Assembly: GCA_015499985.1 (NCBI GenBank)
Contig: JAAAUF010000050.1
Coordinates: forward strand, 1-64,000
Direction of reading: 5' to 3'
DNA from: Haplosporangium gracile
Taxonomy: Eukaryota > Mortierellomycota > Mortierellomycetes > Mortierellales > Mortierellaceae
DNA length: 64,000 bases
Shown: piece by piece, positions 1 through 64,000 of the stretch
Layout: every line of letters begins with the position of its first letter
Numbering within the stretch: the first letter of the stretch is position 1
Position numbers and translations under genes: made by a program
Notes under the pieces: model-generated
The model's database searches: none
What the model saw: only the letters and a program-made list of their open reading frames with translations
Told to the model about the DNA's origin: nothing

Positions 1-33
1 TAAATACATTTCAATTCATTCAGCGTGAAATTG

Positions 34-70
34 GAATCCGGACGATTTACTAATGAAATCGTCCGGATTC
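34..70. repeat. Perfect 15-bp hairpin
   Basis: Positions 34-48 (GAATCCGGACGATTT) are the exact reverse complement of 56-70, separated by a 7-nt loop. The flanks are AT-rich and carry no visible ORF. It could be the tip of a small inverted-repeat element cut by the window edge, or a cruciform or RNA hairpin. The rest of 1-387 shows no gene. Confidence 0.75.
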
Positions 71-387
71 AAAAAAATTCGCGGTAGTTGTGTCTGTCGA
101 ATCCTCAACAATCTCAAAAATCAAAAAAGAAGGCGAATGACCCTTCACAATGCGACGAGCAATAAATCTTTCAATTAGCAAAGCAAAATAAACCAAGCCC
201 TACACTTTCTCCTCACATATTTTGACTGGTCTTCTCCCCGCACTGCCTCTCTTCCACCAATGCCTCTGTTCTATTTTTTGATACTTGCCATTACCCTCTT
301 CCGAGAAACCAAATACCCTTTCTTTACTCCCCAAGACTTAGGACTTCAAACCACTTCAGTTCAATAAATCAATATACTTTTCAAAGC

Positions 388-1464
388 CTGTTCTGTCTTG
401 CTAATAAAGAGTCGACTTTTAATGCGTTTTCCGTCGAGAGTGACCCTACCAAGTCGATCGATGGCCTCAAGAAGCCCATCAAGACCGAGAAGTCACCCGA
501 GTTTGACGATATTGCTGCAGACAAACTCACTCTCTGTCGTGTCTCCATCCCTTATTGTTGCTGCTGACAAGAAGAACCCAATCGTTATGAGGAGATCGAA
601 TCCAAGACGGAGCTCCTCCCAACAGATGATCTTTTTGATGTCTTTGAAGACAAGCCGCCCAAGAAAACGATCCACATTCTTGTCCAACACCCACCACAAT
701 TCCAGCGTTCTACCCCAGGTTTAATTTCCTTGCCTCTACCCTTATTCATCCAAAACCAAGCCGAAAAACTGACACTGTTTTGCCTTTACATGTAGCGATG
801 ACTCTGGATTCCAAAGTGAAGTTCACCGTCAACATCAATGGCATCGCCCCAAAGACTGTAAAATGGATCACTTCACCAAAAACCGCCACTCTGGACCATC
901 TTCGAAAAGCCATTTACGAAGCATCCAACACTACGAGAAAGATCACAAACAGTCGTCTACGAGTTTAGGGACGCCCCAAGCTACCTCTTCACCGACGATG
1001 ATCTTCAAGACCATGTCACCACGGCAGTACGGGATTGCCTCCAACACCTTGTTTTACGACTTGAAGATCATCCCAAGCTGTTTTCAGACATCACCCACTT
1101 TGACACGTTCAGATTATATGGTGTCGATCCTCCATCTCCATTTGATGACGCCATTGGAACTATACTATTTACCTCGGATAAGGATATCTAGACCCTGGAC
1201 AACTTGCACACAACGCTGGAAGCTGCAATAGCCTCTATACCATCTGGAGACCTAGACGCAGCAGGATCTCGGAACTACACCACCGCATTTCTTATGCATG
1301 ACGTCGCTCTCTTTCCGGAACTCAGAATGAAATCAGGAATGAAACTCGAAGGACGACGAGCGTATGGGACATTGGACTACGGAGTGGAATCGAAGGCACA
1401 TCCGTTGCGCGTGCTTGCTGTGACGACTTTTGGGCATGACGACGATCCCCTCATCAATCTATGA
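388..1464 (+). pseudogene. Decayed Crinkler (CRN) effector gene
   Basis: The first readable stretch starts LFCLANKESTFNAFSV and continues through DGLKKPIKTEKSPEFDDIAADKL-type residues, then IESKTELLPTDDL and KKTIHILVQ. This is the ubiquitin-like CRN N-terminal domain with its charged linker. Family members normally begin a few residues earlier with Met; that start is lost. A TGA at 565-567 and frame changes near 555 and 590 break the domain. A second part (about 865-1464) reads PSYLFTDDDLQDHV and FDTFRLYG, has a TAG at 1189-1191, and ends after GRRAYGTLDYGVES. That ending resembles the first acidic strand of the PD-(D/E)XK-type nuclease domain of many fungal CRNs; the E-x-K part is absent. 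CRNs are secreted or nuclear effectors in oomycetes and fungi. The gene is inactive as written. The N-terminal assignment is firm; the nuclease assignment is inference. Confidence 0.72.
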
Positions 1465-1544
1465 TCATGCGTCCTCACTCACCTAAGTCATGCACCCTCA
1501 CTAACCTAAGTCATGTACCCTCACCATTGTCTGTACACGCGTCT

Positions 1545-1690
1545 GTGTGTGTTTGTCTGGTGTCTGTATCTGTATCTATGTCTGTATCTGTGCCTGTGGC
1601 TGTCTCTGTGTGTGGGTCTGTGTATGTCTGCGTATGTCTGCGTGTGTTTGCGTGTGTCTGCGTGTGTCTGTGTGTGTCTGTATGTGTGGA
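1545..1690. repeat. TGTCTG-type minisatellite
   Basis: About 145 bp of imperfect TG-rich repeat. It starts as 6-bp TGTATC/TGTCTG units and from about 1620 becomes a clear 10-bp unit (GTGTGTCTGC and variants). ORFs on both strands here encode only repeat-driven Val/Cys or Thr/His runs and are not genes. From 1700 to 2108 I see no gene, only the downstream region of the minus-strand gene that ends at 2109. Confidence 0.85.
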
Positions 1691-2108
1691 GAATGTCTCT
1701 CTCGAGAGAATCCATGGCAATGGAGGTGGTGAAAATCAAAGAAAGTCCAGAGGAGTGATGTGAAGAACAGTAGAAAGGGAGCGGATGTGGTCGGTGAATT
1801 GAGTGGAGAAAATGCGAGAGTAATGGCAAAGGGGATAATGAGTGAAGGAGTTGAAGTAAGGAAGGGTGTGTGAACGTGAGGAATGGTGGCGAAGAAAGTG
1901 ATTGAAAATGAAAAGAGATTTATGAGCAAGAAATGGAAACAAAACAAGCTGCTTGAGGAGAAGATAAAAATCAAGTCGGTAAAATGTCTTTAAGAATATA
2001 AAAGTGCATTTTTATTTTTTATTGAGTGTCAAGCAGGCACAGGGAGCTGCAGTGAAAGATTAGCTCCTCTGCTTTTTGGAGCAGTTCTTATCGTTGCTGT
2101 CATTGTCG

Positions 2109-3902
2109 TCAGCAGAGCGCTTTCGAGCATTCTTTAGTTGTTGCGAGCAGTGGATTATAAGATCCGACGATCAATTGTTGATACACCGCTGTTTCTTCCT
2201 CTTTCTCCTCCTCCATCTCCTCCCATTCCCCCTTCTCCTTCGGTACATGCGCTCCTTTAGTGGACACGATCCGGCGGCCTTCAAACTCAAGAGTATCAGG
2301 GTTGAACCGATGCAGTCGAGGCGCGATATCAGCTTGACCGGCAATCAGTTCCTTGGACACTGCGAAGTATAGAGAATCCTTGTAACGATCCTCAATCCAA
2401 AACTTGGTGAAACCCCAAAATACCACACAGGCAACCATGACTCCAATCATCGAGTAGAACAGCCAGGCTGGGATCTCGTACCCCTTGATGATCTCGACGA
2501 TGTCAAAGGTCATATAAAGCATGGATCCGTCCCAGTCCATAACAAAGTTGTGTCCGAGATCTGCAAAGTAGTTGGTTGCTTCCGCAGACGCATTGAAGAT
2601 TTTGGAGAATGCGAACGACGGCTTCTTCTCGGAGACCATGGGAAGATGATAGAGGAGCATTGCATTGGTGACGCCGGTGAGGTTAGGATTGAGTCCTTTG
2701 TTGGTCAAAAGCGCGGCAATAGCCGGATTCATGGGCGGGAACTTGACAATTAGGACGTTGGTGATTGTGTAGGAACATGTAATGTGAGGGACCTCAGTTT
2801 CTCCCCATCTGCTTCCCGTGCATATCAGAGCGGTGGCCTCGGTGCCTACAATCTTGACCTCCATGACGAGTTCTTGTTCCTGAGTATCCGCCGGTAGGTT
2901 CCTAAGAGTGCCGTTGTTAATCGAGTCCTGCAAGCCCGCGACGAGTTCATCTTGGGCCCCAAAGATCGACGTTGCGATGGAGAGAAACTGCTGGTGTTCT
3001 GGCGCCAGGAAGCGAATAACCGTTGAGGAAAGAATGGCCACATCTCCCGAGCTAAGCAGGCACTTCGTCAAGGTAGTCGTCGGAGAGGAGGTGATACCAG
3101 CCTTGGTAGCATTAATGACCATGATATTGTAGTTGTATGTTGTGCATTTCTGGCCGAGGTATCTTACTTGGGAAAGTATGTTGATATCCAAAACCGATAA
3201 GTCGATCCTATCGAACCTGGCGTCAGTCACACCATGCATGACCACCTTGGCTCGACCCTTGGACTTTTGAATAATGTAAGATCGTGTCAGGTCGGGGTTA
3301 ATCGACGACGATGAGTTGAACAGGACAGTCGCACAGCCATTGTTGGGGACCACGAACCGATCCTGGTCCAGGTGTGTTCTCAAATCGAATTGATCACAGA
3401 CAACCTCATATTCGGACAGCCGAGGGTTGTAGCGTTTTCTCGGATCTGGCTGTGGGATACTTTTTGAGCTGTTCACCGCCATTGCCAATGCGTCCCTCGT
3501 GCTGGTTTCATAGCCGACAGGAAAGTACCACGTCGGTATTGTCGTGAATATGTCAAATACAACAAACTGCCTGGAAGCTACCACTTCTTGCCGAACAATG
3601 CCTTCGTGGGTGGCTATCTCGGCAAATGTTTTAGATCCGACAAGGATGCCAACCAGAGCAAGACTTCCGGTAAGTGTCACAAGCAAGCCGAAAAAGAGCC
3701 TCCATTTCCCCTCCCTCCCCGAGTTTTTCAACGCCGCGAACATCTCCATGTAGCCGGCCTGTTGGATCCATCGAACGCTCTGAGCGTGTCCTCCGTGTCG
3801 TCGAGCGATATGCGTCAGGGCCGCTGAGAGAGCTGCTGCCACTAAGAGATCCAGGGCAAGGTAAAAGAGGTTCAGGTGGAAGAACGACCAAGGACGGAAC
3901 AT
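2109..3902 (-). CDS. Membrane protein of unknown function, paralog of the 5275-7368 gene
   Basis: Single-exon gene of 597 aa from the ATG at 3902 (MFRPWSFFHL). The frame stays open upstream to 4091, but that extension is Phe/Leu/Ser-rich and low in conservation, so the internal start is preferred. I see one hydrophobic segment near residues 8-32, a second near 66-88, a long middle domain with many Asn-X-Ser/Thr sites (NSS, NGT, NLT, NAS), then a third hydrophobic segment near 470-495 followed by a charged tail. The best match in the window is the divergent neighbour: RKRYNPRLSEYEVVCD here corresponds to RTRYTPRTYDYEIACD there, and the N-terminal and C-terminal membrane segments align. I recognise no enzyme motif. 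The likely topology is two N-terminal and one C-terminal membrane spans with a glycosylated extracytoplasmic domain. Function unknown. Confidence 0.75.
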   Translation of the reverse strand: MFRPWSFFHLNLFYLALDLLVAAALSAALTHIARRHGGHAQSVRWIQQAGYMEMFAALKNSGREGKWRLFFGLLVTLTGSLALVGILVGSKTFAEIATHEGIVRQEVVASRQFVVFDIFTTIPTWYFPVGYETSTRDALAMAVNSSKSIPQPDPRKRYNPRLSEYEVVCDQFDLRTHLDQDRFVVPNNGCATVLFNSSSSINPDLTRSYIIQKSKGRAKVVMHGVTDARFDRIDLSVLDINILSQVRYLGQKCTTYNYNIMVINATKAGITSSPTTTLTKCLLSSGDVAILSSTVIRFLAPEHQQFLSIATSIFGAQDELVAGLQDSINNGTLRNLPADTQEQELVMEVKIVGTEATALICTGSRWGETEVPHITCSYTITNVLIVKFPPMNPAIAALLTNKGLNPNLTGVTNAMLLYHLPMVSEKKPSFAFSKIFNASAEATNYFADLGHNFVMDWDGSMLYMTFDIVEIIKGYEIPAWLFYSMIGVMVACVVFWGFTKFWIEDRYKDSLYFAVSKELIAGQADIAPRLHRFNPDTLEFEGRRIVSTKGAHVPKEKGEWEEMEEEKEEETAVYQQLIVGSYNPLLATTKECSKALC

Positions 3903-5274
3903 GGGAGGCGACGCTGTTCCAAAAAAGATAGCTGTGTCTGAGTTATATAGGCAAAGGAATGAGAAGGCTTGAAAGGATGGACAAGAGTGAGAGAGAGGGA
4001 AGCAGGTAGTGCAAAGTAAGAGTGCGCGAAACAACCGAAAAATACGAGAGTGATGGAAAAGAAATGAAAGAAAGAGAGAAGGGCAGTCCAAAGTTCAAGA
4101 AGGGTGTGAAGAAGAAGTGAGAAGTAAAGACGACGAGAGAGAACAGGACTCGGATGTTGTAGAGTACATAGTATGCATTGTTAACGCCCCCTCTCGTCCT
4201 TTCGATGCGCCTGTGTTGTGATTTGATTGTTTTGTTGTGTTTGCTTGATTTTCTTCTTTCCTTGTTTGTTTTGTTTGTGTTTGCTTGGTTCCCCTCTTGC
4301 CTTGCATATTGTGTTTGTTGTATTGTGTTGTCTGTGTCTGTTTACGACAGCCCATCGACTACGCGCGATGTATCAAGAGCATTCCTTCTTTTGTTAATTT
4401 GTTTGTTTGTTTTTTCTTGCTATTCTTTAGTGAGAACATAAGGAACCAATACCTACTGGTTTCTTGTCGTGTCCGAGTTTGCTGATCCATTCGTTAGATA
4501 TGTATGCTTGACAGCAATTGAGGCGCCAGACCCAACCAACACCTAGCTTATCCAACATCCTCTCCCAATTCACTCTGAAAAGAGAAGCGACAATACTAGG
4601 CGAACTAACAACATTGTCCACGTTTGTTTATTCGTTGTGACAACTTCACTGCTCCATGGGCTCTTTTCTTTCTTCTTCCCTCGGCAATTAGCAATGTACG
4701 CACTGTCCCCTCAATTCTTGTCTCTCTCTCACACAGACATACTCACACATACACACAAACACAAATACCAAGGATAAACCATGTGTACGTTGTCACTGAT
4801 GGCATCGAGTCGAATGTGTCAACATGGCCCCCAATAAAACACAAGGTATCTGAAGGCAAAACAGCAAAACGGCAAAAAGGTATGTCGTTGCCCCAAACCC
4901 AGAACAACCATGCAGTCGATTGTTTGCATAGATAGAGCTTGTCACGTATGTACTGCGACTCCATTGTTGACCACTGACAAAATCATGGCGAAGGTAATCG
5001 AATGATCAAAAAAATACCTTACTCAACTGACTTTTTGCATGAAGATGATCGACATGATATGTCTTGGTGCGCTGTGGTTTTTTTTTTTTGGGGGGGGGAG
5101 CATGCGTGACTTTCGGTAATTGGTTTTTACTTGCCACCCTCAATGACCAACAAAATGCTCTCGCAACAGAGAAAAGAGAGAGAGAGTGAAGTGTCCCAAC
5201 AGCCTCCACAGAAGTTCTAAAAACAACAATGGATACCCACCTTTTCTTCTCCTCACTCTTCTTCATTTCTCATC
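3903..5274. other. Divergent intergenic region between two paralogous membrane-protein genes
   Basis: 1.37 kb between two head-to-head start codons. It holds pyrimidine- and TG-rich stretches (4180-4440), a CA-rich tract (about 4730-4770), and a run of 12 T immediately followed by 9 G at 5078-5098. I find no ORF with coding character. Promoters for both genes must lie here; no convincing TATA box was located. Confidence 0.6.
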
Positions 5275-7368
5275 ATGATATTCTCCTCTCCTTTCTGGAT
5301 TCCTGCCGTCCTCATCACTCTCGTCAAGGTCATACTCTCAGGTACTATCGGGGCCATTATCACCCTTTATGTCGGGCGCTCCCGCGTCAGCGGTTATGCT
5401 AGCAGCATCCGATGGTCCCGCACTGGTGGAATACTCGAGGCGGGCATCCTTCTCTGGAACTCACGCCGACAACTGCCGACGCGGAGCAGCATCGCCATGG
5501 CCATCGTAATCTTTGCCAGTCTTTTCACATTGGTCGTCAGTATTCTTCTTGGCGCTCTGGTCTCCCGCGCTGACAAGTCTTTCAACAAAGGTTCGCTCGG
5601 CGTCTACACCGAGCAGCTCATGTCGACAGACCCCATCTTTTGGACTGCTAGTATGGAAGCGGATGCCAAAATGAACGAAACCTTGATATCGACACTCAAC
5701 GACACTCGACGCAACCCAAACCCTGTTCCGCGGACCCGGTACACACCACGCACATACGACTACGAGATCGCTTGCGATGAGACAGCGGTCATCTTCGGCA
5801 GTTCCCTCGAAGATTATCTTGCCTATCCTAAAGAGGTCAATTGTAAGTTGAATATTATAATCGTCAGCAACAAAACCTACAACTGGTATACCAATAAGAC
5901 CACATTTCGCGATCTGATCGCCCCAAGTACCATTATAATCGCTGCACCGGTTGTCTACGTCGATGGCGACAGGTTCTTCGAGATGCCGCGGCCTGCTTTT
6001 ATTGGTGGTTACAAGATGAACATCTGCTGGCAGTCTCCAGGGCTTGACTTGGGAATGATTCTCAAAATTCGTCCAAAGGATGGTCTGACCTCGCCACCCA
6101 TGACGGTAGTCACCAAGTGTCAGTTCGCTTCTGACGATTCCACTGTCATGTCAGCAACCTACTTCCATTTCGCCGTCAACCACTTAAACGATTTTAACAA
6201 AGTAGCGGCCTCCATCTTTTACGACGACTCGGCTACCTTCCCTCTTTTGCAGTCTATGAGCGGCGCCATCAACAACGGAACCTTCTCGGACCCAACAAAC
6301 AATCGAACAATGGTCATGCTGATCAAGATTTCAACTAACGTCGACGTTTTAGTGTGTATCTCGACGTTACTGAATGCACCGTCAAACGACACGGGTCTTC
6401 TTTGCACGTACATGGCGACGAAAGTGATTGTTGTCAACGCGCAGGAGTGGGATCCCATCATGGCCTCACGTCTCAACCGAACCTCAGCTCCCTCTGTCAA
6501 GCCCAACAGCGACATTAACACACTTGACTTTACCGTGTACCACTCCTCCAAAACATCAGGACCGCAGGATACTTCAGCAATGTATTCAGCAGCGCACTTA
6601 CGCAATGCAACAACCGATGCGGCAGAATATCTCGCCTCTCTGGGTCACAACGTCTTTGTGGATGTCAAAGGAAGGACAGAGTCAGAGGGCCTTTACATTC
6701 TGTACGACACTGCCGAGCTCCAAGACGCATTCGAAGTTCCTACCGTGCCGTTTGTTGTCATAGCCGTCATTACTCTCATTTGTGCGGTCGTCTGGGGCCT
6801 CTCTGAAGTATACTACAAAACAGTGTACAATGGATCGCTGTACAAGGTCATCTACGAACAAATCAAGCTGCAAGACGAAACGACACCAATGCTCATGGAC
6901 TGGACCCCTACTCCATTGGCCTTTAACGGACATCGGGTGTTCCCTGACCAGGACGAGCAACCGACTCTGTCAGCTGAGAACTCTCCTGAGGATGCACTCA
7001 ACAATGAATCGACACAGGAGATAGCCTTGCAATACCTGTCGATCTTACAACCATCGACGCTACCAGAGATACCTGTGAGCTCATTACTGATCTCTAAAAG
7101 TCTCTTAATGCCCGCCCCCACCGACAACAACAGCAGCTCGTACCACGCTGGAACAACGCCTCAGTCATCCCATGTACCACATCCGATCAGCCCTCCCTCA
7201 ATCCCACCAAGGCTATTTGGGAATACGTTCAATCCCATCCCCGCATCCTCTACCCACGAGAATCCTTCTCTTTCGCCTCCCCCCCAGACCAACAGACATG
7301 CTTTGCAGATACCGCCGCCTCCTCCGCCTCCTCAAAGTTCGACTCCAATTCAAAGTCCTTTTTGGTAG
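5275..7368 (+). CDS. Membrane protein of unknown function, paralog of the 2109-3902 gene
   Basis: Intronless, 697 aa. The ATG follows a pyrimidine-rich leader and opens with MIFSSPFWIPAVLI, already the first hydrophobic segment (about residues 7-28). A second lies near 69-92 (SSIAMAIVIFASLFTLVVS). The central 370 residues are rich in Asn-X-Ser/Thr sequons and contain paired Cys. A third span is near 488-510 (VPFVVIAVITLICAVVWG). After it comes a cytoplasmic-type tail of about 185 residues that its neighbour lacks: Ser/Pro-rich, ending in PPPPPPP and a possible proline-motif binding surface. Shared residues with the minus-strand neighbour show that the pair arose by inverted or divergent duplication. 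I recognise no catalytic motif. The tail may recruit SH3/WW proteins (inference). Confidence 0.78.
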   Translation: MIFSSPFWIPAVLITLVKVILSGTIGAIITLYVGRSRVSGYASSIRWSRTGGILEAGILLWNSRRQLPTRSSIAMAIVIFASLFTLVVSILLGALVSRADKSFNKGSLGVYTEQLMSTDPIFWTASMEADAKMNETLISTLNDTRRNPNPVPRTRYTPRTYDYEIACDETAVIFGSSLEDYLAYPKEVNCKLNIIIVSNKTYNWYTNKTTFRDLIAPSTIIIAAPVVYVDGDRFFEMPRPAFIGGYKMNICWQSPGLDLGMILKIRPKDGLTSPPMTVVTKCQFASDDSTVMSATYFHFAVNHLNDFNKVAASIFYDDSATFPLLQSMSGAINNGTFSDPTNNRTMVMLIKISTNVDVLVCISTLLNAPSNDTGLLCTYMATKVIVVNAQEWDPIMASRLNRTSAPSVKPNSDINTLDFTVYHSSKTSGPQDTSAMYSAAHLRNATTDAAEYLASLGHNVFVDVKGRTESEGLYILYDTAELQDAFEVPTVPFVVIAVITLICAVVWGLSEVYYKTVYNGSLYKVIYEQIKLQDETTPMLMDWTPTPLAFNGHRVFPDQDEQPTLSAENSPEDALNNESTQEIALQYLSILQPSTLPEIPVSSLLISKSLLMPAPTDNNSSSYHAGTTPQSSHVPHPISPPSIPPRLFGNTFNPIPASSTHENPSLSPPPQTNRHALQIPPPPPPPQSSTPIQSPFW

Positions 7369-7846
7369 CGGCCCCCATCATACTGTTCCCTTGTCTTAGG
7401 TCAACAAAATAAAATCAACTCTTCTATGTTTTCTTTGTCACACTTACTTAAAATACCTTGGACAACCGTGTTCAACTGAAGTCAAAAAGTGAAAGATGCA
7501 AAGTGTGCAAAAAGTCTCTCCCAGTTCTTGGGTCCCCTTCTTTTTTTTTTACCTGTCATCAACAGTTAACCTTAATTATCCGACAAATTACCTGATTTGG
7601 TCGGACTCACCTGCTTTGCCCTATCTGCACCGCACCCCTGAGGGATGGTCAACATCAAAACAAAGGAGTTATGATTTGGGCACTGTGAGAGACAGTGCGA
7701 AGCTTCTAGACTCCTCCTTTGGCACATAATTACTTGTTTTTCTTTTGTTTAAAAACATATAGTTACACATTTCTTTCTCACTTCTCTTTCGTACTTCATG
7801 AATAAACCTCAGCCTCTCTCCGCTCCAACTTGATTCTCTTCCTTCA
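7369..7846. other. Intergenic, no gene seen
   Basis: AT-rich 3' flank of the membrane-protein gene. A possible polyadenylation signal AATAAA occurs at about 7406-7412, shortly after the stop. Short ORFs here have no coding character. Confidence 0.5.
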
Positions 7847-8310
7847 GGCCCTTACGGTTATGCTTATAGTGATCAGCCTTTGCGCTTTAAAATTCCTGGC
7901 AACGATCCCGGCCTCGAGCCCCAAATGGCTATCAAAAGGAATGAGCTGCTCCATACTCTTTACACCACTCGCTATATAGCGCTCCAGAACCGTATACCTA
8001 TTTAAACAGACTGGAGATTGCGTGTACTCTAGACTTACGAAGACAAGGACTTTGTCTCATTTATGCGTATGACAAAGGCACAGTTCAACATCTTGGTCGA
8101 CTTGATCAAGTACCATTCTGTCTTCATTCCAAAGGGCAGCAAGCATCAGATGCCCGTACGGGAGCAGCTCAAGATCTGCCTCTACCGGTTTGGGCGCGCC
8201 TGCGATGATGTTCAATTATGTGAGGGCGCAGAATGGCGTGTAATAGCAGATACATATTCCTGGGCAAAAACGACTTACCAAGTTAGTACAAATTCTTTCG
8301 GCGCGCAGTG
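7847..8310 (+). pseudogene. N-terminal remnant of a PIF/Harbinger-type transposase
   Basis: One reading frame runs GPYGYAYSDQPLRFKI, then through TAA and TAG stops near 8005 and 8032, into DFVSFMRMTKAQFNILVDLI, PKGSKHQMPVREQLKICL and YRFGRACDDVQL. The pattern of an FxxxFRMxxxxFxxL-like segment, then PVxxQLxxxLYRxG, is the usual start of HARBI1/DDE_Tnp_4 transposases, just before the DDE domain. The nuclease domain itself is missing; after position 8260 the frame drifts and ends at 8311. So this is a truncated, stop-containing relic that cannot encode a transposase. It lies 33 bp upstream of a small inverted-repeat element. Confidence 0.6.
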
Positions 8311-8343
8311 ACAAAAAACCATCCTTCATTGCGGACTCTTATG

Positions 8344-8478
8344 CTAGAGCGTGCGTGCGCCGTTAAGTCGCACGCCACACATCTCGAATAAATAGACGGT
8401 CTCAAAAAGGGATTTCAATTCAATAGTACTCAATCAAAAAATTATAATGGGGACGCGACTTAACGGCGCGCGCTCTAG
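8344..8478. mobile_element. Small terminal-inverted-repeat element (MITE-like)
   Basis: The left arm 8344-8371 (CTAGAGCG...CGCCGTTAAGTCGC) is matched by 8455-8478 in reverse complement; the left arm carries four extra bases. The element is about 135 bp with an AT-rich centre and no ORF. No clear target-site duplication is visible in the flanks. It sits just after the Harbinger transposase relic, but a shared origin cannot be shown. Confidence 0.6.
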
Positions 8479-8803
8479 GTGGTGTCCACCTGTCTCCATA
8501 CTTAAAAATGACAATAAGTCAGTTCGTTTTGTTCCTTTTACAACCTTCTTCACGTATATAAGGATGGTGCACTTTCGTGCTCTCTCGGACCGACATCTGC
8601 ACTATCTCAAGTCCCAAGAATTGCAACAGCGCTCCCAACACTCGCAGCAAGACCATCACAACCTCTGCACTCGGTCTATATCTCGATCAAACTTTCGTCT
8701 GTATATGGCTGGACTTTTCTCTGATCACTAAGAGTTAACAGCGTGTATTCTTACCTGACGTTCTCTTACTGTTCACCTTCCACCTCTCAACAAAAAAATT
8801 CAT
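8479..8803. other. No gene seen
   Basis: Unannotated AT-balanced sequence between the small inverted-repeat element and the decayed ORF that follows. A TATATAAG-like string occurs near 8555, but it has no attached intact gene. Confidence 0.4.
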
Positions 8804-9490
8804 TTGGTCGGCTTTACCTCCTTCCTGGTCGTGTATTTTAGCAAAATGCGCAAAAGGCTGAACCTGTATAAGGGGAATATCTCTATTCCTGACGGGATCA
8901 ACGATCTTGTCATATACAACGACGGCTCGATAGATTGGCTGACCTTTAGCAAGAGACGACATTCCTCGTTCTTTGTGGTCAAGATCTACCATGATGGGAA
9001 GGCAACTATTGCAATCCGCACGGACGACGGAGTAAGCACAGTGAATAATTGTTATATCGCCTAGAACAATACGCACAAGTATTTCATGCTTTCCGACGGT
9101 GAATATTTCTTGGACTACAAAGACTATGGAGACGACAAGGTCAGGTTCAGGCTCGAGAGCTTTTAGCTGCAACTTGACATTGGCAGTGAGGCTAAGGGTG
9201 GTGTTTGGTATGTGCGAGCAAGATCCGGAGGCATCGACGAAGGCGAGATTTTACAGCTCCATGGCAAATTGCCTTCAAACTAGCAGCCTAAAGACAACCC
9301 ACAAATATATCATGACAAACAAACGGTCAAGCTTTTTCACAGACAATATCAAGTCAGAGTACGACGGGGAACTAATGTTCGCAAATGTTGCAGAGAACCC
9401 ATATCGAGAAAGACTACGGCAAGGTGTTGGAATGGTATCGCAAGACGAGCAATACTGGACTTCCTACTGCTTCAGTACTCAACAAAATTG
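8804..9490 (+). pseudogene. Decayed ORF of unknown family
   Basis: A plus-strand frame with coding-like composition reads MRKRLNLYKGNISIPDGIND, then IYNDGSIDWLTFSK and TIAIRTDDGVST. After a TAG at 9062 it continues in frame as FMLSDGEYFLDYKDYG and KVRFRLESF, then another stop, then WYVRARSGGIDEGEI. The repeated short-strand, Gly/Asp-turn pattern suggests a beta-rich fold, but I do not recognise the family. In-frame stops make it a relic or a set of fragments. From 9491 to 9819 nothing coding is visible. Confidence 0.35.
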
Positions 9491-9819
9491 ATCCAATATT
9501 TTGCCAATTTCGATATTAATTAACAATGCAACCCAACCATTGTCTTTGTTCTTTAGGCCGCTTGTGCAATTACAACTATTTACATGTATAATCGGTCACA
9601 ATCAGGAAGGTTGGATCATCAGCTGCCTAATATGACTAACAGCTCACTCCAATAGATCCCACAGATCGCGTTACTATATCTTAAGAATTATTGAAGCTAT
9701 GGCGATGTTGCTGTTGGTGGTTTTTGCGAGATTCGAAAAGGCTCTCTTGTTGGGTTTAGGATGTCTTCATGCGCAAAAGCCGTGCTTGCAGGATTAAGCT
9801 TGTTGATATTGTAGGTCAT

Positions 9820-10410
9820 TCAGTCGAAGAACAGCATAATTGTTGCCATTCCAATCACAAGGTCTTGGAACTGGTTCATGGATGCAGGCAACACGGTTTT
9901 GTCCTCTCGTCGAAATTGTAGGAAGAGACCACCAACCCAGTCCAAAAAGATGACCTGCATGGAACGACCAAGAAGTTGTAGACCCAACATTTCGATTTCC
10001 TGTTTGATGACGTTGAGCTTGTGCTGGAAAGCGAAATTGAACTGATCTTTTAGAATCTTCTGCACTTTGAGTCTGTCCTCGGAGAACTTAGTCCCGTCTC
10101 TATTCTCATCCTGCGATCCGAGCTCAATTCCTCCAGTCTCCAACTTATCTCATCCGAAATATTCCATCAACTCGCCGTCCCATCTTTTTGCGCTCTCCTG
10201 CTATCCGGGAGTAGACGTTCTTGCGAAATGAACTGGCGCTGCTTGACTACTCGCCTCTCAATAGCTGGATGCTCCTGTGGTTCATCGCGTACTCGTCAAG
10301 CATTTTCCAAACATGCAGTTCGTACCATCTTTACGATTGGATGTCAGTACCATGCCCATTGATTGATGATCGCTCTATCAAATCAGCCATCCCAAGAATG
10401 GTCTTCTTAC
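9820..10410 (-). pseudogene. Decayed minus-strand gene, unknown family
   Basis: The longest piece (10143 to 9820) reads METGGIELGSQDENRDGTKF, then LKVQKILKDQFNFAFQ and VLPASMNQFQDLVIGMATIM, ending with a stop. Upstream, other frames carry RKNVYSRIAGERKKMGRRVD and VWKMLDEYAMNHRSIQLLRG, with frame changes and stops between them. Further upstream lies KKTILGMADLIERSSINGHG, right up to 10410. These pieces read in order as one protein, so this is a broken gene. Its 5' side is cut at 10411 by the inverted-repeat element there. Helical and charged; no enzyme motif seen. Confidence 0.5.
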
Positions 10411-10541
10411 CAGAACTATGAGCGAAAGGGTGAGCGACCGATTTTTTTGACCGTCGCTCGCTCGCTTTACATGGGATTAGTGCGAAAAAATTACTATTCT
10501 TTAAAATTTTGATCTTTGCTCGCCCGTCACTCACAGTTCTG
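10411..10541 (+). mobile_element. 131-bp MITE, copy A
   Basis: The left end CAGAACTATGAGCGA and the right end, read in reverse complement as CAGAACTGTGAGTGA, form imperfect terminal inverted repeats of about 22 bp. The inside is non-coding. Flanks are ...TTCTTAC and ACCTG..., so at most a 2-bp AC target duplication is seen. The insertion abuts the broken minus-strand gene that ends at 10410. Confidence 0.65.
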
Positions 10542-10729
10542 ACCTGAATGTGGGTCTGCCTCAGAGGCCTGGTCTGCATACGCGCGTTTGGGTATCTGAT
10601 GAATCAAATAAATTAGTGCTGCGGGAAAGGGGTAAGCAATTTTTTGAATTTAAGGGGTTTTTTCGCTCGAATCCCATGTAAAGCGAGCGAGCGACGGTCA
10701 AAAAAATCGGTCGCTCACCCTTTCGCTCA
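10419..10729. repeat. Two MITE copies in opposite orientation giving a perfect 60-bp inverted repeat
   Basis: 10419-10478 is an exact reverse complement of 10670-10729 over all 60 bases, with a 191-bp spacer. The right copy ends at 10737 with a terminal sequence reading CAGAGCTGTGAGCG in reverse complement, closely matching the left end of copy A at 10411. The second copy diverges towards its inner end (about 10647-10669) and its other terminus is not clear. The structure could extrude as a long hairpin. Confidence 0.75.
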
Positions 10730-10737
10730 CAGCTCTG

Positions 10738-11472
10738 ATTCGTCACACTCTGAGCTCAATGCTGTACCTAAGAAAAATGCAGGCATCCATGGTAGTGGTA
10801 GCGGCAGTGAACAAAGCATCAACGACGCGACCTCGAATTCTAATGAAGCAAGGATTGAAAAAAGCCGACATCGAAAGATCAAAAAGCAACGTCGTTATGA
10901 ACGCTTGGCTGCCACAAGTTAGAGTGGGAGCGACGTAACTGTTAAGCACGCGAAGTAGAATGAGTTGCTCTTACCAGAATGGGGTTGATTTTTTTTGTAA
11001 CTCCCACGCCCCTTCACCCTTCCCAACATTCACTTCTCACTCTCATGACCGTTGTTCATCCCTCTCTTTGTCTGCTTGCCTTTCTTTACTCTCCTTTTGC
11101 AGACTGCTCTCTTTGTTCTTTCACCACTACTCTCTATTGTTCTCTCTGTTGTTCTTTTTTCCGTCCTCGTTACTGCGAATTGAAATCTTCTTTTCTCTCT
11201 TCTCTTCACACCTCGCTTCAATCTCGATTTCTCCTTTTGTCTCATTGTGTCTTTGTCTTCTTTCTTTTTTTTTTTTTTTTTTTTTTTTCACTTCTTGGTT
11301 CCGTTATTATCAAGGTACATTAAGTTGGCATCTTGCCTATTTATTATCGTCAGCAAGGAATCCACAGTAAGGGCCTCACCATTTTAAGGTTGTCTTCGAG
11401 ATTGTCTGTTATGGTTTATAGTGCTTTTTATTATGTGCTCGGACGAGGAGGGATACCTCTTTCCCCTCCCCA
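10738..11472. other. Small plus-strand coding relic, then T-rich spacer with a 24-T run
   Basis: At 10738-10922 a plus frame reads SELNAVPKKNAGIHGSGSGS, then RHRKIKKQRRYERLAATS and a stop. It looks like the basic C-terminus of some protein, with its upstream part lost at the MITE. The remainder is pyrimidine-rich on the plus strand, with an uninterrupted run of 24 T at 11265-11288. It forms the 3' flank of the catalase-like gene on the other strand. Confidence 0.4.
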
Positions 11473-12567
11473 TTAACTCTCAGTGGTGGAAGGCTCCTGA
11501 CGGGGAACAGAATTCATCTCATCCCTAACCCTCGAGATCCGTTCATACACAACCTTCCTCGTCCGGTTTACACTACCCAGAGGACGATGGTCCGGCAACG
11601 AATGCCAAGGGTTAAACGAAAGTCTCTCCCCCAACTTGTTCAACTCCTCCGAGTCGACATCCTGAGGCGGGATGGTGATCGTGGCAACCTCTTCGAAAGG
11701 CGACTCGTTCTGGGACCATTCCGTCGTCGAGTCCTCGACGTCCATATGTGAACCGACACGCTGTTGGATCATGAACTTGAACTCGACGGGTTTGATCGCC
11801 GTGGGAAAGAGGGAGCGTTTGATGGCTTGGTGGAGGTAGTCGTCTGCTGCGGGGGCGTGTGGAATGGGGTCCTTTTCATGCTCGGCAATGACGGGCTTGG
11901 CGGAGTACTTGATTGCGATGCGGTCTGGACCCAAACCCAACTGGAAGGGGACTGCAGAGAAGTACTGCACCTGAAGCGGGTTTCCAATCTTGCCAGCCGT
12001 CAACTGGCCCGCAATCAAGGTACCCTTGAGTCCCAAGGTGAGGGGGATGGTGAGCTTCTGGAGAGTCGTCGCATCGGGAGCAGTCTTGTTGATGAGGTCC
12101 AAGTAGGTCTTTGTATCATTCGAAAAGAAAATTGGATGGTTAATCATCACAAAGTCCTGTGTTGTCGCATCCTTGTCCGACTCGAGCAGTTTGGGGCCCG
12201 GAACATTCAGCAGCTTGATCGCAAACCCACGTCCGTCTTGACTCTTGTCGGTATGAGCCGCGTCCCCCGAGGCGTTGGACAGACGCAAAATAGCATCGTA
12301 GGTCTTTCCAGGGACAAAGATACCCTTGTTGGCAATGTGTGGAGGGAGGTTGTCATGGACTCGAAACTGGGCTTTGAGGATACCCGTAGCGCGGGCATGG
12401 ACGTCTCGACGGGCTTCTCCAGACTGGTAGCGGAGATGGATGCCGCGCTCGATCGAGTCTGCGAGCTTTGTAGTGAACTCGGCTTCGTGATCTTGGAGAC
12501 GCTCTCCCAGGTGCTCGTCGATTGTGGGTGGGAAGGGGACGTCGTGGGCGGAACCGTCTGTTGCCAT
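11473..12567 (-). CDS. Catalase-like heme-binding protein
   Basis: 364 aa from the ATG at 12567 (MATDGSAHDV). The frame continues upstream to an ATG at 12747, but a TATAAAA string lies only 6 nt above that codon, so transcripts should begin downstream of it. The 12567 ATG has a good AACAATGG context. The protein matches the catalase-related family of small heme proteins rather than true catalase. VHARATGILKAQFRV corresponds to the catalase segment with the distal His. RLSNASGD, DGRGFAIKLLNVPG and DFVMINHPIFF follow in the family order. LSFNPWHSLPDHRPLGSVNR closes the domain, and the C-terminal catalase helices are absent. It probably binds heme and acts on peroxides or lipid hydroperoxides; the substrate is unknown. 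No signal peptide on the chosen start; the longer form would add a basic, Ser/Phe-rich leader. Confidence 0.85.
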   Translation of the reverse strand: MATDGSAHDVPFPPTIDEHLGERLQDHEAEFTTKLADSIERGIHLRYQSGEARRDVHARATGILKAQFRVHDNLPPHIANKGIFVPGKTYDAILRLSNASGDAAHTDKSQDGRGFAIKLLNVPGPKLLESDKDATTQDFVMINHPIFFSNDTKTYLDLINKTAPDATTLQKLTIPLTLGLKGTLIAGQLTAGKIGNPLQVQYFSAVPFQLGLGPDRIAIKYSAKPVIAEHEKDPIPHAPAADDYLHQAIKRSLFPTAIKPVEFKFMIQQRVGSHMDVEDSTTEWSQNESPFEEVATITIPPQDVDSEELNKLGERLSFNPWHSLPDHRPLGSVNRTRKVVYERISRVRDEMNSVPRQEPSTTES

Positions 12568-12752
12568 ATTGTTTTTGTTGGTGCTGGTGCTGGTGCGGTT
12601 GTAGTGTGTTGAGGGCGTGGTTGTTGTTGTTGTTGTTGTAGTGAAGAAAGAGTGCTGTTGGTAGTGGTGGAGACGAAAGAAGTGGGAAGAAGAGAAGAGA
12701 ATATGTTTTGTTCTGAAGGAGTTGTTGAGGCGAGGCAAGAACGTCATCTTTC

Positions 12753-12759
12753 TTTTATA
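12753..12759 (-). promoter_or_regulatory. TATA box of the catalase-like gene
   Basis: TATAAAA on the minus strand, about 186 nt upstream of the chosen start codon and 6 nt upstream of an alternative ATG at 12747. Its position favours the downstream ATG as the translated one, with a 5' UTR of about 150 nt. Confidence 0.45.
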
Positions 12760-13639
12760 TTTGACGATTTATCAATTTCGGAAAAGGTGAAAAAATTCAA
12801 AAGTGTGTGCCCAAAGAAAGAAGGAATCGTCCGAGGAAGGGAGATGTGTGCAAAATTCACAGAGATAGGGGCGGGGCTTGGCGTTGTTGTCGGTCGTTTT
12901 TCTTCTGATTAGGGTTAGATCGCGTCATGCATGCAAGCAGAGGGGAAGGGGGAAGGAAGGTCGGAATCAGGGAGGAAAAGAAAGACAAATGGAAAAAGAA
13001 GAGAGCAAGAAGAGAGGCAACAAAGGACATACCCATGCTCAACACGACAATCGCCGTTGGTATGACGCAATGAACGCCAGGGGAAGAGACCTTCATATCG
13101 GGAACAATGAGGACAAAGCTGAGACCATGACCAAAGGTAGCCGTCATCATCTTTACCCTTACCTCGTAAGGAAAAGTCCACATTTCGCGCCATCCCCTGT
13201 CTCATCGCACACACTCTTTCAGTTTCGGCTCCTTTCTTTGACGAGTCGGGGCATCGTCCCTTTTATTCAGGGCACCCCTATGCTCAAACATCAACAACGC
13301 GCATCATCAGGCTCTTCTCTCTCCCTCTCGTTTTGTTATGTCTGTTGCCAAAGCCTCATCTATTCATGTGTGCGCGAATGATATCTAGGATGGTATTCAC
13401 TCTTCTATTCAATTTCACGCGATCATCACAAGAGCATGCCATCAGGTAAAAGTTATCGAGGACGACAACATACAACACTTATATACAACTGCGCATACAG
13501 GCATTTAGAGAAAGTATCTCGTTGACGTTATTTATGTTGAGAAAAAAGGTGGTGATGTTTTGTGCGTGAGTGTAGAGTGAAAGAAAAAAAGGGATCGATA
13601 ATTATGAATCTAAGTTGTTGGCGGTTGTTGGATCATAGC
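12760..13639. other. Intergenic between catalase-like gene and CYT1, no gene seen
   Basis: Purine-rich near 12930-13030, otherwise unremarkable. ORFs on either strand here are low-complexity and lack conserved residues. It contains the upstream region of the catalase-like gene and the 3' flank of CYT1. Confidence 0.5.
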
Positions 13640-15711
13640 TTAGTGCTTCTTGGGTGCAGGGGGGCTAATTTGTTGCAAAAGATACCAATAATTAAGGTTA
13701 GCAACCGGTATTCCTCACTTCAACAACCATTTTCTCAACCATGATAGTCAATTGAACACGAGTCTGGGAAAAGAGACTTACTTGTACAAGATCTTGCGGG
13801 TCTTGAGACCGGCCCACTTGTGCCTCTTAAGGTAGACGGAGAGACCAGTCAAGATAGCGAGCATGGTCAAGGCCTTCATACCCATCTTCTTGCGCTCATC
13901 CATCTCGGGCTCAGCAGCCCAGCTGAGGAAGATGGTGACATCCTTGGCCATCTGGGAGGTGGTGGCGGGGGTACCATCCTCGTACTCGACCAAGCCGTCG
14001 TACAAGACACGGGCCATACCAATGGCACCACCGGGGAAGTAGGGGTTGAAGTTAAGACCCTCACGGACCTCAACACCAGCTGGGGGATCCTGGTAACCGG
14101 TCAAGAGGGAGAAGACGTAGTCCTATTTGTACGTCAAATAACATGAATCTCGCATTAGAATCTCATTCCTCAGACCGTAGTATATTAACCGTGCATCTGC
14201 AATAAATAAAAAATTGCGGACAAGATGAACAGCACTTCAAACTTACAGCACCACCGTGGCGGGCCTTGATCATCAAGGAGAGATCTGGAGGATAGGCGCC
14301 GGCGTTACCGGCTCTGGCCTGCTCCTCGTTGGCGTAAGGCTGGGGCATGTAGTCGGAGGGCTTTCCGGGGCGCTGGAACATATCTCCAACATCGTTGGGT
14401 CCATCGGTGTACTCGAACTCCTCAGCCATGGTCTTGACCTCAGCCTCGGTATGGGAGACACCGATCAAGTTGCGCCAGGCAATACGATCGAGAGAGTGGC
14501 AGGCAGCGCAAACCTCCTTGTAAACCTGGTAACCACGGCGAATGCTATCAGCAGAGAGCAAAAACAACGACAACGACAATGTCAGCGGCGTGTGTTTTCT
14601 TGATCGTCTTTTTTGAGTGGTTTTCCTGATACTGCTTCTTGTCGATTCAATCCAGTCGAGTACACAAGAAGCGGCGCGATATGTATCTCTCAACTGCCGC
14701 GTTCCTATCTTAGATTGTGCTGAATGACATTCCGCGCCAGCTTCCCGATATCTTGAGTGTTTTTTTTTGAGGATATTGCAGTGTCAATTGATTATTACCA
14801 CGGCCAGAACTGTCGATAATAGTTCCCGCGCATGGTTCCGTTTGCTGCCGTTGTAGTTGTTCTTTCTATGCTTTCCGTGAAAAAAAGTCGGGGTCCTGAT
14901 ATTCCGCTAGATATTGATACTGTAAACTGGGCAAAGCGGCTGGTTGAAAAGTGTGCCATAACTTCAATTGCTCCACCCTCTACGCCATGAAAAAAGGTCA
15001 ATTGATAAAGGAAAGAAGAGAGAAGGAATGAAAAAAATCCTTACGCAGCGTGGTCAAAGGTGGCGAGGTTCTTCTTGTGCTCCCAGGCGTAGGCGGGGGG
15101 GTGAAGGCCGTCAGCAGCCATGTTGGCATCGACGGTCTCCATAGACATATAGGCCAAGGCACCAACGGTGGCGACACCAGCAGCAGCCATAGAGACGTTC
15201 TTGGCGTTCTAATTATCATAAGAGCGGGAAGTATGTTTAGAGACGGGTTCACGTTTGTCGTCCAGCAAAATAAAATAAACACGATCTCGATTCCGATTAG
15301 TCCGAAAATACGCGGTATTTACCATGCTGGTGGCAGCAGCAGAGCTGGTGGACTGGTAGCGGGCCTATCGGAAAGTATTTAAAGTGCATGAAGGTAAAGG
15401 GCGGGGGAAAGGCGAGAGGTTAGGCGTATGTGCATGTAGGTGGAAGGCGTAGGTTCGCCGTTTGTAGTGAGTGTTCATGGTTCCGCGTCCAGGTTGATTG
15501 TTTTTAGGGATTGCCTCCACTCCAGCCAGGGACGGTCAAAAATGTCCGAGGGTCGGATCTGTTCGGAGGGGAATGTTGTCGATTTGCCGAAGGTGAGATT
15601 CGCTTGGTTTGTTGGTGGTCCGGTTGTTAAGAGTTGAAGAGAGGGGGTGAGTACCTGGACAGCAAGACGCTGGACAGCCTTGCGAGTCGACTGAGCAGAG
15701 AGGCGAAACAT
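13640..15711 (-). CDS. CYT1: Cytochrome c1, complex III heme subunit
   Basis: Six exons: 15711-15655, 15364-15323, 15208-15045, 14544-14247, 14122-13782 and 13664-13640, with GT-AG introns and consistent phase, giving 308 aa. The start [19 protein letters not shown] and the following Ala-rich hydrophobic stretch (about 38-52) form a bipartite presequence for sorting to the intermembrane space. The c-type heme site is CAACH at residues 100-104. [12 protein letters not shown] carries the axial Met (223). The C-terminal anchor is near 265-285, followed by a basic tail ending NPPAPKKH. That last octapeptide depends on the 25-nt final exon; reading through the intron would instead stop after ILYK. 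The protein passes electrons from the Rieske centre to cytochrome c in the inner mitochondrial membrane. Length and motifs match the fungal family fully. Confidence 0.95.
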
Positions 15712-16038
15712 TGTGAGAGGGGAGAGGAGGAGAGGAGGGGAGGAGGGATGATGCAAAAAAAAAGAGATGATCTTTCTCCGGTGTGTCCTTTTTTGCTTGG
15801 ATACAAACTCGGAGGGGAAAACAAAAACGAAATGTGAAATGTAACATGTACGATCACTCAACTGCTGTGACGTGATAAGCACGCACGCACGGACCCAGTA
15901 CCATTATTTAGTTTGGCTTCACTTCGTAACTCAACTCTACAGCAATCCTTTTTTTTTTCTGCCATTACATACGCCCACACTCCAAATCCACTCTCTCTTT
16001 TATCTTCGCATGAACCACAATCCTTTCACAAAACCACC
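15712..16038. other. Divergent spacer between CYT1 and the XPG/Fanzor-like pseudogene
   Basis: 327 bp between the CYT1 start (minus) and the ATG of the plus-strand pseudogene. It would have held both promoters. Pyrimidine-rich on the plus strand near 15940-16010. No ORF of its own. Confidence 0.5.
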
Positions 16039-19000
16039 ATGGGTTGCAGAAACCTCTGGAGGATTTTTGCCAACAAGAAGCACAAACCACTCGTTCAATA
16101 CCGCCGCCATCAACGAGGCGCTTTGAAGAGCCCTGACGTGAACGAGGTCCGGATTGACGTCCAAGGCAGCATCTACCCGACGATTCTCTACGCCTACACC
16201 CACTGCCGTTCCCTCGAGGCAGCTCATTCGCTGGTACACAAGCGCATACAGAAACTTGGAGCTTCCGACATCTCTGTGCTCTACCTCGACAGCGACTCTG
16301 CAGAAAAGAAGGAAACTCATGAGAAGCGGGAACAAGCGCGGTCGAAGGCGTTTGGTGAATGCTGACAAGGCCGCCCAGCAGTTTGCCGATCGAGTCGACA
16401 ATAATCTGCGCATACGAAAACAACACTTTATCAACCTCGAGAGGCAGCTCATCAACACGTTTCGATGGGACCCAGCGCCCCGCCACTCGCTTGCAGTGTA
16501 CCTTACAGATCAGAATTGGAATGTTGTGGAGTCGAACACGGAGGAGGACATAAAGATTGCACAAGTTGTATACCCGGAGATACTACCATTTCTGGAGACA
16601 GCGACCTTGTCATTCACAGTACCATCATCACCATTTGGCGCCCAATATCTGGAGACAGGTCTGGAGTCTATCATGAACGATGCCGTGACCACGTTGGGCC
16701 TCGCCAGCAGGAACCATCTTGGCGTGTTGGGTAACGTCTCGCATAATGGCTACAGTCGCAATATATATGATCTCGGTTGCGCTACGAATTTCAAGATTAT
16801 ACAGGACATACCAACTGGTATGTTTGAATCCCGCCCTCTTTTTTTTGATTGTATTATTCTCTATGCTAAGGCACTTACCATTTTTTAATTAGGAATGGAT
16901 GTACCTGCGATGGTTGCTGCCTACCTGTCGGACAAGCGAGCTATTCTTAAGAACAATAAGAATCTGTCTTTTGATGCATCCATCAAAGTCTTTGCGCACA
17001 GAGAACATACGCCGGTTCGCCCTCCCACAGACTTTGGGACAGAAGGCTCGGTTACGACCACACTCGCTAGGAGCTTGGATTCTTCCTTGTCAGATCTCTC
17101 TTCTACTCTCACGCTTGAAGACGTTAAGTCTAGGTTTGAAGATGCCAAGAAGCGGCACACGGAACACAAGAAGAAAGAGGCTGAGGCGAGATCATTGAGC
17201 AAATGGTACAGTTTTTCATCCTTAATAATATGCTTGTATCATCAAGTCTAGTGCATCATTATAAATGCTAACCTTCAAATAGTGTGTCTCCTGAGGGTCG
17301 TGTTCACCGATAGAAGGCAGGCCAACAGTTTTAATCGCTATAGAATCATTGATCGCCCACCTCCCATGGAGAAGAGGCTGGCTGCCAACCACGCATCACT
17401 CCAGGACAAGAAGGTCACCATCGACAAAGCCGAAGGAATCACCAACAGCTCCACACACACAACCACACCACAGACTCAACGGCTTCGGTACTAGGTCGGG
17501 ACGCGAAGTAGGAAAGTTCCTCATGAGCCACCCGTGGCCATGACCCAATATCGTTGGAAGGGATGGACAAAAAAGCCGGGCAGCCCTGTTGATGCATTCA
17601 AACCAAAGCCGCCCAAGCCACCCAAGCCCTTACGCTACATTAAGCCAAAGAATTGGAGTACACTTCTAGGTGCTCTTTCTTGGGATCCTACAGTGAGTTC
17701 ACCATGGGCACACTTTCCGCGAATGTGTACGGTGCTTGGCATGTCAAGCCTCGCAAGGTGGTCCAGACCAGTTCGGCGGCAGGAGATGATACGCATGGTG
17801 AAGCAGGATCGACGGAGGACGCTACTCTAGAAGAAAGGACCGCTGTGGCGAAGGAGGTGGTGGGTTGTGGCAGAGATGCCGTTCGTTAAGCCAACAAGCC
17901 CCAAAAAGCAAGCCCAGGGATTGATTGGAAATTTTATCGAGCTTGTTGTTGATGGAGTGGTTTCATCGGATGACCGGAAGCTGTTGGGGTATTTATGCCC
18001 TCCAATCGAGGCCAAGGCCTCAGAGGGTGCCAATGATGAGCCACAACACTAGACTGATACTACCGTTGATGAGGATGCGGGCAAGTCCGACAAGCAGGTG
18101 AACTTTGTCGCGTGCTTCTTGCGGTATCTCCATTCGGGCAGGGTGCTTACAGGTCGAGGGGATGGTGCACTCGTCATCGAGTTTATTGAGCGTTTGAAGC
18201 AGCTCAGCTTGTTCGGGACACAAGCACCAGCTTCTTTTGGAGGTCAAAAGCTCAGATCCACTGAACTTGTCAAGGCCGTAGCCGCGCAGCTTGCGGTAGA
18301 ATTTAAAAAGATGTACAGAAACGGTGCGCTTGAGCTGCAGGAACAGGTAAAGAACGCATTCTAGATGTTTTTCATGGCCATGTATATATGTAACGTTTAG
18401 TATTATACACTCAAGCACTGTCGTTTGTTTATTTATTCTAATTTAGCTCAAGGCTCAGAGGGAACGGGACCGCAAGTTGAAGCAGGGTAATGGCTCGTCA
18501 TTGAGCGAACCGCTTCAGTCGGACAAGAACACTGAAGGAGTTGTGGAGGTGGGGTGAGGTAAGGTCGAGCGAGTCCACACAGCACCAGCCGCTCAACCCG
18601 GAGCAGCAGCAGGAGTCGACCCAGCAGCAGCAGCGGCAGAAGAAGACGGCAGACGACTTGGACTTGGAGATCCACCACAATTGGAGTGCTGTAGAGAACT
18701 TTGTTAGGTTCAGCAAGTTGACGGGTAGTCCTCGACGATTCATTCCTATTTCCCGCCGAGAGGACGGATTTGTCACCTTTTCGGAAAGAGAGCTGCTCGT
18801 GTTTTTCTGCGACCAATCTTTGCTGGCAAACAAGATCCGGAACCTGCCAAGGATGAGTTTCCGAATGGTACTGCTGTGACCGACTAAGAGAATTGGGGTA
18901 GAGAGTCAGGTTCCGGGGTATTTGATCAGGATCTTTCTCTCCGATCTCAACACCGATGGCCTTACGTCGCGACAGAAAGGCAAGGCCGGGTACAGAGGTG

Positions 19001-20439
19001 CCATCAAATCTTGGAGTTTGAACCGGATCAAGGATTACCTCAGAGATCTCGCACAAGGTATCGTCAAGCCAAAGGACCATACAACAAAAGGATACTTATT
19101 GCAGGGCTCAATTCACTCCGATGGCTTGGAAATTCAGCTTGTGGCTTTCAAGATGAAGGAGCTTCAATCCGCCAGATTCAAGCGTGTACCAGGAGATTGG
19201 TTGCCCAACGACCGATTGACATCGATTGTTTCCGGTGTGGACTATTTTCTAACGGGGATTCGCAACGTTGTCAAGACCAAGGAGGTTGTCATGAGATTCT
19301 GGCCACAAGAGGGATGTGACCCGGAGCAGGTCGAGAGCCAGGAAGATGTTGATTGACTGTGGTCGCAGGACGCGTACGATCCGGAGAAAGATCAAGATCC
19401 TGTATATTAACCTCAATTAGGCGTGCGTTGTTGGAGCCAGTGGTCTACTGCCGGATGTGCACTGGGTTCCGACAAGAAAGGAAAGATGAAGTACCCCGAT
19501 CAGAACACGAAGGGCAAGATAAAGGCCGTTTCAACTTCTACTGCGCCATCCTCCGCTGCGTCGTCTGAAGACGCAAGTGTTGTGGAGTACCTCAAGGAGC
19601 TGGAGTGTATTCAGGATCGACTCGATGACTTCTACAACAGGGACCATATGCGGCTCAAGAGACATGGATGGGATGCTAGCCGGCGCGCGAGGAAGAGTTC
19701 AGGACCATTGCTCATCGCCTTCTTGGGCTAGTTAAAGGATCTATCGGAGCAAAACGGACCCGAAAAATTTGGTCGCTATTAGGATTGGACTTGGACAGTT
19801 CTCCTGCAAGATAGAACTCACGTCTCTCCATGGGACGTTCATGTCGTTCTTTGTACAATTGGTAAGCTCTATTCAACTTCAACTTTGGTGCTTGTACTTT
19901 GTCACCTATGCTACCACTCGTCAATATATTAATCTTCCGCATCCATTTTGCTCTTTTTTAAACCCGGTCATTGGGATACGTTATCGTTGGGATTAACGAG
20001 TTTTAATACATCGAAAAAATGTCCGACATGTTTTAGGTTCGTCTGCCAGGTCAATATTCGGCGGTTGTATTGTCCAAACTGCGAGCAGTTTTTCTATTGC
20101 GATATAATGACGGCGCACAACATGTGTACTATCGTCAAGGACCATCTTCTACATCAACGGTGACCCAAGTATCTCTAGCCCATCGATAAGAACGGTAACT
20201 ATCCCTGAATGGAGGATGACGGTAGCAACAGTAGTCCGGAGTCACCAGCCAAGGACCCTAGGACCGATGCTGGTATTATACCTGTCCCGGGTTCCAAGAG
20301 ATGCAAGCTAATTGACGATGCCGAGCACAGCTTGACTCCTGTGCATGGTACCAAGAGGCGCCAGCTGGAGGAGGAGGAGGATGTCAAGCCCTCCGTACAA
20401 GCTTCCGAGGAACCTAAATTGGAGGATCCAACACTTTAG
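16039..20439 (+). pseudogene. Long decayed gene: XPG/FEN1-like nuclease part followed by RuvC/zinc-ribbon TnpB (Fanzor)-like part
   Basis: The N-part opens MGCRNLWRIFANKKHKP, like the XPG N-terminus, then VRIDVQGSIYPTILYAY and VLYLDSDSAEKKETHEKRE. XPG-I residues follow: VVESNTEEDIKIAQ, then, one frame away, DTTISGDSDLVI, where DSD fits the metal-binding acids. LGVLGNVSHNGYSRNIYDLG fits the helical clamp. An intron at 16819-16892 is still recognisable. Linker and helical segments continue in shifting frames (VNFVACFLRYLHSGRV, LVKAVAAQLAVEFKKMYRNG, TKGYLLQGSIHSDGLEIQLV). Near 19402-19437 a RuvC-I-like strand ends in ACVVGA, with Asn where Asp is expected and a TAG beside it. VGINEF (about 19986-20003) holds the RuvC-II Glu. 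CPTC (20020-20031) and CPNC (20071-20082) form a zinc ribbon, and CDIMTAHNM gives the RuvC-III Asp (20101) with HRD changed. At least eight frameshifts or stops; not functional. That the two halves are one gene is inferred from order, orientation and lack of a gap. Confidence 0.7.
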
Positions 20440-20632
20440 TATATTTTTTTCGTTTGTAGCAACCACTGATTGCGTTTATGTGGCTTCGGTGACGTAATTA
20501 TGGTGCCCATTCTCCTGCTTTCGTGCCACCAACATTTTTTCTTTTTTTCCTCTGATCAGCATTGCTCAAGAACAAACAACTTCACCTCCAATCACCACTC
20601 ACCTATAAAAACAGGACCACAGGACAGCCAGG

Positions 20633-21704
20633 ATGAGACTCAAGAGGACAAAGGACTACAAGCGGTACATGAACATGTACTGCCAGACATTTCATTTCCG
20701 CAAGCCCTACCAAGTCCTTGGTAATGCCTACAGCCTTTCTTTCTTATGTTACCTTTTGGTTACTGTGTCAACGGGGCGAATATGTTGATTCAACTTATGC
20801 TGACCTACATGCTGTCATCATTCTTTAATGATATAGTCGACGCGGATTTCATCCAGACAGCATTGGATCAGCGCATGGATCTCAGGACAAACATTCCCAA
20901 AGTTCTCAGTGACGCTTCCAAACAAAGTAAGTTTCACTTTGGGAGATTTTCAAGGATGCTGGATCATATCGATCGTTCAGACGAGCAAAGCTAATTTTCA
21001 CGTTCTTCCTCTTTACGTTTCTAGTGGTGACACCATGCACGATGGCATTGCTCAAATCCCGTGGTGAGGACGCATCAGGAGCCTTCTTGGCCTCTAAGCG
21101 ATTCGAAAAGCGTCGCTGCAAACACCAGGAAGCCGTTGACGAAGACATCTGTCTCTCGCAAATTATCTCCACCTCTAATCCTCATAACTACGTCGTTGCC
21201 TCTCAATCCAAGAAGCTTCGTTCAAAATTCGGTCAAGTCCCCGGTGTGCCACTCCTCTACATCAACCGTTCCAATCTCATTCTTGAGCCTCCTTCGGATG
21301 CCAGCATGAACAAGTGTAAAGAGATCGAATCCGGAAAGACACATGCTTCGACCAAGGAATTGGCGACCCTGAAGACCGTCAAAGTGACTGGACAAGGAAA
21401 GGTCACGCTCGACGTCAAGGCCGCCAAGAAGTTAGAGGAGAAGCAAGAGTCCAAGAAGCAGAAGCGGGAGGTTCAAAAGGCCAAGCTGCTGAAGAAGCGT
21501 ATGGGACCTAAGGAGCCTAACCCTCTCTCGGTTAAGAAGAAGAAGAAGGTTGTGGCTACTCCTGCAGCAGGAACAGCAGCAGTAGCAACAGTAGCAACAG
21601 TAGCAACAGAAAAGAAGAAGAAAGCCGAAGACGAGAGCGCAGACGGAGCACTGGAAAAGAAGAAGAGGAAAAGAAGAAAGTCAAAGTCTGCAGGCGCCAG
21701 TTAG
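20633..21704 (+). CDS. UTP23: rRNA-processing protein UTP23 (PIN-like, SSU processome)
   Basis: Three exons (20633-20720, 20837-20926, 21025-21704) with matching phase, 285 aa. The start MRLKRTKDYKRYMNMYCQ and FRKPYQVLVDADFIQTAL are diagnostic of the Utp23/Fcf1 family. MVTPCTMALLKSRG and VPLLYINRSNLILEPPS complete the PIN-like domain. The segment RRCKHQEAVDEDICLSQI carries the Cys/His residues of the family's zinc site. The last 90 residues are Lys/Glu/Ala-rich, with KKRMGPKEPNPLSVKKKKK, as expected for a nucleolar RNA-binding tail. Utp23 helps release snR30/U17 from pre-ribosomes; family members often lack the full PIN catalytic acid set. Yeast Utp23 is about 254 aa, so the length fits. TATAAAA at 20604-20610 lies about 25 nt upstream of the ATG. 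Confidence 0.93.
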
Positions 21705-22265
21705 GAAGCGGCTGCTGGTGCCGAGTCATTATAGACATATCACCTTTTCCTTTTTTCATTCCATTTGCATAGTTTCTCATCCCTGATAAAACCATTCTAA
21801 TACCATTAATTTTTCACAATGGAAAGTATTGTGGAGGGCTTGTTAGGCGTCTGGATACAAGAACCTTACCCAATTTGCCACCAATCCATGCACATCGCTA
21901 CTTCAGAGTATAGTCCCTAATGTGTGTTTTCTGGTTGCCTTCTTCCGACCTATACGCGTTACACAACTGACGGTGGAAGAAGAGAAACAGAGTGAAAAAA
22001 AAGAAAGAGGAAAAAATCTGATCAAACACGTATCATTTTCACGCCCATCATCACAAGTTCTTTCTTTCTTCTTTCTCTCTTCCACAAACATCCCATCCTC
22101 TTTCTCACTCTCCCTTCTCTTCCCCGCCTCCCTTCCAATCCTATGCTGAGCACCCTCCTCTATCAACTAAAAGCTTTCTTCAAGTCTCTCTTTGGAAGAA
22201 CTTTTCACCAGCCTATAAACGACGACAACACCTATCACGCCTACAACGAAAAGAACAACAACTCC
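21705..22265. other. Intergenic, leader of the PARP-like gene
   Basis: Contains the UTP23 3' flank and a pyrimidine-rich leader (22040-22140). An ATG at 22143 is in frame with the next gene and would add 41 residues (MLSTLLYQLKAFFKSLFG...). The duplicated copy at 41803 lacks this extension, so the downstream ATG at 22266 is preferred. Confidence 0.5.
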
Positions 22266-23029
22266 ATGACCATCCAAGGTGTCTACCTGGAGCCCGTGCG
22301 CTTGCACACCAGCGAGTTCAAGGAGTTTGACCAGCGCTTCGGTAACAAGCTCGTCAGTATGTACGAGATCAACTATGCTGAAGTCGTCAATGCGTACCTC
22401 GGCAACGAGGACGAGTGGGACGAAACTACTTACTACCACGGCACCTCGCACTGCGGATGTCTTGACCGGCAGATTGTTAACCCCGAGAACGATCGAGTTC
22501 CGGTCTATGCCTGGTGCGAGAATGCTCGCTGCTATACCAGAAGCATCATCAACAGTGGATTCATCAAGGCCACGAGTCCCCGAGGTAAGGTTTGGTTTGT
22601 TCTTCTCGTATGCATAGAAAACAGTTTTCAAGCGCGTTGAGCTTGACCCTGGTTCTCACACTGTCCTTTCATCTCTTTCAACGACGTTGTTGGGTTTTAG
22701 GTCACCTCTTCTCCCCTCAGGTCGAGACGGCCCGGCTGAATGCGACCAATAAGGGCCAAGGAACTGCTCCGAATTCGCATCTTTTAAGTGTCTTCATCTG
22801 CGTCACTCGAAACCCTCAGAACGCACGCGTACAAGGCTACGATGACTACCACTCTGTCCAGAACGACAATGTAAGTTGATCACTTTTTCTGGATCTGTAG
22901 TCATCGCCTTGCAATGTTCAACCATTCTGGAAAAAAGTTCACTTATTGCCATTGATGTTTCCTCGTTCTCGGGTAACCTTGCGATGTTAGGACATTCTGC
23001 CGGTCTACATCGCGATTGTCCGCAAGTAA
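22266..23029 (+). CDS. Small PARP-like (ADP-ribosyltransferase-fold) protein, member A, block 1
   Basis: Three exons (22266-22584, 22701-22870, 22991-23029), 175 aa. The order of motifs follows the PARP catalytic core. YYHGTSHCGC at about residues 56-65 corresponds to the HGT nicotinamide-binding motif. CENARCYTRSIINSGF matches the Cys-containing I-x-x-x-GF segment of fungal PARP-like proteins. GHLFSPQVETA matches G-x-x-Y-F-A, with Phe in place of the usual Tyr. LLSVFICVTRNP matches the core strand, and DILPVYIAIVRK matches the terminal D-Q-I-L-P-x-Y-L-I strand. I do not see the catalytic Glu of PARP1-type enzymes, so activity may be mono-ADP-ribosylation or absent. No signal peptide. A related member B lies downstream in decayed form, and both are duplicated at 41.8-44.2 kb. 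Intron positions are identical to those of the intact member B at 43498. Confidence 0.8.
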
Positions 23030-23501
23030 ACAGGAGGCACCGCTGCTTAAGTCTTTCGCTCAGTGACTGATGAAGTGATGCCACCTCACCACTTTTTTCT
23101 TGATTTGTACTCATCATTTTACAGTGTCTGCACCGCCGTTGTTCATCACATTTCATCCATCCACTTCCCTTTCTTACGCGAAGCTAGGTTATAGTCAGCT
23201 TCTTCAATAAAAACACTATTGTGTTGTCACCACAAGCGCATGCTGTGGATGACGTTCTCACGATGATGGCAAGAACGGAGAGTAATGATATCCTCGCCAG
23301 AGAGGTTTGATCCTATCAAACGGGATGCGGTTAGCATGTGTTGATCAAAGCATGGCTGTCTTGCGCTTCCAGAGTGAGATCACCAACAGGCGAAGAAAGA
23401 AGGAGCAACCTCATTCACATCTCTTCCTTCCTCTTCTTCTCTCTCCCTCCTCTCCTCTCACCCACAACCACCCCTCTGATCACCATTCCAAAGCTACCGC
23501 C
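23030..23501. other. Spacer between PARP-like A and B, also present in block 2
   Basis: Not coding. Sequence from about 23210 to 23430 is recognisably similar to 42680-42900 and to 43170-43385. All three share a start like TTGTCATCAC/AAGC, a CACGATGATRGCAA-like core, and a GATCAAATCATGGC-like stretch before the next start codon. It therefore marks the unit boundary of the PARP-like array. Confidence 0.6.
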
Positions 23502-23927
23502 ACGAGTCTGAAGGGTCAACACCTCGAGTCCCTAGCTCCCACCCCACTCAAGTTCTCCAGTACTAAGGTCTCTTTGGGATCAACAATCTGACGAAACTCT
23601 ACAAGATTCTCTACGAACCCGTCGGTGGGCACGGTGTCGGCAATTTCAGCGCTTTGCCGTCAATCTGCTATTATGTACAGGATAAGGGTATTGAATCCGA
23701 AAGTCGGGAAAGTAGGCTTACTGGTTCATGTTTCTCGCCAAGGCTCAATACAACAATTTTTAGTATACCAACTTTCTGCTGTCCCAAAAGACATGGTAGA
23801 TTACACAAAGCTTGATAATGGCGTGTTCGTGATTCCTCCTCCTTATGACCTCCCTTCCTTTAAAATGAAATGCGCCCACACTAATCCTATAGGATATCCC
23901 GCCCTGTTTCTTGACGGTCCTTCGTAA
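23502..23927 (+). pseudogene. PARP-like member B, decayed copy (block 1)
   Basis: It aligns with the intact member B at 43498. The start ATG is ACG at 23502, followed by the shared SLKGQ and LESLAP residues. An early frame change follows. The region that should hold the HGT motif and the Cys pair is lost or unrecognisable after about 23660. The 3' part is visible again at about 23735-23927, with the last exon degraded from DILPCFLAV to DIPPCFLDG-like residues. It cannot make the protein. Confidence 0.7.
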
Positions 23928-24218
23928 CCCCTGAACAAGTCGCTTTGGGTTTATTCGAGGGTTCGATAGCGAGCCCCTTCAAGCCAGCCTCCTCCTCCTT
24001 CGCTCGTCTGTATGCTTTGTTTTCGCAAGACCATTTTTTTCTTTGCCATAACCACATCATCACCTTTCAGCTGATAGTTCCATTCTTTGAGTTCTTTTCC
24101 TTCTTTTTGCACTGAATAAAGGCGCGAACATTACCACTTCTACGCAAGATGTATTATGTTGTTGTTGATATCAATTCATTGAGCGCAGAGGGAAGTTGAA
24201 CAGAAAAAAAAAGAAACT

Positions 24219-26489
24219 CTAGACAGCGTTTTCAATCTCCATTGCGGTCGAAAGCGCGTCTTCCGCTCCATTGACAGCCATCTCCTGCACACCCATCGGA
24301 TTGGTACTGTTGTTGCTCATGGCCGAGGTGTCACTGATGTCCATGGCCAGGGCATCTAGAGCTCCATCGATCCTCGAGCAACCCCGGCCTCCTGGATAAC
24401 CAAGACAGCCTCGCGTTCAGCTGCACTGTGTCTAGCTCTGTAGGCTCTTCTGGCAACCCTATGCGTTTTGCTTCGAGCCCTGGGAGTGTTCGTGTTCGTG
24501 CTTGTGTTCGACGCCGATGGTAGAGAGCATGCACACCGATATCCTTATGCGCATAATCAATCCGGCACTTGGTGAGCGCATACTCTGGCGTCACCGCCTT
24601 GATGCCCTGAACCGCTGCTGTAGCCGAGACGATATCCGCAAAGTTGATGAACGCAAAGCTCCAGTGCCAGTGTACATGGACCTTTACAACAGCGCCAAAC
24701 ACTGAAAGTCCTGCAGCATCTTGTTGTTGCGCATACCTCCCACTTTCAGAGCGTTGCTCGCATGCACTTCCCGGGTCGCGCCTCTCCTGAGAGCGTGGAT
24801 CACATCGAGTGAAAGACTGTGAGGTCTATCGTCGTTCCAGTGAACCTCGACTGATCGCTGCATGATCCTAGCATCGTGAATGGTCGTATAGTCGACAAAC
24901 TGGACCGCGGCATCGGGGTCGACAAAGGAAATAATGACGCACGAGACCTGAGGCTGATGCTGGATGCGACTCAGCATGCCTCCTTTGATCACACTGCAAA
25001 ATCATGTCGATAGTCGTATCAGAGCTAAGGTTGCCCAGGTACACATTCCGCTTGCCCTCAACAGTCAACACATCCTGCAGCACAGCATCCTCCAGCACTC
25101 TCTCGGTAACTGCCACGCTCAGTCCATTAACCACTCTCATCATGATCATACCCAATTTGGCACATCAGTCCTTGCCGAAGCGGAGATGAAGATCCAAATA
25201 GCGAGGATCTTTCGAAAGTGGAGCTTTTGCCTTGACAGCAGAGTCGATAGTGACGAAATGAATAAATGCCGCTCTTTTCTCAACATCTGTCTTGAAGTAC
25301 TCAACCTGATCGAAAGCCACAAATTCCGCCTTGATAGTCTCCTCAGAGAGAATAGTAGAACTCCAATCGCCAACGACCACAGAACGAGCAGCACCGCCAC
25401 GCTTAATCGCCTCAAAAACTTCGGGAGCAATAGGCTCGAAGGGCTCCAGAGAGAACGAGACCACTGATTATTAACCTGCAGTCGTGAGTTTGCACCGTCA
25501 ACGAGAGCAGTAAGTGCTACGGGGTGCACGAATATGATACAGGCAGAGTGTGTCTCAAAGTCCAGGCAAGCCGACTCGATATCGCCGGTGATTATCAAGT
25601 CCAGGATCTTGTCAGTCGTAACTCTATCAGGGACGACTCCAATGCAGACAGTTCGAGGTTTGGGAGGACGGGGTAGAGTGGATGCGGAAGATGATACAAG
25701 TTGCTCGTCCCATCGCACCTTTTTGTTATAAGTGTCGCTGGAGATTCCCTCATAGTAGTTGCGTTTCTTGCACCTGGGTGCCGCCACAGCCACGTTATTG
25801 ACTGCGCGATCAAGTGTCGTAGGAGAAGGCTGTCGATTAGGTTCTGGGGCTGCTGGAGCATCGACACCGAGAGGCTCGCGGGCTAAGACAGTGTCCTCTG
25901 CTGTACTGTCGTGTTGGTTGTCGTTGTCGGTCTGCGTCTCAGTAATGGGCTGACGAGGAGGCTCTGAGGTTCCTGCTGCATCAGCGCCGAGGGGTCCACT
26001 GACTGGGACAAAGTGCTCTGCGCCGTCGGGTTGGTTGTTGCCGTTATCGACTTGTGCCTTAGTGTGGGGTTGAATGGAGCTCTGGTCGCCAAGACAAAGC
26101 CTTTTGAAGATATCATCCACAGCACTGCAACTGCTGTCGTCGTAGTTGCGCTTCTTTGAGCTAAAAGTCAACCCTTTTTGCTGAGTTTCCTCGACAGTCG
26201 AGTCGATGCTCTGCGAGCTGGCAGTGACTGGAGTGGGTTGTTGCAGTGGTTCAGGTTGTTGCAGAAGTACAGGCTAGTTAGGGAATTCAACTTGTTGAAA
26301 GGGTTTAGGTGCATCAAGGGAAGTGTCAATAGAGCCCAAGTGCTCGGTGGTGTCGAACTGCTCCGTCTCCTATGCTGCGTTACGGGTGTTAGTAGCAAGT
26401 TGGCTGGTATCGGGTTCTTCGTTATGTTCACCATCGAGGCGAAGCTTTTTGCTCTCGAGCTCGCTGGGGTGTGTGCGGCGTCGCTTCAT
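24219..26489 (-). pseudogene. Decayed four-RRM RNA-binding protein gene, MRN1/Nrd1-like
   Basis: Reading from 26489 down: MKRRRTHPSELESKKLRLDG, stops in frame at 26370 and 26274, then a Pro/Gln/Asp-rich linker. RRM-like units follow. PRTVCIGVVPDRVTTDKILD with CIIFVHPVAL is the first. ARSVVVGDWSSTILSEETIK with AAFIHFVTI is the second. KRNVYLGNLSSDTTIDMIL, then in another frame VSCVIISFVDPDAAVQF, is the third. TREVHASNALKVGGM with SFAFINFADIVSA is the fourth. The protein end (DISDTSAMSNNSTNPMGVQE) is in yet another frame, up to the stop at 24219. This RRM set resembles fission yeast Nrd1 and budding yeast Mrn1, cytoplasmic RNA-binding regulators. Two stops and at least three frameshifts make it a pseudogene; a functional parent is expected elsewhere. 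No introns are clearly left except a possible one near 25470. Confidence 0.7.
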
Positions 26490-26772
26490 AAAAGTGTTTG
26501 TATGAAGCAAGTAAAAAGTGGAAGAGTTTGTTGTAGTAAGAAAGAAAGCTATGAAAAAAGAGCCAAAGTGCAAATTTTGGACGAGTTCAGTTAATAACAA
26601 ATTTGGTGGCGTCACACCCACGCAAAATCAAGCCTTTGGGCTGTGAGCGATCTCAAAGCTGGCCCCTTAAACACAACCATGCCAACCCTTATTTTCGTGC
26701 GGTCGCAGCAACATGCCTTCACAGTTTTGACATCACCTTCCTCGATTAACAACCCGACAGGACTATTGTGAC

Positions 26773-29531
<2,759 letters not shown>

Positions 29532-29866
29532 GTGCCCCCTCTAGCGATTGACCCGCGACAAAAGCGGGCGAAATAATAAATTGAGGAAGAGAGTTGAGTC
29601 ACGTGTGACGTGCGCATTCCCTGGCTCGGGACATTTTCCTTTCCTGACCGACTTGCTCGGGATTCACAAAGTCCCTCAATTTTCCACTCTCCACAACAAA
29701 AGTACACATTCCTCTTCTCTCTTTTCTTCTCCCCACCAAAAAACACAACCCGCACTTCTCACGCTCAAACTTACTCATTCACTTGTTCCGACACTTTATT
29801 ATCTCTCACGACAAGTTCTAAACATCAGCAACCGACACTTCATCCACACAATACCACACACATAAA

Positions 29867-30787
29867 ATGGCCTCACTTCTTGCACGGACACGGATCGTCT
29901 CTCGACTCAACACCACTGTCTCAAAGCCCTTTCACAACCTCGCCTGCGCAGCCACTATCCCCCGAAACTGCAGCCCAGCACATCGCACACTGACCACTCT
30001 CTCAAGGACAGGTTTCCACAAGCAGACCGTTCTGGCACCTACTCATACCATCCTCCGAGGATCATACCAACAGCGTCTCAACAGTACAAGTGCTGCCACT
30101 GCCCCTGCCGCCGACACAACTACACCCACCACAACTACATCCGAGCTCAAAATCCACAACCCCCAGTATGACGAAGCAGGAAAAGAGCTGACTGTCATTA
30201 TTACAGACAACGCTGTCAAGGTACCCGAACGAATCATGCATGGATAATACGGATCAAAAAAATATTTGTATTCGCCGCAACGTACCACTTGCGCCCGCCG
30301 ATGGTTTCATACAGTTTAACTGATCAGCCTTGTCTCTCGGCTTGTGTTTTGTTTAACCAATAGCAACTGAAGCGCATCGCAACCAGGGAAAAGAAGCCTT
30401 TGCAAGCATTGAGGATCACAGTCGACTCTGGCGGATGTCACGGATACCAGTACCTCTTGGACCTCACGGATACTGTCAACGAGGATGATGTGTAAGGATT
30501 GAAAGCATAGTGGCTTTTGCCTTCAGAATGTATGCTTGCATCATTGTATGTGACTTTTGTTCAAAATGACAAAAGCTAACTTCGTAAGGCCCTTTTTTTT
30601 GTATCAAATTAGTGTGTTTGAAAAGGATGGAGCACGCGTTATTCTGGACACGATTACATTGCCCATGGTGAGCGGATCAAGAATTGACTATATTGAGGAG
30701 CTGATCGGATCGGCCTTCAAGGTTCTTGCCAATCCCCACGCAGCACACTCTTGCGGATGTGATACTTCATTTGAGATTAAGATCTAA
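29867..30787 (+). CDS. ISA2: Mitochondrial A-type iron-sulfur assembly protein Isa2
   Basis: Three exons (29867-30220, 30364-30491, 30613-30787), 218 aa. The first 85 residues are Arg/Ser/Thr-rich with almost no acids, a mitochondrial presequence. The core runs from ELTVIITDNAVKQLKRI through RITVDSGGCHGYQYLLDL to VLANPHAAHSCGCDTSFEI. The three conserved Cys (GGCHG and CGC) that bind iron or a cluster are all present. Isa2 works with Isa1 and Iba57 to make [4Fe-4S] clusters in the matrix. Exon 2 ends GAT GAT GT and joins T GTG TTT, so the GTGTAAG site is used two bases in. The long Thr-rich stretch before the core is expected to be removed or disordered. Confidence 0.94.
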
Positions 30788-31217
30788 AGTCTTCTCCTAC
30801 CAACAAAAAGACGAACACTCTTGTGCATTTATTCAAATCAATCTTTGGGCGCAACCGTGCTGGTAGTTTCATATTTTTCACTCTAGACGTTTATTTTGCA
30901 TATCCACCGTACACACCTCCACCTTGCATCTAGACAAGAAATAAAATACAAGTTCGCTGTGCCTGAAAATCATCGAGGGGTCCAAATATGTCTTGGACGT
31001 GCGGAGTGGCTTACTGTCAACAGATTTTTAGCAGTCCTTTCGTCGCCTTTTTTGTTCATATGAAGCTGATCCCTTGTCTGACCATGGGTGTCACCTTCAT
31101 TCACCTTCCTCCATTCACGACTACGGACCACTTCGGACCAGGAACAAAACAAAGACAAATCACCCAACAACACATCCACTCGACACCTGGAAGTAACTAG
31201 AGCCGTGTTGAATAATA
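30788..31217. other. Intergenic, no gene seen
   Basis: 3' flank of ISA2 and 5' region of the Pet127-like gene. AATAAAA at about 30941 may serve as a polyadenylation signal. Short ORFs on both strands lack coding character. Confidence 0.5.
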
Positions 31218-34200
31218 ATGTCAGGAGCCGTAGGAATATCCCGGCTAGCCTTGCCGCGTTCCAGGCCTATTGCTTCGCCGACCTTTACAACATACCCAAC
31301 AGTCCTCCTCCGCCAATGTAGATGTCTACATCAACAGGCCCTGCAGATATTGTCGCCAGCAACTTTCAACTTCAAACTTGGCACCCGGTCTGTCAAGACC
31401 TCATCAGCCAGTCACAAGCGGGGCTCCAATGACAGAAGGACAGGACCTAGTTCAAAGTCTGGTGGTAGCGGCGGCAGCGGGTACAGCAGGGGAGGCAGGG
31501 CGCCATACGATCGAGGTTCAAATGCTTCGAGTGGCCGCATGTCTGAAAATTCAGGATCTGGTGATATTTCGGGATACCGATCTAGGCAACCTGCCTATGT
31601 CAAGGCGCATTCGGTGTCAGGTTCACAGATGGTTCAGGCGATCGAGTCAAGCCGACAGGGAGCCGGACTATCAAAATCGGATAACGGAGACAGAGGATCT
31701 ACGACGGACCCCTTTGGCAGCAAGGCCGCTGATCCATTTGCCAACAAGCTCGAGGCTGCCATTGAGGCTAGTCTGAGGACCACGGGTCAATCACAACGGA
31801 GTAATAGGGCGGATTCCCGGCATGACCGCACCAACACATACCCCGTTGCGGAAACTCAGGTCCCGGATATTCAGGCGCAGTACCTTGTCGGATACGCTCG
31901 TTGGGAATCTGTCAATGCCAAGGACGTAGATATCAAGAGTAAGCTTTCCGGCAGTTGCGATGCAGGAATGTTCACTTTGGATATGGAGTAGCTGGATGCA
32001 CCTCTAACAGGAGCCCCTTCATTTGGATAGATGTCACACCAAAGTCGAGACCCAAGATTGCGGTGCTGGAGCACGGCTTGGACCGAGTTTTGTTCAAGTA
32101 AGTATCAAGGCATAGGAATCATGTTCACAGTTTACATTGATCTGACTTTTTGTTTGTGAGCCAGACTAACAAGACAACCTTGTTTTGCCTCATACAGCCC
32201 TGGCGTTCACTGGCTACAGGATCCTCGGTCATCTGTGTTCAACTTTGATCCTTATCTGCGGTCAATCTGCCAACCCAAGGATTTCGACTACAACGCCTTG
32301 CCAGCTTACAAAACCTCATCAATGGATCCAGCACTGCTCAACATGGCGCGTAATTATCACGGAAAGTACATGGGGTCAACTTCATCCATGACCTCTATCT
32401 TGTCGCAATACTATTTTTTGATTTCTGGATGGAAGCCACTCAAAACCAAACATCTTTCGGAGGCCTTTACAGCTCAAGTAAGTCGACAAAATGATGGATC
32501 ACGAGCTTCATTTTTTCCCTTCAACGTTGAGTTGTTAGAGCGTTCACTAAACAAGACCGACTTCTCCCTCCGATAGCCCAAGGGCTTCACAAGGTTAAGC
32601 AGGGCACCGACGACAGTCGAGTTGGTGCATAAGGGCGATGGATATTATGCAATTGACGCCGACAAGACCTTTGATTCCTCGACAGTCTTGATGCAACTTG
32701 TAAGTGGAATAAATTTGTCAGCGGTTTATGGACAGGTATTTATCGTTAAAAGAAATGGTCGCTAACATAACCTGTCTATCGCTTTATCAAAATCAATAGG
32801 GAAAGTCCATGGAAAAGATGTTGACCAGCACACCACAGGAGTTTTCGAGGTTCACAAAAACAAATTCTTGGATGGTCACACCAGAGGAGAGAAATCAGCT
32901 CGAGGCGTTTAACTATATCTCTGTCGACAACTTTCTGCTCCGTTCGCAGCTGGACTGCGAAGACCCACGACTTCCAGGCAAAACGTTTGATCTTAAGACG
33001 CGCGCAGCAGTGGCGATCCGTCTGGATGTTCACAACTATGAGCTCAATCAAGGGTACCAACTTCGCAAGGCGCACGGATACCTAGAGAGTTTTGAGCGCG
33101 AGTACTACGACATGATGCGATCGGCATTTCTAAAGTACAGTCTCCAGGTCAGGATTGGACAAATGGACGGCATCTTTGTTGCCTTCCACAACACGGCCAG
33201 GGTCTTCGGATTCCAGTACATTTCTTTGGATGAGATGGACTCGCGGCTATTTGGATCGAGTGTGATGGGCGATGAGTGTTTCAAGAACCAGTTACGGCTA
33301 CTGAATCGCACCCTGGACGAGATCACCGCCAAATACCCCAATCAGGACCTGAGGATCACTGTCGATACGGATGAGACCGTCCAGAGCATGAACGTTTGGG
33401 TCGAGACTTTGCCTCTGGGAGCTAGGACATCGGTGCAGGGTCGTAATGTGAAGGTGGAGTTTGACGAGGCTGGAGCACCAGAGATGCAACCCAACGCCGA
33501 GCTCAGTCTGTGGCAAATTGTATGTTACTCCAACGTCAATAACTCGACCGTCATTGGACCTTTTGATCTGAACGAACGAGGCACCGATAAGTGGGAACTG
33601 CGGTACAAAATTGCGGAGTTGAAGAAGCCGCATATGATAAGCGAGTACCGCCGGATGAAGGCCATCCAGGCCGAGATCATGTTGGATGATGCTGCGAAGG
33701 AAGCGCTTGCAGAGAAGGCGATTGAGGCAGGGGAGGAGGATTCGGAGAGCAGGCGCGAGTCGCTTGCCCGTGCTGCCTCTAGACGCGATATCATGAGGGA
33801 CCAATTCCGTCGGATCAGTGAGCAGGGACGACTCAAGGAGGAGGACGAGGAGCGGAGGCAGGCCGACAAAGAATTTTTAATCTGGGAGCCTAAGGGATAC
33901 ATCAAGATTTCCGACGCCATTGCGACTTCTTCTGCTACCAAGCCTGAATCTGCGCCTGCGGTAGCAGCCAAGGGTGCTAAAGTTTCAGCCAAGACCGACA
34001 AGGAGGCCAAGGGGGCTCAACCTGCCGCCAGGACTGACAGTAACACCAAGGGTGACTCTATCACGGCATCCATGGCTCGTAAGCTGAAGGAGATGATTTC
34101 CAAAGGCGCTGCGTCGCCTTCCGCTCCCGTTGCTACAGCAGTTGCAGCCGCAGGTGCAACCGCAGCCCCGGTCACCCCCACGCCAGCCAAGACCACCGAC

Positions 34201-35163
34201 ACGACTGGAGATTCTGAGAGCACCACCGCCGAATCAAAGGCGCCCAATGCCGAGACTGCTGCAGTTTATTACCGCCGCATCTCCAACGGCAAGATGACTA
34301 AGATCCCACGCGAGGACCTCGCGTTCATTCGCGAGTCCTACCTGAAGCCTGCCTCGCTCTCACTTGAGGATTCGTCGCGTCTGAAACATCTCTCTGGATT
34401 CCACGGCGACCTGATCCAGAGTTTGACGCCCTATGAAGATATTCGATTCAAGTTGCTGGAGGTCCCTGTCCGGTCAGTTGACTATGCGTCCCTAGATAAG
34501 CCGACTCTGCACCGGATCGCAGGGTATATGGATATCATTCCACCTGCCGACAAGACCGATCGTGCGTTGGGCCAGATCTTGCACAGTGAGACGCCTCGGT
34601 TTCGGTACAAGTTGCATTTGGATTACTACTACAACTGGATCCACAAGGTCTTGGCGTTGAAGGACGATGCTGCGCCGCTTTCTGATTTTAAGGAGTTTGT
34701 GGCGGTGGAGGATGAGGCGGCTCTGAAGAGGGTCGCCAATGGCCTGTTAGTCTCGGAGATGATGATTTATTCGCAAGAGAAATCTTATGATCTGAACCGG
34801 CGCGATGCTATCAAGAAGGCTGTCTTGTCGCAGATCTACTATGCGGAGAGGGCGTTTAAAAATAGCGAGCTCAAGGAGATGGGGTATTTTCCGAGGATCT
34901 TTGACCGAGCTGTGCACAAGACCACCAGGAATCTCTTGCAGATTGACAAGGCAGCTGGAACCAAGGATGAGGCGCAGTCTGAGTTTGAGTCTGAGTTAAA
35001 GTCTGAACCTGAGCAGGAGTTTTTGAGCGACAGTACTGTTAGCAGTAGTAGTAGCGCTGTAGTTGACGAGCAAAGTCTGAGCGATGGTGATACTAGTGTT
35101 GCTGGCGGAAGTGTTGATGAGCAGAAGGAGAAGGACGGCGAATCATCCAAACCCATCTCATAG
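31218..35163 (+). CDS. Pet127-family mitochondrial RNA-metabolism protein
   Basis: Five exons (31218-31938, 32031-32097, 32198-32477, 32577-32699, 32800-35163), 1184 aa; yeast Pet127 is about 800. The N-terminus is basic with few acids (presequence), then Gly/Ser/Arg-rich. The conserved domain begins near residue 245: IAVLEHGLDRVLFNPGVHWL, VFNFDPYLRSI, GSTSSMTSILSQYYFLISGW, then GDGYYAIDADKTFDS and GKSMEKMLTS. The predicted nuclease-like core follows with FNYISVDNFLLRSQLDCEDP, LPGKTFDLKTRAAVAIRLD and ESFEREYYDMMRSAFLKYSL. The D-L-K-T pattern resembles a PD-(D/E)XK active site, which fits the role of Pet127 in 5' processing and turnover of mitochondrial RNA. Further on are a charged coiled-coil-like stretch, an Ala/Thr-rich linker (about 760-870), a conserved C-terminal helical segment and a Ser/Glu/Asp-rich tail. 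Gene symbol withheld because orthology was not tested. Confidence 0.85.
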
Positions 35164-35799
35164 ACACAGCGCTTTCATTTTCTCCACTCAGCATAAACGA
35201 CATTTTTGTATTTTTTTTTAATTGTGACAACTTTGGTGAGGGCGAAGACGACAATTCGAATTGGGGTAAAGTAAGAACTTTTCTTTGTATACTGAACGTC
35301 AAGAAGACAGATATTGCAACCATGTGAAGATCAGTCTGTGGAACATGGCGAAGGGAGAAGAGAGGGCAAAGAGAAAACATAAAATATGCAAGCATGCTCT
35401 CAAGTCCCCCCTCCCCCCCTTTTTTTTTGTTTTTGGAAGGATGGTCATTAGCGTGATCACTCTTCCCTCGGCACTACAGTTTACACATGCTTTCATGCCA
35501 CACCAGTTCGAGTGGCGAGGAAATGATTGAAGAGTTGATGTGTAAACGCATCCACATGTTCAAGAGGGTACATCAGCTCGGCAAGCGCGCGAGGCTGCAT
35601 TCTTACGCGCTCGTGATTTTCTGCAAAGCCTGTGCTTTTCTACAAAAATCAAAACTCAGGAACCAAAATCGGCGATTTGATTCAAGGAACACAAACAACT
35701 CAAAAGTAAAATCAATTGACAATTCCGTGAGATTGATTTTATGCTTTATTTTATTTTATTTTTTGCGCTGGCGTAAGTATACCACCCAAAATGGCCACT
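35164..35799. other. Convergent intergenic region
   Basis: Between the 3' ends of the Pet127-like gene (plus) and RRP4 (minus). Holds an A/T-rich stretch and a C/T run at about 35405-35430. No gene seen. Confidence 0.5.
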
Positions 35800-37286
35800 T
35801 TAACCCTTCATGTTGTCGACGGCGGTAGTAGCCTCTGTTGCGATCGCATGCATAATCTCCTTCTTATTCATGTCCTTGAGTTTGTACTGTAATGAGGCCT
35901 CATATGCGAACGAGATGATGGTGTCGTTGATAAAGATGAACTCGTCCGCGAGCGCCCGGATACAGTTGCCGACACGAGCAATCGACTCCCTGTCTCTAGG
36001 TGTAATATCCTCCTGAAAGTAAAGTATCCCGCATCATTACAAAACATAGAGAAATGGTTAGATATAGCTTCTTTTAGCGTCATCCCAAACACTCACAATC
36101 AATACCTGTCCAAAAGCAAAGCTCGTCCTTGCAATAATTTACCTTGTTCTTGTTGGAGTAGACAAGCTCGGTATCAATCTCATCCAAGTTCTGGGGTACA
36201 TGAGCACTGACCCAAATGTACCCGTTAAGACCCAAGATCACATCAACTCCACAGGCCAACGAATGGAAATGCGATTTACAGCGTTGAACCAATGCTGGAG
36301 GCACAGAGATAAAAGATCCGTTCCTGAGCTTGCCGTACTTCAAACTGCGGGTGTGGAGTGAGTAGGCGCCATCGCCGAAAAACGCCTGCACCTCTGCCAC
36401 AACCAAATCACCCTCCATGAAGAAACTGCGCATCTGCAACTCGTCCGACTCTTGTTTTCTCCTCTAAAGACGATACATTAATGGCGAGATTAGGAGTTGT
36501 TGATTTAGGTAAATTACCACAAATTATCCAGAGTATGACTGTATCCCCGAGTCCACGAATAACCAACATGCAAAATAGGATGATCCGTATCACTGTACCT
36601 GAACTCCTCCGGGCAAGTTGATAGAACTCAACATCAAGATTGCATCCTGACGCGCACTCACATCGACCTTCCACCGCTTCTGTGCCACTTCTGTAATCCT
36701 GCCCACCACAACATCTCCAATCTCTCCAGTGTATCTAAAACAAACGACAACAAACGAGGTGATGCGTCAGTCCGAGTTGTCCCTTAGCGCATGACATCAA
36801 ATAAGCACGCACGATGTTTTTCTGTTGTGCAGCAATATGAACCGCGAATGTACCTTGTGTGCAAAGGTCTGACAGAGATCAATTTGTTGACGCGATCCAC
36901 TACTCCAGCAACACTTGAGACGACCTTCTCGTTCTCGATATATGTTCCATGACCCCTACAAGTACCAAAAACAAAAGCACAAGCCCAGTTAGGGTTCTAT
37001 TCATCAAATAAACTATGCAACGATCAGCACACATCCCCGTTCCGCTGGAAAAAAAAAAGTACGTCTCGGGTTGTTAAATGTACCTCATAAAGGCTGTATC
37101 GTTGGTGATGACCTCTCCCGGTGTGACGACATGGAGTGTAGAGCCCTTGACATCAGATTCGTTGGAGCCATCCTCATGGTCGCCGTCGAGGTCCATATCC
37201 TCGAATCCGTGCTGCTTGCTCTGCTTATGGGCCTTGCTGCCCGAAATAGCTGTCCTGGGCGCTGGCGAATAGAATGAAACGTTCAT
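35800..37286 (-). CDS. RRP4: Exosome cap subunit Rrp4
   Basis: Five exons (37286-37084, 36955-36854, 36734-36599, 36463-36143, 36012-35800), all in phase, 324 aa. The N-terminal part ends with [20 protein letters not shown], the family signature. The S1 domain spans [20 protein letters not shown] to [12 protein letters not shown]. The KH domain follows, with [14 protein letters not shown] and [10 protein letters not shown] (G-x-N-G-x-I-W). The C-terminal helix [19 protein letters not shown] closes it. Rrp4 sits on the cap of the RNA exosome with Rrp40 and Csl4 and guides RNA to the Rrp44/Rrp6 nucleases in nucleus and cytoplasm. The start at 37286 is preferred to an in-frame ATG at 37475, whose extension is not conserved. 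The 475 bp up to the malate dehydrogenase stop contain no gene but hold a GA-rich repeat at 37686-37706. Confidence 0.93.
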
Positions 37287-37761
37287 CGTTGATGACTTCT
37301 GTGTGCTGGTAATGAAAATAGTTCCTTGTAAGTGTCGAATAAACAGACGTTTCCCGGCTCTTGTTGTATCCTGGAGACGGGCGTTAAGTGTCGAGGGTGA
37401 GTTGGGTCGAAGTGAGAAATGAAAAAAAAGAAAGATGGAGGACGCATGCCCTCTCTCAAATGTCAACAAACGCACGAATGACAGTCACTTCAGCGAATTT
37501 TGAGCGCGTCTTCTCTATTCAGAAATAACGATGAATTATCGTCGTGTCCAGACATCACTTGCCTGAGACAACGACCAAGGCAACAGACAAGGTAACGTGG
37601 CAAACGGGTTTATGGACAAACGAGGTTTATTATGTTACAGGGTTTTGTTGTAGTGGATATGGAGTTGAGTGTATGTGTATGTACGAGAGAGAGAGGGAGA
37701 GAGAAGGGAGCCTGCGAGGATATCTTGATACTTTTAACAAAGTGGTGGTATCTACAGTACT

Positions 37762-39845
37762 TTAGGCACTGGTGACGAATGAGGTACCCTTGGTGATGTT
37801 AGTCTTGAGCTCGGGGTAGGCAGCATCCAACAAGGTCTGCTCATAAGCAGAGACCTGGGGAAGGGGCAAAATATGCTTGACACCCTCCTTGCCAAACTCA
37901 ACATCCAAGGCAAAGTAATCCAAACCATGTTTGGCCTTGAAGGTTGCCGTGCTCTCGACATCGGCATCGAGGTTGACATACGACGACTCGACCAATCCAG
38001 TCTTGCCGGCAACAGTAGCCTCGAGGAGGGTAAGAGCAAAGCGGGCTCCGGCGTAGGCCATCGACAAGGTAGCAGATCCAGCACCATCCTTGGCCTTGAC
38101 GACCTCGTCACCTCCGTACTGGATGCGGTGGGTCAAAGCGTCCAGTTGCTCCTTAGAAAGACCCTCAACAAAACCGGGGATCTTGGAGAGAATAGGGACG
38201 ATGGTGACACCAGAGTGCCCACCAACAACAGTGACGCGAGTGGTTTTGGGGTCAACAGAGGGGTTGACCTCAGAGACGAATCTGGAAGAGCGAACGACAT
38301 CCAAGGTGCTGATACCAAAGACCCTAATTCATTTTTTAAAGTTGAGTCAACAAGAAGCGGTTAGTCATACAAACTCTTTTGGGAGTGGTCAACGTGAGCT
38401 GATTGACATTGGTAGCTTAGGTACTCAGCAAGAAGGCGAAAGCGAGGGCAAGGTGAAAAGGTGGGGTTTGTTTGTTTTTAGGCAATTCCCAGATCCATGG
38501 GAGTATTGAACAAATAAAAAACGACTGGGGTAAGGCGAAGAATGTGGAGTCTTTTTGTGGATGTGGTGGGCAAAGTAAGATACCCCATATCCAAGCAACA
38601 AAAAGAAAAAGAACGGACCATTCATCTCCCCGCACCCAAAAATAAGCAGAAATTGCTCTGGCCATAGGTAACTTTCATGATGCGGGGTATGACTCAAGAG
38701 AACATTCGATTGGGCCAAATTGTTTAGAAAAAGAGAAGAGACTGACAGTGTAGAAATAACTGAGAAGAGGCACTTACTTCTTGGGGTTGAAGACGCCATG
38801 CTTCTTGAGGACCTCGGCCACGATGGGGACGGTCGAGTTGACGGGGTTGGAAATGACCAGGACGAAGGCGCCGGGGCAGTTCTTGGCAACACCCTCGGCC
38901 AAGGTGGCGATAATACCAGCGTTGATCTACATTACATGTGCGAAGCCGCGTTCGTGGTTTGTTCAATCGAAAGAGTCTCGTTAGCTCACATTCACGCCTT
39001 GCCTGGGTTACTGTTGTACGCATCCTATAAACAAATAAACAAAAACCTTTGTTTTTTATCCTTGTGTGTGTACCTTGAAGAGATCGTCACGGGTCATGCC
39101 AGGCTTGCGAGGGACACCGGCGGGGATGACGACGGTGTGGGCATCCTTCAAGGCAGCATCCATGTCATCCTTGCCGTGTCCGGTGACTCTGGACTTTGAG
39201 TTGATGTGTGAGAGATCGGCAGCGACTCCGGGAGCGTTGACGACATCATAGAGCGCCAAGTCAGTGATCAAGTCAGATTGCTTCAAAAGTAAAGAGAGGG
39301 GCTGTCCGATTCCTCCGGCAGCGCCGCAAACGACGACTATTTATTGGTAATAAGGAAACACCAAGAGGGAATGATCTTGTTAGTTTCTGGGTTCTTGTCT
39401 TTTTTAAGTGAGTGTTGCTATCATCAGAGATAGTTGCGTCCTTGACGTACCTTTGACCATGTTGTGTTCAGGAGCTGGAGACTGGAGTGTATAGGGGAGG
39501 GGAAAGGAAGAGNNNNNNCGGAGTTTTTTTTTTTTTTCTTTTTGTAGTTCGTACTTTGGCGGTCGCGTTTGAATGGTAGAAAGAGGAGGAATGGGTGGCG
39601 AATGAGGTCAAGAAGGACGAAGAGAATGAGGGATGCGTTGACGAGCAGAGTCGAATGGAGGGAAGTGAAGGAAAGGAAAAAATGAAAAGACAAAGGCGTT
39701 TGATAAAGAAAAAAAAAAAAAGAAAGGAGAGAAGGCAACAAGCATTGCGCACGTCTTCTTCTCTTTGTGCACCCCCTTTTCAAAGACCTAAATCTCATTC
39801 CTCTTGTTTGTCCTGAGGTGGAAATAATGCATTGTTACTTACCAT
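37762..39845 (-). CDS. NAD-dependent malate dehydrogenase
   Basis: Five exons (39845-39843, 39481-39451, 39336-39074, 38926-38778, 38323-37762), 335 aa. The first coding exon is just the ATG, spliced to TCTCCAGCT..., giving [20 protein letters not shown]. Motifs are in the mitochondrial/bacterial MDH order: [14 protein letters not shown] for NAD binding, [18 protein letters not shown] for the Arg-bearing active loop, [24 protein letters not shown], and [10 protein letters not shown] with the catalytic His. There is no mitochondrial presequence and no C-terminal SKL-type signal (it ends FVTSA), so this form is probably cytosolic. It interconverts malate and oxaloacetate, feeding gluconeogenesis, the glyoxylate cycle and the malate shuttle. 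If intron 1 were not spliced, the ATG in exon 2 (MVKVVV) would still give nearly the same protein. The intron contains a 6-N gap and long A/T runs. Confidence 0.92.
39513..39518. other. Assembly gap (6 N)
   Basis: Six unknown bases within intron 1 of the malate dehydrogenase gene, next to an A/T homopolymer. They do not affect the coding exons. Confidence 1.
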
Positions 39846-41802
39846 GTTGATAGTTGTGTATGTGGTGTGAGGTGGTCGGTTGGGTGAACTGGTTGTTCGT
39901 TAATAGAGGAAGAAAAGAGCAAGTGTGGAAAGAAGAGGAAGAAAGTGGACAAAAGCTGTTCCTTTTAAATATGCATGGTTCCAGGCGAATTGAACTCCAT
40001 CATTGTCGAGAATAGCACATACTCACACATTTACTCCATTCAAAGTTCCTTCTCTTCCCTTCTGGTATCCTTATTTCCTTCGGAGCAATTGGTCATCGAG
40101 ACGTTGTTTTTTTTTCTTCTCTCTCTTTCAGCGTGGATACCCGTGTTCGTTGTTGGTTTGTGGGCGTGTGGGTGTATTATAGGCGTAAAAAAGCGTGTGA
40201 ATGAATAGCATACGAGAACGAAAACGCTATTCTTTCTTTTCTTTCCCTCTGACAGCCCCCGCGTAATATCAAATGCCTAAACACCTGTGCCTGGCCCTTC
40301 GGATGCTTTACCTTTTTTCTCCCACGTAACAACGAAGTCATTCAAAATAGGCTATGTATGCAAGGGAAGCAAGGCCCATGAGTGAGAGCTATGGACAGGG
40401 AAGTGAGAGGGATGAACCCGTGTCTATGTCCGTCAACCTACACCTTCCTTATTTTTTCTCCTCTGCCCACTTGTCATCATAAATTGGTTCATTCGGAAAT
40501 GAACGGACTAGACATCAATTTTTCGGTCGCGTAATCTTCCGAGCAGCCAGGGAGAAGGGGACTAGTGTAAATGTGAACTCTGGCCACACCCCTCTTCCTC
40601 ACCATCACTGTCGCCGTCATCTTTAAAGTTGTCAGCAAAAATACAAGCCCTTTCATGCTTGTCACCAGGAACAATGGTTACCCTCCATCCCTTGTCAACT
40701 GAAGAGTGGTGGTCGCACACACGGAGAATGTCCGAATTGGGCGGAGAATAAATATGTCTGCAGTCAGCGTCAGGAGAGTGAATTCCTTCTCACCGGAACC
40801 ACAAATAAGAAGCATTTTTCATTTCTGCAGAACAGTAGTACTCGATTTGCCTCCATTTGGATAGCCGTTGGTTGTTCTTTTTTTATTTTTATATCCTTGG
40901 CCTCTGCGCCCAATGCAACACAACTGATGTTCTCACAGTTATTTCCTGAACCCCCCTATTCTCTCATGTCATAATCATACTCACACTGACACGACAATGT
41001 CATTTCCCTCTCGCCGCGTCCACCTCTTACACAGTTAAATTTCTTCAATAGGAACAAGGAATGAAAACGAGCAGAGACGGAGAGGGGCTCCTGAGGAATG
41101 GGGATACACGATGACCAAGGCTGAATTCGGAAATCATATGCTTCTCTTCCTGAACTATCAAATGAAAGCGAGAGAGGGAACCAAAAACCAAAAGAAGCGC
41201 ACGAAGATGACATTGGTTTCAATTTTACGGGCATTGCAGATATGTATTGTGTCTCTGTTTGTTGAGTGGGAACAACAACGAAAAGAAAGGAAAATAATCG
41301 CAATCAGCCCTTGACGTCCCCGATCCTTTTCTGTCAAACAAAGAAAAAAATAAGTTGAATTTCGACACGGGCAATGTGAAACGACATGCCCGCCGCAAGT
41401 CTTCGATGTGACTGTTTGAATGAATTGGACTCCTTGACACCTTGCGCCCGATACTCGATCCTAGGTCTCTTGCAACCTGCACCGCCAAAAAAAATATATG
41501 AACTTCACAATCCTTTCGCTGTCCTGTGGAGAGACAAGCTGATATTTCAGAATGATAGCCTTCCCATTAATTGGTCTGATCGCGACAACGACGCGTCAAA
41601 GGAACATCATCGCAGTCACCAATGGAATCATTTGTTGAAAGGAAAAAAACGATCGAACGGCCACTGTTGCCACCCTCCGTCGTCACGCTCTCCCCCCCCT
41701 CTCATTTCTCATAGCCGCCATCCTTTCTCACACTCGCTCTTCTGTCCCAACAACAACAACAACAACTTCACCTCCACTACCAACCAACAACACCGACAAG
41801 AA
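39846..41802. other. Long intergenic region, no gene seen
   Basis: About 2 kb between the malate dehydrogenase start (minus) and the first decayed PARP-like gene of block 2 (plus). It contains pyrimidine-rich stretches, including a C/T-rich leader at 41680-41760, and (AAC)n at about 41750-41765. The few ORFs above 60 codons show no conserved pattern. Confidence 0.5.
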
Positions 41803-42531
41803 ATGACCATCCAAGGTGTCTACCTCGAACTCCGTTCTCAAGTCCACCACCGAATTCCAAGAGATCGACCAACGCTTCGACGACAAGTTGGTAATCCTCT
41901 ACGAAATTACCTACGCTGAGGTGGTCGACGGGTATCTGGGCAACAAGGACCAATGGGACGGGACCACCTACTACCATGGCACCTCGCACTGCGGATGCGT
42001 CGACCTCAAAATCATCAACTCTGAAGATGATCGGACCCCGGTGTATGCATGGTGCAACAATGCTCATTGCTGTACTAAGGGCATCATCAACAGCGGGTTC
42101 CTCAAGGCCAAGAGTCTGCAAGGTAAATACTTGCTCTTCTCTACGTCTTGAAAAGTTGCTCGAGACTCTTGTTCTCACTCTGCCGTTCTTTTCCTTGGGC
42201 ATGGTTGTTGAATACAGGCCACTTCTTCTCCCCTCGGTCGAGACCGCTCGAGATATTGCATTGAGCAAGACTTTCGGAATAGCTCCGGTATCGCCTCTCC
42301 TGAGTATCTTTGTCTGTGTTGTCAAGAACCCTCAGGATGTACCTATCCACGGCTTTGACGACTATTACTCTGTCCAGAACGACAACATACGCCGGACAAT
42401 GTTTCTTTCCTTATTCATCGTCGTGCCTTCTCTTCAGTCGTTAGTACCTATCGTTTTGTTTATTGTCTCGTTGACAATCCTTGTGATGATAGGAGATTTT
42501 GCCAGTTTACATCACCATTGTCAGAAAGTAG
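41803..42531 (+). pseudogene. PARP-like member A, decayed copy (block 2)
   Basis: This copy starts with the same MTIQGVYLE as the intact A at 22266, with the same exon layout (exon 1 to 42122, exon 2 from 42218, last exon ending at the TAG at 42529-42531). An extra base near 41831 shifts the frame, and translation from the ATG stops at 41919. Further on YYHGTSHCGC and WCNNAHCCTKGIINSGF are intact in the other frame. A base is missing near 42233 in exon 2. The donor of intron 2, GT in copy A, reads AT here (at about 42388). The final EILPVYITIVRK is still legible. Three independent lesions make loss of function nearly certain, and a single sequencing error cannot explain it. Confidence 0.8.
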
Positions 42532-43024
42532 GAGACACCGGCGCTTTTGCTCTCTTCTCTAGGATCGATCAAAGGATATCGCGTCACTGCGTTCTTCTTG
42601 AATTGTCCCATCACCATACCGCTTCTCTACCTCCATTGCTCGTACCAACCATACATTTATTCGTGGGTTGTCGTTTGACTCTTCAGTAAACAGATCGTAT
42701 TGTCATCACGAGCTCACGCTGTGGCCAGTTTTTTCACGATGATAGCAAAGATAGCTAGAAGTGATAGCCTCGTAGCTTTTGCTTCAGATGCCTAATTTCA
42801 TCAAGAGGCAAACTGGGTTCGCATTGATTAAATCATGGCTGTTCTGCGCCTCCAACGTGAGATTACCAACAGAAGGGTATATGTGTGAAAGAGAACGGCA
42901 TTATTCACACCTTTTCTTTCTTTTCATTCTCTTTCTTCTTAACCACAACTACTGCGATCACTCATCCCTTTGAGATAAAACATATGTAAACCAATCATGC
43001 CTGTTGTTGGTGTTCGTCTGTTAA

Positions 43025-43065
43025 GACATTCTCCCTTGCTTCCTGGCTGTTCTACGAAACACAAG
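43025..43065 (+). pseudogene. Last-exon remnant of a third PARP-like unit
   Basis: The sequence reads DILPCFLAVLRNT, nearly identical to the last exon of member B (DILPCFLAVLRHP). It is preceded by leader-like sequence (42900-42980) but by no exon 1 or 2. The unit appears to have lost its middle by deletion. It shows that block 2 once held at least three PARP-like units. Confidence 0.7.
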
Positions 43066-43497
43066 GTCCTATTGAACGCTTGAGGGTTCAATGGCGCCAT
43101 GGAACCCCTTCATACCAAACCCCCTCTCCCCTCTTCCACCGCTTTGATTCGCGTTTTCATTAAAAAACAAAAACAACATCGTATTGTCATCAAAAAAACA
43201 TGCCATGCTTGGGCGTTCTCGCGATGATAGCAATGACAAAAGAGTAATGTTAGTCTCGTTACAGATGCTTGACTCCATCAAACAGAATGCGGTGAGTTCG
43301 CATTGATCAAATCATGGCCGCCCTGTGCCTCCAATGTGCGATCACCGACGGGGTGGGGAAGGAGGGAAAAGCAACCTCATTTACATCTCTTCCTTCCTCT
43401 TCTTCTCCCTCCCTCTTCTTCTCTCTCCCTCTTCTCCTCTCTTCCTCTTCTTCTCCCACCCACAACCATCCACTGACCACATCCCAAAGCTACCGCC
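43066..43497. other. Spacer before PARP-like B, repeat of the unit-boundary sequence
   Basis: Includes 43170-43385, similar to 23210-23430 and 42680-42900, then a C/T-rich leader (43390-43450). No gene of its own. Confidence 0.55.
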
Positions 43498-44217
43498 ATG
43501 AGTCTGAAGGGTCAATACCTCGAGCCCCTGGCACCCATCTCCCCCGAGTTTATCCAGTACCAACATCACTTTGGCGGTAATAAGCTGGTGAAGCTCTACA
43601 AGATCGTCTATGAACCGACGGGCACGCACCGTCTCGAACAATTTAGTGATTATCCGTTGATCTTCTTCCACGGTACTGGACATTGCGGATGTCTCCTCAA
43701 GCGGGGCGCCGATACCGAGTCGACCAAGATCAATGCCAGCGACTGGTGCGGCATGACTTATTGCGCGACGCAAGGGATTCTGAACCATGGGCATCTGCGA
43801 GCCTTCAGCGGAAAAGGTAAAGATATACGTTGTCTTCCATTTGGGTTAAGTTCTCCAATCCTCTTAAGGAATGCAACTGAGTTTATTTCTTGGTTATATG
43901 CTCGTAGGCCATTTCTTCTCTCCGAACTGGCATACGGCACTAAGCTATTCCCTGAAAAATCCAGGACAAACGACTTACTTATCCATGTTCTTGGTCAAGG
44001 CTCGGTACAGCTATCCTCAGCACACTGACATCTGCTCCGTTCCGAACGACATGGTAGGTTGCATAAGTCTTGATACTGCTGCGTCCATTTTCCTCCTCCT
44101 TGCGAGCTTCCGCCCTTTGAAATGAAAGCTCGTATCTTGAAACAACTCTCAATGATGCTGTTGTTCTACTAATAGGACATCCTGCCCTGCTTCTTGGCCG
44201 TCCTACGCCACCCCTAG
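43498..44217 (+). CDS. Small PARP-like (ADP-ribosyltransferase-fold) protein, member B, intact (block 2)
   Basis: Three exons (43498-43816, 43908-44053, 44176-44217), 168 aa. Exon 1 is 319 nt, exactly as in member A, and the HGT His falls at the same residue (58). Motifs: IFFHGTGHCGCL, then DWCGMTYCATQGILNHGHL, then GHFFSPNWHTALSY, then TYLSMFLVKARY, and the end DILPCFLAVLRHP. These match the PARP core, with a Cys pair typical of fungal PARP-like proteins. Compared with A, the second motif is FFSP, and no catalytic Glu is evident. No signal peptide or membrane span. It is the last unit of the block 2 array and the only undamaged one there. Target and activity unknown. Confidence 0.78.
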
Positions 44218-44481
44218 TTGGATCCGTGCAAGAGGCTGAAAATCCACTGATGCCATGGATACGTTCATCCCTGCCTCTCTGCCTTTCACGCTGTGTGTTT
44301 TTTCTCCACGGTTTCCCTCATTACTCCTTGATCCCGTATTTCTCACTCTCTGTTTGAATGAATAACACTCCCTGGGCATTTGTGCCCAAAACAATGCAAA
44401 CTACCTGACAGCCACATGCACCAGTGAGAGAATGACGTTATTGCAAATGCGCGTTGTATTCGATTTGATGAGTGATTCAAG

Positions 44482-45659
44482 TTACAGCTCCTTCAAAAGG
44501 TTCTCGGCGAGAGTGACAGACAATCCAGTGTTGTTGGGCTATAACACGAAGAAAGAAGTGAGCGTTAGTAGGGAGATTAATGCGAAAATGACATGCTATC
44601 TTCAACATTCGCACGTTCATGTTTCTCACCTCGACAAAGGCCTTAGTAATCTTGCCGTTCTGCAATGCCCAGGTTGAAAAGAAAGAAAAATAGAGGGTCA
44701 GTGGTTTGATTTAACGGCCCTGGTAGTGCGTCCGTGTCCCAACTGCTACCAACTTACCTCCAAAATCAATGCGAAGCGCTTGGAACGGTGTCCACCGAGA
44801 GCAGCTAAGGTCCAACGAAGAGGAAAGGATTAGTTTAAAAAGTAAGGTCGGACTTCATAGTTTCTCCTTACAAAACAACAGGCAACAAAAATGGACCAGT
44901 AAGATTTGGTCCACAACATACCTGAGGCATCAAAGTCCAATCCGAGGTCCTGGACGAACTTGCCCTGAGGATCGGCGAGCATGGTGACCTTGTCGCCAAC
45001 GTTCAAGTCCTTGCCCCAGGCATCCATGACAAAGGCATCGTTGACAGAGACACATCCGATCAGCTCGACGCCCTTGTTCTTCAACTCATCGTAATGCTTG
45101 AGGTATCCGGGGACATGAGTCTATGTCAAACAGTGGCGAATCCGTGTTAAATCGATGTGTCTGTTCGCTGATCTGCGCTCTCCGCTGTTCGTCATTTAGT
45201 ATTTCATGATCAGTTGATCCTGTCGTTTCCGGCATTTACCTTGGAACAACCTATAAAGTAGAGAAGTAGCGAAAAGTAAGTAAAACCATCAGACATGGAT
45301 TGTTACACTAAACCCAGTCGGAGAGACGTCAACAAATGAAACTACGAACCTGGGGTGAAAGCGCCAGGAACACCAATGAGGACAGCCTTCTTGACAGCAC
45401 CAAAGAGCTCGGCAGGGTTGACTGTATCAGCAGGGCTGGAGCGTTGAAGAACCGAGGCAGAGTTGAACGACTTGGAGACCAAGTTAGAGGACTAAGCAGT
45501 ATAAAAAAATTGACGCGTGGTTTATCGTGGGAAAGTGTTAGAGCTGCGATTTTTTTTTTATTTTTCTTTGTAAACAATGTAAATGTATTCAGAGGAGAAG
45601 AAGGTTGTTGAGTGAGGTGTGGAATGACATACAAAGAGGACACGCGAGGCACGGAGCAT
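44482..45659 (-). CDS. Type II (PRX5-like) peroxiredoxin, probably mitochondrial
   Basis: Seven exons (45659-45633, 45491-45350, 45250-45240, 45120-44922, 44804-44758, 44659-44630, 44538-44482), 170 aa, all phases consistent. The N-terminus MLRASRVLFSSNLVSKSFNS is basic, hydroxylated and acid-free, a likely matrix signal. The core shows VLIGVPGAFTPGCSKTHVPG with the peroxidatic Cys at residue 58, then IGCVSVNDAFVMDAWGKD, LADPQGKFVQDLGLDFD, GGHRSKRFALILENGKI and FVEPNNTGLSVTLAENLL. The protein reduces H2O2 and alkyl hydroperoxides using thioredoxin or glutaredoxin. The 11-nt third exon encodes only the residues around the peroxidatic Cys. Reading without splicing of the last introns gives a false extension after FVE. 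The divergent promoter is shared with the transporter gene. Confidence 0.93.
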
Positions 45660-46657
45660 GGTTGGATCTAATGGTGTGATGGGGTGTGAAAAAGTGGAAG
45701 GACGGGTGATGGAGGTGGGAAGAGATCAGTGGAGCAGAAGAAGGTGGGCGGTCAACTTCTGTCGGAAGGAACTCGTCTGTGGAGAAAACCCTTAAGTGAT
45801 TATCGAAGAGGTGAATTTGGCGGCGGGCTGGGAGAAAATCAAGTCAAGGTAAAGACGAAGGAGGAGAGTTTCTTGATCCACAGGATTTTGATTCTAGTCC
45901 ATGAGAATTGTGCTTCATCTTTATTCCTATCTGTGGATGTTTCGCGCATGTGACCCTTATCGGGTTGTCGTTGACTGGCTGACAGGGCGCAACATCCATG
46001 CACAAGGCTCAGATGGGTAGGGGTGGGGGTTGGCTTTTGTTGTGTTACTCTTTTTGTTTGTGAAAACAACCAATGAATTTGACGAGCAAGGGCCATGCGA
46101 CAACATCACTAGGGAGCAAAAACGTTTCAAGGATCAGGAGGGGAGGGGAATAAGAAACAGGGGGTACGATGGATGGACGAGTGTTTTGTTCTCATTTTGC
46201 TCAAATAGAGAAAAAAGAGGAGATAGCTTAAGGAGAGAAATTTAACAAATTGAGGCGCCATTGACGTGTTGATAAGCGCATGGGAGGGGCTTTTAAGAAG
46301 CCCGGGTCTCCACTCTGGATCCCTTCCGCGAAGGCGTGTTAATCGCATGCAAATCGAATCAGTCAACAGTCACTCAAGGCAACGCAATTTTTTCTTTCCC
46401 TTTTGGTTCTTTTAGATTTTGCTACTGTTCTTCAACAAGGGTCCAACTGAGTTACTTATTTTGACATCTCTTTTCCCTTTTCTCTCCTTTCTTTTCCTCT
46501 CTCTTTTCTTCCCATCATCCTTTTCTTTTCTTTTTTTCTTTTTTCTCATCATCCTCTTCATCGTTAACAACAACCACTTCACTCTCATTCACCGCTGCCA
46601 AAGTGTCAATAAAGTAGTCAGTCGTCCGTGTTCACCAAACCTGCACAAAAGAAAACA
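45660..46657. other. Divergent intergenic region between peroxiredoxin and nucleotide-sugar transporter
   Basis: About 1 kb with both promoters. It contains a GA-rich stretch near 45720-45860 and a strongly pyrimidine-rich leader (46460-46560) just before the transporter ATG. No ORF with coding character. Confidence 0.55.
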
Positions 46658-49525
46658 ATGTCCGCGGGAACGGCCTCCTCACTGAGTCCGCAGAGCCACC
46701 TTGCCCGTCCGAGGACAAGAAGCATCAACACAGACCACTCCAAGCTGCTCTTCACCGCAGCTTCGCCTGCTTCTTCTTCGTCGTCTACAGGAGGATCCCA
46801 TCAAGATCTATCATCATCATCATCATCCTTGGCTCAATCCGGCGGTGCTCCAGTTACAACTCCTCCTTCAACAACAAGATCTGGTCGTCCGCTCTCGTTC
46901 TCTCGTCCTAGTCCAAGTGCAAAGTCAAGATCGCCGTCTCCACCACGACCGTCTGAGCCTCTTCTATCAGAAATGACGACAGTAGGTCCTTCAATTGGAA
47001 CCTCAGGATCAGGATCACTCACAGGAGCCAGGTCCCACTTTCCTCTCTTACCTTCTTCGATGCCAGCGCACAACTCGTCGCCACCCCGCTCCCGCCAGCA
47101 CTCCCAAACGACGCTTCTCGGTTCCAGCAGCTCAAGCACGCCAGCAACAATGGACTCGTCTTTCCACAACCATAACCAACATGTTTTCCATCCGCACCCT
47201 TCAGAAATGCATCTCTCGCTCGATCCTTCCACCTCCTCATTGGCTCATCACCACGAGAGTGCTCGCTTGGTTTCAAATAGCACACCCCCTCTCCATCTCC
47301 AGCACTCGACTAGTCTTGGCTCAAGCGCTAAAATCGACCACAATAGCACTACTACAAACAAGCCAAACGACCTCTACACCTCCTCCTCGAGTGCCGTAAA
47401 CCATGGAAGCCATTCTAATATTAACCTTGCCAATAGCAACAGCAGTATCAACACCCTTATTTCCAACAGCCCTCTGCAACACCGACCCCACACTCCTCTA
47501 AAGTCGTCGTTCCCCATCTCAATTACCTCGGATAACCTCTCGGATCATTCCGTGCCATTGTCCGCCTCAACCTCGGCCAGCATACACATCGGGGGAGGTG
47601 GTGGTGGCGGAGGAGGAGTAGGAGGAGGGGGAGGGATCGGCATGGGGAGCAAGTCATCGTCGTCGGGACACTCCTATGAGACCACAACGCCATTGCACTT
47701 CAAGTCGCTCTCTACCAAGACGGGACGTTCGCATTATGCCGACAATGAGAAGCAGCTTGGATCACTACCCACGATTCACTATCAGGGACGAGACGGCAGA
47801 CGTAAGTTCATGGTTATCGGTGTTCGCTTGTTTGTTTGCGTTTGTGTTTTGTTTGTTCTTGTGAGACCATTTCTATTTTCAAATCGATACACTTTTCTGT
47901 GGGGGAGGGTGTTTAGGGGTGATTTTTCTATGTTGTTAATTTTGGGCACTGTCAATCCACCTTCACCAAGGGGAAAAAAAGGCAGTTGCTGGCATCTATG
48001 CTCGCAATGGGATTAAGTACACTCGAAGAGAAGAAAAAAAAATAGGACGACGCACCACCTTTGGCACTAGTCGCGGGATGATAAGTCTAAACGACAAAAC
48101 ACTGCTTGGCGACGTGATGGATTCAACTTTCGACAATAAATAACAACAAACAACAACAAACAACAACAATTCAGAAAAGATAAACCTGATAACCATTAAA
48201 CGCTAAATCGGAACCACTGTTCATCCTTATTCTCAGATCCCAAACAGGACAACAGGGATATCGATATGCTCATTCCTCTCCTCGCTTACTTCTCTATTGC
48301 TGATGTCTTCACCTGAAAGCAATGACAACTAATTGAGACCGTGGGCCCATCTCATAGCATAGATCAAACGGTACTAGTACAATACAACAATGGATTAACA
48401 TTCGTTCTCACTTTTTTTAATTTTTTAGAAGAAAGTCCAACTTTTCTTGGAGTGTCAATGAAGCACTTGTCTCTGGTGGTGCTTCTGCTGCAAAACAGTG
48501 TTCTAGTTCTTATGATGCGCTACTCACGCGTCTCTGTCGGTCCAGATCAACCCATGTACTTGGCGTCAACAGCCGTCTTCCTTGCCGAGATTATCAAACT
48601 CTGCACTTGCACAGGAATCTTGGCTTACAGGACCCAGTCGATCCCCAGGACAATCCACATCCTTCGCAACGAGGTCCTCGGCCAACCACGGGAACTTCTC
48701 AAGATGCTGGTCCCTTCAGGACTGTACGCCCTCCAGAACAACCTCCTCTATATCGCACTCTCCAACCTCGAAGCTGCCACGTTCCAAGTCACCTATCAGC
48801 TCAAAATTCTTTCAACCGCCATCTTTTCGGTCGTCATGCTCAACAGACGGCTTACCAAGCAAAAGTGGCTTTCACTCTGCCTTTTGATGCTGGGAGTTAC
48901 TCTAGTTCAATTGCAGAACGTCGGCACACCCAAGAGCCCTGTGGTGCTGGATACCTCAAAGAGCGACGAAGGCAATTCGGACTTTTTGGATACATCTGGA
49001 ATGGGCGACGAGCGCGATTCATCACCTCCCGAGGACGACTCGTTGGTCAGCCAGAATCCCATCATCGGACTGTTCGCCGTGTTGACATCCTGTATCTCAT
49101 CTGGATTTGCTGGCTGCTACTTTGAGAAGATTCTTAAGGGCACTGAGTCAGACATGTGGGTGCGCAATCTTCAGCTGGGCGTTTCGGGATCCCTCTTCAG
49201 CTTCCTCGCCATGTTCTACGACCGCCAAAAGATCTACGACGGCGGCATGTTCCAAGGATATTCGCTCATCACCTGGTGCGTCATCACCAACCAGGCGCTC
49301 GGTGGACTGTTAGTCGCTATTGTAGTCAAGTACGCCGATAACATCTTGAAGGGCTTTGCGACGTCGCTCTCGATCATTATCTCAGGCATGATCTCGGTCT
49401 ACTTTTTCGACTTTGAGCCATCGATTCAGTTCCAGATGGGAACTCTTGTGGTGATTCTGGCCACCTTCCTCTATGGCCGGCCCGACGCAGCGATCCCGAG
49501 ATTTATCCGACCACAGAAAAAGTAA
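46658..49525 (+). CDS. Nucleotide-sugar transporter (UDP-galactose/UDP-GlcNAc type) with long Ser-rich N-terminus
   Basis: Proposed as two exons (46658-47801 and 48429-49525), 746 aa. Exon 2 encodes a complete NST/SLC35A carrier: ESPTFLGVSMKHLSLVVLLL, QNSVLVLMMRYSRV, STAVFLAEIIKL, VPSGLYALQNNLLYIALSNL, FQVTYQLKILSTAIFS, SSGFAGCYFEKILKG, VKYADNILKGFATSLSIIIS and a final FLYGRP. About ten membrane spans, expected in the Golgi, exchanging UDP-sugar for UMP. Exon 1 gives 381 residues almost wholly of Ser/Thr/Pro/His/Gly with a poly-Gly run (IHIGGGGGGGGG). This is unusual for the family and probably cytosolic and disordered. The 627-nt intron is longer than its neighbours and holds a (CAA)n tract. 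The carrier may instead have its own promoter, with exon 1 a separate gene. Carrier part certain; the fusion is moderate. Confidence 0.75.
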
Positions 49526-50121
49526 GCTGCAAAGCAATTGTTACTTTCTCTCTCTTTCCCTTGTTCTCGGTTTACCCTCCTTCGTTTCCCCCTCCATGCC
49601 GTTTCTTCCTTCCCCCCTTTGCAGTGCATTATTGAATTCAACTATACTATTTTTATTTATTGTTGCTTCTCTACTTTCGTTTCTTAATTTGGCTGGATAC
49701 ATCATAGGCGACAAAGTATGCCACCACTGAAGTTCGCATCATAGTGTCACAGTTCTAGGAAGAGAGTCAGGAGGAGGACGTCTATATCTTCTTTTGATCT
49801 TTCGTTTTATCGCCTCTATCGCTGCTTTACCTACAAGGCATCGTAGTTTTTTTTTTTCGCCACTTAGAACAGCTTTACATATTATTGTTACCTCTCTTGT
49901 TCATTATCCTACCACTCATTCATGTTTGAACTGTACTGTACATTACCCTTGTGAATAAATTTGGTGGCGCTATCTTTAACTGACGCAATCTCTAATTGAC
50001 AGTCCGACTTGATTTATCTTTGGCACATTTTTCTTCACGTTTCACTCTTTTCTCCTCTCCAAACTCACAACTCGCACCTCACAAACTCATTCAACTTACT
50101 TATAATAACGACAAACTAGTG
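49526..50121. other. Intergenic, no gene seen
   Basis: 3' flank of the transporter and promoter of the acyltransferase. Pyrimidine-rich, with a 10-nt T run near 49848-49857 and AATAAA near 49954. Confidence 0.5.
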
Positions 50122-53100
50122 ATGGTAAATCCACTACGAAAGAGAACACCAGCTGACCTCAAGAACCAGAATGCCAGCACAAACGGTCATTCCAACACCA
50201 ACGGCCATGCTCCCATCAATAGCAACAACGACGAGAGTCAAGAGAGTATTACCAGTCTGAAGGGTGTCAACGCCAACGTGCCCCCACCGATGTACAAGGC
50301 TATCCGCTTCTTCTTTCAGATCTGTCTCCACTCCTTCTATGGCAACGTCGAGGTTGAGGGCACCGAGAACATTGCCCCGGATAACTACCCCGCAATCCTC
50401 GGTATGTTTTTGTCTCTCTGCCCTCCTTCTACTTTTCCCCACTTTGAACGTCGAACCAAATGTGGCATCATCGATGAAATCATTTGAAAAAAATTGTTAG
50501 CGTGAAAAATCCCGCGACACAACGCATTAACTTTGTTAGTGCTTGACTTTTTTCATTTATGGTATGGTTAATGGTTAGTGGCGAACCATAGCAATAGCTT
50601 GACAGATGCAATTGCGATCCTGTCGACTGTGCCGCCCAAAATTAGGAGCATGGTCCGGATGACCGCTAAGGACACCTTTTGGCACAAGCCAGGAGTCTTC
50701 AAGTACGTACCGGATTGACATAGCGGATGTTTTTCGGACTGTCTTCGTCTTTGCCTTGGCAATGTTTTGCTGTGTTATTTTCATCCTTTCCCCCTCCCTT
50801 CGTTGTCCATCAACAGCCCCTTGTTTTTTTCCCGTTTTTATTCTTATTATACATGCTACTCATTTTGCTTCTGATCAGTCGCGCGTTCAAGGCTAACTGA
50901 TTTTTTTTATATTTCCTTCTGCTTCGATTGCTCTTGCGTGTGATCCCACCGTAGTTATGTCATTAAGAACGCTGGAACTATCCCCATCAAACGACGAAAG
51001 GACTATGACAACCAAAAAGTGAACAATGCGAATGCAATGAGTGCTTTGATTGATAGTCTGGGAACCGGGAGCTGTGTGTGGTAAGTAGTCCCCTTCCCCC
51101 TATTTTCAATTGTTGTTGATTTTCTCGACCATTTTTCCCGTCTGTGGATTGTCGCGCTTTTTTTAATACATAAAAAACGACACAAGTCGAGGTTGTATGT
51201 CGCGATTCGTGTGAAAAAAGACAGGCAGGAAAAGTTATCCAGGGACTTTGGACAAGCATGCACAATATGCAACCCCAATCTGTTTCTCCTGGTTTGCGTG
51301 CATGAAGGGCTGCAGTGGGTTGCAGAGGGAAAAGAAACAAGGGCCTGCTCACTTACCCCTTTCTGTCTGTTTTACCGTTTGCGTTTCGACCGCCTTGATA
51401 ATGATAGCATGTTCCCAGAGGGTATTTCTCGTTATCATCCTCAACTCGCACCCTTCAAGGCCGGAGTGGCCATGATTGCCAGCGATGTAGGTGAAAAAAA
51501 GTCCGATATTTGCCTGGAACCATGATTTGTCATTCCGAATGCCCTATTTTCGACCGCGCTATGCTCTTTGTACATTACTCAGGGTATACAATGCTATTCC
51601 CTACCCCCGCTCACTTCCACTGAAAATACAATGGCTAATCCTGTTCCCGTATCACATGTCTGGTTCCCCTCCACCTTTTTGTTTCGCTGGATGATCTTGT
51701 GTAGACTCTTGCTCAGTTCAAGGACCAGCCAGACTTTTCGTTGACACTGATGACCACGTCGATCAACTACTTGCACCGTGAAAAGTTCCGCTCGGATGTG
51801 CTTGTGACATTCCACCCTCCGATTGTGCTGACACCTCAGCAGGATGCCAAGCTGTTCTCGAGCGTCAAGGAGGAGCGGACAGAGGCGATCACGAAACTGA
51901 CAGAGTTGCTCGAGTCGACCGTCAGATCGAACTTACTGAACGCTGACGACTGGCAGACTGTTCGTGTGGGTCATGTGGCTCGCAAGTTGTATGCAGGCGA
52001 TTTGGGCACTCGGATCTCGCTAGGACAGTATGTCCGCTTGACTCAGAAGTTTGTCTCTGCCTTTGGACAGCACAAGCAGGAGTCTTTGAAGGAAAAGCAG
52101 GATGCGGAACAGAGGAAGCATAAGAATAGTGGAAGTGACGGAGAGAATAGCGATTCCTTGGAAATGCAGCGACCCGTCAGGATGAGCGCCGATACAGCTC
52201 TCAAAATGGATGAGCTTGCCGCCGATCTTGCCGTAAGTTGACGTTGTCCCTGTGCAATTTTTTACTGTGTCAACGCTTATGAAATTGACGTGCCTAATCC
52301 CAACATACGCATAACTTTTTTTTTTTGTATTTCATGGTTGTAGGAATACCAAGATCAGCTGGACTTTTATCACCTCAAGGATTACCGTATCAACCAAGGA
52401 AAGCCTCCAATCAAGGTGCTTCTTGGCAAGCTCTTCCAGCGCCTTTTGTTGGCATGCTTGCTGTCGACTATTTGCATCCCCGGACTCATTCTTTGGGCTC
52501 CCGTATTTATTGCCGTCAAGTATGTGCACCATTACTTGGAAAACAACATCTCTTATGATCCGTGGTTCGGTATTGAATAATGACGGCATTCAAACGACCC
52601 ATTAACACTTGCTTCTACTCGCTTATGAAATAGGTACCAAGAGAGACAGATTCGCAGGAAGGGACCTTTGGAAGATAACTTGGATGAGATTGCTCAATAC
52701 AAGTTGATGATTTCGACATTCTTCTTGCCCATCATCTGGGGATTCTGGGTCCTTGTGACCTTCCCCATTGCTCTTATTACCGCACCCGGCATCGTCGTGC
52801 TTATGTGGCTGTAAGTGTTTTGACGACGTCCTTGATATCTTTTCCTCATCTGCTCTAATTCATGTTTGAATGCTTGAACTCATCATGTGCCCACGTATTT
52901 CTTATTTGCGGACCCACCTATAGCACGATCCGATGGTTGGAAGACTTGATCCATAATGCAAAGTCAATGCTGTCGCTACTGCGATTGCTGTTCATGACGG
53001 AGGACACGATGTACTCGCTTCGGGATTGTCGTCAGGAACTTGTAGGTCGTGTCCATGAGTTTGCAGTTCAGTTCCTGAGGCTGCCCGAGGACCCCGAGGA

Positions 53101-53242
53101 GTTGGTCAAGGAGAACAAGACCAAGAAGGCGGACAGTGGGTGGATGGGTAAGCTGTCGGGAAGTTACTTTTCGATCAAGCGCCGGAGAAGAAAGGATTGG
53201 AATGAGGTTATGCGCCTCCATGATGTCTCCCACTATGACTAG
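50122..53242 (+). CDS. Glycerol-3-phosphate O-acyltransferase, Sct1/Gpt2-like
   Basis: Eight exons (50122-50401, 50579-50702, 50955-51080, 51408-51486, 51705-52232, 52344-52519, 52634-52810, 52924-53242), 602 aa, all phases agree. PlsC motif I is NHSNSLTD (residues 96-103). TIPIKRRKDYDN is a fungal GPAT segment. Motif III FPEGISRYHPQL starts at 179. Further on are TLMTTSINYLHREKFRSDVL and VTFHPPIVLTPQ. A long loop (about 340-380) is Ser/Glu-rich. Two membrane pairs follow, near VLLGKLFQRLLLACLLSTIC and FFLPIIWGFWVLVTFPIALI. It catalyses the first step of glycerolipid synthesis (glycerol-3-phosphate plus acyl-CoA to lysophosphatidate) at the ER. Some fungal homologs are longer (over 700 aa), mainly in the tail. 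The N-terminal Asn/Thr-rich leader precedes the first hydrophobic segment. Confidence 0.92.
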
Positions 53243-53536
53243 TTTATAATCAACATGACCGATAAGGTTTATTGTTTCTGTCGGTTTACTTTTTGACTTT
53301 TTGCACTAAAGAATATTTTGCCACCAATTTCTGTGCTCGATCAGCGTGGCTTTTCCTCGTGCTGGAAGGCTTGGTGAATCAACGGAAGGCAACCGTTGGT
53401 GCGTTCAAGTCTGTCGCCTTCACTTGAATCTCCTCCCTCCCCACCACCTTTTTCTCATCACCCCCTCCTTCTTCCTCACTTCGCCTTCAAAACCCCCCCA
53501 TGTCTGGTCAAGCAACTCCTCGACAAGACCAGTAAA

Positions 53537-54683
53537 ATGAACAATTATCCTGAACCTGGACAGCTATGACTCTGTCGGCCCACCAGCCGGGATCCTCCAT
53601 GCCAAAGATGGCGACGGCGACGACTCGACAACCTTGGTGCCCATCTCTGGAATGCAGGACATCTCGACTTTTGGAATTTGCTGGGCATATCTGGAACAGG
53701 TAGCGTACTCTTTTTTTTTTTTTTTTTCTTTTTTTTTTCGACGTTCACAATATGAAAATCGCACTTTTATGTTACGTTTGTTTTGTTTTTTGTATCGTTA
53801 ATGTATGTAGTTCGTATACGTTGGATGCGTATATGAGACGGTCGTCAAACCAATACACTTTCACGTCCCAAGTGCCCGATCCTCATTGAATACTTCTTGC
53901 CCATAAAAATCACAACCTCCACACCTTCAGAACCATCATCACCAGCCTCAACAGCAACAACAACTTTGAAAAGGAAGAAGAAACCTATCAGGATCCTAGA
54001 AATCGGCGCAGGGACAGGATACGTCTGGATCGTACTCGCGAAGCGCCTGGACTCGGATTGTACAATTATTCTGACGGATCTGGAGGAGGTCGTTCCTCTG
54101 ATGTAGAAGAATGTCAACGAGCAGCGGCTCTCCCGCCGCCCCTTTTCTTCCTCTTCCTCCGTCGCTACAACCACCATTGCCGCAGCTGAACAAACGCAAG
54201 CAGAAACACAAAAGGAACCATCGTGCGCATGGGTAGAAGTCGAACCCCTCGCCTGGGGAAACTCCTCACACGCCCGCGCAATCCTCGAACACCCCGCACC
54301 TATTGACTACATCATCGCCAGCGACCTAGTTTACTTCCTTGAAAGAAATTACACGCGTAGGGGAGACCAAGATCTTGTTCGGGTATAAAGATCGGGCGTT
54401 ATGGAAGGAGAGTCCCTTCTGGGAGGAGTTTGGTCAGTTTCCTGAGTTGGAGGTTGTCAGAATTGAGCGTCATCCTGTCAAGAAGGATAGGAAAGGAGAG
54501 AAAGGGGAGGAAGGGGAGAAGAAGAAGGAGGGGGGCGAGGAGGAAGGAAGAAAGGAGGTGTTTGGATGTGAGGGCGAGGATAGGTTGTATATGTTTGTAG
54601 CGACCAAGCGGTCAGAGGACCAGATCGTGAAGGGCACCGATGGTACCTTGACCACCCTGATGATGATGCAGATCGGTGTCTAG
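53537..54683 (+). pseudogene. Decayed METTL21/EFM-type protein-lysine methyltransferase gene
   Basis: Pieces in order: LDSYDSVGPPAGILHAKDGD, then LVPISGMQDISTFG in one frame and AGHIWN in another. After an intron-like gap with a 17-T run come KPIRILEIGAGTGYVW (the AdoMet-binding glycine motif I of Methyltransf_16 proteins), TIILTDLEEVVPLM and a TAG at 54103-54105. It then continues in frame with KNVNEQR, WVEVEPLAWGN and DYIIASDLVYF (the post-motif D-x-x-Y). The 3' part (54339-54683) is in a third frame with a Lys/Glu/Gly-rich insertion. Several stops and frame changes make it non-functional. The 186 bp up to 54869 separate it from the convergent SHG1-domain gene. Confidence 0.7.
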
Positions 54684-54869
54684 AGCATTAAACACTACCA
54701 CATTAGCATCTTAAAAAGTACACAAAGCAGGAAAATAAAAAACATCTCAAAACCAAGAGCACCTGTGCGATTTTAACTACAAAAGGGAGAAGGAGAGCAA
54801 ACTCCCAAAAATCACAGTTTTATTTGTTCGAAAAGGTAGCCAATAATGAACTGGAAAAGGTCAAATTCT

Positions 54870-57800
54870 TCACTTGTGCTTCTTCTTCAGGGACGACGTT
54901 GTAGAAGAAGGGGGCGCATTGGGGCGGGGGGGTAACGGGATCGGTTTATGGGGTAATGGGATTGGCGTCCGGCTGAAGCTTTTGGATTTCGTGGAGAGGA
55001 GTGTACTTGCCGAGGATCCGGACAAGGGCGAATGTTTGGCTGCTGCTGTTGCTGTTGTTGTTGCTGTTGGACTCGATAATGACGAGGAGGACTTTGTCAC
55101 TGGCAAGGGGTTGGCAACTGGAGTTGTAGGGGCGAGATGTGTTCCCATTGTGATTCCTGTTGTTGTCGATGTAGCCGTAGAAGTGGACTCGGATGAGGGA
55201 GGTGGAGGCGGGGATGATGATGGTGGAGGTGGTGGTGGAGGAGGAACAGAATCTGACGAAGCAACGGGTGACTCAGGCGGAGGTGGTGGTGGAGGTGTCG
55301 CCGCATTAGTTTCAGGCATAGAAGCAGTCTCATCGACCAAGGTCTCTTTCGTCAGTTCTGGCTCTGCCGCCTCTGCTGGTACGGACAGCTTTGAGGGCAA
55401 AGTGGAGGCGACGGTTGCTGAAGTCGCTATTGGGGAGTCCAGAGTTGAGCGTTCTGCCGTCAGGTCGGGCGAAGTTCCTACCATTGAGAGTTCAGATATA
55501 GACCCAGCAGTCGAGAGCGATCCAGTTGACGACAGTGATCCCGCAGAGTGAATCGATCCGGTAGACGCGTTTGAGTCCGGAGACTTGAGTGCATGTTCCG
55601 TTTTAGTTACTCCTGAATGGTTCTCTGCCTTGGACGAATTTTTGAACAGAGGAATGTCGGGCGAGGCTATTAAGGTAGCAGACTTGGGAGTCGTAGCGGT
55701 CGGGGTAGCATGACTCGAGGGCGATCCTACAATCGTCGATTGAGATGTTGAAATCACTGGTTTTGGAGGGGCTGTTGGGCTGGAGGCGGACGAAGGTGAG
55801 GTCGATTCTGCTGCCTTGGAAACAGACGAGAGCGATTGAGATCGCGATCCTGTCAGACTTCCTCGAGGAGGCGGAGGAAGTGGATGTTGCAGATGAGGAG
55901 GAGGCGGAAGTGGGTGGTGAAGGTGCGAGTGTCCTGAGCGCGAGTCGTGACGATCCAGCGAGGGTCGTTCTCGAGTAACACTGTTTTGGCGAGAAGTCGT
56001 ATTAGGCGTTGTTGGTGATCCAACAGAGGGAATTGTGGGCAGACTAGGCGAAGAGGCAGAACCAGCAGTGCTTGCGCTGACCCCAGTTGCAGTGGCGGTT
56101 GTTGAGGACGAATTGCGGGAATGGCTAGTTCTTCTGTGAAGAGAGAGGGGAGCTGGCTTGGGTGGCAGTGGAACAATGTTGGGTCGAGGTGGCAGCGGCA
56201 AGGGTTGGTGTCCTGTCCTTTTCGACTGTGATGAATGGTGCTCTGAATTCCTGCGCTCTGCCGTCTCGGATTCTCGGCGACGATGTGATTCGGTTCCTGA
56301 AGGCGCAGGGGAATTGGTCTGCGATGAAGGTGCTGATGAAGATGGGCTTGACCGCGATACCAAGGGATTTGTGCTTGCTGCTGGCGATTTCGGATTAGTG
56401 TCGGCTATCGAATCTTCCTTGTCGTCCTTGGATGGTGCTGGTCCTGCAGCAGAGTCTAAGCTATCCTTTGCTGATCCGTTTACTGCAGATGACTCTTCCT
56501 TCTGATCGACTGCCATAGATATCGAATCTTCATCAATGCCATCCTGTTTTGCCGCGGTGAAATTCTTCTCACTCTTGTCACCTTCGATGTCGGGCTTGGG
56601 ATCGACATCCATAGCAACATCAGATTCAACTCCAGACATCATTCCAATACTGTCCAGAGTGTCGTTGCCATTGAGCGTCGAATGTTCCTGTTCCTGTACA
56701 TTCAAGTCGCTCTCGGTACTGTATCTAGTGTCTCTGATGTCCCTGATGTCTCTTGGGGCCTTCTTGGCCAGCTTCTTAGCCCGGTTTCCAGCTTTAACTC
56801 CAGATGTATCCGACTCGCCTTCAGAACTGGAAGGAGGGCTTGACAGAGAAGAGTTGGAATCCACGCTCTGTCGCCGGTTGCGCTTCTTGGGAATAATTTT
56901 TCGGTTCGACTCCTCTCTGCTCCCGTTTCCGGAGCTCGATTTCCTTGAAAGATCTGCAGAAATCTCGAGTGATGCGGCCGAAGAACCCGCTTCGCGTTTT
57001 ACAGCTGGCGCGGTAGCATCCTGGACGGGCTTGTGGTCTTTTGGCTTTGATTGAGGTCGCGGTGGGAGTTCCAATGATAGCTCCTTCTTGACAGTGGCGA
57101 ATTGTTTATTGTGTTTTTCGGTCGATCCGTGAGTATCGCTCCTCCTGGATGACGAATGTGCCGCCTCGGATTTCGAAGACACGTCGACTGTTGTTGAATC
57201 CATTGACTTCCGTGAGATCCTATGATCCTTTCCTTTCTCCTGCTCTACAGATGCCTCTTTTTCTAAAAATGACAATTGTAATTGTAAGTTTCTTTCTGCA
57301 TTAATAACATTGTCATTTTAGCAATAACTACAAATAAGTCATATCCATTAACTTCGATATGATTGAAGTCGGTACCTGATGGTGTCTGTTCCTTAACGAT
57401 TGTCATGAGGGTTCCCTCAATCTTGTTCAGGTACTGGGCGGGCTGTAATAATGAATCAACAAACTGTTGCACATCCTTGTATTCTGCAGACCTATTATGT
57501 GTCGATTAAAGCGTATGCGAGGCGTTAATAAATCTGTTGGTCGTATCTGCTTCGCCAATGATTGGTGGGGGAATTGATGCTTTGATAACGTGAAAACAGT
57601 GTGAGGAACAGGTTGAGCAGAGCGAATGTGTGCGGGTGTGTGTTTACTTTGTGATTCGGTCGACCATGAGCTGATGGAATTCAGGCTTCTCGCGCTGGAG
57701 TAGGGTTGGGTCGTCGTCGATGCATTTCTGAAGGATGTCGGTTAGCTGTGAAGCAAACTGCTGGCCTACTGACTGGATAACGTTGAAGAGGATAAAGTGG

Positions 57801-57986
57801 TATAAGTGGTGAGAGCGAGTCAGCGATGAATGGGGGGGAAAGGACGAAGTGAAAGAGCAACAGCTATGGTGGTTTGCTGTGACGTACGCTGTTCTGAAAG
57901 TCGGTGAGGAGGCTTTTGCGGGTCGAATCAAAGTGGCCACGACGCTTGAAGAGGGCGGCCAGTTCCTCGGCGGTGATGGAGGCCAT
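54870..57986 (-). CDS. SHG1/BOD1-domain protein (COMPASS-associated), long Ser/Pro-rich tail
   Basis: Four exons (57986-57888, 57772-57648, 57491-57376, 57262-54870), 910 aa. The first 112 residues form the Shg1/Bod1 domain: ELAALFKRRGHFDSTRKSLL, SSVGQQFASQLTDILQKCID, DDPTLLQREKPEFHQLMVDR and SAEYKDVQQFVDSLLQ. This domain is found in yeast Shg1, a Set1/COMPASS subunit, and in animal BOD1 and BOD1L. After residue 150 the chain is disordered: Ser/Lys/Glu-rich, then Pro/Ser/Thr-rich with repeats such as PLPPRP, poly-Pro runs (PPPPPPPP) and a basic end LKKKHK. There is a basic NLS-like KKRNRR cluster. Exon 2 starts at the upstream of two close AG sites (CCAG/TCAGTAGG), because the downstream one breaks phase. 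Likely a nuclear chromatin factor; partners beyond COMPASS are inference. Confidence 0.85.
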
Positions 57987-58594
57987 GGGTTTTCCTTGTA
58001 GTGATTTGCTAATTTGGTCGTTATGTCGTTATTTGTTCGTTGTTGCTGTTGTGTCCTGCACGCGCAAAAAAGGACGGCCGTTATAAGTTGCTGATGGTGA
58101 TTGTTATTGCTGTCGTTGTTATTCGTCAAAGAGTATGAATATGCCGTGCCGGTGAGTGTAAATAAGTGTAATATGCCAGAGTTCTTTTTTGTTTGTTGCA
58201 GGTGCTGAGTGAGGCGTGGTTGTGGTTGTTGATGAGCGAAAAAGAGATGGGGAGTGGAGGAGAAACACAAAACAACAAAACTTTAGTCAGGGTCACAAAC
58301 GAGGAAAATGAACAACGAAAATGGGCGGCAGACAGACAACTTCCGCTCACACTCGCCAATTGAATAGTGCCCTTAACCCTTCCTAATTGACTGGTACTCT
58401 AAAACCCAAAATTGGAAAAAAAATGACTGTCTTCACCAAAGGGGTGGCTGCCATTCAAAGGAGGAGGAAAAAAAGCGACAAAGCACAAAAGGTGATCTCG
58501 ATCGACTTGGCCTTTTTTTTCTTTTCTTTTTTCATTGTCCCTCCTTTACTCACCAAACCGACCAATCAACAACAGCAACAGCAAAAGACAGACC
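57987..58594. promoter_or_regulatory. Bidirectional promoter region, SHG1-domain gene and SRSF10-like gene
   Basis: 608 bp between divergent start codons. ORFs on the minus strand here reflect upstream leader sequence and are not conserved. A CCAAT string occurs at 58562-58566 on the plus strand, and T-rich tracts occur near 58510-58535. The shared intergenic space suggests co-regulation but does not prove it. Confidence 0.45.
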
Positions 58595-60877
58595 ATGCCA
58601 CCACGCGACAGACAAAACGAAGCGGTCTCGCTCTACGTTAGCGGATTCAAGGACAGCACTCGGTAAAATACAACACACTTCTTGGAGACAGAATACCGCG
58701 CTGGAGACTCTGACAGCATATGACGTTTTTGATTGGATTCCCAACCAAGATTCTCACATCCCTTATCGTCCGCTGTCTCTCATTCGCTTTTTGTTAATTT
58801 GCAGCCCAAGTGACCTGGCGACTCTCTTTGAGCCCCATGGACGGATTGCCGATGGTAAGTCACTCTTCTTGCATCCAGTTTTACGTTCGCGTTGTATGGA
58901 CGCACTGTGTATTAACTTTACCCGAAAACTAACAATGGTTACGCCACTACCCTGATGTTATTGCTTTGTTCATTTTTCTAGTCTACATCCCCAAAGGTAA
59001 AGCAGATCATACCTTAAAGTATTTCTTCAGCAAACGCGAACTCTTAATAACAACAGACGGATTGGAAACTTTGCTTGCGTTGTTTTCCGGCCTGTTTAAA
59101 TATGCATTCGATATGGAGGACTTCCAAACAATGCAAGAGGAAAAAAGGAGTCATTGAGGAGAGTTGGACATTTTCTCATTGCCAAATTGCTCACACACAT
59201 TACTCCCTGTCTTAACCCTTGCAACTGATTATTTTAGATTACTATTCTGGACTCCCCCGAGGATTCGCTTACATCCAGTACGGTTTGTTTTATTCATTTT
59301 AATCGAGTTTTTCGTAACGAAAGACGCAAAAGACTGGACAAAGACATCAAGGGGGATGAAGTACTGGGCAGACAGACATACAGAATATATGGACGCTTCT
59401 TTCAACGGACGACTCTAACTTGGACGTGATAAAGCAAAAAAGAGGGTACGAGTGGAAAAAGACGACGTAGTTTCCAACACTGGATGATGATGTGTTGCCA
59501 ACCGCTGTTCTTCTCCATTCTTTTATTCAACAAAAACAAATATCCGGTCTTTATCGTCTGTTTACAACAAGACTCCACAAGTCAAGACAAGATTGACATT
59601 CAGGGTGACGGCAAGATTATTTCACAAGAACGTTCAACATGGGAAAAGAACGACCTCGACAAGAATACGTGCAAGGCAGAGACACGGCGATCGACAAGAC
59701 CACCTCCTCCACAGTGCTTGTGGCAGCCCGTTGGCAGTCCGTACAGCCATATACCTCCGCCCCTTTCCTGGATAGATATGGACCTCAAGCGGAGATGGAT
59801 CCTCCTCCACTACCCCTGGACTCTTACATGTGCACAAGAGATGGCGATTCGCTCAAGAAACTTGTTTTCAAGACCTAACATTCCGCCCCTTACACTCTTA
59901 TTTCACCGTGCCGTACATCTGCCTTTTGGATCCTGGTTTCCGCCTCTGCCCTCAGGTACCACGATGAAGAGGATACCCGCCGCGTCTTTGAGTCTGGCGA
60001 GCAGTTCGTCCTTGATGGGCGCAAGCTCGGTCTCCAATACGCCCAGGGTCGCCGCAAGAGTAAGTTCGATCACGATGACATTGTAGGCGCATTGTTGCGT
60101 TTGGTAGCTACACCTTTTGGGATCGATGTCTAACCGGGCTCTTTTTTACCATGATAAATTATGTAGGCCCTAACCAGATGAGAGGGTGAGTAACGCAAGT
60201 TTCATGGCTTATTAGAGGAACTGGATGATTATATGTGCACTGGAAACCATAACGACGATCTAACATGCCACTTAAATGCTTTATAGCCACGGTGGACGAG
60301 GAGGCGGAGGAGGAGGAGGAGGAGGAGATCGTCGCCGCTCCAGATCAGCTGACCGTCATTATCGACCAAGGTACGAACTTCTTGACATTTTGCTAGCATG
60401 CGTATACTTCACCATGCATCCTTCAGGACAACGGAGTCTGATCTAGTATCATGTATTATATGTTGAATCAATAGTTCCCGCCGTTATACGCGCTCACGAT
60501 CTCCCTCCAGAGATCGCCGTGATCGCCGTCGTGACAGTCGCAGCCCCAGACGTCGTCGCTCGTACAGCCGATCCCGCTCAAGATCCCCTCGATCCCGTTC
60601 CCGCTCTCGCTCCCGTTCTTCGCGTCGCCGCTCGCCTTCTCCCCGTGGACGTGGCAACCGCCGTTCGCCCTCGCCCAGACGCCGCTCGCCTTCCCCTCGC
60701 CGCCGCTCTCCCTCTCCCAGACGTCGCTCTCCCTCTCCTCGTGATCGCTCTCCCCCAAGAGGTGGAAGCCCTGGAAACCGCCGACCCTCGTTGAAGAACG
60801 AAGGCCCATTTGATGGCAGTAACGGCGCTCGTCCCGAGCACGGCCACATGGACATTGACGTCAAGAATGACTATTAA
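58595..60877 (+). CDS. SR-family splicing factor, SRSF10-like (RRM plus RS tail)
   Basis: Exons: 58595-58662, 58805-58854, 58982-58996, 59238-59282 or 59286, 59956-60059, 60167-60185, 60287-60370 and 60475-60877; about 263 aa. The RRM reads VSLYVSGFKDSTRPSDLATL, VYIPKDYYSGLPRGFAYIQY (RNP1 included) and LGLQYAQGRRKSPNQMRG; the last segment matches the end of the SRSF10/SRSF12 RRM. A Gly-rich hinge (GGRGGGGGGGGD) leads to an RS domain with repeated RRRSPSP units, ending MDIDVKNDY. The protein should bind exonic enhancers and recruit spliceosome parts under SR-kinase control. Two exons are tiny (15 and 19 nt). The exon 4 to 5 junction is open. The strong donor at 59283 breaks phase; a weaker GTTTTA at 59287 keeps it, or a micro-exon lies in the 670-nt intron. 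Confidence 0.85.
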
Positions 60878-63800
60878 GTCTTGATTTTGCTTTCAGTCCT
60901 CTTTTTTGCTACTTTTTTTTCGCTTTTCTCTTGTTTTTTCATCTCTTTGTTTCAGTTGCTTTACTTTTTTCATTTTTTCCCAGTCACTGATCATCGCTGC
61001 GGGGTACAAATTCTATTTTCTATTTTTTTCTTCTATTGCACCGAATAAAGAACTGCTTTCCTGACGCGTCGCAATGGCTATGTTGTTTCGATGATATGCA
61101 TTGGCTGAGAAAGGTGGACATCATAGAACACGAATGGGCGTGAGATGCAAGAACTGATACGAACGTGCTCTTCGAATTGATCAAACGCGTTGTGTCCTTT
61201 TGACTAAGAGACGCGTTTCGTGTTGTGCTGATCTCAATGCAAATGTTCATTTTTTTGTTCACGCGGTCCAGTCCAGCCATCAAAGCCAGCATTTTTCAAG
61301 AAGAGTCGGAAGTACTGTATCTTCGCTACTCCTCTCACACACGCACGCTTACTAACAGAAACACAGATACAACAAAAGCAAACAGACATAAAATAATAAA
61401 CGAAAGTACCAACCAAAGAGAGAAGAGCGTACATCGTTTGGCAACGACGCATAGTGAAAGCAAAAGAATATATCAAAGTGAAGAAAGTGTCAACGAAGGG
61501 GAAAAAAACCTATCCTGAGAGGAGAAAGAGCCGCAGTCTACGTACAAATGTATCAACGCTTGACTATTCGTCCTGGTATGAAAGCTATGCACAAAAGTCG
61601 TTCTGGAACTCACAGTTGAATCGATGGCGACCAGTATAAAAAATATGGAATTAAATCTAAAAGCTGCAGTGCTTCAGCTTTCTTAAACATTCAAAGCCTG
61701 TATCACAAAGATTTGAACAACCCAAAAAAAAGGAAAAGAAAAAAAAAGTGGAAAAAGGACAATGCAAGTACATATTTAAAATCGAAATGAACAGCCGTGA
61801 CCGCCGTCGTTCATGCGCAGTACTCTTTGAAAAACTTTGAAAGAGCGACATCTGACGACGAAGAGCCTCAAATCCACCAATTGAAAGAACTCAGTATGCC
61901 AATGAGACGGATCGCTCTTCGAGATCACTATATGCATTCGTTTTAGTTCTTTGCATTGATAGTAAGGAAAATCGTGAATTTTAGCCGTGTTGATTGGTCC
62001 ATATTCACTATTTTTTTATTGCTGATTCTTAAACCCTTCCTCCCTCGAAAACGGAAACGAGGGTAACTGAAGTAACCATACCTAACTTGCAGGATCAGGA
62101 AATTGGAAAGGAAATTGACACTCATACTGGAATCACATCCGCCATCTTTATTAAAATAAAGAAATGGGAAAAAAGGACCTAAATTCTTTTCATAAGAATC
62201 CTCAATCCGTGATGTGAACTATGAGAAAAACACTTGAAAAGAAAAAGTCGCAATTTGGGGCAGTCTTCAGGGTTCTCTCATCGATGTAAAACAAAAGCAA
62301 GGAAGAAAAAGAATTGTTTGCTTTCTCAAACTTCTATCCCACTCTGTTTGAGAGAAAATAAAAGCGACCATACCTCCAGAATAGCCTATCCTAGCAAATG
62401 AACATAAATGAGTCAAAGTGCATTAGAGGCTTGCAATCTATGCGTGTCCTGGAATGCGTTGTCGAAAGAAGAGAGGAAAAAATAGATCAGCGCGCTATCT
62501 GTCTATTTTTTACTAGCCCATCCATCTTAATGAAGTCTTGGATGCAAAAAAAGGAGTATTTGAATGGGGAAAGCGTGTCCTTTCTTTTTATATTTTTATT
62601 TAGGAGAGATAGTCGAGAAGACCATTAATACAACAACGCTCTCCTGAAAAGACGGCAATCAAGACCCCAGCATCTAATTCAGTCCAACAAGGAGCATGTT
62701 AATGAAGGCATCGGACAGAACAAAAAGGCATTACCTAAAGACAGTGCGATGTGCGTTTTTACTATACTTTTTTCACAAGGGGAAAGGAGCACCATTGAAT
62801 GAACTGAAGTGTTTACTCCCATACACATTTCAACAATCTGTCATTTTCATATTTACTTTAATATCTGGTTTTGAAGAAATAAGAAAAAAGATATGTCTGC
62901 TAAAGACCACCTTCCATCCATCTGCACCTAGAAAAAAACAACATGAAAGAAGACGATGTCTTGCAGCGTAATCATATCGTCCACAGTTGTTATTGCAAAA
63001 CATGAAAAGAAAACAAGGTCTCGCGCCACTGCTATCATGTATCGTATTAAGAAAAAAAATGAACAAGGGCCAGCGTTGTAATTGGAGGCGAGTTTTTGAT
63101 CCCTCATATAGAAGAAGGTGGACGAAGACCAAGAAAAAGAATGTTTAACATCAGGATGTTCGGGTTGGTAGAAACAAACAAAATGGAAAAAAGTCGCCAT
63201 CTGATTGATTGGAAACGCGTGATCCCTTCTCTGTGTCCCATGTAGGGACGAAAAGAAAAGAAAAAGACTAAGTAAGAAACTTGAGCACCTAACCGTCAAG
63301 AAGAATAAAACTTATCAGCGATCGAAGGGTTTACAATCATACACACACACAAAAAAAGAAAGGAATAATATAGCCTGCTAATGTTGGTGTATGTTATGAC
63401 ATAAAGGTACACACCAACAACAGCAACAATTTCTCGTGACTTGTAGTCAATACATCGTGCCTGTAAAACATCGTTTCTTGGTTTTTAAACGAGTTAAATT
63501 TGATTTAGTATCGCGTACAGGTTAATCTCAAATGGGCGGCGCAGCATCGTATATGACTGGAAAGGCAAGAAAAAATCACTCAAAAGTAAGTTGACTGTAG
63601 CAGGAAAGAGGCGAGGGAGGAAAAGACCTCCTCCTGTTCCTTCTGGAAAAGTCTTTGAGAAACGTGATTTTGACTCTATGCTCCGTGCATACAAATGTTC
63701 ATCTTATAGTTTGCCACCAACCTTGTGAGCCTCATTCTGACGTGAACACATGCACACCTTGTGCGCTGTGTCTCGACAAGTCAACTAAAGTATTTTACTT

Positions 63801-64000
63801 TGTACGCCGTACTTCTCTCTAAGCAAACGCAAAAGACACTATAGCAATATCGAGATGGCTGTGTGCATATTTGGTAAGCGTGTCAAAGGGGTATGAAAGA
63901 GGGCTGACACCTGATCACTTTGTGAGAAAGCGATGCATTGACCTCTTCCTGTTTTCTTTGTAAATTGAGAGAGAGAAGAGTCATTGATTGAAGCGCAGTG
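60878..64000. other. 3.1-kb AT-rich region without a supported gene
   Basis: T-rich 3' flank of the SR gene to about 61030, then A/T-rich sequence with A-homopolymers on the plus strand. All ORFs of 60-120 codons have low-complexity, Lys/Phe-rich translations with no conserved pattern. A short hairpin lies at about 62044-62064 (CCCTCG...CGAGGG). An ATGGCTGTGTGCATATTTGGTAAGC string at the far right (about 63854) has a start-plus-donor look, but no exon follows within the window. No tRNA or repeat family was recognised. Confidence 0.5.
63382..63419. repeat. 9-bp stem hairpin
   Basis: TGTTGGTGT at 63382-63390 pairs with ACACCAACA at 63411-63419 across a 20-nt loop. It lies in the gene-free right end, next to an (AC)n tract at 63343-63351. 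Role unknown. Confidence 0.5.

Follow-up and report, generated by a model that had tools for sequence, protein, structure and literature searches.

In eukaryotes the TnpB/Cas12 enzymes are represented by a branch of their own, the Fanzors. XPG-like nucleases are carried by the proteins of Academ DNA transposons, where they are paired with the transposon's own transposase and not with a Fanzor; no account of this precedent was found in the open-licence literature. A SWIM finger is typical of Mutator-like transposases. Most Fanzor1 (Fz1) proteins are 600-700 aa long and have a single RuvC nuclease site (PMC11423790, available excerpt, for the sizes). The MuDr-like Fanzor1 elements of Rhizopus, Phycomyces and Mucor have no transposase and have 9-bp target duplications according to the excerpted text of PMC3627910, and the SfAV Fanzor1 element is called non-autonomous in the corresponding excerpt of PMC10711439. 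Nothing linking Fanzor with XPG, Mortierella or Mucoromycota was found in the open-licence literature, and the matches for Fanzor with FEN1 and for TnpB with XPG were judged from their listing to be unrelated. The locus discussed here lies in a 64,000-nucleotide stretch of Haplosporangium gracile DNA (the window) and its relatives support the view that, in a fungal transposon family, a single predicted protein joins a Fanzor with a FEN1/XPG-family nuclease.

Homologous proteins match the window from 16039 to 20292 on the + strand with their pieces in protein order, the best pieces giving E values of 2e-59 with P0025 and 2e-54 with P0020 (Table 1). The motifs named in the preliminary description are all present (MGCRNLW at 16039, THEKRE near 16315, GDSDL near 16594 and CPTC/CPNC at ~20020-20082) and are not due to chance, since the homologues match in protein order. 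It had also been claimed that no unrelated sequence separates the two halves. This holds for most of the region, which matches homologue protein on the same strand, but not for the intron relics or for 18447-18642, about 200 nt with a glutamine-rich translation that have no match in the homologues.

Table 1. Features of the window copy and of the adjoining element end; exon and intron limits were placed by eye against the intact C129 copy.
Feature	Position	Strand	Remarks
Exon 1 relic: FEN1/XPG-like nuclease domain	16039..16817	+	frame lost after ~16362; domain identity via intact relatives
Intron 1 relic, GT...AG	16818..16892	+	same place as intron 1 of intact C129 copy
Exon 2 relic: end of XPG-like part and start of linker	16893..17205	+	homologue matches; limits by eye
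Intron 2 relic, GT...AG	17206..17282	+	by eye against C129 copy
Exon 3 relic: low-complexity linker and start of helical Fanzor part	17283..18346	+	several frameshifts; limits by eye
Intron 3 relic, GT...AG, 100 nt	18347..18446	+	by eye against C129 copy
Exon 4 relic: Fanzor1 REC/WED-type part and RuvC-I	18447..19861	+	homologue matches and homologue's fold; limits by eye
Intron 4 and exon 5 relic: RuvC-II motif, zinc ribbon CPTC/CPNC, RuvC-III Asp, C-terminal tail	19862..20439	+	
Stop TAG of window copy	20437-20439	+	
Conserved right end of element, CTTCGGTGACGTAATTATGGTGCCCATTCTCCTGCTTTC	20484-20522	+	holds right inverted repeat and right-end block
Right inverted repeat, window copy	20496-20515	+	

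The window copy is dead, as had been recognized: it has frameshifts and stops and has lost catalytic residues. The RuvC-I catalytic Asp is replaced by Asn, HRD reads YCD with the Asp kept, and the equivalent of FEN1 Asp233 is lost, the SNDYNKN-type motif having become HNGYSRN. The catalytic RuvC-II Glu, which was thought to have survived, is also gone. In Fanzor1 the position of this Glu is GLNEYYTSKKCP, directly before the zinc ribbon; the window copy has GLTSFNTSKKCP in its place and therefore lacks the residue. The proposed end of the gene at 20439 coincides with the stop codon, and the element continues to its conserved right end at 20484-20522. When the window pieces alone were compared with Pfam, as had been advised, no XPG domain was matched and the sole match was a weak TNB (PF07282, E 0.001, under its cut-off). 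The window copy is too decayed for Pfam, and thus intact relatives were used.

The C129 copy in the same genome is intact, has five exons and holds both halves in one predicted gene, and both halves are kept in one gene in 20 of the 34 homologues, in line with the earlier proposal of one mobile gene encoding two nucleases. PF00867 and PF07282 occur together as precomputed domains in three of the 34. The protein would consist of an N-terminal FEN1/XPG-family nuclease of ~340 aa, a low-complexity linker and a Fanzor1 of ~730 aa, ~1300 aa in total. Distances of the two halves are correlated in a Mantel test (r 0.85, without P0017 and the near-duplicates P0013 and P0014); an earlier run gave r 0.50 with n=21 and included P0017, whose N-terminus is non-homologous. 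A comparison of pS with pN, which passed over stop codons and included some partly decayed copies, indicates that both halves have been conserved over the long term; dN/dS values were not used because synonymous sites are saturated. The catalytic sets are incomplete in seven of the 20 two-half homologues, among them P0012-P0014, whose two active sites both carry a shared change. A search of viral contigs gave 90 pattern matches and no confirmed relatives.

The 3' part of the homologue has the Fanzor1 fold over its whole length, with REC/WED, RuvC and TNB, in a computational comparison with the listed families. The RuvC catalytic Asp, the Glu before the TNB and the second Asp are complete in 15 of the 20 two-half homologues, and the four-Cys TNB zinc ribbon is matched by PF07282 at E <= 0.1 in 28 of 34. 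In C129 this TnpB/Cas12f zinc ribbon gives E 3.5e-13, so that the 3' part does match a TnpB-type profile, as the preliminary description expected of a Fanzor. The proteins do not qualify as TnpB proper, as the NCBIfam model guided_TnpB scores at best 41.6 bits among four proteins, far under its curated cut-off of 100 bits. The XPG-like half has the FEN1 fold, again among the listed families, and aligns structurally with FEN1 at ~15% identity. Its six acidic metal-binding positions are complete in 14 of the 20 two-half homologues, and the equivalents of Lys93 and Arg100 are found in all 20. The Asp34 position, which lies outside the six-position count, is Asp in each of the six covering rows of alignment A5. 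Pfam XPG_I scores 25.5 bits in the C749 copy against a curated cut-off of 24.9, 18.2 bits in C129, and is matched at E <= 0.1 by 20/34 homologues.

The checks advised earlier on copy number, terminal repeats and an adjacent conserved omega-RNA-like region showed that the family has several copies with terminal inverted repeats and a right end that is conserved; deletion derivatives are also present. The left end is less well defined. In the window copy the best match to the left repeat has 10 substitutions and is not better than shuffles, and no left repeat is seen just before the intact C129 copy. A repeat-like motif of C441, C129(-) and C169 was rejected as the left end because it sits between divergent genes and may not be an end. 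The right-end block may correspond to the 3' portion of an omega RNA; RNAalifold gave -0.37 kcal/mol and no convincing consensus structure for 21 copies in a poor alignment.

A divergent gene for a transposase-like protein with a putative SWIM finger accompanies XPG-Fanzor in eight places, which overturned the idea of an element family without any transposase. In C618 and C217 its pieces lie between the two repeats, in C343 they lie inside the left one, and the C618 element has opposite-strand frames between its ends. The SWIM match of these pieces is 18.4 bits, just under the cut-off of 19.6, no Pfam transposase model matches them and no catalytic residues were recognized in them. PF10551 has just two matches in this genome, C61 and C1118, and the latter also matches the transposase query weakly (E 9.9e-4). 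A search for a transposase relic upstream of the window gene gave nothing (best E 0.87).

We consider it likely that the window copy is the dead relic of a DNA-transposon gene for one protein made of an XPG/FEN1 nuclease, a linker and a complete Fanzor1, with a mechanism of the following kind. The transposase-like protein would move the element in cis; for one-gene copies, the window copy among them, it would act in trans. The right end of the element would be transcribed into omega RNA, which may guide the Fanzor half to DNA that matches the insertion site, and RuvC would cut there. The tethered flap nuclease could cleave the ss/ds junctions of the same R-loop or trim the cut ends, and the resulting break would not be simply rejoined, so that repair would copy the element back. 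The most far-reaching form of this proposal is that the protein is a eukaryotic RNA-guided dual nuclease in a single chain, in which the R-loop formed by the Fanzor half is cut at its junctions by the FEN1/XPG half, and the whole serves as a selfish helper of a SWIM-finger transposon by breaking the emptied site. This form is tentative and on balance doubtful.

The fusion could also be real with the XPG-like half acting beside the transposase in excision and repair, on the ends of the transposon or on gaps, or serving as a DNA-structure-binding platform, and not on the R-loop of the Fanzor. The transposase-like gene that accompanies several copies and the Academ precedent fit such a role, but the tether to a complete Fanzor1 and the correlated divergence of the halves suggest joint work, and the conserved metal-binding residues and K93/R100 pair speak against a purely structural role; we judge this explanation unlikely. 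It is very improbable that two neighboring genes of one transposon were joined by gene prediction only. One-half-only annotated proteins do exist, and the halves lie on neighboring locus tags in Podila humilis and Linnemannia hyalina (BG004_006508/006509; KI688_004862/004864). Many of the one-half set are marked partial, and the neighboring tags look like split gene models. The refuting conditions set out in the preliminary description were checked and did not undo the fusion. The C129 reading frame crosses both halves and four introns without a stop, exon 3 covers the linker as a single open frame, annotated proteins of 1246-1335 aa hold both halves, and the distances of the halves correlate. 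That XPG-Fanzor is itself the transposase, its two nucleases excising and inserting the element, is hardly tenable: no further gene lies between the ends of the one-gene copies C508 and C718 and no target-site duplication was found (0/5 copies tested as two-ended, with two left ends doubtful and copies partly decayed), but the eight places show that a conventional partner exists, this partner is enclosed by the repeats in C618 and C217, strand transfer is not known for either nuclease family, and Fanzor elements without a transposase are already described in the excerpts of PMC3627910 and PMC10711439.

The preferred reading, a transposon gene for a fused XPG-Fanzor protein, matters in several ways. 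A natural fusion with a structure-specific flap nuclease illustrates how, in eukaryotic elements, a DNA-repair enzyme may have been added to an RNA-guided cutter. The two-gene copies with a transposase-like partner make the role of the Fanzor for its transposon directly testable, and assays can draw on intact natural sequences found in several species.

The C-terminal ~730 aa resemble Fanzor1 (SpuFz1, GtFz1, PpFz1) in fold, in the RuvC Asp, the Glu in the loop that precedes the zinc ribbon and the second Asp, and in the four-Cys TNB; as in Fanzor1, the gene is transposon-borne and the element has a conserved right end. Unlike Fanzor1, the protein has a FEN1-family nuclease and a linker added N-terminally. 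The known extra of PpFz1 is different, a ~100-aa non-nuclease insertion in RuvC. The zinc ribbon and RuvC-III region are shared with TnpB and Cas12f (guided_TnpB E 9.6e-11), but the fold is nearer Fanzor1 than any listed Cas12. Of the Mutator-like (MuDR/MULE) traits, a SWIM match just under cut-off is seen in the companion gene, and no target duplication was found. Like the MuDr-like Fanzor1 elements, as excerpted from PMC3627910, these are inverted-repeat elements with a Fanzor1; unlike them, they have an added XPG domain, and a transposase-like gene is retained in some copies. The one-gene copies resemble the SfAV element, an inverted-repeat element with Fanzor1 as its single gene, which differs in its viral and insect hosts and for which the excerpt of PMC10711439 mentions no XPG domain. 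Unlike FEN1, EXO1 and XPG (Rad2), the nuclease described here belongs to a mobile-element protein and is fused to a Fanzor, a member of an RNA-guided nuclease family.

The two nuclease halves of XPG-Fanzor, an N-terminal FEN1/XPG-like nuclease and a C-terminal Fanzor1, are almost certainly fused in a single gene, as the preliminary description proposed, and the domain identities are equally secure. An uninterrupted gene is found on another contig of the H. gracile genome, C129. It encodes 1335 amino acids in five exons separated by four GT...AG introns of 100-104 nt each, and the product is identical over residues 47-1335 to the GenBank protein BGZ47_000819 (P0001) of the same species. Matches of homologues to the window copy follow the protein order, beginning at residue 1 and reaching the zinc ribbon (E 2e-59 and 2e-54 for the best pieces). 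A stretch of about 200 nt is unmatched, as are the intron relics; everything else between the halves is matched. Comparison by eye places GT...AG intron relics at the positions of introns 1-3 of the intact copy. The window copy has frameshifts and stops, and Asn replaces the RuvC-I Asp, Ser the Glu before the zinc ribbon and Gly the FEN1 Asp233 equivalent. The right end of the element is preserved; no left-end candidate was distinguishable from chance, and no transposase relic was found upstream (best E 0.87). The neighboring genes are ordinary host genes.

Coordinates of features in the window and at other loci of the genome
Feature	Sequence	Position	Strand
Cytochrome c1 gene, flanking host gene	window	13781-14783	-
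Decayed XPG-Fanzor gene	window	16039-20439	+
Stretch without homologue match	window	18447-18642	
Preserved right end	window	20484-20522	
UTP23/Fcf1-type flanking host gene, exon	window	20931-21704	+
Older XPG-Fanzor fragments	C129	L058:3-293, L058:901-1412	-
Motif between divergent genes	C129	L058:1576	
Transposase-like gene, five open pieces, C-terminal SWIM finger	C129	L058:1645-3357	+
Motif between divergent genes	C441	L054:3725	
Motif between divergent genes	C169	L011:1321	
Left repeat and second element's right-end block, side by side	C416	L018:687-760	

The N-half query, the middle query and the model of the Fanzor zinc ribbon (PF07282) match at least 16, 27 and 35 places, respectively, in the 37.5-Mb genome, all three counts being lower bounds. 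The XPG and RuvC parts are colinear on the same strand in nine of 21 closely read loci (the window and 20 others of this genome). The XPG part is missing in the other 12, some of which are at contig ends. Gaps of ~90-115 nt between matched exons on C718 and C578 fit retained introns.

A full-length search identified 34 homologues among 8000 candidates scored, all from Mortierellaceae (Haplosporangium, Linnemannia, Podila, Mortierella, Gryganskiella, Entomortierella, Benniella and Actinomortierella). Both halves are present in 20, a count that excludes P0017 because its N-terminus is unrelated, and precomputed domain annotation assigns both XPG_I (PF00867) and PF07282 to three of the 34. With single exons as queries, the RuvC exon found 201 proteins among 8000 candidates and the XPG exon 104 among 5306. 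The organism-named matches among those listed (120 of the 201 for the RuvC exon) are again from Mortierellaceae, adding Dissophora, Gamsiella and Lobosporangium; the remaining listed matches are unnamed proteins, mostly from metagenome sources. No relative was found in the viral contigs searched. Distant single-half relatives may escape these searches because shared exact words are required. P0032 (Linnemannia hyalina KI688_006789, annotated at 1409 aa) matches a Crinkler N-terminal domain model as well as the Fanzor zinc ribbon and could be a merged gene model.

Judged by sequence comparison, the XPG and Fanzor halves belong together. Their pairwise distances correlate across 18 proteins (r 0.849), a value reached in none of 9999 permutations. 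Synonymous differences among copies in this genome are saturated (pS 0.70-0.85), whereas non-synonymous differences range from 0.29 to 0.47 for exon 1 (10 pairs compared) and from 0.26 to 0.43 for exon 4 (15 pairs compared); therefore selection has maintained both halves over the life of the family. Counting against joint conservation, the catalytic set is incomplete in the XPG half, the Fanzor half or both in seven of the 20 two-half proteins: P0011 (D179N), P0010 (D233 falls in a gap), P0030 (the RuvC Glu falls in a gap), P0015 (D233T, without the TNB zinc ribbon), and P0012, P0013 and P0014, which all have Asp179 changed to Gly in the XPG half and the RuvC Glu changed to Lys. The last three, from Mortierella sp. 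GBA35, AD031 and NVP41, thus have one active-site change per nuclease and are possibly a domesticated or dead lineage.

A similar terminus, ...CTTCGGTGACGTAATTATGGCGCCCATTGTCC, is shared by 21 distinct copies among the loci, and the sequences diverge beyond it. The outer 20 bases are found inverted on the left side, for example on C508, C841 and C618. This 20-mer has 62 genome matches at up to 3 mismatches versus 2 for the reversed pattern, and the right-end 31-mer has 38 versus 0. The element on C508 measures 1.2 kb, with its XPG exon fused to the 3' tail; the one on C718 is 4747 bp long, and its left end is weak. On C416 the right-end block of a second element lies just outside the left repeat, ~20 nt away, and is perhaps a neighboring insertion. 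For 12 of the 62 repeat matches the contig starts within 60 nt (C26, C93, C95, C555, C709, C714, C786, C811, C942, C981, C1076 and C1147), probably a sign that near-identical and therefore young copies were left unassembled. No target-site duplication was found in any of five copies tested.

The transposase-like gene on C129 lies between the intact XPG-Fanzor and fragments of an older, window-like one that adjoin it. Its SWIM finger matches PF04434 below the cut-off (E 0.0016, 18.4 bits versus 19.6), and no other Pfam family fits the pieces. SWIM fingers are typical of Mutator-like transposases, and for this reason the gene perhaps belongs to that superfamily. C1118 is hit by the transposase query (E 9.9e-4) and also by a MULE model, in the latter case below the model's cut-off (E 6.3e-4). 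The central piece has 20 genome matches, 13 of them under E 1e-10, and eight of these 13 have an XPG-Fanzor piece within 2.1 kb. The two genes are divergent in all eight (C129, with the older minus-strand copy, C441, C343, C1081, C169, C652, C618 and C678). Transposase-like pieces are enclosed by both inverted repeats on C618 and C217, and on C343 a left repeat lies beyond the 3' end of the transposase-like gene. Together with the divergent pairs, this layout points to a fuller form: left repeat, leftward transposase-like gene, rightward XPG-Fanzor, right end. In the copies on C508, C841 and C718 the XPG start follows the left repeat directly, an arrangement that resembles a one-gene form. Between the divergent genes on C441, C169 and C129 lies a repeat-like motif, CAGGACAATGGACTC or a variant of it, which might be the route by which one-gene forms arose.

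No report of an XPG-Fanzor fusion was found in the literature searched on Fanzor/TnpB with XPG, FEN1, Mortierella or Mucoromycota. The main text of the 2013 Fanzor survey (PMC3627910) contains neither 'XPG' nor 'Mortierella', and the available portion of PMC10432273 mentions no such fusion. Public databases label individual proteins with one or both domains; therefore the sequences are already public, but a description of the architecture was not found in that literature.

The analysis shows how the gene is built, the folds and residues of its halves, their conservation, the signs of mobility and the companion gene; on this basis a dual role can be proposed. The companion transposase would move the element, and the right end would be transcribed into an RNA that guides the Fanzor half, whose RuvC domain would cut the opened target. 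Members of the XPG family act on 5' flaps, bubbles and R-loops. The XPG half could cleave the junctions of the same R-loop or trim ends, leading to repair of the break by copying of the element. This explanation as a whole, a fused dual nuclease that is transposase-moved and RNA-guided, is probable; whether both nucleases work on the same DNA is evenly balanced. The inner block CTTCGGTGACGT, present at right ends and absent inside the left repeats read, is a candidate for an omega-RNA element; for Fanzor1 elements, according to PMC10711439, the inverted repeat itself is thought to be part of the omega RNA.
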